Assembly (NCBI GenBank): GCA_914767715.1
Contig: OU612069.1
Span: 13,391,387 to 13,455,386, forward strand
Source of the DNA: Membranipora membranacea
Taxonomy: Eukaryota; Bryozoa; Gymnolaemata; Cheilostomatida; Membraniporidae
DNA length: 64,000 nt
Direction: 5' to 3'
Every line of letters starts with the position of its first letter. The first letter of the stretch is position 1. Positions 1 to 64,000 of this stretch are shown here, piece after piece. The position numbers and the translations under genes were made by a program. The notes beneath the pieces were generated by a model. That model saw only the letters and a list, made by a program, of their open reading frames with translations. It was not told the DNA's origin and ran no database searches.

Positions 1-720
1 AACATGCACACACTGAATGGTACAAAATGTTAACAGTGCTCTTGCGTCCACTGTGTTGTTTAAGTCAGGTTCACTGATATCCTTTGACTCTCGCAAACCA
101 GTGATAGCCATAGTACAACTATGCTCAACTCAACTTTGAAACCATAAGGCAGCTACTTCAAGGCTCCATGGTCAGAAAGGAAATATATGTTCCAGTGGTT
201 AAAAGACAACATGCGGCTCTGAATGTCGACATAATTGTATGTGTTTTCCGGTCCTGTTCAAGTCAAGTTTTGTACTTTAACTCTCACAACCGCTGTCAGC
301 AAAGGTGCAAGTTACTCTGTTTAGAGCCATAGAGAGCAATCACTCTAATATCGCGGTCAGTGATGAAGGCTCGGCGGTGTTAATATGCATTAAAGCACCA
401 CATATATTGAATGGTACAAATCTCTAATAATGCTCTTGCTTCCACTGTGTTTTTTAAGTCAGGTTCACTGATATCCTTTGACTCTCGCAAACCAGTGGTG
501 GCCAAATTAGTGCTATGTTTGCCTAAACATTGAAATGTAAGCATAAGACTTAAACCTCAAGGTTCCATGACCAAGGCGGAAATAGATGTTTTTGTAGTAA
601 CACAATAGCGTGTGGCCCTGATTGTCAAATAATTGTATGCGTTTTCCCAGAGTTGTTAAAGTGAAATTTTGTACTTGGACTGTCACAACTGCTCTCAGCA
701 AAAAGGTGAAAGTTAGTCTG
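1..720. repeat. Degenerate tandem repeat, period about 395 bp, two copies
   Basis: Two diverged head-to-tail copies can be read. A block around 51-105 returns around 445-497, including the same stretch of TTCACTGATATCCTTTGACT, and a block around 231-320 returns around 631-720. The shift is 394-399 bases. Similarity is clear but interrupted by substitutions and small indels, so the duplication is older than the 24 kb array. No coding sequence is recognised in it. The repeat may extend left of the window. Confidence 0.75.
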
Positions 721-1000
721 CCATAGAGAGCTTATCACTGCAGAAAATAACGTATTTTGCAGTAGGCAACCTGTGTTTCAATATGCAAATTCGAGTGTTG
801 AATCGTTTACAATCTTGAGCTATCAGCATATATTACTCATTACAAAACCTCTCCTTGGCGCTTTCCCAGCATGATATCCAAGTAAAATATTTCTCATTTT
901 TGATAAGTTTAATAACATAATTCTTTACTTTACTGCTTAAAACACAAAGGGAAAAACAAGATAAATGCATCGTGCCTGGGGTTGGATGAAGATATAATAT

Positions 1001-1053
1001 ACATACATACACACACACATACACACATACATACATACATACATATATATACA
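1001..1053. repeat. ACAT/AC-rich microsatellite
   Basis: A run of ATAC, ACAC and ACAT units in otherwise non-coding DNA. The stretch 721-1290 around it holds nothing else that I can recognise. Confidence 0.85.
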
Positions 1054-1291
1054 TTTGATATAGTTCAAATATCTGCTAGACAGTCCTAAGGTAGTTAAAG
1101 TCAATTCAATGTAACAAATTGATGGTTACAAGGCACTAAATGGTCGAAGGTCTATAGTTTATGTTACACAGACTTGGTCTATAATGTAATGGACTGAGAT
1201 TTTTAAAAAAAGTAATAAATACAGTATATCTGGTCATGGTTAATAGTAGCAAGGATCCATGTTTGTGCTAATAGTAAGTATTCACATGAGT

Positions 1292-3481
1292 CTAATCATC
1301 GTTACGCTGGATCCCTAAACGTACATTCCTACCAACAGCTCTTAGATATTCACCGAGCTGCATATCATTTTCCTGGAAACGTTGGCATAAGTTGTTAAGT
1401 CTGTTATGCAGCTGGCGAGTTTGAACAACAGCTTTTTAATCACCTCTCCTTGGCTGTGCAGTCTAATCAGCACCCTCTCCTCCAAGTTTCCACACTGTTG
1501 GGTGGTCTTGTCCAACAAGTGTCTTGACCCTGAAAGTTTTGAGAAAAAAAGCCCTTGAATCTCTTGAAGTGAAAAATTGTTGTCATAACCAATCAATTAA
1601 AGTTAATGTCATATTTTCCAAGATAAAGAAGACCATTGAAGCTGAGGATGAAACATAATTCAATAAACAGTGATGTGAAATTCCAGGATCAGGAGCATGA
1701 AATCTGTGAGAGAACCGATTTATATAGATAATTTACATTATGCCTCTTTGTAGTTTCCATAGCGGTACGGGTGTAAAGTAGGTGTTGTTGTTTTCTGATT
1801 CTTACCTCATATTCCAGGACTCGCAGTTATTGTTTGTTTGGTGTCCGTTTGCTAATGTCACTTCGTACATATTCCAGGTAGCTGGTGGGTATAAAGGGGG
1901 CCTCTGCAATATCATCTGCAAGCCTGCTCCCTGCTGCCCAAGCTGTGCAGCCCATAGCCCAGTGACATAGTTCACATCGAAGTAGTCAACAAGATCCTGA
2001 AATTCTGTAACAAATACGACAATATGATTATCAAAACTCACCAGTTGTGTATTCAAGATACTTACAATGGCCTGAGCATTTTAATTGTCTATTCAAAGGT
2101 TTTGCAATTGCTTGATCATGTGACAGCTCCAAATGTCTACATTGACAATTTATGAACATCAGGTTTTACTCACTAGAAGGCATGTCCTAAGATCAGTTCT
2201 CATATGAATGTGTTTGGTGTAAAATCACTGCAGTTGGCCCTTACCATTTGGAGTGGCATCTCGGATGATTGCCAGCGCAGCATTCATGTTGTCGACTGGA
2301 ACAAAAGCGAGGCCATCCAACATTCCAACAAATGCTCTTATTTCGTCATCATCCCTATATCTCGCTACCAGTCCAAGTTCTTGGATCTTCCTCCATGTTG
2401 ACTAAATTAAGCGATAAAGTACAATCATTTAGCATCACATGGTGATAGTTTATGGGAAATCGAAGCTTGCATCATGACATACTATCATAATCAGATGGAA
2501 TAGGATTTTTAAGTGGCGCAACGCTTTTCTTCTTGCAAAAAAACAAACCAAAGCTGTGAATTGGAATTGTCTCTCTACATTTTAGCCTTAAGTTACCTGT
2601 GTTAGGTGGTAGAAACAAGCTGTAACTTGTGTGTTGGGGAACACCTCCCTAATTCCCTGGTGCATTGCCATCTCAAAGTCACAGTGTACGCGTGCAGGAT
2701 TTAGGTGGTTGCGACCACCATTGACACAATTGTCGACTATTGTCTGTAGAAGCTCTGTGTACGAATCTCTTGCATGATGCATGATGCAGCTTTCACTTAG
2801 TGGAATCCTGATGATGTATAGCTGGAGGAAGTGACGAGGTGCCATACTGAAGTTTCCGTCCACGAACCAGTCTGTGGCTTGGGAGAGTAGCTGCATAAAT
2901 GCAGGAGAACAGGATGTCATAATGCGCTGGTTATTGTTCCCATTATCATTAATTAAGAAAGACTGTTGCTGGTCTCCTATTGTGGTAGTCAGTGCAGGTG
3001 GTATGACCAGATCTTCAGGCTGTAAATTCCCAGGATACTGGTGCTGTCGAACCCTTTCCACCATTCTGGCTACAGCTCCTCTCCCTCCAAGTTCCTACAG
3101 ACAAAAAAACAACGATGTAAATTTGATAAAACAGGTTGAACAGTGTGATCATTTCTATAAAATAACTTGGGAGTTATCTTTTTAATGAGTAGCGATAGGC
3201 AACTTCTACTTATAATGACATTTATGAACAGACGTGTAGCAAAAATATGTCCTGCCACATATGTAAGTCATGCAAATGGAGTGACTTGAGATACAAGTAT
3301 TGTCAGAGATATACTTTCTACTTAAATCCCTACTCCTGTCATTGGGCATATTTGCCATAACATTGGCCCTTATCACAGCTGGAGCATCTTGGGAGTCTTG
3401 AGCTCTCCGTTTAATGTACAGATTTGCCTCCTCAACATTAACTCGAACCTCATTAGGTGGGTGATTATGCTCCGTTGTCAC
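1292..3481 (-). pseudogene. MULE/FLYWCH-type transposase gene remnant, 5' truncated, 3' end decayed
   Basis: Minus-strand exons of a Mutator-like transposase of the kind fused to FLYWCH zinc fingers in animals. Reading from the 5' side: about 3322-3481 ends a FLYWCH-like finger (EHNHPP near its start); 2597-3094 is the MULE catalytic core with FVDGNFSMAPRHFLQLY, then HCDFEMAM, then a CFYHLTQ end; 2245-2401 has WRKIQELGLVARYRDD; 1806-1996 has PLYPPATWNMYE; the last block from about 1528 has HPTVWK and later GEYLRAVGRNV. Borders carry GT-AG signals. Two in-frame stops (TAG, TAA) or compensating frameshifts lie between HPTVWK and GEYLRAV, so the 3' end looks dead. The start of the FLYWCH finger is not seen upstream; the tandem array begins about 145 bp beyond the first exon. 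Such genes may be transposons or domesticated; the broken end favours a relic. Confidence 0.8.
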
Positions 3482-3629
3482 CTACAAAGAGTTAAAAAGA
3501 GTTTATCAAGAGTGTCATTAGTTTCAGCATTGACTTTAACCAGAAAAAATGACAGTATGTGTGACATTAGGTGTAATAAATATTATTGTGTCCAGTTTTA
3601 CATTTTGCACTGTATTTTGTTCCGTGGCT

Positions 3630-4186
3630 GGATGGGGCGCTAAAACTGAGCCACTGTACAAAATCATCTAAGCTTTGACTTCAAGGTTTAAAATGCACCA
3701 CATACGGTTCGGAAGATCTTCTTTTCTTTTCGACCTTAACAGAAAATAGTTGCAAATATACTGACTGAGTGATTTTATTATATCTATGACTGTATTTAAA
3801 CATATCACATACCACATTCGAGACAGTTTACATGATTGATGACAAAATAAAATATCATCTCATATGGTAAACATCAGTGCATGTTTTCTGTTCTTGGTCG
3901 ACCTCCTTGCTTCTATTTGGCCAAGAATGAAGAGCATTATCGGACACAAACAACCAAAATCGGTTTGAGGGTGGGGGGGGGGGGAGGTTAGACCATTAGG
4001 TGCTTCCGATGACTACTACCACATTGACATCTATTTTATACCCCAGGGTATTCAAGTCTCAAACAGTATATGTATGACCGCATGACAGGGCTTTTCAGTC
4101 AACACATTACAATTTGTCTTTGACAAAATTACCCAATAAACTGAATCTTATCTAATCTAACTATGGAGTCAGATATATTTGGACAG
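3630..4186. other. Non-coding start of unit 1, 3' of CFAP300
   Basis: No gene seen. It carries a G-run near 3967-3984 whose length differs between the three units. It lies downstream of the CFAP300 stop and probably includes that gene's 3' UTR. Confidence 0.6.
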
Positions 4187-7100
4187 CTACCAGATACCAC
4201 CAGCGTATTTATGATGAAATAGAGTCATATGACGCTTATAAGGGTCAACAATAAGATAAGAGAAGCTGTTTATGTGATCTTTATCATCAGGGAAGTATAT
4301 GTCGTCTTCACCACCCTACAAGTACATGAAACATTGTATAATTATCCACTACGAATATGCAACAAAATTTGCCTACTTTTAATGTGAAGCAGTCGGGGGG
4401 GAGGTTAATCAGTAGAGGGAAAGCAACTCCAAAAATATGGGCGTTTTGAAAAATCATAATTCATTGTAAGCCTTAGCCAATTTTTTGGCCCTGATTTACT
4501 GGCTGGAGTGAGTGGTTGGAGAGCCAATGCCAGGTCATATGGTACTTTCAGGAAAGTACCTTGGACATTGGCATTGCCTTACTTTTCATATATGAAAGTA
4601 CCTTTTTGGGCTGGCATCGATTCGTATAATGATTAATATAAAGACCCTGTGCTCACAAGTCCTGCAACGCCATTGGTAGAGCGTATGCTAAGAGATTTGA
4701 GAGTACAATACCACAATTGGTCATCCAAAGCAAGGCAATATCAAGGTCAAAAGTACTTTACTGAAAATACCATGATGACCTGGCTCTGGCTTTCTACCCA
4801 GTCAATCAGAGCCAACACATTGGCTATGTAAACCCATGTTGTAATGGAATAATGAAAGTGAAATTCCGAGTGAATTGCTCAACAAGTTGTTTTCTACAAG
4901 TCCTACTGGTCTGACAACTTTACAATGGGAGGAGTTAAAGTACTGCTGCCACTCAGGCAAATCTGTGCTCATTGAATTCAGTATAGCTAAAATCTAATAG
5001 ATAACTAATTGAGGCTTTAATCTTTAATGGGCAAATAATTTGAACCAACGCAAAAATCAGGGTATGAAATTAACTCACTAGTGATAACATCAAAAGTGCC
5101 TGACGGTAACTACATAGATAATGATCAGGATAATAAATTTCATACCCAGATTTCGACGATGAGTTTGTGCAAACTATTCGCCAATGCTGAGATATTGCAG
5201 ATATTAGTTTTGAGCTATACAGAATTCAATAAGCACGCATTGTGTGGCAGCAATGGTTTAAGCGCAGGTGGCTTGTGTGGGGTAGATACCCTATACCCAG
5301 CATCAGTGGTTTAAGGATGAGACTCCTGCTCTTCTCGTCTGTCTGTTATCTTACCTTGGCCTTTACCTTGTAGACTTGGGATATAACATGTAAGTCTGAG
5401 CTTCCAGGTTCCTTCTGTACACTACAAAATATTAATATTACAAGTAAATAACAAATATAAATAAATATATGTGACTTAGATAAACAACACTACGATATGC
5501 TATGATAACCCCATAATTTGGAATTTAGTTGTAGTTGCTTGTTAGAGGGCAACAAGTTACATTGCAACTACTCTGTTATCTATAAACTTTCCAGGAAACC
5601 TCTTCAAACAAATAAATAATAAAAAATCTAATTAAATATGTATTTGACTAATATTAAGGCCAAGGTCACCGTTCAATTTAGAAAGCAATGGCCCTGCGAT
5701 TTTGGTTATTCAACTTAAAGCTATTATTTTGTATATTTGTTAGATTTTTGAACCAATTGTCACTGTTACATCTTGACAGAGGCCCTGAAAGCGTCACTGG
5801 CTGTTTATCTGTAAGAGTTTCAAGTGTAGCAGTGCCCACATACTTACAAAATGTACATTCTGATCTCGGCTGCATCATTTATAATTTTATACCATATATC
5901 TTACCTTACTAAGTCTTTGTAGAGGTGTTTAGTATGGTTAATATAATCAGTAACATAATCCTCATACTGACATACTCCTCCGCCAACACATAAATGAGTG
6001 AACAGTCTGAGAAGGAATTCATTTCTCTCATCATCAGAATATGTATCATACTTTTCAAACTCTTCATTGAGAAGTACCTGTAATATAAATGTATTATCAG
6101 TGGAATCGAAACACAGAGAGTCATTATCATACCAGCTAGTTGTTTGACTCACAGTTTACCTTCTCAATGTTTACAGCAGGGAGGGTGGGATATGTCTCCC
6201 ACCCTCCCTGTTTACAGGTTTCATTGTTAGAGATGTCGAGAAACCTTGTAGTTGTCTTCTTCCATTACGCGGAAATGGTGTCATGTATTACAGGGAGTTA
6301 TGTTCCACCAGGGAGTGTGGGAGTTCTGTTGCGATCTCCCTGGTTTCACGTTGAAGGTCACAACAATAGAAAGACCGCTCTTGTCTAAGGAATTGTAATG
6401 TGACAGGGCAAGTTGAAGTTGTCATGCCATATTGAACAAAAAAATAGATAGATTCCTGTTCCAAGAAGTATCTCGTCTTACATTCCAGGACAGATTTCAC
6501 AACCTCTCTATTAACTGGGGTGGTTCTGCTCATTATTTTGAATATTAGATTTCAAAAGGGAGATGTCTCACAGATTTACAGGGACATCTTACATATAAAA
6601 TATACACTTTATTACTTGGTTGGCCACAATGAGTTATCAATGCCCTACGAAATACGGCAATAATATAGATAACAGACATGCTCAAATGTGGGCTTTAATA
6701 CATCACAATGTAGTTAAACCACTGCTGTCACACAGCCAAATGTGTGCTTATATAATTCTGTATAGCTCAGAACTAATATGATGAGGCTGCAATCTCAGCA
6801 TTGTCACCTAACGAGCAAATAATTTGCACAAACTGATCGTCAAAATTAGGGTATGAAATTAATTAGGTGAGGTAGTTATCGTCCTACTACTGGAAATTGT
6901 ACATGTCATAAGCTGGTGGTAGATTTCATGCCCTGATTTTGAAGATCAGTTTGTGCAAATTATTTGCCCATTAGGTGACAATTATGAGATTAAAGTCTCG
7001 ATTAATTATCTTGGGGCTATGCAGAATTCAAAGAGCACAAATTTGCATGAGTGGCAGCAGTAGATTAAGGTGCCAAAAAGATTTAGCCTGGATAACTGGT

Positions 7101-9695
7101 ATCAGAATAACCCTTACATTGCGAAGTTCATCTGGTATTGGCACACTATCTATATACTCCTCCAAACATTTCTTGATGTAGCCGTTTTCTTGTACGACCC
7201 CCTCATCCTGCAGCTTGTCAAATAGAGACATGGAGACTGCAGTACAAGCACAACTTTCCACCTCCACAGAGGAAGCTTTGGTACCTAGTAAAATAAAGTC
7301 AATTTTATTAGTGTCAAATTCATAATTCAATCATCAGATTTAAACTATAAATGACTCTGGATGTTTCATCATGATCAAAAATCCACAGTCGTTTTCTCAA
7401 AATTTAACATCGATGGTGGCATGAGAATCCACTCAAACATGTTGTTTGAATTATCAGGAGAAAGGAGAAGAATAATTTTATCCTGATAGATCAGGCACTC
7501 ATTAATAGAAGCTCCTGATAATTCAGACAACATTTTAGGGTGGATTCTGAAGTTACATCTTCATAGATTATTCAATCTTCTTTGTGGATTTAATCAAGTC
7601 ATAATAATAATTATAATATTATAATATGATGAAGAAATTATTATAGGGTATTAAAATTTTGTTCTTTGAAAATTCGCTAAATTATGTAGACCTAAAGTCT
7701 AAGTCGTCATAGCGGAGAGGGTTACCCCTCTAGAGTACAGGTACAGAGACCCATGGTACTCAAGCCACACCCTATACCCTTGCCTGCCGGAATTCCGGCT
7801 ACTCTTTTATTCGAAGGGGCAGAGGGGGATCTTTTTACTGCATGTGCACAGTGGACCTCCGGTATTTTTATTCCCGTTCTGCAAGGACCTGGCTAGGATG
7901 AATGGCGCGCCAGTACCAAATCAGAAATGACTGTCGGCGCCGAGAGTTTAACCTGGACCTCACAGATCACAAGTCCACACCCTTAACCATCAGACCAGTA
8001 CCAGTACTAGACCGTACAGTACCAAGATAAGATCTAAACCACTGCCGCAACACAGGCACATTTGTGCTCATTGCATTCTGTATAGCTCAGAACTAATGAA
8101 ATGAGGCTGCAATCTCAGCCTTTTCTCCTAATGGGCAAATCATTTGCACAAGCTGATCGTCAAAATTAGGGTATGAAATATATCATCTGCTGTAACATGT
8201 GACGTAGTTTCCGTCTTATTAGAGGACAATTATGACGTTATCAGCTAGTGCGCCAGTTTCATAACCTGATTCTGAAGATAAGTTTGTGCAAATTATTTGG
8301 TAAGAATTCTGAGATTTAAGCCTCAATAATTGTCTTGAAGCTATACAGACATCAATGAGCTCGAATTTGTCTGAATGGCAGCAGTAGAAATAGTAGAAAT
8401 AGACTTACCGAGGCCGTAACATGTCGAGCCAGAGGAACTAGTGTGCTGAATTGACTGTACAACCTGGTCATTCTGGAAAAACTCCTGTAGTCAAAAGCAG
8501 TAACAGTAAACACCACAATATTCTAGAAATTTCTAAAAATTCCGAATGAGGGAGCACTTTAGACAGATTTAATGCATTTCAATGCCTTTAAATTCATCAA
8601 ATTACCCATAAGAAGTGAGAAAGAATTCTACTGCTTCCCAAGTTTTGTTGTTGCAAGACCTGCTCCTAGAGGAAAATTATTAATGGAATAATAATAAATA
8701 AGCTCCTAAATCTTTAGCTCCACATGATATGAAACTTACTAGTGCAAATTGCTGGATATTGTATGGCTTGAACTGTTGATCAAAGCTGTATGTCTGTGCT
8801 AGAAGGCGATTTCCCATGCCCCTGAAAAAGTGTCATTATTATTTTACAAAAAAAGAGACTTTATTCAAATCTTGACAGATTTAGGCTAGTGAAAATCACT
8901 CAAAACATAAATCTATCATAACAAATTGGAGTTCAGCAACAGTGCCTGGTGGCGCAGACTTGGAACTCGGATATATTTGTTCCATTATCAATCTCTATTA
9001 TGCCATGAAAGGAAGTGGACAACTGTGAAAACGAGACTTCTGGCCAATGTCTATTTCTCAGCAGCAAAGAATCAGAAAACTGTCTTGTTGATAGTTTCAA
9101 ACAGAAAGAGCGCCTCCCCCTCCCTCACACCACATCATCTGTCATTCCATGTCAAATTCCAATTTCAGCCACGGGAAAAATACAGTTCTGGAATGGAATA
9201 TGAGGAGTTCCGCCAGAGATGGCTAAGAGTGACTATTATAATAATAGTCACTCTCAGCCATCAATTATTATACTGAGGAACTGCCATTGCTTGTAGGAGA
9301 AATACTAGTTTAGTTTTTAGACAGAGTACCAGATTGATCCCCTTTGTTTACGCTGTGATTAATGATGGCACTAGTTCATCCAGCTAATAGGTCGAATTCA
9401 GCACTTCCTGTTGACTCATGGGAGCCTGAGGACTGTAATTTGCCTACCTATGTATGTGGTTGATTCTGAACATACATACATGGCAATTTTGAATTTACAC
9501 ATCCAGTCATGCTTGCCATTTTCTTCCCAGTTGTCTCACAATGGCAAAGCAATTACCTTTAGTCTGTAGTTATGAGTATGTACTTGGGACTCACCATTTC
9601 TGAAGGCCTTCCTTGAAGTCTTTTAACTGAAGGGAAGGAAAAGTTTTTGAGGCAAGGAGCTGAAAGGAAAATTTTTGAAACTGTTCACCCGCCAT
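4187..9695 (-). CDS. CFAP300: CFAP300 (C11orf70), unit 1, seven coding exons, intact
   Basis: Exons 5' to 3' on the minus strand: 9595-9695, 8740-8821, 8409-8484, 7118-7284, 5905-6077, 5355-5421, 4187-4315. They join in frame to 264 residues, against about 267 in human. All introns are GT-AG. Recognisable blocks: start MAGEQFQKFSFQ; GTKASSVEVE and LSMSLF-like SMSLFDKLQDEG; IPDELRN joined to VLLNEEFEKYD; the strongest block HLCVGGGVCQYEDYV then HLYKDLV; last exon with FSYLIVDPYKRH and end GGIW. CFAP300 is a cytoplasmic/axonemal protein needed for outer and inner dynein arm assembly in motile cilia; human loss causes primary ciliary dyskinesia. The start shares a 226 bp divergent gap with METTL13. 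Introns carry three related MITEs and a SINE-like repeat. Family assignment is from remembered human sequence. Confidence 0.93.
4939..5257. mobile_element. TTAA-flanked MITE, family A, in CFAP300 intron 6 (unit 1)
   Basis: Flanked by TTAA at 4935-4938 and 5258-5261. Ends are inverted: left begins AGTACTGCTGCCACTC, right reads GTGTGGCAGCAATGGT. The arms stay complementary for over 100 bases, including a GGGCAAATAATTTG block and the opposed GGTATGAAATT / TTTCATACCC near the centre. No coding capacity. TTAA target duplication is typical of piggyBac-type non-autonomous elements. Confidence 0.75.
6177..6210. repeat. Perfect 14-bp-arm hairpin, G-rich stem, CFAP300 intron 5 (unit 1)
   Basis: Arms CAGGGAGGGTGGGA and TCCCACCCTCCCTG around a 6-base loop TATGTC. 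The same hairpin is unchanged at 30179-30212 and 53679-53712. One arm has closely spaced G runs. It could be a structural element or a small relic of an insertion. Confidence 0.8.
6718..7064. mobile_element. TTAA-flanked MITE, family A, in CFAP300 intron 4 (unit 1)
   Basis: TTAA at 6714-6717 and 7065-7068. Left end ACCACTGCTGTCACAC and right end GTGGCAGCAGTAGA are inverted copies; arms of about 140 bases contain GCAAATAATTTGCAC and its counterpart GTGCAAATTATTTGC. Same family as the elements at 4939 and 8036. Its right end is only about 50 bp from the exon 4 donor. Confidence 0.8.
7690..8015 (-). mobile_element. tRNA-derived SINE-like repeat, antisense, CFAP300 intron 3 (unit 1)
   Basis: Read on the minus strand, the segment starting near 8010 has an A-box-like TGATGGTTAAGGGTGTGG and about 35 bases later a degraded B-box-like GGTTAAACTC, as expected for a tRNA-derived SINE head, followed by a body of about 250 bp rich in pyrimidines and ending in AT-rich DNA. 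Nearly identical copies lie at 31690-32025 and 55205-55545. Assignment rests on box-like motifs only. Confidence 0.5.
8036..8388. mobile_element. MITE, family A, in CFAP300 intron 3 (unit 1)
   Basis: Left end ACCACTGCCGCAACAC, right end ATGGCAGCAGTAGA, arms inverted across GGGCAAATCATTTGCACAAG / CTTGTGCAAATTATTTGG-like sequence. The flanking TTAA has decayed (TAAA on the left). It lies next to the exon 3 donor at 8408. It is more diverged in its flanks than its two sisters, so it may be the oldest of the three. Confidence 0.7.
9218..9262. repeat. 45-bp snap-back palindrome, CFAP300 intron 1 (unit 1)
   Basis: GATGGCT(A)AGAGTGACTATTAT is followed at once by its reverse complement with a single offset base. 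Identical at 33604-33648 and 56746-56790. It may be the relic of a small inverted-repeat element. Confidence 0.75.
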
Positions 9696-9921
9696 TTTGA
9701 TGCTGTATCTAGGTTACTGTTTCCTGTTTAAGTGATATGCATTGCAGCTTGTACAAAAATATTATCCTCTCCATAACAAATGGGAGATATTTCCTTTTTC
9801 TATGATTTCCTGTAGACAAAAGCCATGAAACTGACAGTGAACTAAGTAGGAGAGATTAACCACTACACTGTGACTAGTTGGTTACGAAAAAGCTATTTCT
9901 CTGAATGGTGTATGCTTGACA
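9696..9921. promoter_or_regulatory. Divergent promoter between CFAP300 and METTL13 (unit 1)
   Basis: Only 226 bp separate the CFAP300 start codon (9695, minus) from the METTL13 start codon (9922, plus), and the gap is 226 bp in all three units. Both 5' UTRs and the core promoters must lie here unless there are unseen upstream exons. No TATA box or other motif can be assigned with confidence. Shared regulation is inferred from the spacing only. Confidence 0.6.
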
Positions 9922-12900
9922 ATGGCATTACTTCCTTAAGAACATGGCCAGTCTGCAAAAGAAGATTTCTGGGATGGTTTCTTCAAGGCCAGAGGTGACA
10001 AGTCATTTGACTGGTGAGTGTTACTGTTACTCTGACTGAAGTTATCATTTTACATCATCCTTAAAATAGATGACGCAGAAACCTACCATAGCCTCATTGT
10101 AATGGTAGTAAAAGTTTATTGAACAAACTACAGAAGAACACAAAAGCCTCCATTTGCAGCCTTTTATATATTTGGAGATCCAATACAATACTTATATAAT
10201 ATATAGGCTATTATAATACTCATGAAAAAAGTTTGTCATTGTAGTTTAGTTAATATAGAAGGACTTCAACGCGTTTCCGTTTCTTCAGAACGTTGTGTTT
10301 GTGAGCCCCAGCAACAGTGTAAAAATGTACTAATCACAGACCTTGGGACTTTAAACACCCATCTAACTAACTAGAGACATAAGCGTTCCACCGGTAGCTT
10401 CCCTCTGGCTCTCTGCCTGTTTTAACACCTCATATTAGGAATCAATTCCTCAGTCACATAGTCACAGAGTCCTTCTCTTTATGTGCAATACTGTCTCTGA
10501 AACGCAACACTGCTGCATTCTGGAAACTGTTGCTAAGATTAGTTGCCCGCGCCTGTTTAGGCTTAGCTACAGACAACGTTCTACAGACACATTCTACAGC
10601 AAGTATTTTTATCCTCATATTCATGTTATTGATTGATTGATCCTTAAAAGATTGATGAATTGTACGCTTGAGTTCAGTGTCAACTGATCATCAAACCTGC
10701 AAGTTTCTTGTCAACTTAAATTTCCTCTCTACTTACAGGTATGGCGAGTACGGGGAACTATCTTCTGTTATACACAAATACATCAAACCTGCCGATAAGA
10801 TACTGATGGTTGGATGCGGTAATAGTAAACTTAGCGAGGATCTATATGACTTGTCCTATCACGATATACACAATATAGATATCAGTGAACTTGTCATCCG
10901 ACAAATGAATCAAAAGAACAACGATAAGAGGCCGAAAATGAGCTATACCAAGATGGACGCCACGCAGGTGATCGTCTATTTTTCACTTCATCTTCTTCTC
11001 CAATTTGCAGGCCTCACTGCATTTGCATTGGCTAACAATCAGGTATCAACCACTGTACTAGCCTTATCTCAAAGGCCAAAAACAAAAAATGGGCTAACAC
11101 CAACTCTTTGGTGCGCCAATGTATGCTGTTTTTAGAAGCGGTAAATCTATGCACTGCCACTTCATAAATAGTCTGAATTAAAGGCCCAGGACTTCTCTAA
11201 TCCTAGTCTGATAATGGACCTCAACTTTGATAAGCTCCTTGGAAGCCATGCCTGCTGCCAGGTGAACATTCAGCTCATTATTATGTGTGCTTTTTACAGA
11301 GAGTACGGAATTTCAAAAACAACTATAGCATTCATATGGCACCATTTTATGCTTGCCGAATGTGAGAGTAGAGTATGCACTTGTGATTGGAAGAACGAGA
11401 CAAAAGTTGGTCACATTGTTAAGAGATATCGTAATTATGTTGGTTGGCTATCATTGAAGGATGGGAAAGATTAGAGTGAGGGGAGTGGACTTGCTACTTG
11501 TGCATACTATGTTGGCATTGTACCTGGCAAAACTTAATCAATAAATTAATCTGGATTCTCCGCACAGATGTCATATGAGAATGAAAGCTTTAAATCGGCC
11601 ATAGATAAAGGTACTCTGGATGCTTTACTACCTGACACAGAGCACATTGAGATAGCAGTGTCTATGTTAGCTGATGTGTGGAGAGTAGTAAAGTGTATGG
11701 GATCGTATATGATTGTGAGTCTAGCCCAGGATCATGTACTCAATACTCTAGTCAAGTCATTCCAAGACAGGTAAGCAAACAGTTGTATCAGGCTACAACA
11801 TTCAAATGCCATGGTCTAGATGGCACATATCACAACAAAAAATATTCTGCCTGCTGGATAGCTTTATGACAATGGTGGCGCTGACTTCCATCAAGGAAGA
11901 CAACTCTAAGAGTTCAAGGATGTGAGATAGCAAAGCCAACATTCCATTTAGGTCCAAATATATCCAAATCACCGGTTTCTCATTATTTCTCCAATTTAGG
12001 TTCTCAGTCTATGTGAATTAGTTCAAGCCCTACGCTGCAGAGACAAGTGCGAAGTGCAAGAATCCTGCGGTGGTGTTTGACATTTTTGTTGTTTGAGATT
12101 CCTTTTTGAATTGTTTTGAAAGAACGCGTAAATTAGATTTGAAGCCGTGCATTTTTTTACCTATTCTTCTAGCTGAATATATTTAAAGTGTCAAGTTATT
12201 CAAATTTGACATCAGATGATTGAACCGTCAGAAATGGTTTGTAGTGGGAGCCCACTATCAGCTAACTAAACAAGGCACTTTCTCCATAGATGCATTTGTA
12301 TTTAAAGCTGCGCGTCTTCAATGTTCACAAATAACAATAAATGTCAATCTGGTCCAAATCATTGCGGGCAATCACTTGTCTACGGCCACACTTCGGCAAT
12401 TTATAACTGATAGCAATAACCTTCGAATATGCAATCTAACAAAAATGTCTTTTTACATCCTCCTACGCCTTCCTCTATCCTCTAATTTTGTTTTTCTTAC
12501 AGGGCCTGTATATTTAGAGCACATAAACTACCGTCCAGCTCAGAGGAAGGGTTTATGATGCCCGTGTTCGCCTTTGTTATCACAAAACTCAAACAGATAC
12601 CAGGCATGAAAACTGTAAGTTGACCGTGACCACAAAAAATGTCTTTAACTTGGTGTTTCAATAGAATCATAGTACGCTTTTCATATTTGTGGGAAATTAC
12701 CCTTCAGGCAATGAACTATAATCCTTACTGTGCATAAACAGACGCAGTGCCACATAACCTCTCACACTTACAAATACCTAACAGGCCTATTTATCAGTGA
12801 TCCAGTAAAGAGAATTTGACACCCCCAAATGTAAAGTTGTCTCAACCTTGAACAAGGTGGGATAACACCTAATCTGTCATGAAAATATGGTTTTATTAGC

Positions 12901-14719
12901 ATTATTGCCCAAATCATCAAATTTTTTTTTCACTCCATTCTGAAGGGAAACATTGCCCTGTGTTTCACCACTTTTAGCACTAGACAAGTTAGCAAATAAA
13001 CCCATTAATGATCATGTGTATGAACATAAGCCCATTACATTGAATGATATAAACATGCATTACCCTTACCCGCGTAACTGCTTTTCTCTGCAATGATGTT
13101 TTATATTCACTGCTTCCCCTTCTAATGATGTGTAATATAAACCTCTTCTCTCTTTAATGATGTGTTGTATTTATAGGTATGGGAGACGTCTCTTCACGAG
13201 GGAAACAATACAAGGCACAGCTCAAGTGAGGATATGATTGCATCTATCAAAGAGTGTCAATACTATGCTATGCTTCAGAGTAAACTCTCTAAAGGGTGGG
13301 TGGTCTCTACTGACTAGTTTTTTTTTATATTATTGAATCTTATTGTAATTATCTCTCTTGGGAAAAATACTGCTTTGTTGGTGAAATGATTTGGTGAATA
13401 CTGCAGTTCTCGACACCCATCCCCTTCCACTCGTCCGTTCATAGAGCATGTATATGTTTAGCAGACAAGATGAAACTTATTGCAGAATCGCCGGCTCTCT
13501 GTAAGCTTGATCCTGCGCATTTTATGTTTAGGAGAGGTGCCCATCCCCCCCTAGTTAATACCATGGCATCTACTCTGTACCTCTGTACCTTTTGATGTCC
13601 TAGGCTTTTCATTTTCAGGAGCACGATAGGAGACAACGCACCTCAGCCCTGTGTGAAACTATACTCTGCAGTGAACTCACTGTCTCCCAGATACACAATA
13701 CATATAGTTGATGCTGAGGCCAAAGGCAAAGACCTCAAGTTTGCTGTGTTCATAGCTCCACAGGGCAAGTGAGTATTAATTTTATCTGAAAACAATTATT
13801 CACAATGTTTCCATGTGAATTTTGAGGTCGGCCTCGATCTGCCTGAGTTGTCACCTCTTGGCTAGTGTTATATAATATGCATCAATTCCGATGAATGGAG
13901 CTGTGCAGAAACTTTAAAAAAATTGCCACCGCCAGGACTGGAACCCAGGCCACTTTAGACAAAGTCTGCTCAGCACGAACTGAACCTTTGAGCCCTGCGC
14001 AAACTTGGCTTTTGAAAGCAGCACACCTAGGCCTTGTTATAGAGTTGTTCTAGAGACATGATAATATTATTTTAATATTCAAATCAGAATATATTGATTG
14101 TTTTCTCCTTGCACACGCATGCGCAACCAATATGTTCAAGTTGGTTAGTTTTGCACGGACGCAACTAATCTTATTCAAATGTGCTTGATTCCCATGCTAG
14201 AAAGTCACCCTAACCACAGTTGGAGAAAGTTAGCGCAAAATGAAACTTGGGCCATTTTGTGACACAATGCGTAATCAGATCTACATGGCATTGTTTGCAA
14301 ATTGGTTGTTTAGGTTAGAACACAAGAGAGAAACATATGTAAAACTTATGACATTAGTTCCAAAGCCTACAGTTGAATAATTTACACTACAGTGTGTAAT
14401 CAGCTCTTCATAGCTAATATGAAAAGCTAAAAAATTAATTTACCATACTGTAAGTTTACATTTGGATTGTTATAGAGAAAATGAATGGATGTTATGTACC
14501 GATGAAGGTAGGATGGAGTTATCTCCCTCCTGTGGTTATAAGCGGCTCCTGGCGGTGACCTTGAACAGAGGTCACATATATAAAGACATTGACGAGGTCA
14601 AAGCTGAACTATCTGCCAAGGTCATGGAGTTATTTTTACAACTTTTCACTCCTATGCATGGATGGACGAGACCAAGTTTGGTCAATTTCCATGCACTCGG
14701 AGTTGCTCCCCTCCACTAG
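9922..14719 (+). pseudogene. METTL13: METTL13 5' half, unit 1, stop at codon 6
   Basis: Exons: 9922-10013, 10739-10967, 11568-11770, 12503-12614, 13177-13295, 13619-13768, 14476-14719. Joined, they match the N-terminal half of METTL13: [20 protein letters not shown] motif I VGCGNS (residues 55-60), [36 protein letters not shown], and the DEGR...RLLAVTLNRG block. In animals METTL13 has two methyltransferase domains: the N-terminal one methylates Lys55 of eEF1A, the C-terminal one its N-terminus. Here the reading frame leaves the family after MEL (about residue 354) and stops at 14719; the whole C-terminal domain is missing. Codon 6 is TAA where units 2 and 3 have AAA, and no in-frame ATG follows before motif I, so this copy is probably dead. 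Human protein is about 699 residues. Confidence 0.9.
13915..14030 (-). mobile_element. tRNA-like repeat, antisense, METTL13 intron 6 (unit 1)
   Basis: On the minus strand a B-box-like GGTTCCAGTCC (rc of 13932-13944 region) follows a stem-like segment with AGACTTTGTCT, resembling a tRNA-derived SINE head. It is present in unit 3 at the window end (63925-64000) and lost in unit 2 by the deletion described elsewhere. Weak assignment. Confidence 0.4.
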
Positions 14720-15911
14720 AAAGAAGGGACCAGCTGCAATGCAGGCAAATTGGATCGAACATGTTCTAGGCATATACCAAGGAGTAAGATTGTTACTCCA
14801 TGGCTGGACAATAGGTGGATTACATCACAAGTTTCAGAAATTCAAGGGCATTACCTCATGCGCTTCATTATAGAATACAGCTTGATAAATACATGCGCTC
14901 AGACAGCTTTAAGCTTCAAGTTGGTAGCATTACATAATTGCATTTTCTAACATAACCATCTAGTAGTATTTATGAATTGTTACGATGACCATACAACTTG
15001 ATAATTATCTGTGATTGGTATTTACTGCATTTACTACCATAATAACATATTATCTATGATGCACTTTATTGTATATACAAATATATTAAATGGTATTTAT
15101 ATCAGTATATATTTATGTTTATAAGGAGGATAAGCACAGCTTAATATGACACCAGAAGAGATGAGAGTCGGGTTTGATCTACGCGTCCCTCCCATAGAGC
15201 AGGAAGCTGTAGATCTGATGCTAGAGGAGTGGTGTAGAGAATGTTATGTCACCATTGTGTGGGATCAGGTGAGAGGGATGAGATTTGATCATCGACAAGC
15301 TCGTGTGATGTCATAAGGTTCATTTTTATCTTGAAATAATGTTGATAGTGAGTACATTATTTCTGGCATGTCCATGGGAGATCATATCAGCATGTATAGC
15401 AGTAGCTTGGCAATACGCTCTTGTGCCTTATATCATGTCAGGGTAGCCTTATCTCAAAGGTCTGTTTTGTGGCCGATGAGATAATTGTCATATATGTTTA
15501 GGGGTGGGAACTAGACAGACTAGGGTGGGAACATGATAAGTTCCTAGACTAGGCTTAGACTTAGACTGGTTCCTATTTCATCTCCCACTGCGCATTTCAT
15601 GGGATACAGTGTTCATATGAAGAACTGCACCGATTATTTGGCTGCAGTATTATAGTTAACTGTTAATCAAGGGTGGTGGGGAGTAGCCCCCACTTGTGCC
15701 CTGTGCTGCTTGGTCACTCAGGCTTAGTATGAGTAGGCTACTGCTCTGCCCACAATTGACCACTTGAGATCTATAATAGTCTATTTTCACTATCCTTATT
15801 TTACAGTTTCAGAAAGAAAGAGGAATAACCGCATTGGACAGTAATAACTCATACTGGAATGCATTCTCTAAAGCTTTAGAAGAAAGGTTAGTATATTTAG
15901 TCTCACCATCC

Positions 15912-16011
15912 TTGGGGGTGGTGAGATGGCGCAATCAGTTAGCGCTCTTGCTATTCACTGCCAGGCTATTAGTGCCGCAAGAGTTGTGGGCTCGAATCCC
16001 ATTGGGGGAGC
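15912..16011 (+). mobile_element. tRNA-derived SINE head in an ACY1 intron (unit 1)
   Basis: A-box-like TGGCGCAATCAGTTAGCGC and B-box-like GGCTCGAATCCC are about 50 bases apart, with a long variable-arm-like stem between them (CTCTTGC..GCAAGAG). Repeated at 40102-40199. The acceptor stem does not close, so this is not a functional tRNA gene. Confidence 0.55.
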
Positions 16012-16683
16012 TCTCAAGGTTGACTGTTCCCTCAGGTGTATACCTCTTCTGTTACACTTAAGGCTCGTAGGTTAAATCATATCTAGTCATTAGAGGCGCT
16101 GTAACTGGTATGTGGTAATAAGCTCGCCATCTTGTGAGATGTAATTCTTTAAGGGACATCACATGTTTGGAAGCAATCAATGAGGGTATAATGTGCCATG
16201 TTGTTGTGTCATCCTACCAAAAAGGTGGATAACTCCTGCCTAATATTATTTAACCCATTATCTATCATTACGATGTGAATGCATGCAGGTACGACGGAAT
16301 GATGGCTGGTTGTTCACTCCCTTACTTTTCATTTAACATAACTCTATAACATCTATGATTCATTTATGATACATAATTCTCACCAATAAGCTAGCCTTGT
16401 CATAAGGCCACAGGTTTCTGTTTTTTGGCAGTGTGACAGGGCTACCAATAAACAGTTTGGAACCAATAGACTAAACCTCTAGTTCATCGCTGAAACTGTC
16501 TTGTAATGTCTTGTTTGTGATAATCACAATGAATAACAACTTACTTTTTATTAATTTCTATCATATAGTGATGTCAAGTACAAAGTAGAACAGTTTCCAG
16601 GGATTACAGATATGCGATTTGTAAGAAATGTGAGTATATCAGATCAACACTAGCATAGTATTGTACACAGTATATTGTACATA

Positions 16684-17112
16684 GGAGAGCGAAAAACAAC
16701 AAATGTTCATATCAAACCATTCTCATTGCAATGCACGAAAAAAAAAAGAATTTGCTCGCACAAGAACATTATTGAATGCTATAAGAAATTTCAAAAGACG
16801 AAAACCCGGGGTCTAGAAGGGCCAAGAGTAGTTATCTCCCCTGTTACATATTAACACTAAAATGATGATCCACTTACCAGGCTGCTAAACTTACATCAAA
16901 ATTATCACAAATCAGTATTGGTCAAAGATATTCTAGAGTTAATCTGTAACAGGGGAGATAACATACTCAAGACCCTTCTAGACCCTGAGTGTTTGCAATT
17001 TGAAATCGGTTCGATCCTTCAATAATGTTCTTGTGCAAGTATATTTAGTTTTTTTTATCCACTGCTATGATAATACTTTGATATGAACATTGATTGTTTT
17101 TTTTTGCTCTCC
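16684..17112. mobile_element. TA-flanked MITE with long terminal inverted repeats, ACY1 intron (unit 1)
   Basis: Left end GGAGAGCGAAAAACAACAAA and right end ending TTTTTTTGCTCTCC, flanked by TA on both sides (16682-16683, 17113-17114). Arms of about 170 bases include AGAACATTATTGAA / TTCAATAATGTTCT and TCTAGAAGGG / CCCTTCTAGA. TA duplication suggests a Tc1/mariner-type non-autonomous element. The unit 2 copy (40861-41149) has lost about 140 bases of the middle. Confidence 0.8.
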
Positions 17113-18260
17113 TATACACTTTAAGGGAAAGATAGCAGTTGGGCAATTAGTGTCTCAAGTATGAATGTGACTTATTTTGATATTGTAGACTTTGTGACCT
17201 TGACATTGGTTTGTCTCAACGTGATCAGAGCCTTGCCCTTTGCCTATTTGGTCAAAAACAAAACAGCGCAGAAAGAAGTCACTGCGTGGTCGCTGGTAAT
17301 GCCATCTCAGGCTACCGGGCAAACAAATTCCAGGAACACAGACTAAATTGTTTGAACCTGCTCTATTTCTACTTGTAGGCAGGTTTACCAGCTATAGGCT
17401 TCTCACCTATGAACAGCACACCTTTACTTCTGCTTGGACCAAATGAAAGTCTCAACGAAGGAATATTCCTAAGAGGAGTGCAAATCTACAAAAATGTGAT
17501 CAAGGCAGTCGCCAATGTACTCTGATAGAAAGTACATTGTTATGCATTGTCAAGACAACTTCATATAGTTCAAATGATGACCATAAATTTATAAAGGAAT
17601 CATAAAAAAACGGACTTTGCAAGATTGGTACTGGAAACTTTCTTACCAGTTTGAGAACATATACTTTACTTGGTTTGCTGATAGCGGCATGTAATTATTA
17701 ACCATGGCCAACATTGGGCAAGTACCTGTAATGGAATGTAACTAACAGCGACCCGGTGATGTTTTGGCACATGCACTTCTTACTATACTTACTAACCTGT
17801 AAAATGTCTCATTTGTCGATTAAGATCCCAACACTGGCTATGACATCATTCTTCTTACATATTATTGTGATAACAGTCAACGTAATTGCGATTGCCATTG
17901 TGATAGCAGGCATGATTGCATAATTATGTACCTTTACTGATCTGACAATATAGTCATGTATTTTTTTTGCAACTCACTTTTGACAATTAATGTGTTTAAA
18001 TGCTCTTCACTATATCCATGATCTATTCTGTTTATCTCTCTATGGTCTAAACGCTAAGTGATGAACATACCCACACAAAATTCTACCCACTGGCTTGGGT
18101 AATTAAGTTAAACCTGCACAAACTCAATTTGCATGCCATGTTGGAAGGGCCATCAGGCGGAGAGGGGGGACGGGTTGTCATGTGTTTTCTGAGCCTGATC
18201 TAGTTGAAAGATGATTTGTGGGTCTTTGTTTCTATTGGTCAACAATATAGTTATGCCAGA

Positions 18261-18809
18261 GACTATAGATAATATCTATAGTCTCTGGTTATGCATTATG
18301 TAAATCTAAGCTAGGGCTATTTTGCACCGTCAAAAAAAGGGGGAATAAGAGGAAGTGGTAAATGAAAGTGGGTTGAAAGGGAAGGTCAGAGAGGCTTTTA
18401 TAAATGCCTGTGATAAGACAACTTGATTTAAATCAACCATTCATTCTACAACGTGATTTGATCATCCACACGCTTCTGTGATTTCATAAGGTTCATTTTT
18501 CCCCCCCACCCACCCGCCCACCCCCGAACAAAGCTTGACTATAGATAATATCTATAGTCTCTGGTTATGCATTATGTAAATCTAAGCTAGGGCTATTTTG
18601 CACCGTCAAAAAAAGGGGGAAGAGGAGGAAGTGGTAAATGAAAGTGGGTTGAAAGGGAAGGTCAGAGAGGCTTTTATAAATGCCTGTGATAAGACAACTT
18701 GATTTAAATCAACCATTCATTCTACAACGTGATTTGATCATCCACACGCTTCTGTGATTTCATAAGGTTCATTTTTCCCCCCCACCCACCCGCCCACCCC
18801 CGAACAAAG
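18261..18809. repeat. 276-bp tandem duplication containing a palindrome half
   Basis: The block starting GACTATAGATAATATCTATA at 18261 repeats at 18537 and runs to about 18809, with one 5-base difference (ATAAG). Each copy ends in a C-rich tract before GAACAAAGCTTG. At the first copy the sequence around 18257-18289 is a perfect palindrome with 16-base arms, CCAGAGACTATAGATA and its complement around one A. Unit 2 has only one copy (from 42304). Confidence 0.85.
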
Positions 18810-19067
18810 CTTGTCAAGACCGGCTATGTGTTTCAGTAATAGACTTGTTTGTTTGAGTGTCAAATTGTTAGAAATTGCTTGAAGTTGCCTTCTCTATCAA
18901 ATAATAGCCAATCGCATGGAAGAACATTATAGTAGTCTGAAAAATTCTTTTCAGCTGTTCAGCCTGTTCAGCAATTTACAGTTACCATATTTTGATCGAC
19001 ACTTATTTTTATATTTTCAGGTCTATCAGTATTGTTCCCATGGCAACTATTCATTCTTACATTCTGG

Positions 19068-19189
19068 TAGTCTAAGTGCTCAGACTCCAAGGCGCAGGGA
19101 GTTACTTGCGCAAGCTATCAAACTCCTTTGATAGCTTGATAGCTTACGCAAGTAACTCCCTGCGCCTTGGAGTCTGAGCACTTAGACTA
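19068..19189. mobile_element. 122-bp snap-back element with 9-bp target duplication
   Basis: ACATTCTGG at 19059-19067 is repeated at 19190-19198. Between them the sequence folds on itself: left arm starts TAGTCTAAGTGCTCAGACTC and the right arm ends with its complement, ending CTTAGACTA. Arms exceed 50 bases around a short centre. An 8-9 bp duplication and TAG..CTA ends suggest a hAT-type MITE. Unit 2 lacks it, but that copy also has a deletion here. Confidence 0.8.
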
Positions 19190-19613
19190 ACATTCTGGTT
19201 AAATTCCATGAGGTTTTTTGGTGTTTTTCCTCAGCTAGTAGCATGTTTCCTTTATACTTTTAATAACTGAGCAATAGTAGATTCAGGACAGCTATCTTTT
19301 GGCAACCAAACTAGACACATCTGTAAAACTCCTCCAGTCAGCAACCAAATAAAAGCTCATAGTACACAAGATAACCAACTGAAGTAAGTTTCTTGAGCTC
19401 TGCCTGCCGGCAGACCTCCCTGCCTTGAAATAATGTTGCCTTGTTTGTACTCTGTTGTTGGACTGTAGCCTCCTTTGGGTAGTAGGTAGAGGCTAAGTGA
19501 AAACCCCCATTGCACCACTGCATCCATTGACCCGATTGCCAGTCCAGTTCCTTCCAGCTATCTCGCAAAGGTAGTTCAAACCCTGAGCCATTCCCTCCAA
19601 CTCATTAATCTTG

Positions 19614-19763
19614 CCCGATAAATATGTTAATAATTTGTCCATATCCCTTCCCTCCCCAATTTATCTAGCCCGATAAATATGTTAACGGTTTGTCCATATC
19701 CCTTCCCTCCCCAATTTATCTTGCAAGATATATAAGTTAATAGTTTGTCCATATCCCCCCCCC
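19614..19763. repeat. Minisatellite, three units of about 58 bp
   Basis: Each unit has GATAAATATGTTAA (third diverged), then TTTGTCCATATCCC and a CCCTCCCC tract. The same three-unit array is in unit 2 at about 43178-43325. Confidence 0.85.
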
Positions 19764-20669
19764 CAAAAGCCTTGAATTTTCCAGCATGTTAAGCAGTCAT
19801 CATAGAAATAAATCAAGAGAGTCTGATCCCAAGGAAAGAACTACAGAGAGAAAATTAATTTATTTTATTTTGCAAATCTTGAATAAAGGGTAAAGGGTAA
19901 ATAATGGTGTGAGAGTGAAGTTCTCAGGAATTCCAGTCGAAATAAAATGTGGCTAAATATTGAAAAGAAAAAAGATTTTGGTTGCATCTCAAAATACTCT
20001 CCAGTTTGAAAGGATCATAGGTAAAATGATTGCAACAAGGAGCAGAAAGCATGCATAATTGTTTTTATTTTATGGCGCCATCGAATAGAAAATATACTTC
20101 AAATACACGAATATAATATTAAAACATTATACTATAGATAGAAAAACTCACTTGGTTAAAGTCAATTATTTAAAGCAAATCTAATAACTAAGAAAGTAAG
20201 AAATTACTCGCTGTTGGGTTACCTGGTCGTTTGATTCACAATCATAATTGGCAGGAAGTGAAAATATAATGTGCCCTCTGCTGGCTGTTCTAGCAGTTTT
20301 TGGTAGCAACTTCTTTGGAGAGTCGTACATCAATCCTCCAATTGGATGATAACTGTATTTTTGAATAAAGAGTAATTTCGGATTAAAGACAAGCAATGAA
20401 TGTAGAATCATGTTTGCAGGTATAATTGCAACAATAATTTAGGTGAAGGTGATCAGCAAAAATACATTAGCAATATAAAGAATATTTATTATATAATAGG
20501 CTAGACTTGCATTACGGCCGAATTTATTAATGAGTGACAGACAATATACTAAATTTCGCATAACCAGAATGGGATCTTTGAGCTCAGCGTTTGATTTTTT
20601 CAAAGTAAGGCGGTATAGCTGCATATTATATTATTATATGTTTTGAACTTCAAACCTTGATGTTCAGCA

Positions 20670-23600
20670 TTAGATGACTTTGAAGAGTGACACAGTTTTG
20701 GCGTCCCAACCAGCCACAGCTAGTATGTTGCCATATATACTTATATCTTCGTGCTCTTCTGGAAGCCTCTCGCTATTCAACTCGCAGAGTTTCTTTCCTG
20801 AATTAATTTATAGAGAGTCAATATTGATGCTAAGTCAAAAGAATTAATAGTTCTGCCTATTGAATCTTATGCATGGTTTATATAATAAAGTAATAACAAT
20901 ATGTTAATATTATGAACTTTATTTGCTATTCAAAGCCCCTTTCGGGCAAATGAGTATATGCTTACATTTTGTGGAACAAGATTTATCACATCTTTTTAGC
21001 ACACCCTTGTACAATGTAACGGTAGGCAAGCTAGTGTAATGTAAGAAGAGGTCACCTCCATTAGCAACACCGGATTTTAAGCATGCGACTCTCAGATTGA
21101 GAAGCTCGAATCCTAACCACTAACCTAACTAATAACACATTATCACAAGCACCTAAAGTGATTGTGATAACTCAATCAAATAATTATTGGAGCTTATTGG
21201 AGGAGTTTCTAATCTATTGAACATGAGAGTATAGCTCTAATCAACAAATTAAATATTTGAAAAAAATATTAATTTCAGATTTCAAAATTCATAGAGGCTT
21301 GTTTATCAATTCTTTATCACATCCTGAACTTCCAAACTAGCAGACATTATACACTTACCATCAGGCCTTACCACATATATCCTCTTGGCATCGACCTCAC
21401 TCACAAAAATCAGCTTCTCATTATCAGACACAGCGATACCACACGCTCGGGTAAGAGGACATGACCAGATCGGAGTGAGGACTACACCATCAGTTTCCTT
21501 TGTCGAGATCCTGTACTTGTTGAGGAAGTTTCCCTTGTTACCTACTCCAGTAGCGAGTAAGGAGCCGTCTTGTAGGAAGTAGATGCTACGGTTGAACTGT
21601 GTGAGACCAGGAAGTGGAAGTGTCTGCACATTCTTCTCTCTCCTATCATAGAGCTTCAGTGTCTTAGTGTCTCTATCTACACAGGCTACAAACTCATCAG
21701 ATACAGTCATGTGTGACGCCATCTTTGACTCCATTGGGAAAGAGAAAAGCATTTCACATTCCTTGCTTTCAACGTCGTAGGCAAAGATTTGTATAATTTT
21801 ACTATCTTGATCCTGAGAAATGAAGACTTCTCCCTTGTGAACAGCAGTTATAGCTTCTCTATGCTGAGTTTCCTCTTTCACTTCATAACTTCCTCTAGTG
21901 ATAATCTTCATTCCAGCAGAACATCCCAGCAGCAGGTCACCAGTGAGGCTGTTAAAGCAGACTGAATAACATCTTTCACCTGTCTCATACTGAGATACAA
22001 GCTTTAATCCAGATGGGACTTCAGGAATGCTGGATGTGTCATCTTTATGAATTTGACTTTTGGGCCAACCTGTGAACAGAAATTTTGATTCTTCAAGTGC
22101 GCTTTTAAGTCATAAATGAACTTTTATTTTGTTTGTTATCGTTAAATCACCAGAACTTACCACCGATACTAGATGTAATACATGTGATAAAAATAGAAAC
22201 AATTTTTCAGCGATAAATGAGCTTTGCATTGCAACACACACTATTTGATCATTCTATAGAGGAAAACTCACATATCTCGTTAATGAGAGTTATCTTCTCA
22301 ACAGCAGACATGGAGGAATCCATAGTCTCAGCTGTCTTCATGTCTGCTCTCCATTTATCAATGTCTCCCTGTTTCCTCTCTATAGTGTCAGTCAGGTCGA
22401 GTTCCATTACACGAAGCTGCAGTCATAGAACTAATGTAGATCAAATGCATAAAGATTGTTCTTATATTTTCTAATACAAAGTCAGATATGCGATAGGATC
22501 ATTGAAAGCATGAATGTTGCGGTGATGTGGCTTGTTTGTTTAGGAAATTCATACCTTTTACCCTGAGAATACATCCATACATTTTTAGGCATAGAGATAG
22601 TGTATCTTACCAGGGTCATTGACCAGTTCTTCCATGTTTTCAGTTTATCCTCAGCTTTTTCCAGCACTATATCCAGTGAATCAGGCTGGTGCCTTGCATC
22701 TCCCCAGCTACATGTTGTCTTTATAATACAACTGTCATTAGAAGAAAATAGTTATGCTGAAACTGGCCCCATGTTGTGCCAATTGTGCAATTAAAACACA
22801 GAAACAATTTCTTGCAGTAATTCTTTTAGGAATAGTAAAAATCTTAACATATCTGCTGGTTTGTTTGGGAAACTCCCTTGTTTGTGAGGCACCATAATTC
22901 TTCATTATTGGGACATCTCCGGAGCAGTCACATACCTTTTTACTTTAAAAAACATTCTACCCTACTGATTGTTGATAAACTTTGTGTTAATGTGTCGAGT
23001 TTGCTCCCTACTCATCATATGTAACTTTTTCCATCCATCCACCGATTGATTAATTGTTTTGGTATTCATCATTTGACGGACATAACTGCATCAAAATCCC
23101 CACCATTTAACAGATATGGCAAGCTTATAATATTATAAGTCAATACGGCTCCCTGCACACCATGCTGTCTTCAATTTCTTCAGAGATAATAGAGCAATCT
23201 ACAATTTTAAAACTCGACTCTTCAAAATTAATTCTTCAAAACAACTGGACCTGACATAAACCTGCTATACCTAAATGCCTGTGATAACTGAGCCAGCAAG
23301 TTTTATAGTTAATGAAAAGTCGTCATTTTTGTCTAGACAAACAATGCACCTGATGGGGCTCAAATCCAGGATCCTGTTATCTAAAATCAGTAACACTGAT
23401 GGGTTTTGGTTTTTTGTTGTGTGGAGTTGTCTGTCAAAACCAACTAACAAACTTGAAATTGAATAGATAACTCTAAGTTGTTGGACTGAATCCAGTCTAC
23501 TTGAAATGGGGAAACCTTCTATTGGAGCCCCGTCAATGTATTTTGGGCTTGTTCAGACACAAAAGAGAGAACGAGAGGTGATGGCTTCAAACAAAACCAT

Positions 23601-25241
23601 GATTTCTCGACAAGAGAATAATATGCTGCTCACCCGTAACAGAAGTACTTTTCACACTTATTACAAACTGCTTGGACTTCATTCTTACAGTTGCTGCATC
23701 TTTGACCTGCAATGATGACACGAAGATATCTCTAATCAATTTGAATACACATGTGATTCAATCCAATTTGGCTTACAAGGCAAGCCCGTTTTATTGCGCA
23801 AAAAAACAAAGTCAATTTAATGTGTTTTTTTGGTCTCATTGAGTACTCTTGATGTGAATTTAGGAAACAGCCTTGCTACTGCTTAAGTCTCAGAAAAAAA
23901 GCGATGTCCAACATACAGTATTGTGAATCAGCTGGTACAACCCAAGAGAATTTGTGGACCGTGGAGGCGCCCTCACATATTGGTAGGACTCGCAGCCTAG
24001 CCAACGTGTGGGCTTTGGACAGATGTTAACTTATTCATAGCTAAAGTAGCCCGATAATAAATAGCTCAAGCCTCTGAGTAATCCACAGCACAGGCGAGCT
24101 TCAGCCAGGTATCATGGAAAACCCGTGATATGAAAAATGACTGTATCTAGATCACCAAGTCGATAATTCTATCGCCAATATCAGATAAAAAGTGTAGGAC
24201 AATATTTACAAATATTAAACTTACTCTCCTTCACCTGGAGAATTTTTTCTTGTTTTGATGGAGTGATTGGTCTCCGAATCTTTCGAAATGTGAACCACTG
24301 ATTGGCAGGGAATCCCTCATCAGAAGTTTTACATGTTGTACGGCAGAAAGGACATTCTAAAGATTCTCCGCCATTGACTAAAGAATCTGTAAACGCATCA
24401 TTTTTTAATCAGAATGATTGGTCTATTAGTAATCTTTGGGAGTTGTGGGTACAAAACAGCCTTAATCAATTTCACAACTCATGGTAGCTCGTTCACAAGA
24501 GCTGACCAGCGTTATCCTCACCCCTACTGAACAAAGCTTGTCAAGACAGGCTAGGCTGGTGCATGGAAATCATTTCTTATAAATGAACAATCTTCCTCTC
24601 ACATATTTTGACAACTTTATTTTGTTTATTTGGTTGTCTTGATGAGCACCTCTCCTGCCCCAAATCATTAATAGAGGCCAATGATAGGCTAGTACCAGCC
24701 GTAAAGTGCTAGCATCAGAAATAGATCTGGCACATATTTATAATGGGTGAGAACAAGCTAAGGTCTCGTATGGTGGGCTCACCTCTATTAACAGCTTGAG
24801 TAGTGACCGTAAATCAATGCAATCTATGATTGGGAAGTGTTAATTCCAACCACTACTTTAGCGTTTCGGAATAGCCTAATCACGGCAGCCCAATACAGCC
24901 AAAACGAAAGAAGAACTTCGGAGATAAAGCTCCCCCTACATAGTAACATATAACAGTAACAGTAACAGTCCTTATAATGTTGATGGCTCAGTCCTTCAAA
25001 CTAGTGGAAAAGGCTGAATGTTAATTGTTGTGGTCAGCTTGAAGGTTCATATTAGTGGAGTGCGCCAGCTGATTACTTGAAACATTGAAAATATATGAAG
25101 GTTCTCACCTATACACACTATACAGAGTCCATGTCCACAGGGTAGAATATGAGACTTTCTATCATCTTCCATACAAATCTCACATTTTGTCTCTGGGATG
25201 TACTCTTTAGCAAGTGCCATCTTCAACTCCGACTCAGCCAT
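20670..25241 (-). CDS. TRIM-like RING/B-box/coiled-coil/beta-propeller protein, unit 1
   Basis: Exons 5' to 3': 25109-25241, 24225-24386, 23634-23706, 22611-22707, 22272-22416, 21359-22069, 20670-20797. They join in frame to 482 residues with GT-AG introns. RING C3HC4: C20, C23, C35, H37, C40, C43, C56, C59. A B-box-like zinc motif follows (C102, C105, C113, C116, C121, possibly H129). Residues about 130-203 are charged and helical, a likely coiled coil. From about 225 to the end lies a beta-propeller with NHL-like repeats, for example GIAVSDNEKLIFVSE then RIYVVRPDGK. This is the TRIM E3 ubiquitin ligase plan with an NHL-type substrate-binding end. A non-coding 5' exon may be 25584-25618, followed by a donor and joined at 25243. 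The propeller differs strongly from the unit 2 copy at a few loops (see findings). No named orthologue is claimed. Confidence 0.9.
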
Positions 25242-25243
25242 TG

Positions 25244-28124
25244 CTGGAGCAATAAAGTGAATGAGAGACTCACTTACTTACTTACTTACTTATTTCGGCA
25301 GTTTCACTTCATACAAAGATAGCCTTTCTTAACATATCTGTGATTGTCTTGTCTTGGCAAGCTGGTCATGGCTAGCTAGCAAACCTAGTGCGCCCATGTG
25401 AAATGAGCAGGTTTTGAATGCACAAATAGCTTGAAAACAAATTGCCATACAGACAACAACCCGATATGTAAGCTCTACACTCAAACCTTTCCATCTGCAT
25501 CTGACCTTCCACATGCTCAGCCAGAACGTGTTATGCACTCTATATACCAATAGAAATTTCAATACGCTTTATAGTACACTTACCTTGATTGGTTGAAATG
25601 AAAGCAGGTGTGTTGATCCTAGAGAAGGAATGAGTGTTCAGTTTAGTATTATACAGCTTTATACAGTCTTGTCCATATGACTGCAATATTCGTACTGAGT
25701 ATGTCATATAAAGCAACTTGTTTGATAAAACCATTACTAACATGAAGATAAAAATTCATAACGTAATAAAATAAGAGATAAGAGAGTGTGTAGGCAAGGT
25801 TAACGGCTCTAGTTTATTTACACAAGATGGGAGATAAGGATACTGCACTTGAGAAACATCACATGATGAAGTGGTGATCGTGTCTAAGGGTGTAGGACTG
25901 CTCACCAGCCAATGCTGTTCAAAAGCCTATTATCTGTCATGAGCAGATAACCATGACAAACCTAGCAACTACACAAAGACCAATGCAGGTCATTGTCAGG
26001 CAGTTATTTGTGATAACGTGATGTAGGCAATCATATATCGAAAGAACACATTTTCAATATTTGGCTAATAATCTAGCACGTAATTAATAATACACATGGA
26101 ACACTATCTTTTGTATATTCATGAGTATGACAAAGCTGGGCTACAGAAGCACTCACTTTTAGGCCTGTGCATTTTATATTACTTACAGTTTTTTCAAGGG
26201 TTAAATTTGCAATATGCTATTAAGTATATTTCCTTGTTGAAACATTTATGGTAACTGACTGAATAAATTGGGTTTGTTTATTTACCTATAATTGATATGT
26301 TTATTATGGTAATATACACATATATATATATATATATATTATATACATGTAAGTATGTAAATATACAGAGTGTTTTACACCTAGAAAACTCAAGGCAAGG
26401 CTCAGTTACTTAATAAGACAGTACTGTGTTATAATTTTGTGAAACTTACTAACTCTTACCTGGCCTTTGAGCCTCATATTTTGTAGTTATCTTATCTTAC
26501 CTCTAGCATTATCTAGTACCATGGCGTGTAGCCACTGTGCATTAGCTGTGTTGGATGTTATCGGGGGGGGGGGGGGGGGGGCGATAACATCCAACACAGC
26601 TAATGCACAGTAGCTACATGGCGTGCCTTATAGCGAGTTATGCTAATTTACTTATCTCGCCAGTGTGCGGGTTTTTCTCCTATTATTCTAAATAACCGAA
26701 GAGACAAGTCATCTTTTCACAATCCCCACCCTCCCGCCTTCAAGTACTACCTTATGCTACTATATTTCTCAGTGTGTGAAGAGTGACTTCGGTGCATGTG
26801 TGGTTGGTGCTAAATGTTCCGCCTTTTCTAAAGTATATAGGCCGAATTTCCTCCTATAAAGTTGTTGCCCTGCACATGCTGTTCTCCAGCAACTTACTGT
26901 ACTTACTTAAACGTTTTAGTTCTATAACTATTTGGGGGTTAATCAGGAAATGGCGTATCGGCCCCTATAGATATCTTGTTAATCATTGAGGTAAGAAAAA
27001 ACAAATATTTATATATAATTCTAAACTATTGCTAGCCATCTTTGCTCAATGTCAGAAAAGTTATCCTGAATCCTATGATTAACTTTCGTATTCTTCTATT
27101 TCTTATTAAATTACCGGTAGGACCGTTCCTCCTTGACTATAACATTCAGTATTTGTATATTGTATTTAAGCTGTAAGAATTAGAAGCCCAATATGTTTAG
27201 GTAGCACATTTCCATAAGCTTCATCATAGTCCATTACTAGACTCACACTTTTTGCCAGGGTTGCGAACTATATTTTCAACTGTTTATAAATGGAAGCTAA
27301 GAGTTATACCGCATGTACAATGGAAGGCAACTCCCATCAGCTCAAACAATATTTGATTGAGTTGCATGGATCATTTTCAGTACCTGTGATATTGCATATT
27401 ATTGCAAACCATGCATTAGAATTAATAATTTCTACAGCCATTATGGTTCTTTCATATGAGCTTGTCGCTATCTTATTGCTCCGCAAATTTTGCAATCAAG
27501 ATTTAAAGTCATAATCATAGATTTGTATCACAAATAAGCTAAGTGACTAGACTAGCCTTGGCTGGGAGTGGGAGGCTAAAACTGAGTCCCTACAAAATCA
27601 TCTAAGCTTTGACTTCAAGGTTGAAAAATTCACCACATACGGTTCGGAAGATCTTCTTTTCTTTTCAACCTTAACAGAAAATCGTTGCAAGTATACTGAC
27701 TGAGTGAGTTTATTATATCTATGACTGTATTTAAACATATCACATACCACATTCGAGTCAGTTTACATGATTGATGACAAAATAAAATATCACCTCATAT
27801 GGTAAACATCAGTGCATGTTTTCTGTTCTTGGTCGACCTCCTTGCTTCTATTTGGCCAAAAATGAAGAGCATTATTGGACACAAACAACCAAAATCTTTT
27901 TGAAGGTGGGGGGGGGGAGGTTAGACCATTCCATTACGTGCTTCCGATGACTACTACCACATTGACATCTATTTTATACCCCAGGGTATTCAAGTCTCAA
28001 TCAGTATATGTATGACCGTATGACAGGGCTTTTCAGTCAACACATTACAATTTGTCTTTCACAAAATTACCCAATAAACTGAAGCTTATCTAATCTAACT
28101 ATGGAGTCAGATAAATTTGGAGAG
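25244..28124. other. Non-coding interval upstream of the TRIM-like gene, across the unit 1/2 junction
   Basis: It contains a possible 5' UTR exon (25584-25618), a CTTA microsatellite near 25272-25292, an AT microsatellite near 26318-26340, the snap-back element at 26529-26616, the unit junction at about 27562, and G-runs near 27907 and 28333. Open frames around 26783 and 27290 resemble nothing I know and have no splice or start support. Confidence 0.6.
26529..26616. mobile_element. Snap-back element with poly-G centre and 9-bp target duplication (unit 1)
   Basis: CATGGCGTG at 26520-26528 is repeated at 26617-26625. Left arm starts TAGCCACTGTGCATTAGC, right arm is its complement with one mismatch near the end, ending GTAGCTA. 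The arms are about 34 bases and the loop is a run of 19 G. The TAG..CTA ends and 8-9 bp duplication resemble the element at 19068, so both may be hAT-type MITEs. Unit 2 has the same element with 15 G. Confidence 0.85.
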
Positions 28125-31100
28125 CTACCAGATACCACCAGCGTATTTATGATGTAATAGAGTCAGATGACGCTTATAAGGGTCAACAATAAGATATGAG
28201 AAGCTGTTTATGTGATCTTTATCATCAGGGAAGTATATGTCGTCTTCACCGTCCTACAAGTACATGAAACATTGTTTAATTATCCACTACGAGTTTGCAA
28301 CAAAATTTGCCTACTTTTAATGTGAAGCAGTCGGGGGGGGGGGGGGTTAATCAGTAGAGCGAAAGCAACTCCAAAAATATGGGCGTTTTGAGAAATCATA
28401 ATTCACTGTAAGCCTTAGCCAATGTGTTGGCCCTGATTTACTGGGTGGAGTGAGTGGCCAGGTCATATGGTACTTTCAGGAAAGTACCTTGGACATTGGC
28501 ATTGCCTTACTTTTCATAGATTAAAGTACCTTTTTGGGCTGGCTTCGATTCGTATAATGATTAATATAAAGACCCTGTGCTCACAAGTCCTGCAGCGCCA
28601 TTGGTAGAGCGTATGCTTAGAGATTTGAGAGTACAATACCACAATTGGTCATCCAAAGCAAGGCAATATCAAGGTCAAAAGTACTGAAATTACCATGATG
28701 ACCTGGCTCTGGCTTTCTACCCAGTCAATCAGAGCCAACACATCGGCTATGTAAACCCAGGTTGTAATGGAATAATGAAAGTGAAATTCCGAGTGAATTG
28801 CTCAACAAGTTGTTTTCTACAAGTCCTACTGGTCTGACAACTTTACAATGTGAGGAGTTAAAGTACTGCTTCCACTCAGGCAAATCTGTGCTCATTGAAT
28901 TCAGTATAGCTAAAATCTAATAGATAACTAATTGAGGCTATAATCTTTAATGGGCAAATAATTTGAACCAACGCAAAAATCAGGGTATGAAATTAACTCA
29001 ATAGTGATAACATCAAAAGTGCCTGTCGGTAACTACATAGATAATGATCAGGATAATAAATTGTAAGCCTCAGCCAATGTGTTGGCCCTGAGTTACTGGG
29101 TGGAGTGAGTGGTTTTGACGATTAGTTTGTGCAAACTATTAGCCAATGCTGAGATTGCACCCTCATAATATTAGTTTTGAGCTATACAGAATTCAATAAG
29201 CACGCATTGTGTGGCAGCAATGGTTTAAGCACAGGTGGCTTGTGTGGGTAGATACCCTATACCCAGCATCGGTGGTTTAAGGATGAGACTCCTGCTCTTC
29301 TCGTCTGTCTGTTATCTTACCTTGGCCTTTACCTTGTAGACTTGGGATATAACATGTAAGTCTGAGCTTCCAGGTTCCTTCTGTACACTACAAATATTAA
29401 TATTACAAGTAAATAACAAATATAAATAAATATATGTGATTTAGATTAGCAATACTACGATATGCTATGATAACCACATAATTTTGAATTTAGTTGTAGT
29501 TGCATGTTAGAGGTCAACAAGTTACATTGTAACTACTCTGTTATCTGTAAACTTTCCAGGAAACCTCTTCAAACAAATAAATAATAAAAAATCTAATTAA
29601 ATATGTATTTGACTAATATTATGGCCAAGGTCACCGTTCAACTCCCCGCTTCGATCAAAACCTCGAGTCGATACATTTAGAAAGCAATGGCCCTGCGATT
29701 TTGGTTATTGTCGACTTTAAGCTATTATTTTGTATACTTGTTAGACTTTTGAACCAATTGTTACTGTTACATCATAACTAAGGCCACTAAAAGCGTCACT
29801 GGTTGTTTGTCTGTAAGAGTTTCAAGTGTAGCAGTGCCCACATACTTACAAAATGTACATTCTGATCTCGGCTGCATCATTTATAATTTTATACCATATA
29901 TCTTACCTTACTAAGTCTTTGTAGAGGTGTTTAGTATGGTTAATATAATCAGTAACATAATCCTCATACTGACATACTCCTCCGCCAACACATAAATGAG
30001 TGAAAAGTCTGAGAAGGAATTCATTTCTCTCATCATCAGAATATGTATCATACTTTTCAAACTCTTCATTGAGAAGTACCTGTAATATAAACGTATTATC
30101 AGTGGAATCGAAACACAGAGAGAAATTGTCATACCAGCTAGTTGTTTGACTCACATTTGACCTTCTCAATTTTTACAGCAGGGAGGGTGGGATATGTCTC
30201 CCACCCTCCCTGTTTACAGGTTTCATTATTAGAGATGTCGAGAAACCTTGTAGTTGTCTTCTTACATTACGCGGAAATGGTGTCATGTATTACAGGGAGT
30301 TATGTTCCACCAGGGAGTGTGGGAGTTCTGCTGCGATCTCCCTGGTTTCACGTTGCTGGTCAATTTTGACATTGATATGATTTGGAGTTACACCCTCACA
30401 ACAATAGAAAGACCGATATCGTATAAAGAATTGTAATTTGCCCGGGCAAGTTGAAGTTGTCATGCCATATTGAACAAATAAATAGATAGATTCCTGTTCC
30501 AAGAAGTTGCCGTATCTCGTCTTACATTCCAGGACAGATTTCACAACCTCTCTATTAACTGGGGTGGTTCTGGTCATTATTTTGAATATTAGATTTCAAA
30601 AGGGAGATGTCTCACAGATTTACAGGGACATCATACATATAAAATATACACTTTATTACTTGGTTGGCCACAATGAGTTATCAATGCCCTACGAAATACG
30701 TGGGCTTTAATCCACCACAATGTAGTTAAACCACTGCTGCCACACAGCCAAATGTGTGCTTATAAAATTCTGTATAGCTCAAAACTAATATGATGAGGCT
30801 GCAATCTCAGCATTGTCACCTAATGAGCAAATAATTTGCACAAACTGATCGTCAAAATTAGGGTATGAAATTAATTAGGTGAGGTAGTTATCGTCCTACT
30901 AGTGGAAATTGTACACATTGTACTGGTGGTATATTTCATGCCCTGATTTTGAAGATCAGTTTGTGCAAATTATTTGCCCATTAGGAGACAATTATGAGAT
31001 TAAAGTCTCGATTAATTATCTTGGGGCTATGCAGAGTTCAAACAGCACAAATTTGCATGAGTGGCAGCAGTAGATTAAGGTGCCAAAAAGATTTAGCCTG

Positions 31101-34081
31101 GATAACTGGTATCAGAATAACCCTTACATTGCGAAGTTCATCTGGTATTGGCACACTATCTATATACTCCTCCAAACATTTCTTGATGTAGCCGTTTTCT
31201 TGTACGATCCCCTCATCCTGCAGCTTGTCAAATAGAGACATGGAGACTGCAGTACAAGCACAACTTTCTACCTCCACAGAGGAAGCTTTGGTACCTAGTA
31301 AAATAAAGTCAATTTTATTAGTGTCAAATTCATAATTCAATCATCAGATTTAAACTATAATTGACACTGGATATTTCATCATGATCAAAAATCCGCAGTC
31401 GTTTTCTCAAAATTCAACATCGATGGTGGCAAGAGAATCCACTCAAACATGTTGTTTGAATTATCAGGAGAAAGGAGGAGAAAATTTTTATCCTGATAGA
31501 TCAGGCACTCATTAATTGAAGCTCCTGATAATCCATACAACATTGTAGGGTGGATTCTGAAGTTACATCTTCATAGATTATTCAATCTTCTTTGTGGATT
31601 TAATCAAGTCATAATAACAATTATAATATTATAATATGATGAAGAAATTATTATAGGGTATTAAAATTTTGTTCTTTGAAAATTCGCTAAATTATGTAGA
31701 CCTAAAGTCTAAGTCGTCATAGCGGAGAGGGTTACCCCTCTAGAGTGCAGGTACAGAGACCCATGGTACTCAAGCCACACCCTATACCCTTGCCTGCCGG
31801 AATTTCGGCTACTCTTTTATTCGAAGGGGCAGAGGGGGATCTTTTTACTGCATGTGCACAGTGGACCTCCGGTATTTTTATTCCCGTTCTGCAAGGACCT
31901 GGCTAGGATGAATGGCGCGCCAGTACCAAATCAGAAATGACTGTCGGCGCCGAGAGTTTAACCTGGACCTCACAGATCACAAGTCCACACCCTTAACCAT
32001 CAGACCAGTACCAGTACCAGACCGTACAGTACCAAGATAAGATCTAAACCACTGCCGCAACACAGGCAAATTTGTGCTCATTGCATTCTGTATAGCTCAG
32101 AACTAATGAAATGAGGCTGCAATCTCAGCCTTTTCTCCTAATGGGCAAATCATTTGCACAAGCTGATCGTCAAAATTAGGGTATGAAATATATCATCTGC
32201 TGTAACATGTGACGTAGTTTCCGTCTTATTAGAGGACAATTATGACGTTATCAGCTAGTGCGCCAGTTTCATAACCTGATTCTGAAGATAAGTTTGTGCA
32301 AATTATTTGGTAAGAATTCTGAGATTTAAGCCTCAATAATTGTCTTGAAGCTATACAGACATCAATGAGCTCGAATTTGTCTGAATGGCAGCAGTAGAAA
32401 TAGTAGAAATAGACTTACCGAGGCCGTAACATGTCGAGCCAGAGGAACTAGTGTGCTGAATTGACTGTACAACCTGGTCATTCTGGAAAAACTCCTGTAG
32501 TCAAAAGCAGTAACAGTAAACACCACAATATTCTAGAAATTTCTAAAAATTCCGAATGAGGGAGCACTTTAGACAGATTTAATGCATTTCAATGCCTTTA
32601 AATTCATCAAATTACCTATAAGAAGTGAGAAAGAATTCTACTGCTTCCCAAGTTTTGTTGTTGCAAGACCTGCTCCTAGAGGAAAATTATTAATGGAATA
32701 ATAATAAATAAGCTCCTAAATCTTTAGCTCCACATGATATGAAACTTACTAGTGCAAATTGCTGGATATTGTATGGCTTGAACTGTTGATCAAAGCTGTA
32801 TGTCTGTGCTAGAAGGCGATTTCCCATGCCCCTGAAAAAGTGTCATTATTATTTTACAAAAAAAGAGACTTTATTCAAATCTTAACAGATTTAGGCTAGT
32901 GAAAATCACTCAAAACATAAATCTATCATAACAAATTGGAGTTCAGCAACAGTGCCTGGTGGCGCAGACTTGGAACTCGGATATATTTGTTCCATTATCA
33001 ATCTCTACCGTAATCCCTCACCTATAGATCGCGCGACTCATAAGTGAAGGCGGCTATAAGAGAGTAGTATATAGACGCGACTATCATTTGAAGCATTATT
33101 ATATTTAGTTTGGACCAAAATCTCTTACAATCACCGAAGATGAATAGCTCAGTGGTAGAGCGTTCGACTAGTAAACATGGAGTTGTGAGTTCGAAACCCA
33201 CTGAGGGCAGTTTTTTTCCCAAAACTACTTAGTTCATTTGTAGTGAGTGTAGTGTAGTGAGTGACTTAGAGCGGTGGGGTGTCTTATAGCTGTGGGGTGT
33301 CTTATAGCTGGAGCATTTTTATTTTTTCTGAGGGGGGTGATTCACTTATAAGTCCGGTGACTTATAGGTGAGGGATTACGGTATTATGCCATGAAAGGAA
33401 GTGGACAACTGTGAAAACGAGACTTCTGGCCAATGTCTATTTCTCAGCAGCAAAGAATCAGAAAACTGTCTTGTTGATAGTTTCAAACAGAAAGAGCGCC
33501 TCCCCCTCCCTCACACCACATCATCTGTCATTCCATGTCAAATTCCAATTTCAGCCACGGGAACAATACAGTTCTGGAATGGAATATGAGGAGTTCCGCC
33601 AGAGATGGCTAAGAGTGACTATTATAATAATAGTCACTCTCAGCCATCAATTATTATACTGAGGAACTGCCATTGCTTGTAGGAGAAATACTAGTTAAGT
33701 TCTTAGACAGAGTACCAGATTGATCCCCTTTGTTTACACTGTGATTAATGATGGCACTAGTTCATCCAGCTAATAGGTCGAATTCAGCACTTCCTGTTGA
33801 CTCATGGGAGCCTGAGGACTGTAATTTGCCTACCTATGTATGTGGTTGATTCTGAACATACATACATGGCAATTTTGAATTTACACATCCAGTCATGCTT
33901 GCCATTTTCTTCCCAGTTGTCTCACAATGGCAAAGCAATTACCTTTAGTCTGTAGTTATGAGTATGTACTTGGGACTCACCATTTCTGCAGGCTTTCCTT
34001 GAAGTCTTTTAACTGAAGGGAAGGAAAAGTTTTTGAGGCAAGGAGCTGAAAGGAAAATTTTTGAAACTGTTCACCCGCCAT
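28125..34081 (-). CDS. CFAP300: CFAP300, unit 2, intact
   Basis: Exons 5' to 3': 33981-34081, 32750-32831, 32419-32494, 31128-31294, 29907-30079, 29321-29387, 28125-28253. Every exon has the same length as in unit 1, so the frame is open over 264 residues. Differences from unit 1 are few: KESLQKW in exon 1, GIVQENG in exon 4, and in the last exon DGEDD at its start and RHLTLLHHKY near the end. The 57-codon exon with the CQYEDY core is identical in protein to the other copies, consistent with purifying selection or recent homogenisation. Intron 1 is longer than in unit 1 because of the TA element at 33008. Confidence 0.92.
28862..29224. mobile_element. TTAA-flanked MITE, family A, CFAP300 intron 6 (unit 2), with extra centre
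   Basis: TTAA at 28858-28861 and 29225-29228, same ends as the unit 1 copy at 4939. Its centre carries about 57 extra bases (29060-29117) that resemble the sequence at 28408-28456. Confidence 0.75.
30730..31074. mobile_element. TTAA-flanked MITE, family A, CFAP300 intron 4 (unit 2)
   Basis: TTAA at 30726-30729 and 31075-31078; ends ACCACTGCTGCCACAC and GTGGCAGCAGTAGA. Orthologous position to 6718-7064. Confidence 0.8.
31690..32025 (-). mobile_element. tRNA-derived SINE-like repeat, antisense, CFAP300 intron 3 (unit 2)
   Basis: Near-identical to 7690-8015, with the same A-box-like and degraded B-box-like motifs on the minus strand. Confidence 0.5.
32046..32398. mobile_element. MITE, family A, CFAP300 intron 3 (unit 2)
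   Basis: Same position and ends as 8036-8388, nearly unchanged. Confidence 0.7.
33008..33381. mobile_element. TA-flanked 374-bp element with tRNA-like core, only in unit 2
   Basis: TA at 33006-33007 and 33382-33383. Ends are inverted: CCGTAATCCCTCACCTATA on the left, its complement on the right (TATAGGTGAGGGATTACGG), with looser pairing further in (CTCATAAGTGA / TCACTTATAAG). Units 1 and 3 have an empty site with a single TA (near 8999-9000 and 56525-56526). The inside holds a tRNA-like segment at about 33140-33212 and a short direct repeat GGGGTGTCTTATAGCT. TA duplication suggests Tc1/mariner mobilisation. Confidence 0.88.
33140..33212 (+). other. tRNA-like sequence, probably tRNA-Thr(AGT)-derived, inside the TA element
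   Basis: A-box TAGCTCAGTGGTAGAGCG, a loop CTAGTAA with anticodon AGT, and B-box GTTCGAAACCC are spaced as in a tRNA. The anticodon stem and the acceptor stem do not pair, so it should not give a working tRNA. It may still recruit RNA polymerase III. Confidence 0.65.
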
Positions 34082-34307
34082 TTAGATGCTGTATCTAGGT
34101 TACTGTTTCCTGTTTAAGTGATACGCATTGCAGCTTGTACAAAAATGTTATCGTGTCCATAACAAATAGGAGATATTTCCTTTTTCTATGATTTCCTGTA
34201 GACAAAAGCCATGAAACTGACAGTGAACTAAGTAGGAGAGATTAACCACTACACTGTGACTAGTTGGTTAAGAAAAAGCTATTTCTCTGAATGGTGTATG
34301 CTTGACA
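34082..34307. promoter_or_regulatory. Divergent promoter between CFAP300 and METTL13 (unit 2)
   Basis: 226 bp between the two start codons, the same length as in units 1 and 3, with only scattered substitutions. Confidence 0.6.
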
Positions 34308-37300
34308 ATGGCATTACTTCCTAAAGAACACGGCCAGTTTGCAAAAGAAGATTTCTGGGATGGTTTCTTCAAGGCCAGAGGTGACAAGTCATTTGACTGG
34401 TGAGTGTTACTGTTACTCTGACTGAAGTTATCATTTTACATCATCCTTAAAATAGATGATGCAGAAACCTACCATAGCCTCATTGTAATGGTAGTAAAAG
34501 TTTATTGAACAAACTACAGAAGAACACAAAAGCCTCCATTTGCAGCCTTTTATATATTTTGAGATCCAATACAATACTTATATAATATATATTATAATAC
34601 TCATGAAAAAAGTTTGTCACTGTAGTTTAATTAATATAGAAGGAGTTCAACGCGTTTCCGTTTCTTCAAAACGTTGTGTTTGTGAGCCCCAGCAACAGTG
34701 TATAAATGTACTAATCGCAGACCTTGGGACTTTAAACACCCATCTAACTAGAGACATAAGCGTTCAACCGGTAGCTACCCTCTGGCTCTCTGCCTGTTTT
34801 AACACCTCATATTAGGAATCAGTTCCTCAGTCAGATAGTCACAGAGTCCTTGTCTTTATGTGCAATACTGTCTCTGAAATGCAACACTGCTGCATTCTGA
34901 AAACTGTTGCTAAGATTGGTTGCCCGCGCCTGGTTTTTGAGAAACTAGTGTGTTTACACAGCTGCAATTAGTTGCTTGCCATCTCGCAGTCACAAAGAAA
35001 CTCAGAATTCTCCTCTGTTTAAACGCAGTTTCACTGTCTTCTCTTCAATTATTGCAGATATTATCAAGGTCTTTTAGAAACCCTTCTTAGGCTAGCTACT
35101 TGCCAACGGGAAACAGAGAACCAGGGAAAAGATTAATTTTATTATTCATTGATACAATTAATAAGAATGTTATAAACATGCTATAAATATATATATATAT
35201 ATATTGTACAGAAGTAAGTGACTGTTTTCTTCAATTAATCAGTCCCATAGGGGTAGTTCAATCCATTTAAATCTTAACCATCCACCCAGATTAGGCTTAG
35301 CTACAGACAACGTTCTACAGACACATTCTACAGCAAGTATTTTTATCCTCATATTCATGTTATTGATTGATTGATCCTTAAAAGATTGATGAATTGTACG
35401 CTTGAGTTCAGTGTCAACTGATCATCAAACCTGCAAGTTTCTTGTCAACTTAAATATCCTCTCTACTTACAGGTATGGCGAGTACGGGGAACTATCTTCT
35501 GTTATACACAAATACATCAAACCTGCCGATAAAATACTGATGGTTGGATGCGGTAATAGTAAACTTAGCGAGGATCTATATGACTTGTCCTATCACGATA
35601 TACACAATATAGATATCAGTGAACTTGTCATCCGACAAATGAATCAAAAGAACAACGATAAGAGGCCGAAAATGAGCTATACCAAGATGGACGCCACGCA
35701 GGTGATCGTCTATTTTTCACTTCATCTTCTTCTCCAATTTGCAGGCCTCACTGCATTTGCATTGGCTAACAATCAGGTATCAACCACTGTACTAGCCTTA
35801 TCTCAAAGGCCAAAAACAAAAAATGGGCTAACACCAACTCTTTGGTGCGCCAATGTATGCTGTTTTTAGAAGCGGTTAATCTATGCACTGCCACTTCATA
35901 AATAGTCTGAATTAAAGGCCCAGGACTAATCTTCTCTAATCCTAGTCTGATAATGGACCTAAACTTTGATAAGTCCCCTTAATCCTAGAACTGAATTAGA
36001 ACTTAATTAGAACTTCTCTAATCCTAGTCTGATAATGGACCTAAACTTTGATAAGTTCCTTGGAAGCCATGCCTGCTGCCAGGTGAACATTCAGCTCATT
36101 ATTAAGTGTGCTTTTTACAGAGAGTCCGGAATTTCAAAAACAACTATAGCATTCATATGGCACCATTTTATGCTTGCCGAATGTGGGAGTACGAGTATGC
36201 ACTTGTGATTGGAGGAACAAGACAAAAGTTGGTCACATTGTTAAGAGATATCGTAATTATGTTGGTTGGCTATCATTGAAGGATGGGAAAGATTAGAGTG
36301 AGGGGAGTGGACTTGCTACTTGTGCATACTATGTTGGCATTGTACCTGGCAAAATTTAATCAATAAATTAATCTGTTTTCTCCGCACAGATGTCATATGA
36401 GAATGAAAGTTTTAAATCGGCCATAGATAAAGGTACTCTGGATGCTTTACTACCTGACACAGAGCACATTGAGATAGCAGTGTCTATGTTAGCTGATGTG
36501 TGGAGAGTAGTAAAGTGTATGGGATCGTATATGATTGTCAGTCTAGCCCAGGATCATGTACTCAATACTCTAGTCAAGTCATTCCAAGACAGGTAAGCAA
36601 ACAGTTGTATCAGGCTACAACATTCAAATGCCATGGTCTAGATGGCACATATCACAACAAAAAATATTCTGCCTGCTGGATAGCTTTATGACAATGGTGG
36701 CGCTGACTTCCATCAAGGAAGACAACTCTAAGAGTTCAAGGATGTGAGATAGCAAAGCCAACATTCCATTTAGGTCCAAATATATCCAAATCACCGGTTT
36801 CTCATTATTTCTCCAATTTAGGTTCTCAGTCTATGTGAATTAGTTCAAGCCCTACGCTGCAGAGACAAGTGCGAAGTGCAAGAATCCTGCGGTGGTGTTT
36901 GACATTTTTGTTGTTTGAGATTCCTTTTTGAATTGTTTTGAAAGAACGCGTAAATTAGATTTGAAGCCGTGCATTTTTTTACCTATTCTTCTAGCTGAAT
37001 ATATTTAAAGTGTCAAGTTATTCAAATTTGACATCAGATGATTGAACCGTCAGAAATGGTTTGTAGTGTGAGCCCACTATCAGCTAACTAAACAAGACAC
37101 TTTCTCCATAGATGCATTTGTATTTAAAGCTGCGCGTCTTCAATGTTCACAAATAACAATAAATGTCAATCTGGTCCAAATCATTGCGGGCAATCACTTG
37201 TCTACGGCCACACTTCGTCAATTTATAACTGATAGCAATAACCTTCGAATATGCAATCTAACAAAAATGTCTTTTTACATCCTCCTACGTCTTCCTCTAT

Positions 37301-38896
37301 CCTCTAATTTTGTTTTTCTTACAGGGCCTGTATATTTAGAGCACATAAACTACCGTCCAGCTCAGAGGAAGGGTTTATGATGCCCGTGTTCGCCTTTGTT
37401 ATCACAAAACTCAAACAGATACCAGGCATGAAAACTGTAAGTTGACCGTGACCACAAAAAATGTCTTTAACTTGGTGTTTCAATAGAATCATAGTACGCT
37501 TTTCATATTTGTGGGAAATTACCCTTCAGGCAATGAACCATAATCCTTACTGTGCATAAACAGACGCAGTACCACATAACCTCTCACACTTACAAATACC
37601 TAACAGGCCTATTTATCAGTGATCCAGTGAAGAGAATTTGTCACTCTCAAATGTAAAGTTGTCTCAACCTTGAACAAGGTGGGATAACACCTAATCTGTC
37701 ATGAAAATATGGTTTTATTAGCATTATTGCCCAAATCATCAAATTTTTTTTCACTCCATTCTGAAGGGAAATATTGCCCTGTGTTTCACCACTTTTAGCA
37801 CTAGGCAAGTTAGCAAATAAACCCATTAATGATCATGTGTATGAACATAAGCCCATTACATTGAATGATATAAACATGCATTACCCTTACCCTCTTAACC
37901 GCTTTTCTCTGCAATGATATTTTATATTCACTGCTTCCCCTTCTAATGATGTGTAATATAAACCTCTTCTCTCTTCAATGATGTGTTGTATTTATAGGTA
38001 TGGGAGACGTCTCTTCACGAGGGAAACAATACAAGGCACAGCTCAAGTGAGGATATGATTGCATCTATCAAAGAGTGTCAATACTATGCTATGCTTCAGA
38101 GTAAACTCTCTAAAGGGTAGGTGGTCTCTACTGACTAGTTTTTTTTTATATTATTGAATCTTATTGTAATTATCTCTCTTGGGAAAATACTGCTTTGTTG
38201 GTGAATACTGCAGTTCTCGACACCCATCCTCTTCCACTCGTCCGTTCATAGAGCATGTATATGTTTAGCAGACAAGATGAAACTTATTGCAGAATTGCCG
38301 GCTCTCTGTAAGCTTGATCCTGTGCATTTTATGTTTAGGAGAGGTGCCCATCCCCCCTAGTTAATACCATGGCATCTACTCTGTACCTCTGTACCTTTTG
38401 ATGTCCTAGGCTTTTCATTTTCAGGAGCACGATAGGAGACGACGCACCTCAGCCCTGTGTGAAACTATACTCTGCAGTGAACTCACTGTCTCCCAGATAC
38501 ACAATACATAATAGTTGACGCTGGGGCCAAAGGCAAAGACCTCAAGTTTGCTGTGTTCATAGCTCCACAGGGCAAGTGAGTATTAATTTTATCTGAAAAC
38601 AGTTATTCACAATGTTTCCATGTGAATTTTGAGGTCAGCCTCGATCTAGCTGAGTTGTCACCTCTTGGCTAGTCTTATATAATATGCATCAATTCCAAAT
38701 TCCTCCTGTGGTTATAAGCGGCTCCTGGTGGTGACCTTGAACAGATGTCACATATATAAAGACATTGACGAGGTCAAAGCTGAACTATCTGCCAAGGTCA
38801 TGGAGTTATTTTTACAACTTTTCACTCCTATGCATGGATGGACGAGACCAAGTTTGGTCAATTTCCATGCACTCGGAGTTGCTCCCCTCCACTAGA
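34308..38896 (+). pseudogene. METTL13: METTL13 5' half, unit 2, frameshift and exon 7 deletion
   Basis: Exons: 34308-34399, 35473-35701, 36390-36592, 37325-37436, 37998-38116, 38425-38575, and an exon 7 remnant from about 38700. Exon 1 is open here (codon 6 AAA). Exon 6 is 151 nt instead of 150: an extra A in the ACACAATACATAATAGTTGA stretch moves the frame to a TGA within two codons. About 635 bp matching 13890-14524 of unit 1 are missing after 38697, removing the end of intron 6, the exon 7 acceptor and the first 50 or so bases of exon 7. The product would end near residue 270 with the SAM-binding fold present but the rest lost. Two independent breaks make this copy a likely pseudogene. Confidence 0.9.
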
Positions 38897-40101
38897 AAGA
38901 AGGGGAGCAGCTGCAATGCAGGCAAATTGGATCGAACATGTTCTAGGCATATACCAAGGAGTAAGATTGTTACTCCATGGCTGGACAATAGGTGGATTAC
39001 ATCACAAGTTTCAGAAGTTCAAGGGCATTACCTCATGCGCTTCATTATGGAACACAGCTTGATAAATACATGTGCTCAGACAGCTTCAAGCTTCAAGTTG
39101 GTAGCATTACATAATTGCATTTTCTAACATAACCATCTAGTAGTATTTATGAATTGTTACGATGACCATACAACTTGATAATTATCTGTGATTGGTATTT
39201 ACTGCATATACTACCATAATAACATATTATCTATTATCTATGATGCACTTTATTGTATATACAAATAATTATATTAAATGGTATTTATATCAGTGTATAT
39301 TTATGTTTATAAGGAGGAGAAGCACAGCTTAACATGACACCAGAAGAGATGAGAGTCGGGTTTGATCTACGCGTCCCTCCCAAAGAGCAGGAAGCTGTAG
39401 ATCTGATGCTAGAGGAGTGGTGTAGAGAATGTGATGTCACCATTGTGTGGGATCAGGTGAGAGGGATGAGATATGATGATCGACAAGCTCGTGTGATGTC
39501 ATAAGGTTCATTTTTATCTTGAAATAATGTTGATAGTGAGTACATCATTTTTGGCATGTCCATGGGAGATCATATCAGCATGTATAGCAGTAGCTTGGCA
39601 ATACACTCTTGTGCCTTATATCATGTCAGGGTAGCCTTATCTCAAAGGTCTGTTTTGTGGCCGTTGAGATAATTGTCATATATATTTAGGGGTGGGAACT
39701 AGACAGACTAGGGTGGGAACATGATAGGTTCTTAGACTAGGCTTAGACTTAGACTGGTTCCTATTTCATCTCCCACTGCGCATTTCATGGGATACAGTGT
39801 TCATATGAAGAACTGCACCGATTATTTGGCTGCAGTATTATAGTTAACTGTTAATCAAGGGTGGTGGGGAGTAACCCCCCCTTGTGCCCTGTGCTGCTTG
39901 GTCACTCAGGCTTAGTATGAGTAGGCTACTGCTCTGCCCACAATTGACCACTTGAGATCTATAATAGTCTATTTTCACTATCCTTATTTTACAGTTTCAG
40001 AAAGAAAGAGGAATAACCACATTGGACAGTAATAACTCATACTGGAATGCATTCTCTAAAGCTTTAGAAGAAAGGTTAGTATATTTAGTCTCACCATCCT
40101 T

Positions 40102-40199
40102 GGGGGTGGTGAGATGGCGCAATCAGTTAGCGCTCTTGCTATTCACTGCCAGGCTATTAGTGCCGCAAGAGTTGTAGGCTCGAATACCATTGGGGGAGC
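40102..40199 (+). mobile_element. tRNA-derived SINE head in an ACY1 intron (unit 2)
   Basis: Copy of 15912-16011 with the same A-box-like motif and a slightly changed B-box (GGCTCGAATACC). Confidence 0.5.
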
Positions 40200-40860
40200 T
40201 TTCAAGGTTGACTGCTCCAGCCCCCAGCACCCTCAGGTGTATACCTCTTCTTTACACTTTAGGCTTTTAGGTTAAATCATATCTAGTCATTAGAGGCGCT
40301 GTAACTGGTATGTGGTAATAAGCTCGCCATCTTGTGAGATGTAATTCTTTAGGGGAAGCAATCAATGAGGGCCATGTTGTTGTGTCATCCTCACAAAAAG
40401 GTGGATAACTCCTGCCTAATATTATTTAACCCATTATCTATCATTATGATGTGAATGCATGCAGGTACGACGGAATGATGGCTGGTTGTTCACTCCCTTA
40501 CTTTTCATTTAACATAACTCTATAACATCTATGATTCATTTATGATACATAATTCTCACCAATAAACTAGCCTTGTCATAAGGCCACAGGTTTCTGTTTT
40601 TTTGGCAGTGTGACAGGGCTACCAATAAACAGCTTGAAACCAATAGACTAAACCTCTAGTTCATCCGCTGAAACTGTCTTGTAATGTCTTGTTTGTGATA
40701 ATCACAATGAATAACAATTACTTTTTATTAATTTCTATCATATAGTGATGTCAAGTACAAAGTAGAACAGTTTCCAGGGATTACAGATATGCGATTTGTA
40801 AGAAATGTGAGTATATCAGATCAACACTAGCATAGTATTGTACACAGTATATTGTACATA

Positions 40861-41149
40861 GGAGAGCGAAAAACAACAACTGTTCATATCAATGCATTCT
40901 CATTGCAATGCACGAAAAAAAAAGAATTTGCTCGCACAAGAACATTATTGAATGCTATAAGAAATTTCAGAAGAGGCCAGAAGTAACAGGGGAGATAACA
41001 TACTCAAGACCCTTCTAGACCCTGAGTGTTTGCAATTTGAAATCGGTTCGATCCTTCAATAATGTTCTTGTGCAAGTATATTTAGTTTTTTTTATCCACT
41101 GCTATGATAATACTTTGATATGAACATTGATTGTTTTTTTTTGCTCTCC
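40861..41149. mobile_element. MITE with long inverted repeats, ACY1 intron (unit 2), centre deleted
   Basis: Ends GGAGAGCG and GCTCTCC match the 429-bp element at 16684; about 140 bases of the middle are gone, joining TTTCAGAAGAGGCCAGAAG directly to AACAGGGGAGATAAC. Confidence 0.75.
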
Positions 41150-41568
41150 AATACACATTAAGGGAAAGATAGCAGTTGGGCAATTAGTGTCTCAAGTATG
41201 AATGTGACTTATTTTGATATTGTAGACTTTGTGACCTTGACATTGGTTTGTCTCAACGTGATCAGAGCCTTGCCCTTTGCCTATTTGGTCAAAAACAAAA
41301 CAGCGCAGAAAGAAGTTGGAAACACTGCGTGGTCGCTTGTAATGCCATCTCAGGCTACCGGGCAAACAAATTCCAGGAACACAGACTAAATTGTTTGAAC
41401 CTGCTTTATTTCTACTTGTAGGCAGGTTTACCAGCTATAGGCTTCTCACCTATGAACAACACACCTTTACTTCTGCTTGGACCAAATGAAAGTCTCAACG
41501 AAGGAATATTCCTAAGAGGAGTACAAATCTACAAAAATGTGATCAAGGCAGTCGCCAATGTACTGTGA

Positions 41569-44270
41569 TAGAAAGTACATTGTTACGCATTGTCAAGACA
41601 ACTTCATATAGTTCAAATGATGACCATAAATTGATAAAGGAATCATAAAAAAAACGGACTTTGCAAGATTGGTACTGGAAACTTTCTTACTAGTTTGAGA
41701 ACTTATACTTTACTTGGTTTGCTGATAGCGGCATGTAATTGTTAACCATGGCCAACATTGGGCAAGTACTTGTAATGGAATGTCACTAACAGCGACCCGG
41801 TGATGTTTTGGCACATGCACTTCTTACTATACTTACTAACCTGTAAAATGTCTCATTTGTCGATTAAGATCCCAACACTGGCTATGACATCATTCTTCTT
41901 ACATATTATTGTGATAACAGTCAACGTAATTGTGATCGCCATTGTGATAGCAGGCATGATTGCATAATTATGTACCTTTACTGATCTGACAATATAGTCA
42001 TGTATCTTTTTTGCAACTCACTTTTGACAATTAATGTGTTTAAATGCTCTTCACTATATCCATGATCTATTCTGTTTATCTCTCTATGGTCTAAACGCTA
42101 AGTGATGAACATACCCACACAAAATTCTACCCACTGGCTTGGGTAATTAAGTTAAACCTGCACAAACTCAATTTGCATGCCATGTTGGAAGGGCCATCAG
42201 GCGGAGAGGGGGGACGGGTTGTCATGTGTTTTCTGAGCCTGATCTAGTTGAAAGATGATTTGGGGATCTTTGTTTCTATTGGTCAACAATATAGTTATGC
42301 CAGAGACTATAGATAATATCTATAGTCTCTGGTTATGCATTATGTAAATCTAAGCTAGGGCTATTTTGCACCGTCAAAAAAAGGGGGAATAAGAAAAGGG
42401 GGAAGAGGAGGAAGTGGTAAATGAAAGTGGGTTGAAAGGGAAGGTCAGAGAGGCTTTTATAAATGCCTGTGATAAGACAACTTGATTTAAATCAACCATT
42501 CATTCTACAACGTGATTTGATCATCCAAACGCTTCTGTGATTTCATAAGGTTCATTTTTCCCCACCCCCGAACAAAGCTTGTCAAGACCGGCTATGTGTT
42601 TGAGTAATAGACTTGTTTGTTTGAGTGTCAAATTGTTAGAAATTGCTTGAAGTTGCCTTCTCTATCAAATAATAGCCAATCGCATGGAAGAATATTATAG
42701 TAGTCTGAGAAATTCTTTTCAGCTGTTCAGCCTGTTCAGCAATTTACAGTTACCATATTTTGATCGACACTTATTTTTATATTTTCAGGTCTATCAGTAT
42801 TGTTCCCATGGCAACTATTCATTCTTACATTCTGAACAGCTATCTTTTGGCAACCAGACTAGACACATCTGTAAAACTCCTCCAGTCAGCAACCAAATAA
42901 AAGCTCATAGTACACAAGATAACCAACTGAAGTAAGTTTCTTGAGTTCTGCCTGCCGGCAAACCTCCCTGCCGGCAGACCTCCCTGCCTTGAAATAATGT
43001 TGCCTTGTTTGTACTCTGTTGTTGGACTGTAGCCTCCTTTGGGTAGTAGGTAGAGGCTAAGTGAAAACCCCCATTGCACCACTGCGTCCATTGACCTGAT
43101 TGCCAGTCCAGTTCCTTCCAGCTATCTCGCAAAGGTAGTTCAAACCCTGAGCCATTTCCTCCAACTCATTAATCTTGCCCGATAAATATGTTAATAATTT
43201 GTCCATATCCCTTCCCTCCCCAATTTATCTAGCCCGATAAATATGTTAATGGTTTGTCCATATCCCTTCCCTCCCCAATTTATCTTGCAAGATATATAAG
43301 TTAATAGTTTGTCCATATCCCCCCCCCAAAAGCCTTGAATTTTCCAGCATGTTAAGCAGTCATCATAGAAATAAATCAAGAGAGTCTGATCCCAAGGAAA
43401 GAACTACAGAGAGAAAATTAATTTATTTTGTTTTGCAAATCTTGAATAAAGGGTAAAGGGTAAATAATGGTGTGAGAGTGAAGTTCTCAGGAAATCCAGT
43501 TGGAATAAAATGTGGCTAAATATTGAAAAGAAAAAAGATTTTGGTTGCATCTCAAAATCCTCTCCAGTTTGAAAGGATCATAGGTAGAATGTTTGCAACA
43601 AGGAGCAGAAAGCATGCATAATTGTTTTTATTTCATGGCGCCATCGAATAGAAAATATACTTCAAATACACAAATATAATATTAAAACCTTATACTATAG
43701 ATAAAAAAACTCACTTGGTTAAAGTCAATTAATTAAAGCAAATCTAATAACTAAGAAAGTAAGAAAGTACTCGCTGTTGGGTTACCTGGTCGTTTGATTC
43801 ACAATCATAATTGGCAGGAAGTGAAAATATAATGTGCCCTCTGCTGGCTGTTCTAGCAGTTTTTGGTAGCAACTTCTTTGGAGAGTCGTACATCAATCCT
43901 TCAATTGGATGATAACTGTATTTTTGAATAAAGAGTAATTTCGGATTAAAGACAAGCAATGAATGCAGAATCATGTTCGCAGGTATAATTGCAACAATAA
44001 TTTAGGTGAAGGTGATCAGCAAAAATACATTAGCAATATAAAGAATATTTATTATATAATAGGTTAGGCTTGCATTACGGCAGAATTTATTAATGAGTGA
44101 CAGACAACATACTAAATTTCGCATAACCAGAATGGGATCTTTGAGCTCAGCGTTTGATTTTTTCAAAGTAAGGCGATATAGCTGCATATTGTAATGTTCA
44201 TCAATGCAAGTTTGAGTAAAAGTTGAGAAAAAAGGAAGATGTTTTGAATTTCAAACCTTGATGCTTAGCA
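41569..44270. other. Non-coding interval between ACY1 and the TRIM-like gene (unit 2)
   Basis: Counterpart of 17526-20669. It has one copy of the 276-bp block, the 33-bp palindrome near 42300-42332, a small GCCGGCA-A/G-ACCTCCCT repeat near 42952-42988 and the three-unit minisatellite. No gene recognised. Confidence 0.6.
43178..43325. repeat. Minisatellite, three units of about 58 bp (unit 2)
   Basis: Same array as 19614-19763, differing at a few bases and in the final C-run length. Confidence 0.8.
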
Positions 44271-47200
44271 TTAGATGATTTTGAAGAGTGACACAGTTTT
44301 GGCGTCCCAACCAGCCACAGCTAGTATGTTGCCATATATACTTATATCTACGTAGGTTTCTGGAAGCCTCTCGCTATTCAACTCACAGAGTTTCTTTCCT
44401 GAATTAATTTATATAGAGTCAATGTTGATGCTAAGTCAAAAGAATTAATAGTTCTGCCTATTGAATCTTATATAATAAAGTAATAATATGTTAATATTAT
44501 GAACTTTATTTGCTATTCAAAGCCCCTTTCGGGCAAATGAGAATATGGTTACATTTTGTGGAACAAGATTTATCACATCTTTTTAGCACACCCTTGTACA
44601 ATGTAACGGTAGGCAGGCTAGTGTAATGTAAGAAGAGGTCACCTCCATTAGCAACACCGGATTTTAAGCATGCGACTCTCAGATTGAGAAGCTCGAATCC
44701 TAACCACTAACCTAACTAATAACACATTATCACAAGCACCTAAAGTGATTGTGATAACTCAATCAAATAATTATTGGAGCTTATTGGAGGAGTTTCTAAT
44801 CTATTGAACATGAGAGTATAGCTCTAAGCACCAAATTAAATATTTGAAAAAAATATTAATTTCAGATTTCAAAATTCATAGAGGCTTGTTTATCAATTCT
44901 TTATCACATCCTGAACTTCCAAACTAGCAGACATTACACACTTACCATCAGGCCTTACCACATATATCCTGTTAGCCTTGAACTCACTCACAAAAATCAG
45001 CTTTTCATTATCAGACACAGCGATACCACAAGCAGCAGGGAGAGGACATGACCAGATTAGAGTGATGACTTCACCATCAGTTTCCTTTGTTGAGATCCTG
45101 TACTTGTTGAGAAAGAACCTTCCGTTCTCTACTCCAGTAGCGAGTAAGGATCCGTCTTGTAGAAAGTAGATGTTAATGATGATCTGCGTGAGACCAGGAA
45201 GTGGAAGTGTCTGCACATTCTTCTCTCTCCTATCATAGAGCTTCAGTGTCTTAGTGTCTCTATCTACACAGGTGACAAACTCATCAGATACAGTCATGTG
45301 TGACGCCATCTTTGACTCCATTGGGAAAGAGAAAAGCATTTCACATTCCTTGCTTTCAACGTCGTAGGCAAAGATTTGTATAATTTTACTATCTTGATCC
45401 TGAGAAATGAAGACTTCTCCCTTGTGAACAGCAGTTATAGCTTCTCTATGCTGAGTTTCCTCTTTCACTTCATAACTTCCTCTAGTGATAATCTTCATTC
45501 CAGCAGAACATCCCAGCAGCAGGTCACCAGTGAGGCTGTTAAAGCAGACTGAATAACATCTTTCACCTGTCTCATACTGAGATACAAGCTTTAATCCAGA
45601 TGGGACTTCAGGAATGCTGGATGTGTCATCTTTATGAATTTGACTTTTGGGCCAACCTGTGAACAGAAATTTTGATTCTTCAAGTGCGCTTTTAAGTCAT
45701 AAATGAACTTTTATTTTGTTTGTTATCGTTAAATCACCAGAACTTACCACCGATACTAGATGTAATACATGTGATAAAAATAGAAACAATTTTTCAGCGA
45801 TAAATGAGCTTTGCATTGCAACACACACTATTTGATCATTCTATAGAGGAAAACTCACATATCTCGTTAATGAGAGTTATCTTCTCAACAGCAGACATGG
45901 AGGAATCCATAGTCTCAGCTGTCTTCATGTCCGCTCTCCATTTATCAATGTCTCCCTGTTTCCTCTCTATAGTGTCAGTCAGGTCGAGTTCCATTACACG
46001 AAGCTGCAGTCATAGAACTAATGTAGATCAAATGCATAAAGATTGTTCTTATATTTTCTAATACAAAGTCAGATATGCGATAGGATCATTGAAAGCATGA
46101 ATGTTGCGGTGATGTGGCTTGTTTGTTTAGGAAATTCATACCTTTTACCCTGAGAATACATCCATACATTTTTAGGCATAGAGATAGTGTATCTTACCAG
46201 GGTCATTGACCAGTTCTTCCATGTTTTCAGTTTATCCTCAGCTTTTTCCAGCACTATATCCAGTGAATCAGGCTGGTGCCTTGCATCTCCCCAGCTACAT
46301 GTTGTCTTTATAATACAACTGTCATTAGAAGAAAATAGTTATGCTGAAACTGGCCCCATGTTGTGCCAATTGTGCAATTAAAACACAGAAACAATTTCTT
46401 GCAGTAATTCTTTTAGGAATAGTAAAAATCTTAACATATCTGCTGGTTTGTTTGGGAAACTCCCTTGTTTGTGAGGCACCATAATTCTTCATTATTGGGA
46501 CATCTCCGGAGCAGTCACATACCTTTTTACTTTTAGAAACATTCTACCCTACTGATTGTTGATAAACTTTGTGTTAATGTGTCGAGTTTGCTCCCTACTC
46601 ATCATATGTAACTTTTTCCATCCATCCACCGATTGATTAACTGTTTTGGTATTCATCATTTGACGGACATAACTGCATCAAAATCCCCACCATTTAACAG
46701 ATATGGCAAGCTTATAATATTATAAGTCAATAGGGCTCCCTGCACACCATGCTGTCTTCAATTTCTTCAGAGATAATAGAGCAATCTACAATTTTAAAAC
46801 TCGACTCTTCAAAATTAATTCTTCAAAACAACTGGACCTGACATAAACCTGCTATACCTAAATGCCTGTGATAACTGAGCCAGCAAGTTTTATAGATAAT
46901 GAAAAGTCGTCATTTTTGTCTAGACAAACAATGCACCTGATGGGGCTCAAATCCAGGATCCTGTTATCTAAAATCAGTAACACTGATGGGTTTTGGTTTT
47001 TTGTTGTGTGGAGTTGTCTGTCAAAACCAACTAACAAACTTGAAATTGAATAGATAACTCTAAGTTGTTGGACTGAATCCAGTCTACTTGAAATGGGGAA
47101 ACCTTCTATTGGAGCCCCGTCAATGTATTTTGGGCTTGTTCAGACACAAAAGAGAGAACGAGAGGTGATGGCTTCAAACAAAACCATGATTTCTCGACAA

Positions 47201-48828
47201 GAGAATAATATGCTGCTCACCCGTAACAGAAGTACTTTTCACACTTATTACAAACTGCTTGGACTTCATTCTTACAGTTGCTGCATCTTTGACCTGCAAT
47301 GATGACACGAAGATATCTCTAATCAATTTGAATACACATGTGATTCAATCCAATTTGGCTTACAAGGCAAGCCCGTTTTATTGCGCAAAAAAACAAAGTC
47401 AATTTAATGTGTTTTTTTGGTCTCATTGAGTACTCTTGATGTGAATTTAGGAAACAGCCTTGCTACTGCTTAAGTCTCAGAAAAAAAGCGATGTCCAACA
47501 TACAGTATTGTGAATCAGCTGGTACAACCCAAGAGAATTTGTGGACCGTGGAGGCGCCCTCACATATTGGTAGGACTCGCAGCCTAGCCAACGTGTGGGC
47601 TTTGGACAGATGTTAACTTATTCATAGCTAAAGTAGCCCGATAATAAATAGCTCAAGCCTCTGAGTAATCCACAGCACAGGCGAGCTTCAGCCAGGTATC
47701 ATGGAAAACCCGTGATATGAAAAATGACTGTATCTAGATCACCAAGTCGATAATTCTATCGCCAATATCAGATAAAAAGTGTAGGACAATATTTACAAAT
47801 ATTAAACTTACTCTCCTTCACCTGGAGAATTTTTTCTTGTTTTGATGGAGTGATTGGTCTCCGAATCTTTCGAAATGTGAACCACTGATTGGCAGGGAAT
47901 CCCTCATCAGAAGTTTTACATGTTGTACGGCAGAAAGGACATTCTAAAGATTCTCCGCCATTGACTAAAGAATCTGTAAACGCATCATTTTTTAATCAGA
48001 ATGATTGGTCTATTAGTAATCTTTGGGAGTTGTGGGTACAAAACAGCCTTAATCAATTTCACAACTCATGGTAGCTCGTTCACAAGAGCTGACCAGCGTT
48101 ATCCTCACCCCTACTGAACAAAGCTTGTCAAGACAGGCTAGGCTGGTGCATGGAAATCATTTCTTATAAATGAACAATCTTCCTCTCACATATTTTGACA
48201 ACTTTATTTTGTTTATTTGGTTGTCTTGATGAGCACCTCTCCTGCCCCAAATCATTAATAGAGGCCAATGATAGGCTAGTACCAGCCGTAAAGTGCTAGC
48301 ATCAGAAATAGATCTGGCACATATTTATAATGGGTGAGAACAAGCTAAGGTCTCGTATGGTGGGCTCACCTCTATTAACAGCTTGAGTAGTGACCGTAAA
48401 TCAATGCAATCTATGATTGGGAAGTGTTAATTCCAACCACTACTTTAGCGTTTCGGAATAGCCTAATCACGGCAGCCCAATACAGCCAAAACGAAAGAAG
48501 AACTTCGGAGATAAAGCTCCCCCTACATAGTAACATATAACAGTAACAGTAACAGTCCTTATAATGTTGATGGCTCAGTCCTTCAAACTAGTGGAAAAGG
48601 CTGAATGTTAATTGTTGTGGTCAGCTTGAAGGTTCATATTAGTGGAGTGCGCCAGCTGATTACTTGAAACATTGAAAATATATGAAGGTTCTCACCTATA
48701 CACATTATACAGAGTCCATGTCCACAGGGTAGAATATGAGACTTTCTATCATCTTCCATACAAATCTCACATTTTGTCTCTGGGATGTACTCTTTAGCAA
48801 GTGCCATCTTCAACTCCGACTCAGCCAT
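44271..48828 (-). CDS. TRIM-like RING/B-box/coiled-coil/beta-propeller protein, unit 2
   Basis: Exons 5' to 3': 48696-48828, 47812-47973, 47221-47293, 46198-46294, 45859-46003, 44946-45656, 44271-44398; same lengths as unit 1, 482 residues. RING, B-box-like motif, coiled coil and most of the propeller are nearly the same as in unit 1 (one RING-region change, CIVC to CIMC). The last part of exon 6 is different: hand alignment of 44948-45195 with 21361-21608 gives about 36 base changes in 249, with 16 amino-acid changes between residues 362 and 432, and three more at 455-457 in exon 7. The changes sit in short patches while the blade framework is kept. Function as an E3 ubiquitin ligase is inferred from the domain order. 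Confidence 0.9.
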
Positions 48829-48829
48829 T

Positions 48830-51679
48830 GCTGGAGCAATAAAGTGAATGAGAGACTCACTTACTTACTTACTTACTTATTTCGGCAGTTTCACTTCATA
48901 CAAAGATAGCCTTTCTTAACATATCTGTGATTGTCTTGTCTTGGCAAGCTGGTCATGGCTAGCTAGCAAACCTAGTGCGCCCATGTGAAATGAGCAGGTT
49001 TTGAATGCACAAATAGCTTGAAAACAAATTGCCATACAGACAACAACCCGATATGTAAGCTCTACACTCAAACCTTTCCATCTGCATCTGACCTTCCACA
49101 TGCTCAGCCAGAACGTGTTATGCACTCTATATACCAATAGAAATTTCAATACGCTTTATAGTACACTTACCTTGATTGGTTGAAATGAAAGCAGGTGTGT
49201 TGATCCTAGAGAAGGAATGAGTGTTCAGTTTAGTATTATACAGCTTTATACAGTCTTGTCCATATGACTGCAATATTCGTACTGAGTATGTCATATAAAG
49301 CAACTTGTTTGATAAAACCATTACTAACATGAAGATAAAAATTCATAACGTAATAAAATAAGAGATAAGAGAGTGTGTAGGCAAGGTTAACGGCTCTAGT
49401 TTATTTACACAAGATGGGAGATAAGGATACTGCACTTGAGAAACATCACATGATGAAGTGGTGATCGTGTCTAAGGGTGTAGGACTGCTCACCAGCCAAT
49501 GCTGTTCAAAAGCCTATTATCTGTCATGAGCAGATAACCATGACAAACCTAGCAACTACACAAAGACCAATGCAGGTCATTGTCAGGCAGTTATTTGTGA
49601 TAACGTGATGTAGGCAATCATATATCGAAAGAACACATTTTCAATATTTGGCTAATAATCTAGCACGTAATTAATAATACACATGGAACACTATCTTTTG
49701 TATATTCATGAGTATGACAAAGCTGGGCTACAGAAGCACTCACTTTTAGGCCTGTGCATTTTATATTACTTACAGTTTTTTCAAGGGTTGAATTTGCAAT
49801 ATGCTATTAAGTATATTTCCTTGTTGAAACATTTATGGTAACTGACTGAATAAATTGGGTTTGTTTATTTACCTATAATTGATATGTTTATTATGGTAAT
49901 ATACACATATATATATATATATATATATTATATACATGTAAGTATGTAAATATACAGAGTGTTTTACACCTAGAAAACTCAAGGCAAGGCTCAGTTACTT
50001 AATAAGACAGTACTGTGTTATAATTTTGTGAAACTTACTAACTCTTACCTGGCCTTTGAGCCTCATATTTTGTAGTTATCTTATCTTACCTCTAGCATTA
50101 TCTAGTACCATGGCGTGTAGCCACTGTGCATTAGCTGTGTTGGATGTTATCGGGGGGGGGGGGGGGATAACATCCAACACAGCTAATGCACAGTAGCTAC
50201 ATGGCGTGCCTTATAGCGAGTTATGCTAATTTACTTATCTCGCCAGTGTGCGGGTTTTTCTCCTATTATTCTAAATAACCGAAGAGACAAGTCATCTTTT
50301 CACAATCCCCACCCTCCCGCCTTCAAGTACTACCTTATGCTACTATATTTTTCAGTGTGTGAAGAGTGACTTCGGTGCATGTGTGGTTGGTGCTAAATGT
50401 TCCGCCTTTTCTAAAGTATATAGGCCGAATTTCCTCCTATAAAGTTGTTGCCCTGCACATGCTGTTCTCCAGCAACTTACTGTACTTACTTAAACGTTTT
50501 AGTTCTATAACTATTTGGGGGTTAATCAGGAAATGGCGTATCGGCCCCTATAGATATCTTGTTAATCATTGAGGTAAGAAAAAACAAATATTTATATATA
50601 ATTCTAAACTATTGCTAGCCATCTTTGCTCAATGTCAGAAAAGGTATCCTGAATCCTTTGATTAACTTTCGTATTCTTCTATTTCTTATTAAATTACAGG
50701 TAGGACCGATCCTCCTTGACCATAACATACAGTATTTCGTATATCTAAGAACTAGAAGCCCAATATGTTTAGGTAGCACATTTCCATAAGCTTTATCATA
50801 GTCCATCACTAGACTCACACTTTTTGCCAGGGTTGCGAACTATATTTTCAAATGTTTATATGGAAGCTAAGAGTTATACCGCATGTACAATGGAAGGCAA
50901 CTCCCATTAGCTCAAACAATATTGATTGAGTTGCATGGATCATTTTCAGTACCTGTGATACTGCATTATTGCAAACCATGCATTAGAATTAATAATTACT
51001 TCAGCCATTATGGTTCTTTCATATGAGCTTGTCGCTATCTTATTGCTCCGCAAATTTTGCAATCAAGATTTAAAGTCATAATCATAGATTGTATCACAAA
51101 TATGCTAAGTGACTAGACTATCCGCGGCTGGATGGGGCGCTAAAACTGAGTCCCTACAAAATCATCTAAGCTATAACTTCAAGGTTTAAAATGCACCACA
51201 TACGGTTCGGAAGATCTTCTTTTCTTTTCAACCTTAACAGAAAATAGTTGCAAGTATACTGACTGAATGAGTTTATTATATCTATGACTGTATTTAAACA
51301 TATCCCATACCACATTCGAGACAGTTTACATGATTGGTGGCAAAATAAATAACACTTCATACGGTAAACATCAGTGCATGTTTTCTGTTCTTGGTCGACC
51401 TCCTTGCTTCTATTTGGCCAAAAATGAAGAGCATTATCGGACACAAACAACCAAAATCTTTTTGAAGGTGGGGAGGAGGTTAGACCATTAGGTGCTTCCT
51501 ATTACTACTACCACATTGACATCTATTATATACCCCAGGGTATTCAAAGTCTCAAACAGTATATGTATGACAGGGCTTTTCAGTCAACACATCAACACAT
51601 TACAATTTGTCTTTGACAAATTTACCCAATAAACTGAATCTTATCTAATCTAACTATGGAGTAAGATATCTTTGGAGAG
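48830..51679. other. Non-coding interval upstream of the TRIM-like gene, across the unit 2/3 junction
   Basis: Counterpart of 25244-28124, with the putative 5' UTR exon at 49171-49205, a CTTA run near 48859, an AT run near 49903, the snap-back element at 50118-50199 and the unit junction at about 51128. No gene recognised. Confidence 0.6.
50118..50199. mobile_element. Snap-back element with poly-G centre (unit 2)
   Basis: Same element and 9-bp duplication as at 26529, with a run of 15 G instead of 19 and loss of one CG step at the right side of the loop. Confidence 0.85.
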
Positions 51680-54600
51680 CTACCAAATACCACCAGCGTA
51701 TTTATGATGGAATAGAGTCAGATGACGCTTATAAGGGTCAACAATAAGATAAGAGAAGCTGTTTATGTGATCTTTATCATCAGGGAAGTATATGTCGTCT
51801 TCACCGTCCTACAAGTACATGAAACATTGTTTAATTATCCACTACGAGTATGCAACAAAATTTGCCTACTTTTAATGTGAAGCAGCCGGGGGGGGGGTTA
51901 ATCAGTAGAGGGAAAGCAACTCCAAAAATATGGGCGTTTTGAGAAATCATAATTCATTGTAAGCCTCAGCCGATGTGTTGGCCCTGATTTACTGGGTGGA
52001 GTGAGTGGTTGGAGAGCCAATGCCAGGTCATATGGTACTTTCAGGAAAGTACCTTGGACTTTGGCATTGCCTTACTTTTCATAGATGAAAGTACCTTTTT
52101 GAGCTGGCTTCGATTTGTATAATGATTAATATAAAGACCCTGTGCTCACAAGTCCTGCAGCGCCATTGGTAGAGCGTATGCTTAGAGATTTGAGAGTACA
52201 ATACCACATTTGGTCATCCAAAGCAAGGCAATATGAAGGTCAAAAGTACTTTACTGAAATTACCATGATGACCTGGCTCTGACTTTCTACCCAGTCAATC
52301 AGAGCCAACACATTGGCTATGTAAACCCATGCTGTAATGGAATAATGAAAGTGAAATTCCGAGTGAATTGCTCAACAAGTTGTTTTCTACACGTCTTACT
52401 GGTCTGACAACTTTACAATGGGAGGAGTTAAAGTACTGCTGCCACTCAGCTCAGGCAAATCTGTGCTCATTGAATTCAGTATAGCTAAAATCTAATAGAT
52501 AACTAATTGAGGCTTTAATCTTTAATGGGCAAATAATTTGAACCAACGCAAAAAATCAGGGTATGAAATTAACTCACTAGTGATAACATCAAAAGTGCCT
52601 GTTGGTGACTACATAGATAATGATCAGGATAATAAATTTCATACCCTGATTTCGACGATTAGTTTGTGCAAACTATTCGCCAATGCTGAGATTGCAGCCT
52701 CATAATATTGGTTTTGAGCTATACAGAATTCAATAAGCATGCATTGTGTGGCAGCAATGGTTTAAGCGCAGGTGGCTGGTGTGGGTAGGTACCCTATACC
52801 CAGCATCAGTGGTTTAAGGATGAAACGCCTGCTCTTCTCGTCTGTCTGTTATCTTACCTTGGCCTTCACCTTGTAGACTTGGGATATAACATGTAAGTCT
52901 GAGCTTCCAGGTTCCTTCTGTACACTACAAATATTAATATTACAAGTAAATAACAAATATAAATAAATATATGTGAGTTAGATTAGCAACACTACGATAT
53001 GCTAAGGTAACCCCATAATTTTGAATTTAGTTGTAGTTGCATGTTAGAGGTCAACAAGTTACATTGTAACTACTCTGTTATCTATAAACTTTCCAGGAAA
53101 CCTCTTCAAACAAATAAATAATAAAAAATTTAATTAAATATGTATTTGACTAATATTAAGGCAAAGGTCACCGTTCAATTTAGAAAGCAATGGCCCTGCG
53201 ATTTTGGTTATTCAACTTAAAGCTATTATTTTGTATATTTGTTAGATTTTTGAACCAATTGTCACTGTTACATCTTGACAGAGGCCCTGAAAGCGTCACT
53301 GGCTGTTTATCTGTAAGAGTTTCAAGTGTAGCAGTGCCCACATACTTACAAAATGTACATTCTGATCTCGGCTGCATCATTTATAATTTTATACCACATA
53401 TCTTACCTTACTAAGTCTTTGTAGAGGTGTTTAGTATGGTTAATATAATCAGTAACATAATCCTCATACTGACATACTCCTCCGCCAACACATAAATGAG
53501 TGAACAGTCTGAGAAGGAATTCATTTCTCTCATCATCAGAATATGTATCATACTTTTCAAACTCTTCATTGAGAAGTACCTGTAATATAAATGTATTATC
53601 AGTGGAATCGAAACACAGAGAGTCATTATCATACCAGCTAGTTGTTTGACTCACAGTTTACCTTCTCAATGTTTACAGCAGGGAGGGTGGGATATGTCTC
53701 CCACCCTCCCTGTTTACAGGTTTCATTATTAGAGATGTCGAGAAACCTTGTAGTTGTCTTCTTCCATTACGCGGAAATGGTGTCATGTATTACAGGGAGT
53801 TATGTTCCACCAGGGAGTGTGGGAGTTCTGTTGCGATCTCCCTGGTTTCACGCTGCTGGTCAATTTTGACATTGATATGATTTGGAGTTACACCCTCACA
53901 ACACTAGAAAGACCGATCTCGTATAAAGAATTCTAATGTGCCCGGGCAAGTTGAAGTTGTCATGCCTTATTGAACAAAAAAAATAGATGTATTCCTGTAC
54001 CAAGAAGTTGTCGTATCTCGTCTTACAATCCAGGACAGATTTCACAACCCCTCTATGTAACTGGGGTGGTTCTGCTCATTATTTTGAATATTAGATTTCA
54101 AAAGGGAGATGTCTCACAGATTTACAGGGACATCATACATATAAAATATACACTTTATTACTTGGTTGGCCACAATGAGTTATCAATGCCCTACGAAATA
54201 CGGCAATAATATGGATAATAGACATGCTCAAATGTGGGCTTTAATACACCACAATGTAGTTAAACCACTGCTGCCACACAGCCAAATGTGTGCTTATAAA
54301 ATTCTGTATAGCTCAAAACTAATATGATGAGGCTGCAATCTCAGCATTGTCACCTAACGAGCAAATAATTTGCATAAACTGATCGTCAAAATTAGGGTAT
54401 GAAATTAATTAGTTGACATAGTTATCGTCCTACTAGTGGAAATTGTACACATTGTACTGGTGGTATATTTCATGCCCTGATTTTAAAGATCAGTTTGTGC
54501 AAATTATTTGCTCATTAGGTGACAATTATGAGATTAAAGTCTCAATTAATTATCTTGGGGCTATGCAGGATTCAATGAGTGGCAGCAGTAGATTAAGGTG

Positions 54601-57223
54601 CCAAAAAGATTTAGCCTGGATAACTGGTATCAGAATAACCCTTACATTGCGAAGTTCATCTGGTATTGGCACACTATCTATATACTCCTCCAAACATTTC
54701 TTGATGTAGCCATTTTCTTGTACGATCCCCTCATCCTGCAGCTTGTCAAATAGAGACATGGATACTGCAGTACAAGCACAACTTTCTACCTCCACACAGG
54801 AAGCTTTGGTACCTAGTAAAATAAAGTCAATTTTATTAGTGTCAAATTCATAATTCAATCATCAGATTTAAACTATAAATGACTCTGGATGTTTCATCAT
54901 GATCAAAAATCCACAGTCGTTTTCTCAAAATTTAACATCGGTGGTGGCATGAGAATCCACTCAAACATGTTGTTTGAATTATCAGGAGAAAGGAGAAGAA
55001 AATTGTTATCCTGGTAGATCAGGCACTCAATAATTGAAGCTCCTGATAATTCAGACAACATTTTAGCGTGGATTCTGATGTTACATCTTCATAGATTATT
55101 CAATCTTCTTTGTGGATTTAATCAAGTCATAATAATAATTATAATATTATAATATGATGAAGAAATTATTATAGGGTATTAAAATTTTGTTCTTTGAAAA
55201 TTCGCTAAATTATGTAGACCTAAAGTCTAAGTCGTCATAGCGGAGAGGGTTACCCCTCTAGAGTGCAGGTACAGAGACCCATGGTACTCAAGCCACACCC
55301 TATACCCTTGCCTGCCGGAATTCCGGCTACTCTTTTATTCGAAGGGGCAGAGGGGGATCTTTTTACTGCATGTGCACAGTGGACCTCCGGTATTTTTATT
55401 CCCGTTCTGCAAGGACCTGGCTAGGATGAATGGCGCGCCAGTACCAAATCAGAAATGACTGTCGGCGCCGAGAGTTTAACCTGGACCTCACAGATCACAA
55501 GTCCACACCCTTAACCATCAGACCAGTACCAGTACCAGACCGTACAGTACCAAGATAAGATCTAAACCACTGCCGCAACACAGGCAAATTTGTGCTCATT
55601 GCATTCTGAATAGCTCAGAACTAATGAAATGAGGCTGCAATCTCAGCCTTTTCTCCTAATGGGCAAATCATTTGCACAAGCTGATCGTCAAAATTAGGGT
55701 ATGAAATATATCATCTGCTGTAACATGTGACGTAGTTTCCGTCTTATTAGAGGACAATTATGACGTTATCAGCGAGTGCGCCAGTTTCATAACCTGATTC
55801 TGAAGATAAGTTTGTGCAAATTATTTGGTAAGAATTCTGAGATTTAAGCCTCAATAATTGTCTTGAAGCTATACAGACATCAATGAGCTCGAATTTGTCT
55901 GAATGGCAGCAGTAGAAATAGTAGAAATAGACTTACCGAGGCCGTAACATGTCGAGCCAGAGGAACTAGTGTGCTGAATTGACTGTACAACCTGGTCATT
56001 CTGGAAAAACTCCTGTAGTCAAAAGCAGTAACAGTAAACACCACAATATTCTAGAAATTTCTAAAAATTCCGAATGAGGGAGCGCTTTAGACAGATTTAA
56101 TGCATTTCAATGCCTTTAAATTCATCAAATTACCTATAAGGAGTGAGAAAGAATTCTACTGCTTCCCAAGTTTTGTTGTTGCAAGACCTGCTCCTAGAGG
56201 AAAATTATTAATGGAATAATAATAAATAAGCTCCTAAATCTTTAGCTCCACATGATATGAAACTTACTAGTGCAAATTGCTGGATATTGTATGGCTTGAA
56301 CTGTTGATCAAAGCTGTATGTCTGTGCTAGAAGGCGATTTCCCATGCCCCTGAAAAAGTGTCATTATTATTTTACAAAAAAAGAGACTTTATTCAAATCT
56401 TAACAGATTTAGGCTAGTGAAAATCACTCAAAACATAAATCTATCATAACAAATTGGAGTTCAGCAACAGTGCCTGGTGGCGCAGACTTGGAACTCGGAT
56501 ATATTTGTTCCATTATCAATCTCTATTATGCCATGAAAGGAAGTGGACAACTGTGAAAACGAGACTTCTGGCCAATGTCTATTTCTCAGCAGCAAAGAAT
56601 CAGAAAACTGTCTTGTTGATAGTTTCAAACAGAAAGAGCGCCTCCCCCTCCCTCACACCACATCATCTGTCATTCCATGTCAAATTCCAATTTCAGCCAC
56701 GGGAAAAATACAGTTCTGGAATGGAATATGAGGAGTTCCGCCAGAGATGGCTAAGAGTGACTATTATAATAATAGTCACTCTCAGCCATCAATTATTATA
56801 CTGAGGAACTGCCATTGCTTGTAGGAGAAATACTAGTTTAGTTTTTAGACAGAGTACCAGATTGATCCCCTTTGTTTACGCTGTGATTAATGATGGCACT
56901 AGTTCATCCAGCTAATAGGTCGAATTCAGCACTTCCTGTTGACTCATGGGAGCCTGAGGACTGTAATTTGCCTACCTATGTATGTGGTTGATTCTGAACA
57001 TACATACATGGCAATTTTGAATTTACACATCCAGTAATGCTTGCCATTTTCTTCCCAGTTGTCTCACAATGGCAAAGCAATTACCTTTAGTCTGTAGTTA
57101 TGAGTATGTACTTGGGACTCACCATTTCTGCAGGCTTTCCTTGGAGTCTTTTAACTGAAGGGAAGGAAAAGTTTTTGAGGCAAGGAGCTGAAAGGAAAAT
57201 TTTTGAAACTGTTCACCCGCCAT
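51680..57223 (-). CDS. CFAP300: CFAP300, unit 3, intact
   Basis: Exons 5' to 3': 57123-57223, 56268-56349, 55937-56012, 54646-54812, 53407-53579, 52858-52924, 51680-51808. All lengths equal those of units 1 and 2 and the frame is open over 264 residues. Differences: KDSKESLQKW in exon 1 and ASCVEVES in exon 4 (serine to cysteine). The conserved CQYEDY exon is unchanged. As with the other copies, the start faces METTL13 across 226 bp. Confidence 0.92.
52432..52761. mobile_element. TTAA-flanked MITE, family A, CFAP300 intron 6 (unit 3)
   Basis: TTAA at 52428-52431 and 52762-52765. Same ends as 4939-5257, without the extra centre seen in unit 2. Confidence 0.75.
54264..54592. mobile_element. 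TTAA-flanked MITE, family A, CFAP300 intron 4 (unit 3)
   Basis: TTAA at 54260-54263 and 54593-54596. About 17 bases (the GAGCACAAATTTGCATG part) are missing from the right arm compared with unit 1. Confidence 0.78.
55205..55545 (-). mobile_element. tRNA-derived SINE-like repeat, antisense, CFAP300 intron 3 (unit 3)
   Basis: Near-identical to 7690-8015. Confidence 0.5.
55566..55918. mobile_element. MITE, family A, CFAP300 intron 3 (unit 3)
   Basis: Same position and ends as 8036-8388. Confidence 0.7.
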
Positions 57224-57449
57224 TTAGATGCTGTATCTAGGTTACTGTTTCCTGTTTAAGTGATACGCATTGCAGCTTGTACAAAAATGTTATCGTCTCC
57301 ATAACAAATGGGAGATATTTCCTTTTTCTATGATTTCCTGTAGACAAAAGCCATGAAACTGACAGTGAACTAAGTAGGAGAGATTAACCACTACACTGTG
57401 ACTAGTTGGTTACGAAAAAGCTATTTCTCTGAATGGTCTATGCTTGACA
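57224..57449. promoter_or_regulatory. Divergent promoter between CFAP300 and METTL13 (unit 3)
   Basis: 226 bp between start codons, as in the other units. Confidence 0.6.
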
Positions 57450-60400
57450 ATGGCATTACTTCCTAAAGAACACGGACAGTTTGCAAAAGAAGATTTCTGG
57501 GATGGTTTCTTCAAGGCCAGGGGTGACAAGTCATTTGACTGGTGAGTGTTACTGTTACTCTGACTGAAGTTATCATTTTACATCATCCTTAAAATAGATG
57601 ATGCAGAAACCTACCATAGCCTCATTGTAATGGTAGTAAAAGTTTATTGAGCAAACTACAGAGTAACACAAAAGCCTCCATTTGCAGCCTTTTATATATT
57701 TGGAGATCCAATACAATACTTATATAATATATATTATAATACTCATGAAAAAAGTTTGTCATTGTAGTTTAGTTAATATAGAAGGACTTCAACGCGTTTC
57801 CGTTTCTTCAAAACGTTGTGTTTGTGAGCCCCAGCAACAGTGTATAAATGTACTAATCGCAGACCTTGGGACTTTAAACACCCATCTAACTAGAGACATA
57901 AGCGTTCCAGCGGTAGCTACCCTCTGGCTCTCTGCCTGTTTCAACACCTCATATTAGGAATCAGTTCCTCAGTCAGATAGTCACAGAGTCCCTGTCTTTA
58001 TGTGCAATACTGTCTCTGAGATGCAACACTGCTGCATTCTGGAAACTGTTGCTAAGATTGGTTGCCCGCGCCTGGTTTTTGAGAAACTAGTGCGTTTACA
58101 CAGCTGCAATTAGTTGCTTGCCATCTCGCAGTCATAAAGAGACTCAGAATTCTCCTCTGTGTAAACGCAGCTTCACTGTCTTCTCTTCAATTATTGCAGA
58201 TATTATCAAGGTCTTTTAGAAACCCTTCTTAGGCTAGATACTTGCCTACGGGAAACAGAGAACCAGGGAAAAGATTAATTTTATTATTCATTGATACAAT
58301 TAATAAGAATGTTATAAACATGCTATAAATATATATATATTGTACAGAAGTAAGTGACTGTTTTCTTCAATTAATCAGTCCCATAGGAGTAATTAAATCC
58401 ATTTGAATCTTAACCATCCACCCAGTTTAGGCTTAGCTACAGACAACGTTCTACAGACACATTCTACAGCAAGTATTTTTATCCTCATATTCATGTTATT
58501 GATTGATTGATTCAAAATTGATGAATTGTACGCTTGAGTTCAGTGTCAACTGATCATCAAACCTGCAAGTTTCTTGTCAACTTAAATTTCCTCTCTACTT
58601 ACAGGTATGGCGAGTACGGGGAACTATCTTCTGTTATACACAAATACATCAAACCTGCCGATAAGATACTGATGGTTGGATGCGGTAATAGTAAACTTAG
58701 CGAGGATCTATATGACTTGTCCTATCACGATATACACAATATAGATATCAGTGAACTTGTCATCCGACAAATGAATCAAAAGAACAACGATAAGAGGCCG
58801 AAAATGAGCTATACCAAGATGGACGCCACGCAGGTGATCGTCTATTTTTCACTTCATCTTCTTCTCCAATTTGCAGGCCTCACTGCATTTGCATTGGCTA
58901 GCAATCAGGTATCAACCACTGTACTAGCCTCATCTCAAAGGCCAAAAACAAAAAATGGGCTAACACCAACTCTTTGGTGCGCCAATGTATGCTGTTTTTA
59001 GAAGCGGTAAATCTATGCACTGCCACTTCATAAATAGTCTGAATTAAAGGCCCAGGACTTCTCTAATCCTAGTCTGATAATGGACCTAAACTTTGATAAG
59101 TTCCTTGGAAGCCATGCCTGCTGCCAGGTGAACATTCAGCTCATTATTAAGTGTGCTTTTTACAGAGAGTCCGGAATTTCAAAAACAACTATAGCATTCA
59201 TATGGCACCATTTTATGCTTGCCGAATGTGGGAGTAGAGTATGCACTTGTGATTGGAAGAACGAGACAAAAGTTGGTCACATTGTTAAAGTGTTTGTAAA
59301 GGAACAGGGTTCTTGGTATCATTTTTGAGCTTGAAATGAGATTAAGACAGCTATCACACATGCATTTGCATGAAAAATAAGTCTTCAGAGTTACTTGGTC
59401 TGGTAGGTTTGGGGGTCATAAGTTAACACTATTGAGTTGCCTACTCATGCACAGCCCAACTTATCCAGGCGATTTGTAATGAGCCTATTATGGGGGAAAT
59501 ACAGTAATATTAGTGACTATTGTGGTTAGATAACAACTTTTGCGAATACATGACAAAGTCACTCACAAGTCTGGCGATGACATAAAAGTTCAAATTTAAT
59601 GAGTTGAGACGCTAATCAAAACAACCTTCATTTCTGTTATGAGCCCATGTTGATGAAGAGATTAGAAGAACCACTGTACCAAAGATTATACTGACTGTAC
59701 ATAACAATCAATGACTATGACCCATTCCATGTCCACAGCTTTTCAAGCGAGTGATTTTCATTTCATACCGCTGCGCTTGTTTGCTCTGTTTAAATAAGAT
59801 TACACTGGAGCAATGGATTCTTCCTGCTGACAAAGCCTTGCTTATTTCAGATTTACCTAAAAATGGTCCATACAATGCTTTATGGTTAGTACCAAATATT
59901 GCGATAATATCCAACACTAGCCCCCCAAATAAGATCCATACTGATGAAATAACTCAAAAACTCGACAAATTAATTTCCTATGTGACTGATGTGTGCTTTG
60001 ACATAGGTTCTCATATGGCCTGCTGCACTCAGTCAGTAATATTGATAGTCCATGTTTAGATGTGCTGAGTATCCGTGATGCACAGATGGACAAGATCTGA
60101 TGTAAAATAATATAGAAAGTTTCTCAGGGTATTCCACTGCTTACACGATTATCAATACTCCTCTCTTTAGGAGGCAGTCAAATTCATTTACATTTTTCAT
60201 CACCGTCAAGTCCGAAATAACTAGATGACAATTTTATTTACTTCAATTTACTTTGTGACTTGTAAATTCCAGTTTTTGATGTAAACAAGAAAGTTTACCC
60301 GAGAAAATCTTGTGAGTCCAAACATCAGAATATTTGCAAAAATTGTTGTAAAGATTCTCAAAACTTCAAATCACTCAGTATTAATCATCGCATGCTTTGG

Positions 60401-63400
60401 ATTTTAACATCATCCTAATGCCTGAAATGTCGAGATTTAAAAACAAATTATTTTAGATTTTTGTGCAAATTAGAAAAACATCCAGTCTACATGTGTAAAT
60501 TTTGTATCTTCCATTGAAATTCTATTGAAAGCCACTAATCATAAAGCATAACGGCTGAAGACAGAGTTTGATTGGAATGTCATATCTTAGTATTTATAAT
60601 TCAATACAATCCATGTAGCCACAATCTCATTTATTTATCAAATAAATATAAACAAAACCTTGAAATACTTTAGCGATGTATTGATCTGCCTTTATATTGC
60701 CAATTTCTATCTCGAGCAGTAACCATGGTTAACAGAAAATGTTGCATCTGTCAAAGCACTGTGGGTTATTTCAAGTGGCCGAAATCATACAGATTTAAAC
60801 TTGAGTGGTGTGACTACCTCAGGAACATTGTCCCTATGATAATCACATGGACTCGACGTCGATTTGCTACAATTGCCTCGTGAATGATATTCAATCTCGC
60901 TCTCACTGGATCTGTTAATCTCCCTATAATTTTCACTCTCGCTGTCGGATGAGCTAGAGTTGTAATTTGCTGTGCTAGATTTCGATCGATCGTTTGCTTT
61001 GTCATTCAATTATGAAATTTTATACACTATCCCATTTTACCAGCTAAGCCACATAACATGGGACAGATTAACTTTGCATTGTATCCACTCATTCATTCAA
61101 TAGATAAATTCTGTGTGGTTTAAAATTGTATGCAGGGAATATCCAAACCACTGTGTATCAAAACCACTGTGTCATAACAAAAAGTCTTATTTACGAGATA
61201 CTGTATATTCCCATTATAATCTAAGGTACTAAAAAGGTACTATTTTCTACAAGTGATCACAACTCCAAAGGAGAAAAATAGTACCTTTTTAGTACCTTCT
61301 CATCTCAACTTTGAGTGAAAATAATTCTTTACTGGGCCACAGGCTGCTTTTGCACATAGCATAATGTTCTAAACTAGACTGAGAGCTCTAGAATGATACC
61401 AAAAACCTGTTCCCTTTACAAGCACTTTAAGAGATATCGTAATTATGTTGGTTGGCTATCATTGAAGGATGGGAAAGATTAGAGTGAGGGGAGTGGACTT
61501 GCTACTTGAGCATACTATGTTGGCATTGTACCTGGCAAAATTTAATCAATAAATTAATCTGTTTTCTCCGCACAGATGTCATATGAGAATGAAAGTTTTA
61601 AATCGGCCATAGATAAAGGTACTCTGGATGCTTTACTACCTGACACAGAGCACATTGAGATAGCAGTGTCTATGTTAGCTGATGTGTGGAGAGTAGTAAA
61701 GTGTATGGGATCGTATATGATTGTCAGTCTAGCCCAGGATCATGTACTCAATACTCTAGTCAAGTCATTCCAAGACAGGTAAGCAAACAGTTGTATCAGG
61801 CTACAACATTCAAATACCTTGGTCTAGATGGCACATTTCACAACAAAAAATATTCTGCCTGCTGGATAGCTTTGTGACATAGTCCACCTCTGCAGCACAG
61901 CAATTGTGGCGCTGACTTCCATCAAGGAAGACAACTCTAAGAGTTCAAAGATGTGAGATAGCAAAGCCAACATTCCATTTAGCTCCAAATATTTCCAAAT
62001 CACCGGTTTTTCATTATTTCTCCAATTTAGGTTCTCAGTCTATGTGAAATAGTTCAAGCCCTATGCTGCAGAGACAAGTGCGAAGTGCAACAAAACTGCG
62101 GTGGTGTTTGACATTTTTGTTGTTTGAGATTCCTTTTTGGATTTTTTTGAAAGAACGCGTAAATTAGATCTGAAGCCGTGCATTTTTTTACCTATTCTTC
62201 TAGCTGAATATATTTGTGTCAAGTTATTCAAATTTGACATCATATGATTGAACCGTCAGAAATGGTTTGTAGTGGAAGCCCACTATCAGCTAACTAAACA
62301 AGGCACTTTCTCCATAGATGCATTTGTATTTAAAGCTGCGCGTCTTCAATGTTCACAAATAACAATAAATGTCAATCTGGTCCAAATCATTGTGGGCAAT
62401 CACTTGTCTACGGCCACACTTCGGCAATTTATAACTGATAGCAATAACCTTCGAATATGCAATCTAACATGTCTTTTTACATCCTCCTACGCCTTCCTCT
62501 ATCCTCTAATTTTGCTTTTCTTACAGGGCCTGTATATTTAGAGCACATAAACTACCGTCCAGCTCAGAGGAAGGGTTTATGATGCCCGTGTTCGCCTTTG
62601 TTATCACAAAACTCAAACAGATGCCAGGCATGAAAACTGTAAGTTGACCGTGACCACAAAAAATGTCTTTAACTTGGTTTTTCAATAGAATCATAGTACG
62701 CTTTTCATATTTGTTGGAAATTACCCTTCAGGCAATGAACCATAATCCTTACTGTGCATAAACAGACGCAGTGCCACATAACCTCTCACACTTACAAATA
62801 CCTAACAGGCCTATTTATCAGTGATCCAGTAAAGAGAATTTGACACTCTCAAATGTAGAGTTGTCTCAACCTTGAACAAGGTCGGATAACACATAATCCG
62901 TCATGAAAATATGGTTTTATTAGCATTATTGCCCAAATCATCAAATTTTTATTTTCACTCCATTCTGAAGGGAAACATTGCCCTGTGTTTCACCACTTTT
63001 AGCACTAGACAAGTTAGCAAATAAACCCATTAATGATCATGTGTATGAACATAAGCCCATTACATTGAATGATATAAACATGCATTACCCTTACCCTCAT
63101 AACCGCTTTTCTCTGCAATGATGTTTTATATTCACTGCTTCCCCTTCTAATGATGTGTAATATAAACCTCTTCTCTCTTCAATGATATGTTGTATTTATA
63201 GGTATGGGAGACGTCTCTTCACGAGGGAAACAATACAAGGCACAGCTCAAGTGAGGATATGATTGCATCTATCAAAGAGTGTCAATACTATGCTATGCTT
63301 CAGAGTAAACTCTCTAAAGGGTAGGTGGTCTCTACTGACTAGTTTTTTTTTATATTATTGAATCTTATTGTAATTATCTCTCTTGGGAAAAATACTGCTG

Positions 63401-63780
63401 TGTTGGTGAATACTGCAGTTCTCGACACCCATCCCCTTCCACTCGTCCGTTCATAGAGCATGTATATGTTTAGCAGACCAGATGAAACTTATTTCAGAAT
63501 TGCCGGCTCTCTGTAAGCTTGATCCTGTGCATTTTATGTTTGGGAGAGGTGCCCATCCCCCCCTAGTTAATACCATGGCATCTACTCTGTACCTCTGTAC
63601 CTTTTGATGTCCTAGGCTTTTCATTTTCAGGAGCACGATAGGAGACGACGCACCTCAGCCCTGTGTGAAACTATTCTCTGCAGTGAACTCTCAGTCTCCC
63701 AGATACACAATACACATAGTTGACGCTGAGGCCAAAGGCAAAGACCTCAAGTTTGCTGTGTTCATAGCTCCACAGGGCAA
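57450..63780 (+). CDS. METTL13: METTL13 5' part, unit 3, open through exon 6, cut by the window end
   Basis: Exons: 57450-57541, 58605-58833, 61576-61778, 62527-62638, 63202-63320, 63631-63780; further exons would lie beyond 64000. Exon 1 starts [11 protein letters not shown] and has no stop; exon 6 is 150 nt and in frame. This is the only one of the three copies with no break in what can be seen. Motif I VGCGNS is at residues 55-60, NIDIS about 20 residues later, and [11 protein letters not shown] in exon 3 completes the SAM-dependent fold that in METTL13 methylates eEF1A Lys55. Intron 2 is about 2.1 kb longer than in other units because of a TTAA-flanked element. Whether this copy continues into a full C-terminal domain or into the ACY1 relic cannot be seen here. 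Confidence 0.9.
59289..61426. mobile_element. TTAA-flanked 2.1-kb DNA transposon, only in unit 3
   Basis: TTAA at 59285-59288 and 61427-61430; the empty site with a single TTAA is at 11419-11422 (unit 1) and 36241-36244 (unit 2). Terminal inverted repeats of about 45 bases begin AGTG(T/C)TTGTAAAGG and continue through AACAGG and TTGGTATCATT. A strong internal hairpin lies near 61225-61303 (AAGGTACTAAAAAGGTACTA and its complement). No transposase is recognised. A minus-strand frame at 60785-61009 encodes a serine/acid-rich peptide of 74 residues, like the low-complexity N-terminus of some piggyBac transposases, but nothing further supports this. Best read as a non-autonomous or decayed piggyBac-type element. 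Confidence 0.85.
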
Positions 63781-63924
63781 GTGAGTTTTAATTTTATCTG
63801 AAAACAATTATTCACAATGTTTCCATGTGAATTTTGAGGTCGGCCTCGATCTAGCTGAGTTGTCACCTCTTGGCTAGTCTTATATAATATGCATCAATTC
63901 CCATGAATGGAGCTGTGCTGAAAC

Positions 63925-64000
63925 TTTAAAAAAACTGCCACCGCCAGGACTGGAACCCAGGCCACTTAAGACAAAGTCTGCTCAGCGCGAACTGAACCTT
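63925..64000 (-). mobile_element. tRNA-like repeat, antisense, METTL13 intron 6 (unit 3), cut by the window end
   Basis: Counterpart of 13915-14030, with the same B-box-like motif. Confidence 0.4.

Follow-up and report, generated by a model that had tools for sequence, protein, structure and literature searches.

Tandem RING-propeller ligase-like genes with one probably diversified propeller face in the bryozoan Membranipora membranacea

Proteins that join a RING finger to a propeller are found in the TRIM-NHL group (TRIM71/LIN-41, Brat, TRIM2/3, and TRIM56), whose members are mostly conserved single-copy regulators. In LIN-41, the upper propeller surface is described as the ligand site and carries a basic pocket (PMC5908797). 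Propellers that vary between members of one family are described in fungi. HET-D and HET-E (HNWD) of Podospora anserina are allorecognition NLRs with WD40 propellers and exchange among members (PMC1805685; PMC12222747). Their codons under positive selection lie on the top face, in the d-a and b-c loops (PMC1805685). In fish, the finTRIMs and other TRIM expansions consist of duplicated RING/B-box genes in which positive selection acts on the C-terminal recognition domain (PMC2657112; PMC3137616). Propeller faces are already known as diversified platforms in fungal NLRs, and selection on TRIM recognition domains is known in fish for B30.2. A limited search of the CC-licensed PMC literature by titles and abstract openings returned no RING-propeller family with a diversified face among the matches listed.

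Two of the genes described here lie in a 64,000-nucleotide stretch of the Membranipora membranacea genome (the window; C5:13391387-13455386, contig OU612069.1), which contains near-identical repeat units of ~23.6 kb and holds the gene twice, as M4 and M5. The gene model proposed in the initial annotation, with seven exons, GT-AG splice sites, and 482 residues, was reproduced, as were the residue changes it had listed between the two copies; three further changes (residues 42, 332, and 481) lie outside that list. In M4, read like M5 from the minus strand, exon 1 (25109..25241) contains the start codon and the first part of the RING finger, and exon 2 (24225..24386) contains the remainder, as placed by a splice-checked model and Pfam (PF13920, E 1.4e-8, above cut-off). 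The gene model continues with a cysteine-rich stretch in exon 3 (23634..23706), which is B-box-like by eye only, a linker or coil region in exon 4 (22611..22707), and a coil region in exon 5 (22272..22416), the latter two also assigned by eye. Exon 6 (21359..22069), supported by propeller matches as well, encodes propeller blades 1-5, and exon 7 (20670..20797) encodes the end of blade 5, blade 6, and the stop codon. The corresponding exons 1 to 7 in the gene model of M5 are 48696..48828, 47812..47973, 47221..47293, 46198..46294, 45859..46003, 44946..45656 (propeller blades 1-5), and 44271..44398. Two further ORFs of the repeat unit, one with a methyltransferase domain and one CFAP300-like (10659-11132, 7031-7330, and repeats), occur three times each in the window, and an ORF with a MULE transposase domain lies just outside the first repeat unit (2591-3094, minus strand).

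The protein is best read from its sequence as RING ubiquitin-ligase-like, with a RING finger, a cysteine-rich stretch, a coil region, and a six-bladed propeller of NHL/WD40 type. The RING finger of the final 482-residue M4 model exceeds the Pfam cut-offs for both PF13920 (34.8 bits against 27) and PF00097 (31.9 bits against 21), its closest solved structure is the RING of TRIM56, and ubiquitin ligase activity would be expected from this domain only. The propeller matches the NHL domain of TRIM71 both by sequence search (E 2.6e-4, blades 5-6) and by profile (3e-6), with blade 5 aligning best with the TRIM71 NHL repeats. With the profile, built on an alignment of the family members M4, M1, M2, M6, and M7 (M3 and M5 being omitted), WD40 propellers score best and TRIM71 NHL next. 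Neither a B-box (M4 only) nor an NHL domain gives a Pfam match up to E 1 in the final M4 model, neither NACHT nor B30.2/SPRY matches the final 482-residue protein, and NCBIfam gives nothing above cut-off. A weak B-box match (PF00643, 17.3 bits, below the cut-off of 24.1) was withdrawn, because the draft behind it had a surplus cysteine where exons 3 and 4 join. The initial description of the genes as TRIM-like is thus valid for the RING finger only, and membership in the TRIM-NHL group is not claimed. Like the finTRIMs, the family consists of multiplied RING bodies with a selected recognition domain, but in the finTRIMs that domain is B30.2 in fish proteins with a B-box, whereas here it is a propeller in a protein with no B-box match.

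The initial annotation had suggested that the two copies belong to a larger family, and a search of the assembly (339,339,785 bases in 18 contigs) agrees with this. At the DNA level, exon 6 matches at seven places. A stretch of ~114 kb on C5 accounts for five of them (M1-M5), C7 contributes another (M6), and the seventh is a short match on C5 at 9.14 Mb. Six open propeller exons were found, namely those of the C5 array, M1-M5, and that of M6, a family size that is a lower bound given the DNA-level search. All seven exons have matches in M1-M6, with some exon 2 and exon 4 borders in M1, M2, and M6 unlike those of M4. M3 has a 2-base insertion relative to M4 in RING exon 2, near C5:13382180, which shifts the frame while the propeller exons remain open; M3 may therefore be a pseudogene or have altered splicing. 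The short match is a distant relative (M7; C5:9143700-9145830) with exons 6 and 7, a propeller exon 39% identical to that of M4, and no counterpart of the RING exons over the surrounding 10 kb; it was left out of all codon tests. Next to M1 there is also an orphan copy of exon 7 (C5:13321442, minus strand), whose loop sequence is different again and which is possibly the remnant of a member or a conversion donor.

Between 21361-21608 in M4 and 44948-45195 in M5, copy-to-copy alignment gives 36 substitutions and no indels, exactly the count estimated in the initial annotation. They span 21384..21600 (minus strand), within blades 4-5, and introduce no stop codon, whereas the adjoining 4 kb (21612-25612) contain only 9 substitutions, in line with the estimate of a few per kb. 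When the two repeat copies are aligned over 13.7 kb, 100-base bins with at least 15 differences occur at 21378 (15), 21478 (15), and 27978 (21). The last of these was rejected as a second hot spot, since its consecutive mismatches adjoin an indel and are probably misaligned. The near-identity reported around the tract stands for the 5′ side of the gene, which differs by ~0.2% (21.7-27 kb), but not for the 3′ side, where the copies diverge by 2.7% over the flank (19600-20669) and by 1.5% over intron 6, with a raised value for exon 7 as well. The same loops vary in other family members too, beyond the M4/M5 pair.

The blades within one protein differ strongly from one another, judged from their sequences and the blade layout. 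The six blades were laid out by sequence pattern, with an N-terminal strand closing blade 6, in a map drawn after the variable sites had been seen and thus not blind. The D-A and B-C loops were taken as the top loops and the A-B and C-D loops as the bottom loops; for HET-E, the d-a and b-c loops are stated to lie on top of such propellers (PMC1805685). On this pattern-based map, the residues that vary among M1-M5 number 38 of 71 in the top loops, 5 of 33 in the bottom loops, 17 of 155 in the strands, and 3 of 19 in the N-terminal part, and positions with at least three residues number 18, 1, 2, and 0, respectively. All 12 top loops have at least one variable residue, as do 4 of the 11 bottom loops. 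The initial proposal that the patches cluster on one face is borne out, as none of 258 circular shifts of the map reaches the observed counts (the highest give 35 and 15 against 38 and 18). The result is also robust to boundary moves: when every boundary was moved randomly by up to one residue in 1000 trials, the top loops remained at least 42% variable and the rest at most 16%. Between M4 and M5, 15 of the 21 amino-acid changes in exons 6-7 fall in top loops, and of the patches listed in the initial annotation, that at residues 399-403 sits in a strand by the pattern layout. Structure prediction gave low confidence (pLDDT 39 from one sequence and 45 from two). In the latter model, 85 of the 102 exon 6 strand residues fall in strands of the pattern map, and 7 of the 18 exon 6 hypervariable residues fall at predicted strands, compared with 43% of all residues, so this prediction neither proves nor sharpens the loop map. 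The best 50 of 1215 Foldseek matches to the same model are mostly propellers (kelch, lactonase, and TRIM71 NHL), which are not used as proof because their TM-scores are below 0.4.

Taken over whole exons, the propeller does not have the dN/dS above 1 that had been named as a check for selection. Pairwise values over exons 6-7 among M1-M5 are 0.39-0.74, and for all top loops taken together the value is 0.79 (0.50-1.34) against 0.27 for the remainder, so that selection shows per site only. With a single tree, the site models give 2dlnL of 45.3 for M1a/M2a and 50.1 for M7/M8, and all 8 codons with a posterior above 0.9 lie in top loops. With three partitions, each with its own tree, 2dlnL for M1a/M2a is 46.2 for six sequences, 26.3 for M1-M5, and 37.0 without M3, with a selected class of 7-10% of codons at w 5.4-6.0. 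In these three runs, respectively, the codons with a posterior above 0.9 are again all in top loops (10/10, 6/6, and 11/11 under M2a; 11/11, 6/6, and 13/13 under M8), as are 17 of 18, 15 of 16, and 20 of 23 of those above 0.5 under M2a, the others lying outside. The six-sequence M8 run supports residues 236, 254, 320, 336, 339, 364, 384, 411, 429, 456, and 457 above 0.9, and these occupy 9 of the 12 face loops. The posteriors are naive empirical Bayes values with branch lengths fixed, up to scale, from a one-ratio fit, and the exact numbers are therefore approximate. Once multi-nucleotide changes are allowed, 2dlnL is still 34.45 (p 3e-8), and the top loops contain 15 of the 16 codons above 0.5. 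For the standard test, a parametric bootstrap with M1a as the null and fixed trees yields no replicate among 60 that reaches the observed value (maximum 6.8). In three sister pairs, nonsynonymous divergence of the top loops is 5.6x, 23x, and 31x the intron divergence, with baselines from introns 1-6 for M4-M5, 2-6 for M1-M2, and 3-6 for M3-M4. Adding the omitted introns 1 and 2, cleaned of 50-column windows with at least 20% divergence or fewer than 25 aligned bases, hardly alters M1-M2 but changes the M3-M4 baseline from 16/1867 to 37/3016 and its ratio from 23 to ~16. By these codon models, support for dN/dS above 1 is strongest at codons of the hypervariable D-A and B-C loops. Variants have been shuffled among members in short tracts.

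Synonymous sites are raised as well. Among M1-M5, dS over exons 6-7 is 0.10-0.19, compared with a divergence of 0.012-0.028 in intron 6, which serves as the low-divergence reference (1.2-2.8%; in M4 at 20798..21358, minus strand). The excess at fourfold sites over intron 6 reaches nominal significance in each of the 10 pairs (p <=0.014 in nine and 0.025 in the tenth); with the top loops removed, it does so in 6 of 10. Intron 6 of M6 is ~40% different and poorly alignable; the intron therefore looks unconstrained, and the introns of the array look homogenised. The contrast recalls MHC class I and II, in which the recognition exon is older and more diverse than the homogenised introns, although that protein is unrelated and its diversity is allelic, whereas here it is paralogous. 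Over pooled pairs, fourfold-site divergence is 0.133 within 3 codons of hypervariable codons and 0.025 beyond 10, a gradient that is weak at the codon level (p 0.06 and 0.044; 25/277 shifts). Between M4 and M5, synonymous sites in the loops differ by 23% and introns by 0.4%, and point mutation with selection alone since the split of the two copies was rejected on these values. As synonymous divergence is raised near the loops, imported old variants contribute to the divergence alongside new mutation and selection, and the divergence of the M4/M5 tract is in part imported old variation and in part selected change.

Conversion among array members, one of the two routes initially suggested, has left recognizable traces. 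The PHI test gives p 0.0005 for M1-M5 and 0.0085 for six sequences, and the longest identical run is significant (p <0.05) in 3 of 10 pairs, namely M4-M5, M2-M5, and M1-M3. Codons 206-326 of M4 (21702..22064, minus strand) are the same as those of M5 at 52 successive variable sites. In codons 365-406 (45049..45174, minus strand), M5 and M2 share a run of 26 successive variable sites that differs in M4, which marks a conversion tract (run permutation p 0.0002). At the 45 differences between M4 and M5, the base of M5 is shared with some other member at 33 (37% expected), that of M4 at 31, and both at 20. The propellers of M1 and M2 are closer to that of M4 despite N-terminal halves (exons 2, 3, and 5) closer to M6 on the other chromosome; of the 144 bases of exon 5, 13 (M1) and 12 (M2) are unlike those of M6, against 44 and 43 for the comparison with M4. 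The N-terminal halves of M3 and M5 resemble that of M4. Since the N-terminal and propeller relationships conflict, gene bodies and propeller faces must have been recombined. Within member groups, the likeness of gene bodies and introns argues firmly for recent duplication and conversion.

Taken together, these observations are best explained as tandem genes for RING-propeller ligase-like proteins in which one face has been diversified for recognition by selection and conversion, a reading to which a probability of roughly 0.7 is given. It could be argued instead that the loops are under relaxed constraint, so that they tolerate change and conversion imports old variants of the array with no selection for diversity. 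An exon-wide dN/dS below 1, a top-loop value whose interval includes 1, and the raised synonymous sites all fit such an account, yet the bottom loops vary little, the site models reject w<=1 even with multi-nucleotide changes allowed, and neutral conversion alone would need to spare the loops while homogenising intron 6, which lies between the two propeller exons. Relaxed constraint is therefore considered unlikely. A mutational mechanism, whether local hypermutation or conversion from an exon-only template such as cDNA, would raise both types of change in the propeller exon and leave selection a minor role. The peak of synonymous divergence beside the hypervariable codons, weak as it is at the codon level, and the gap between loop synonymous sites and introns in M4 and M5 would follow from it. 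However, there is no reason to expect such a mechanism to single out the same loops in each of six blades or to favor nonsynonymous change at codons under selection, and the tract of M5 that resembles M2 speaks for templated transfer, making a mainly mutational origin decidedly improbable.

Lastly, near-identical repeats of ~23.6 kb are hard to assemble, and haplotype switching or collapse among them could have produced chimeric copies. The same pattern nevertheless appears in five array copies and in a sixth on another chromosome, and the 36 changes of the M4/M5 tract contain no indel or stop codon. Misassembly could shift variants among copies, but could not confine them to one set of loops, and an assembly artefact is accordingly the most improbable of the explanations weighed here.

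If selection and conversion have indeed diversified the face, the hypervariable face would bind a target that differs among members or keeps changing, new face variants would be supplied by conversion and mutation and kept by selection, and the RING end would attach ubiquitin to whatever is bound there. The net charge of the top loops is between -2 and +2, unlike the basic RNA pocket of LIN-41 (PMC5908797), and this composition would weakly favor protein targets. TRIM-NHL proteins likewise combine a RING finger with a propeller, but Pfam gives no NHL or B-box match here. The likeliest use of the face would be the recognition of non-self or otherwise fast-changing proteins.

The closest likeness in working is to HET-D/HET-E, which share a propeller sensor, the same two selected loops (here on a pattern-based map), and exchange among members (PMC1805685; PMC12222747). 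The fungal proteins differ in having NACHT where the bryozoan protein has a RING finger. They also differ in that near-identical WD40 repeats are swapped as units, whereas here exchange takes place between the same blades of different genes. A narrower and more doubtful possibility is that the array is an animal germline repertoire for non-self (allo- or pathogen-) recognition, in which a ubiquitin-ligase propeller sensor with a hypervariable face, independent of HET-D/HET-E on the same two loops per blade, is refreshed by short-tract conversion while its introns and ligase module are homogenised. A RING-propeller family with variation in all 12 face loops and strongly supported selected codons in 9 of them would represent an independent origin of a HET-D/HET-E-like design, with ligase action as the likely output, and its six natural face variants could be used in ligand screens.
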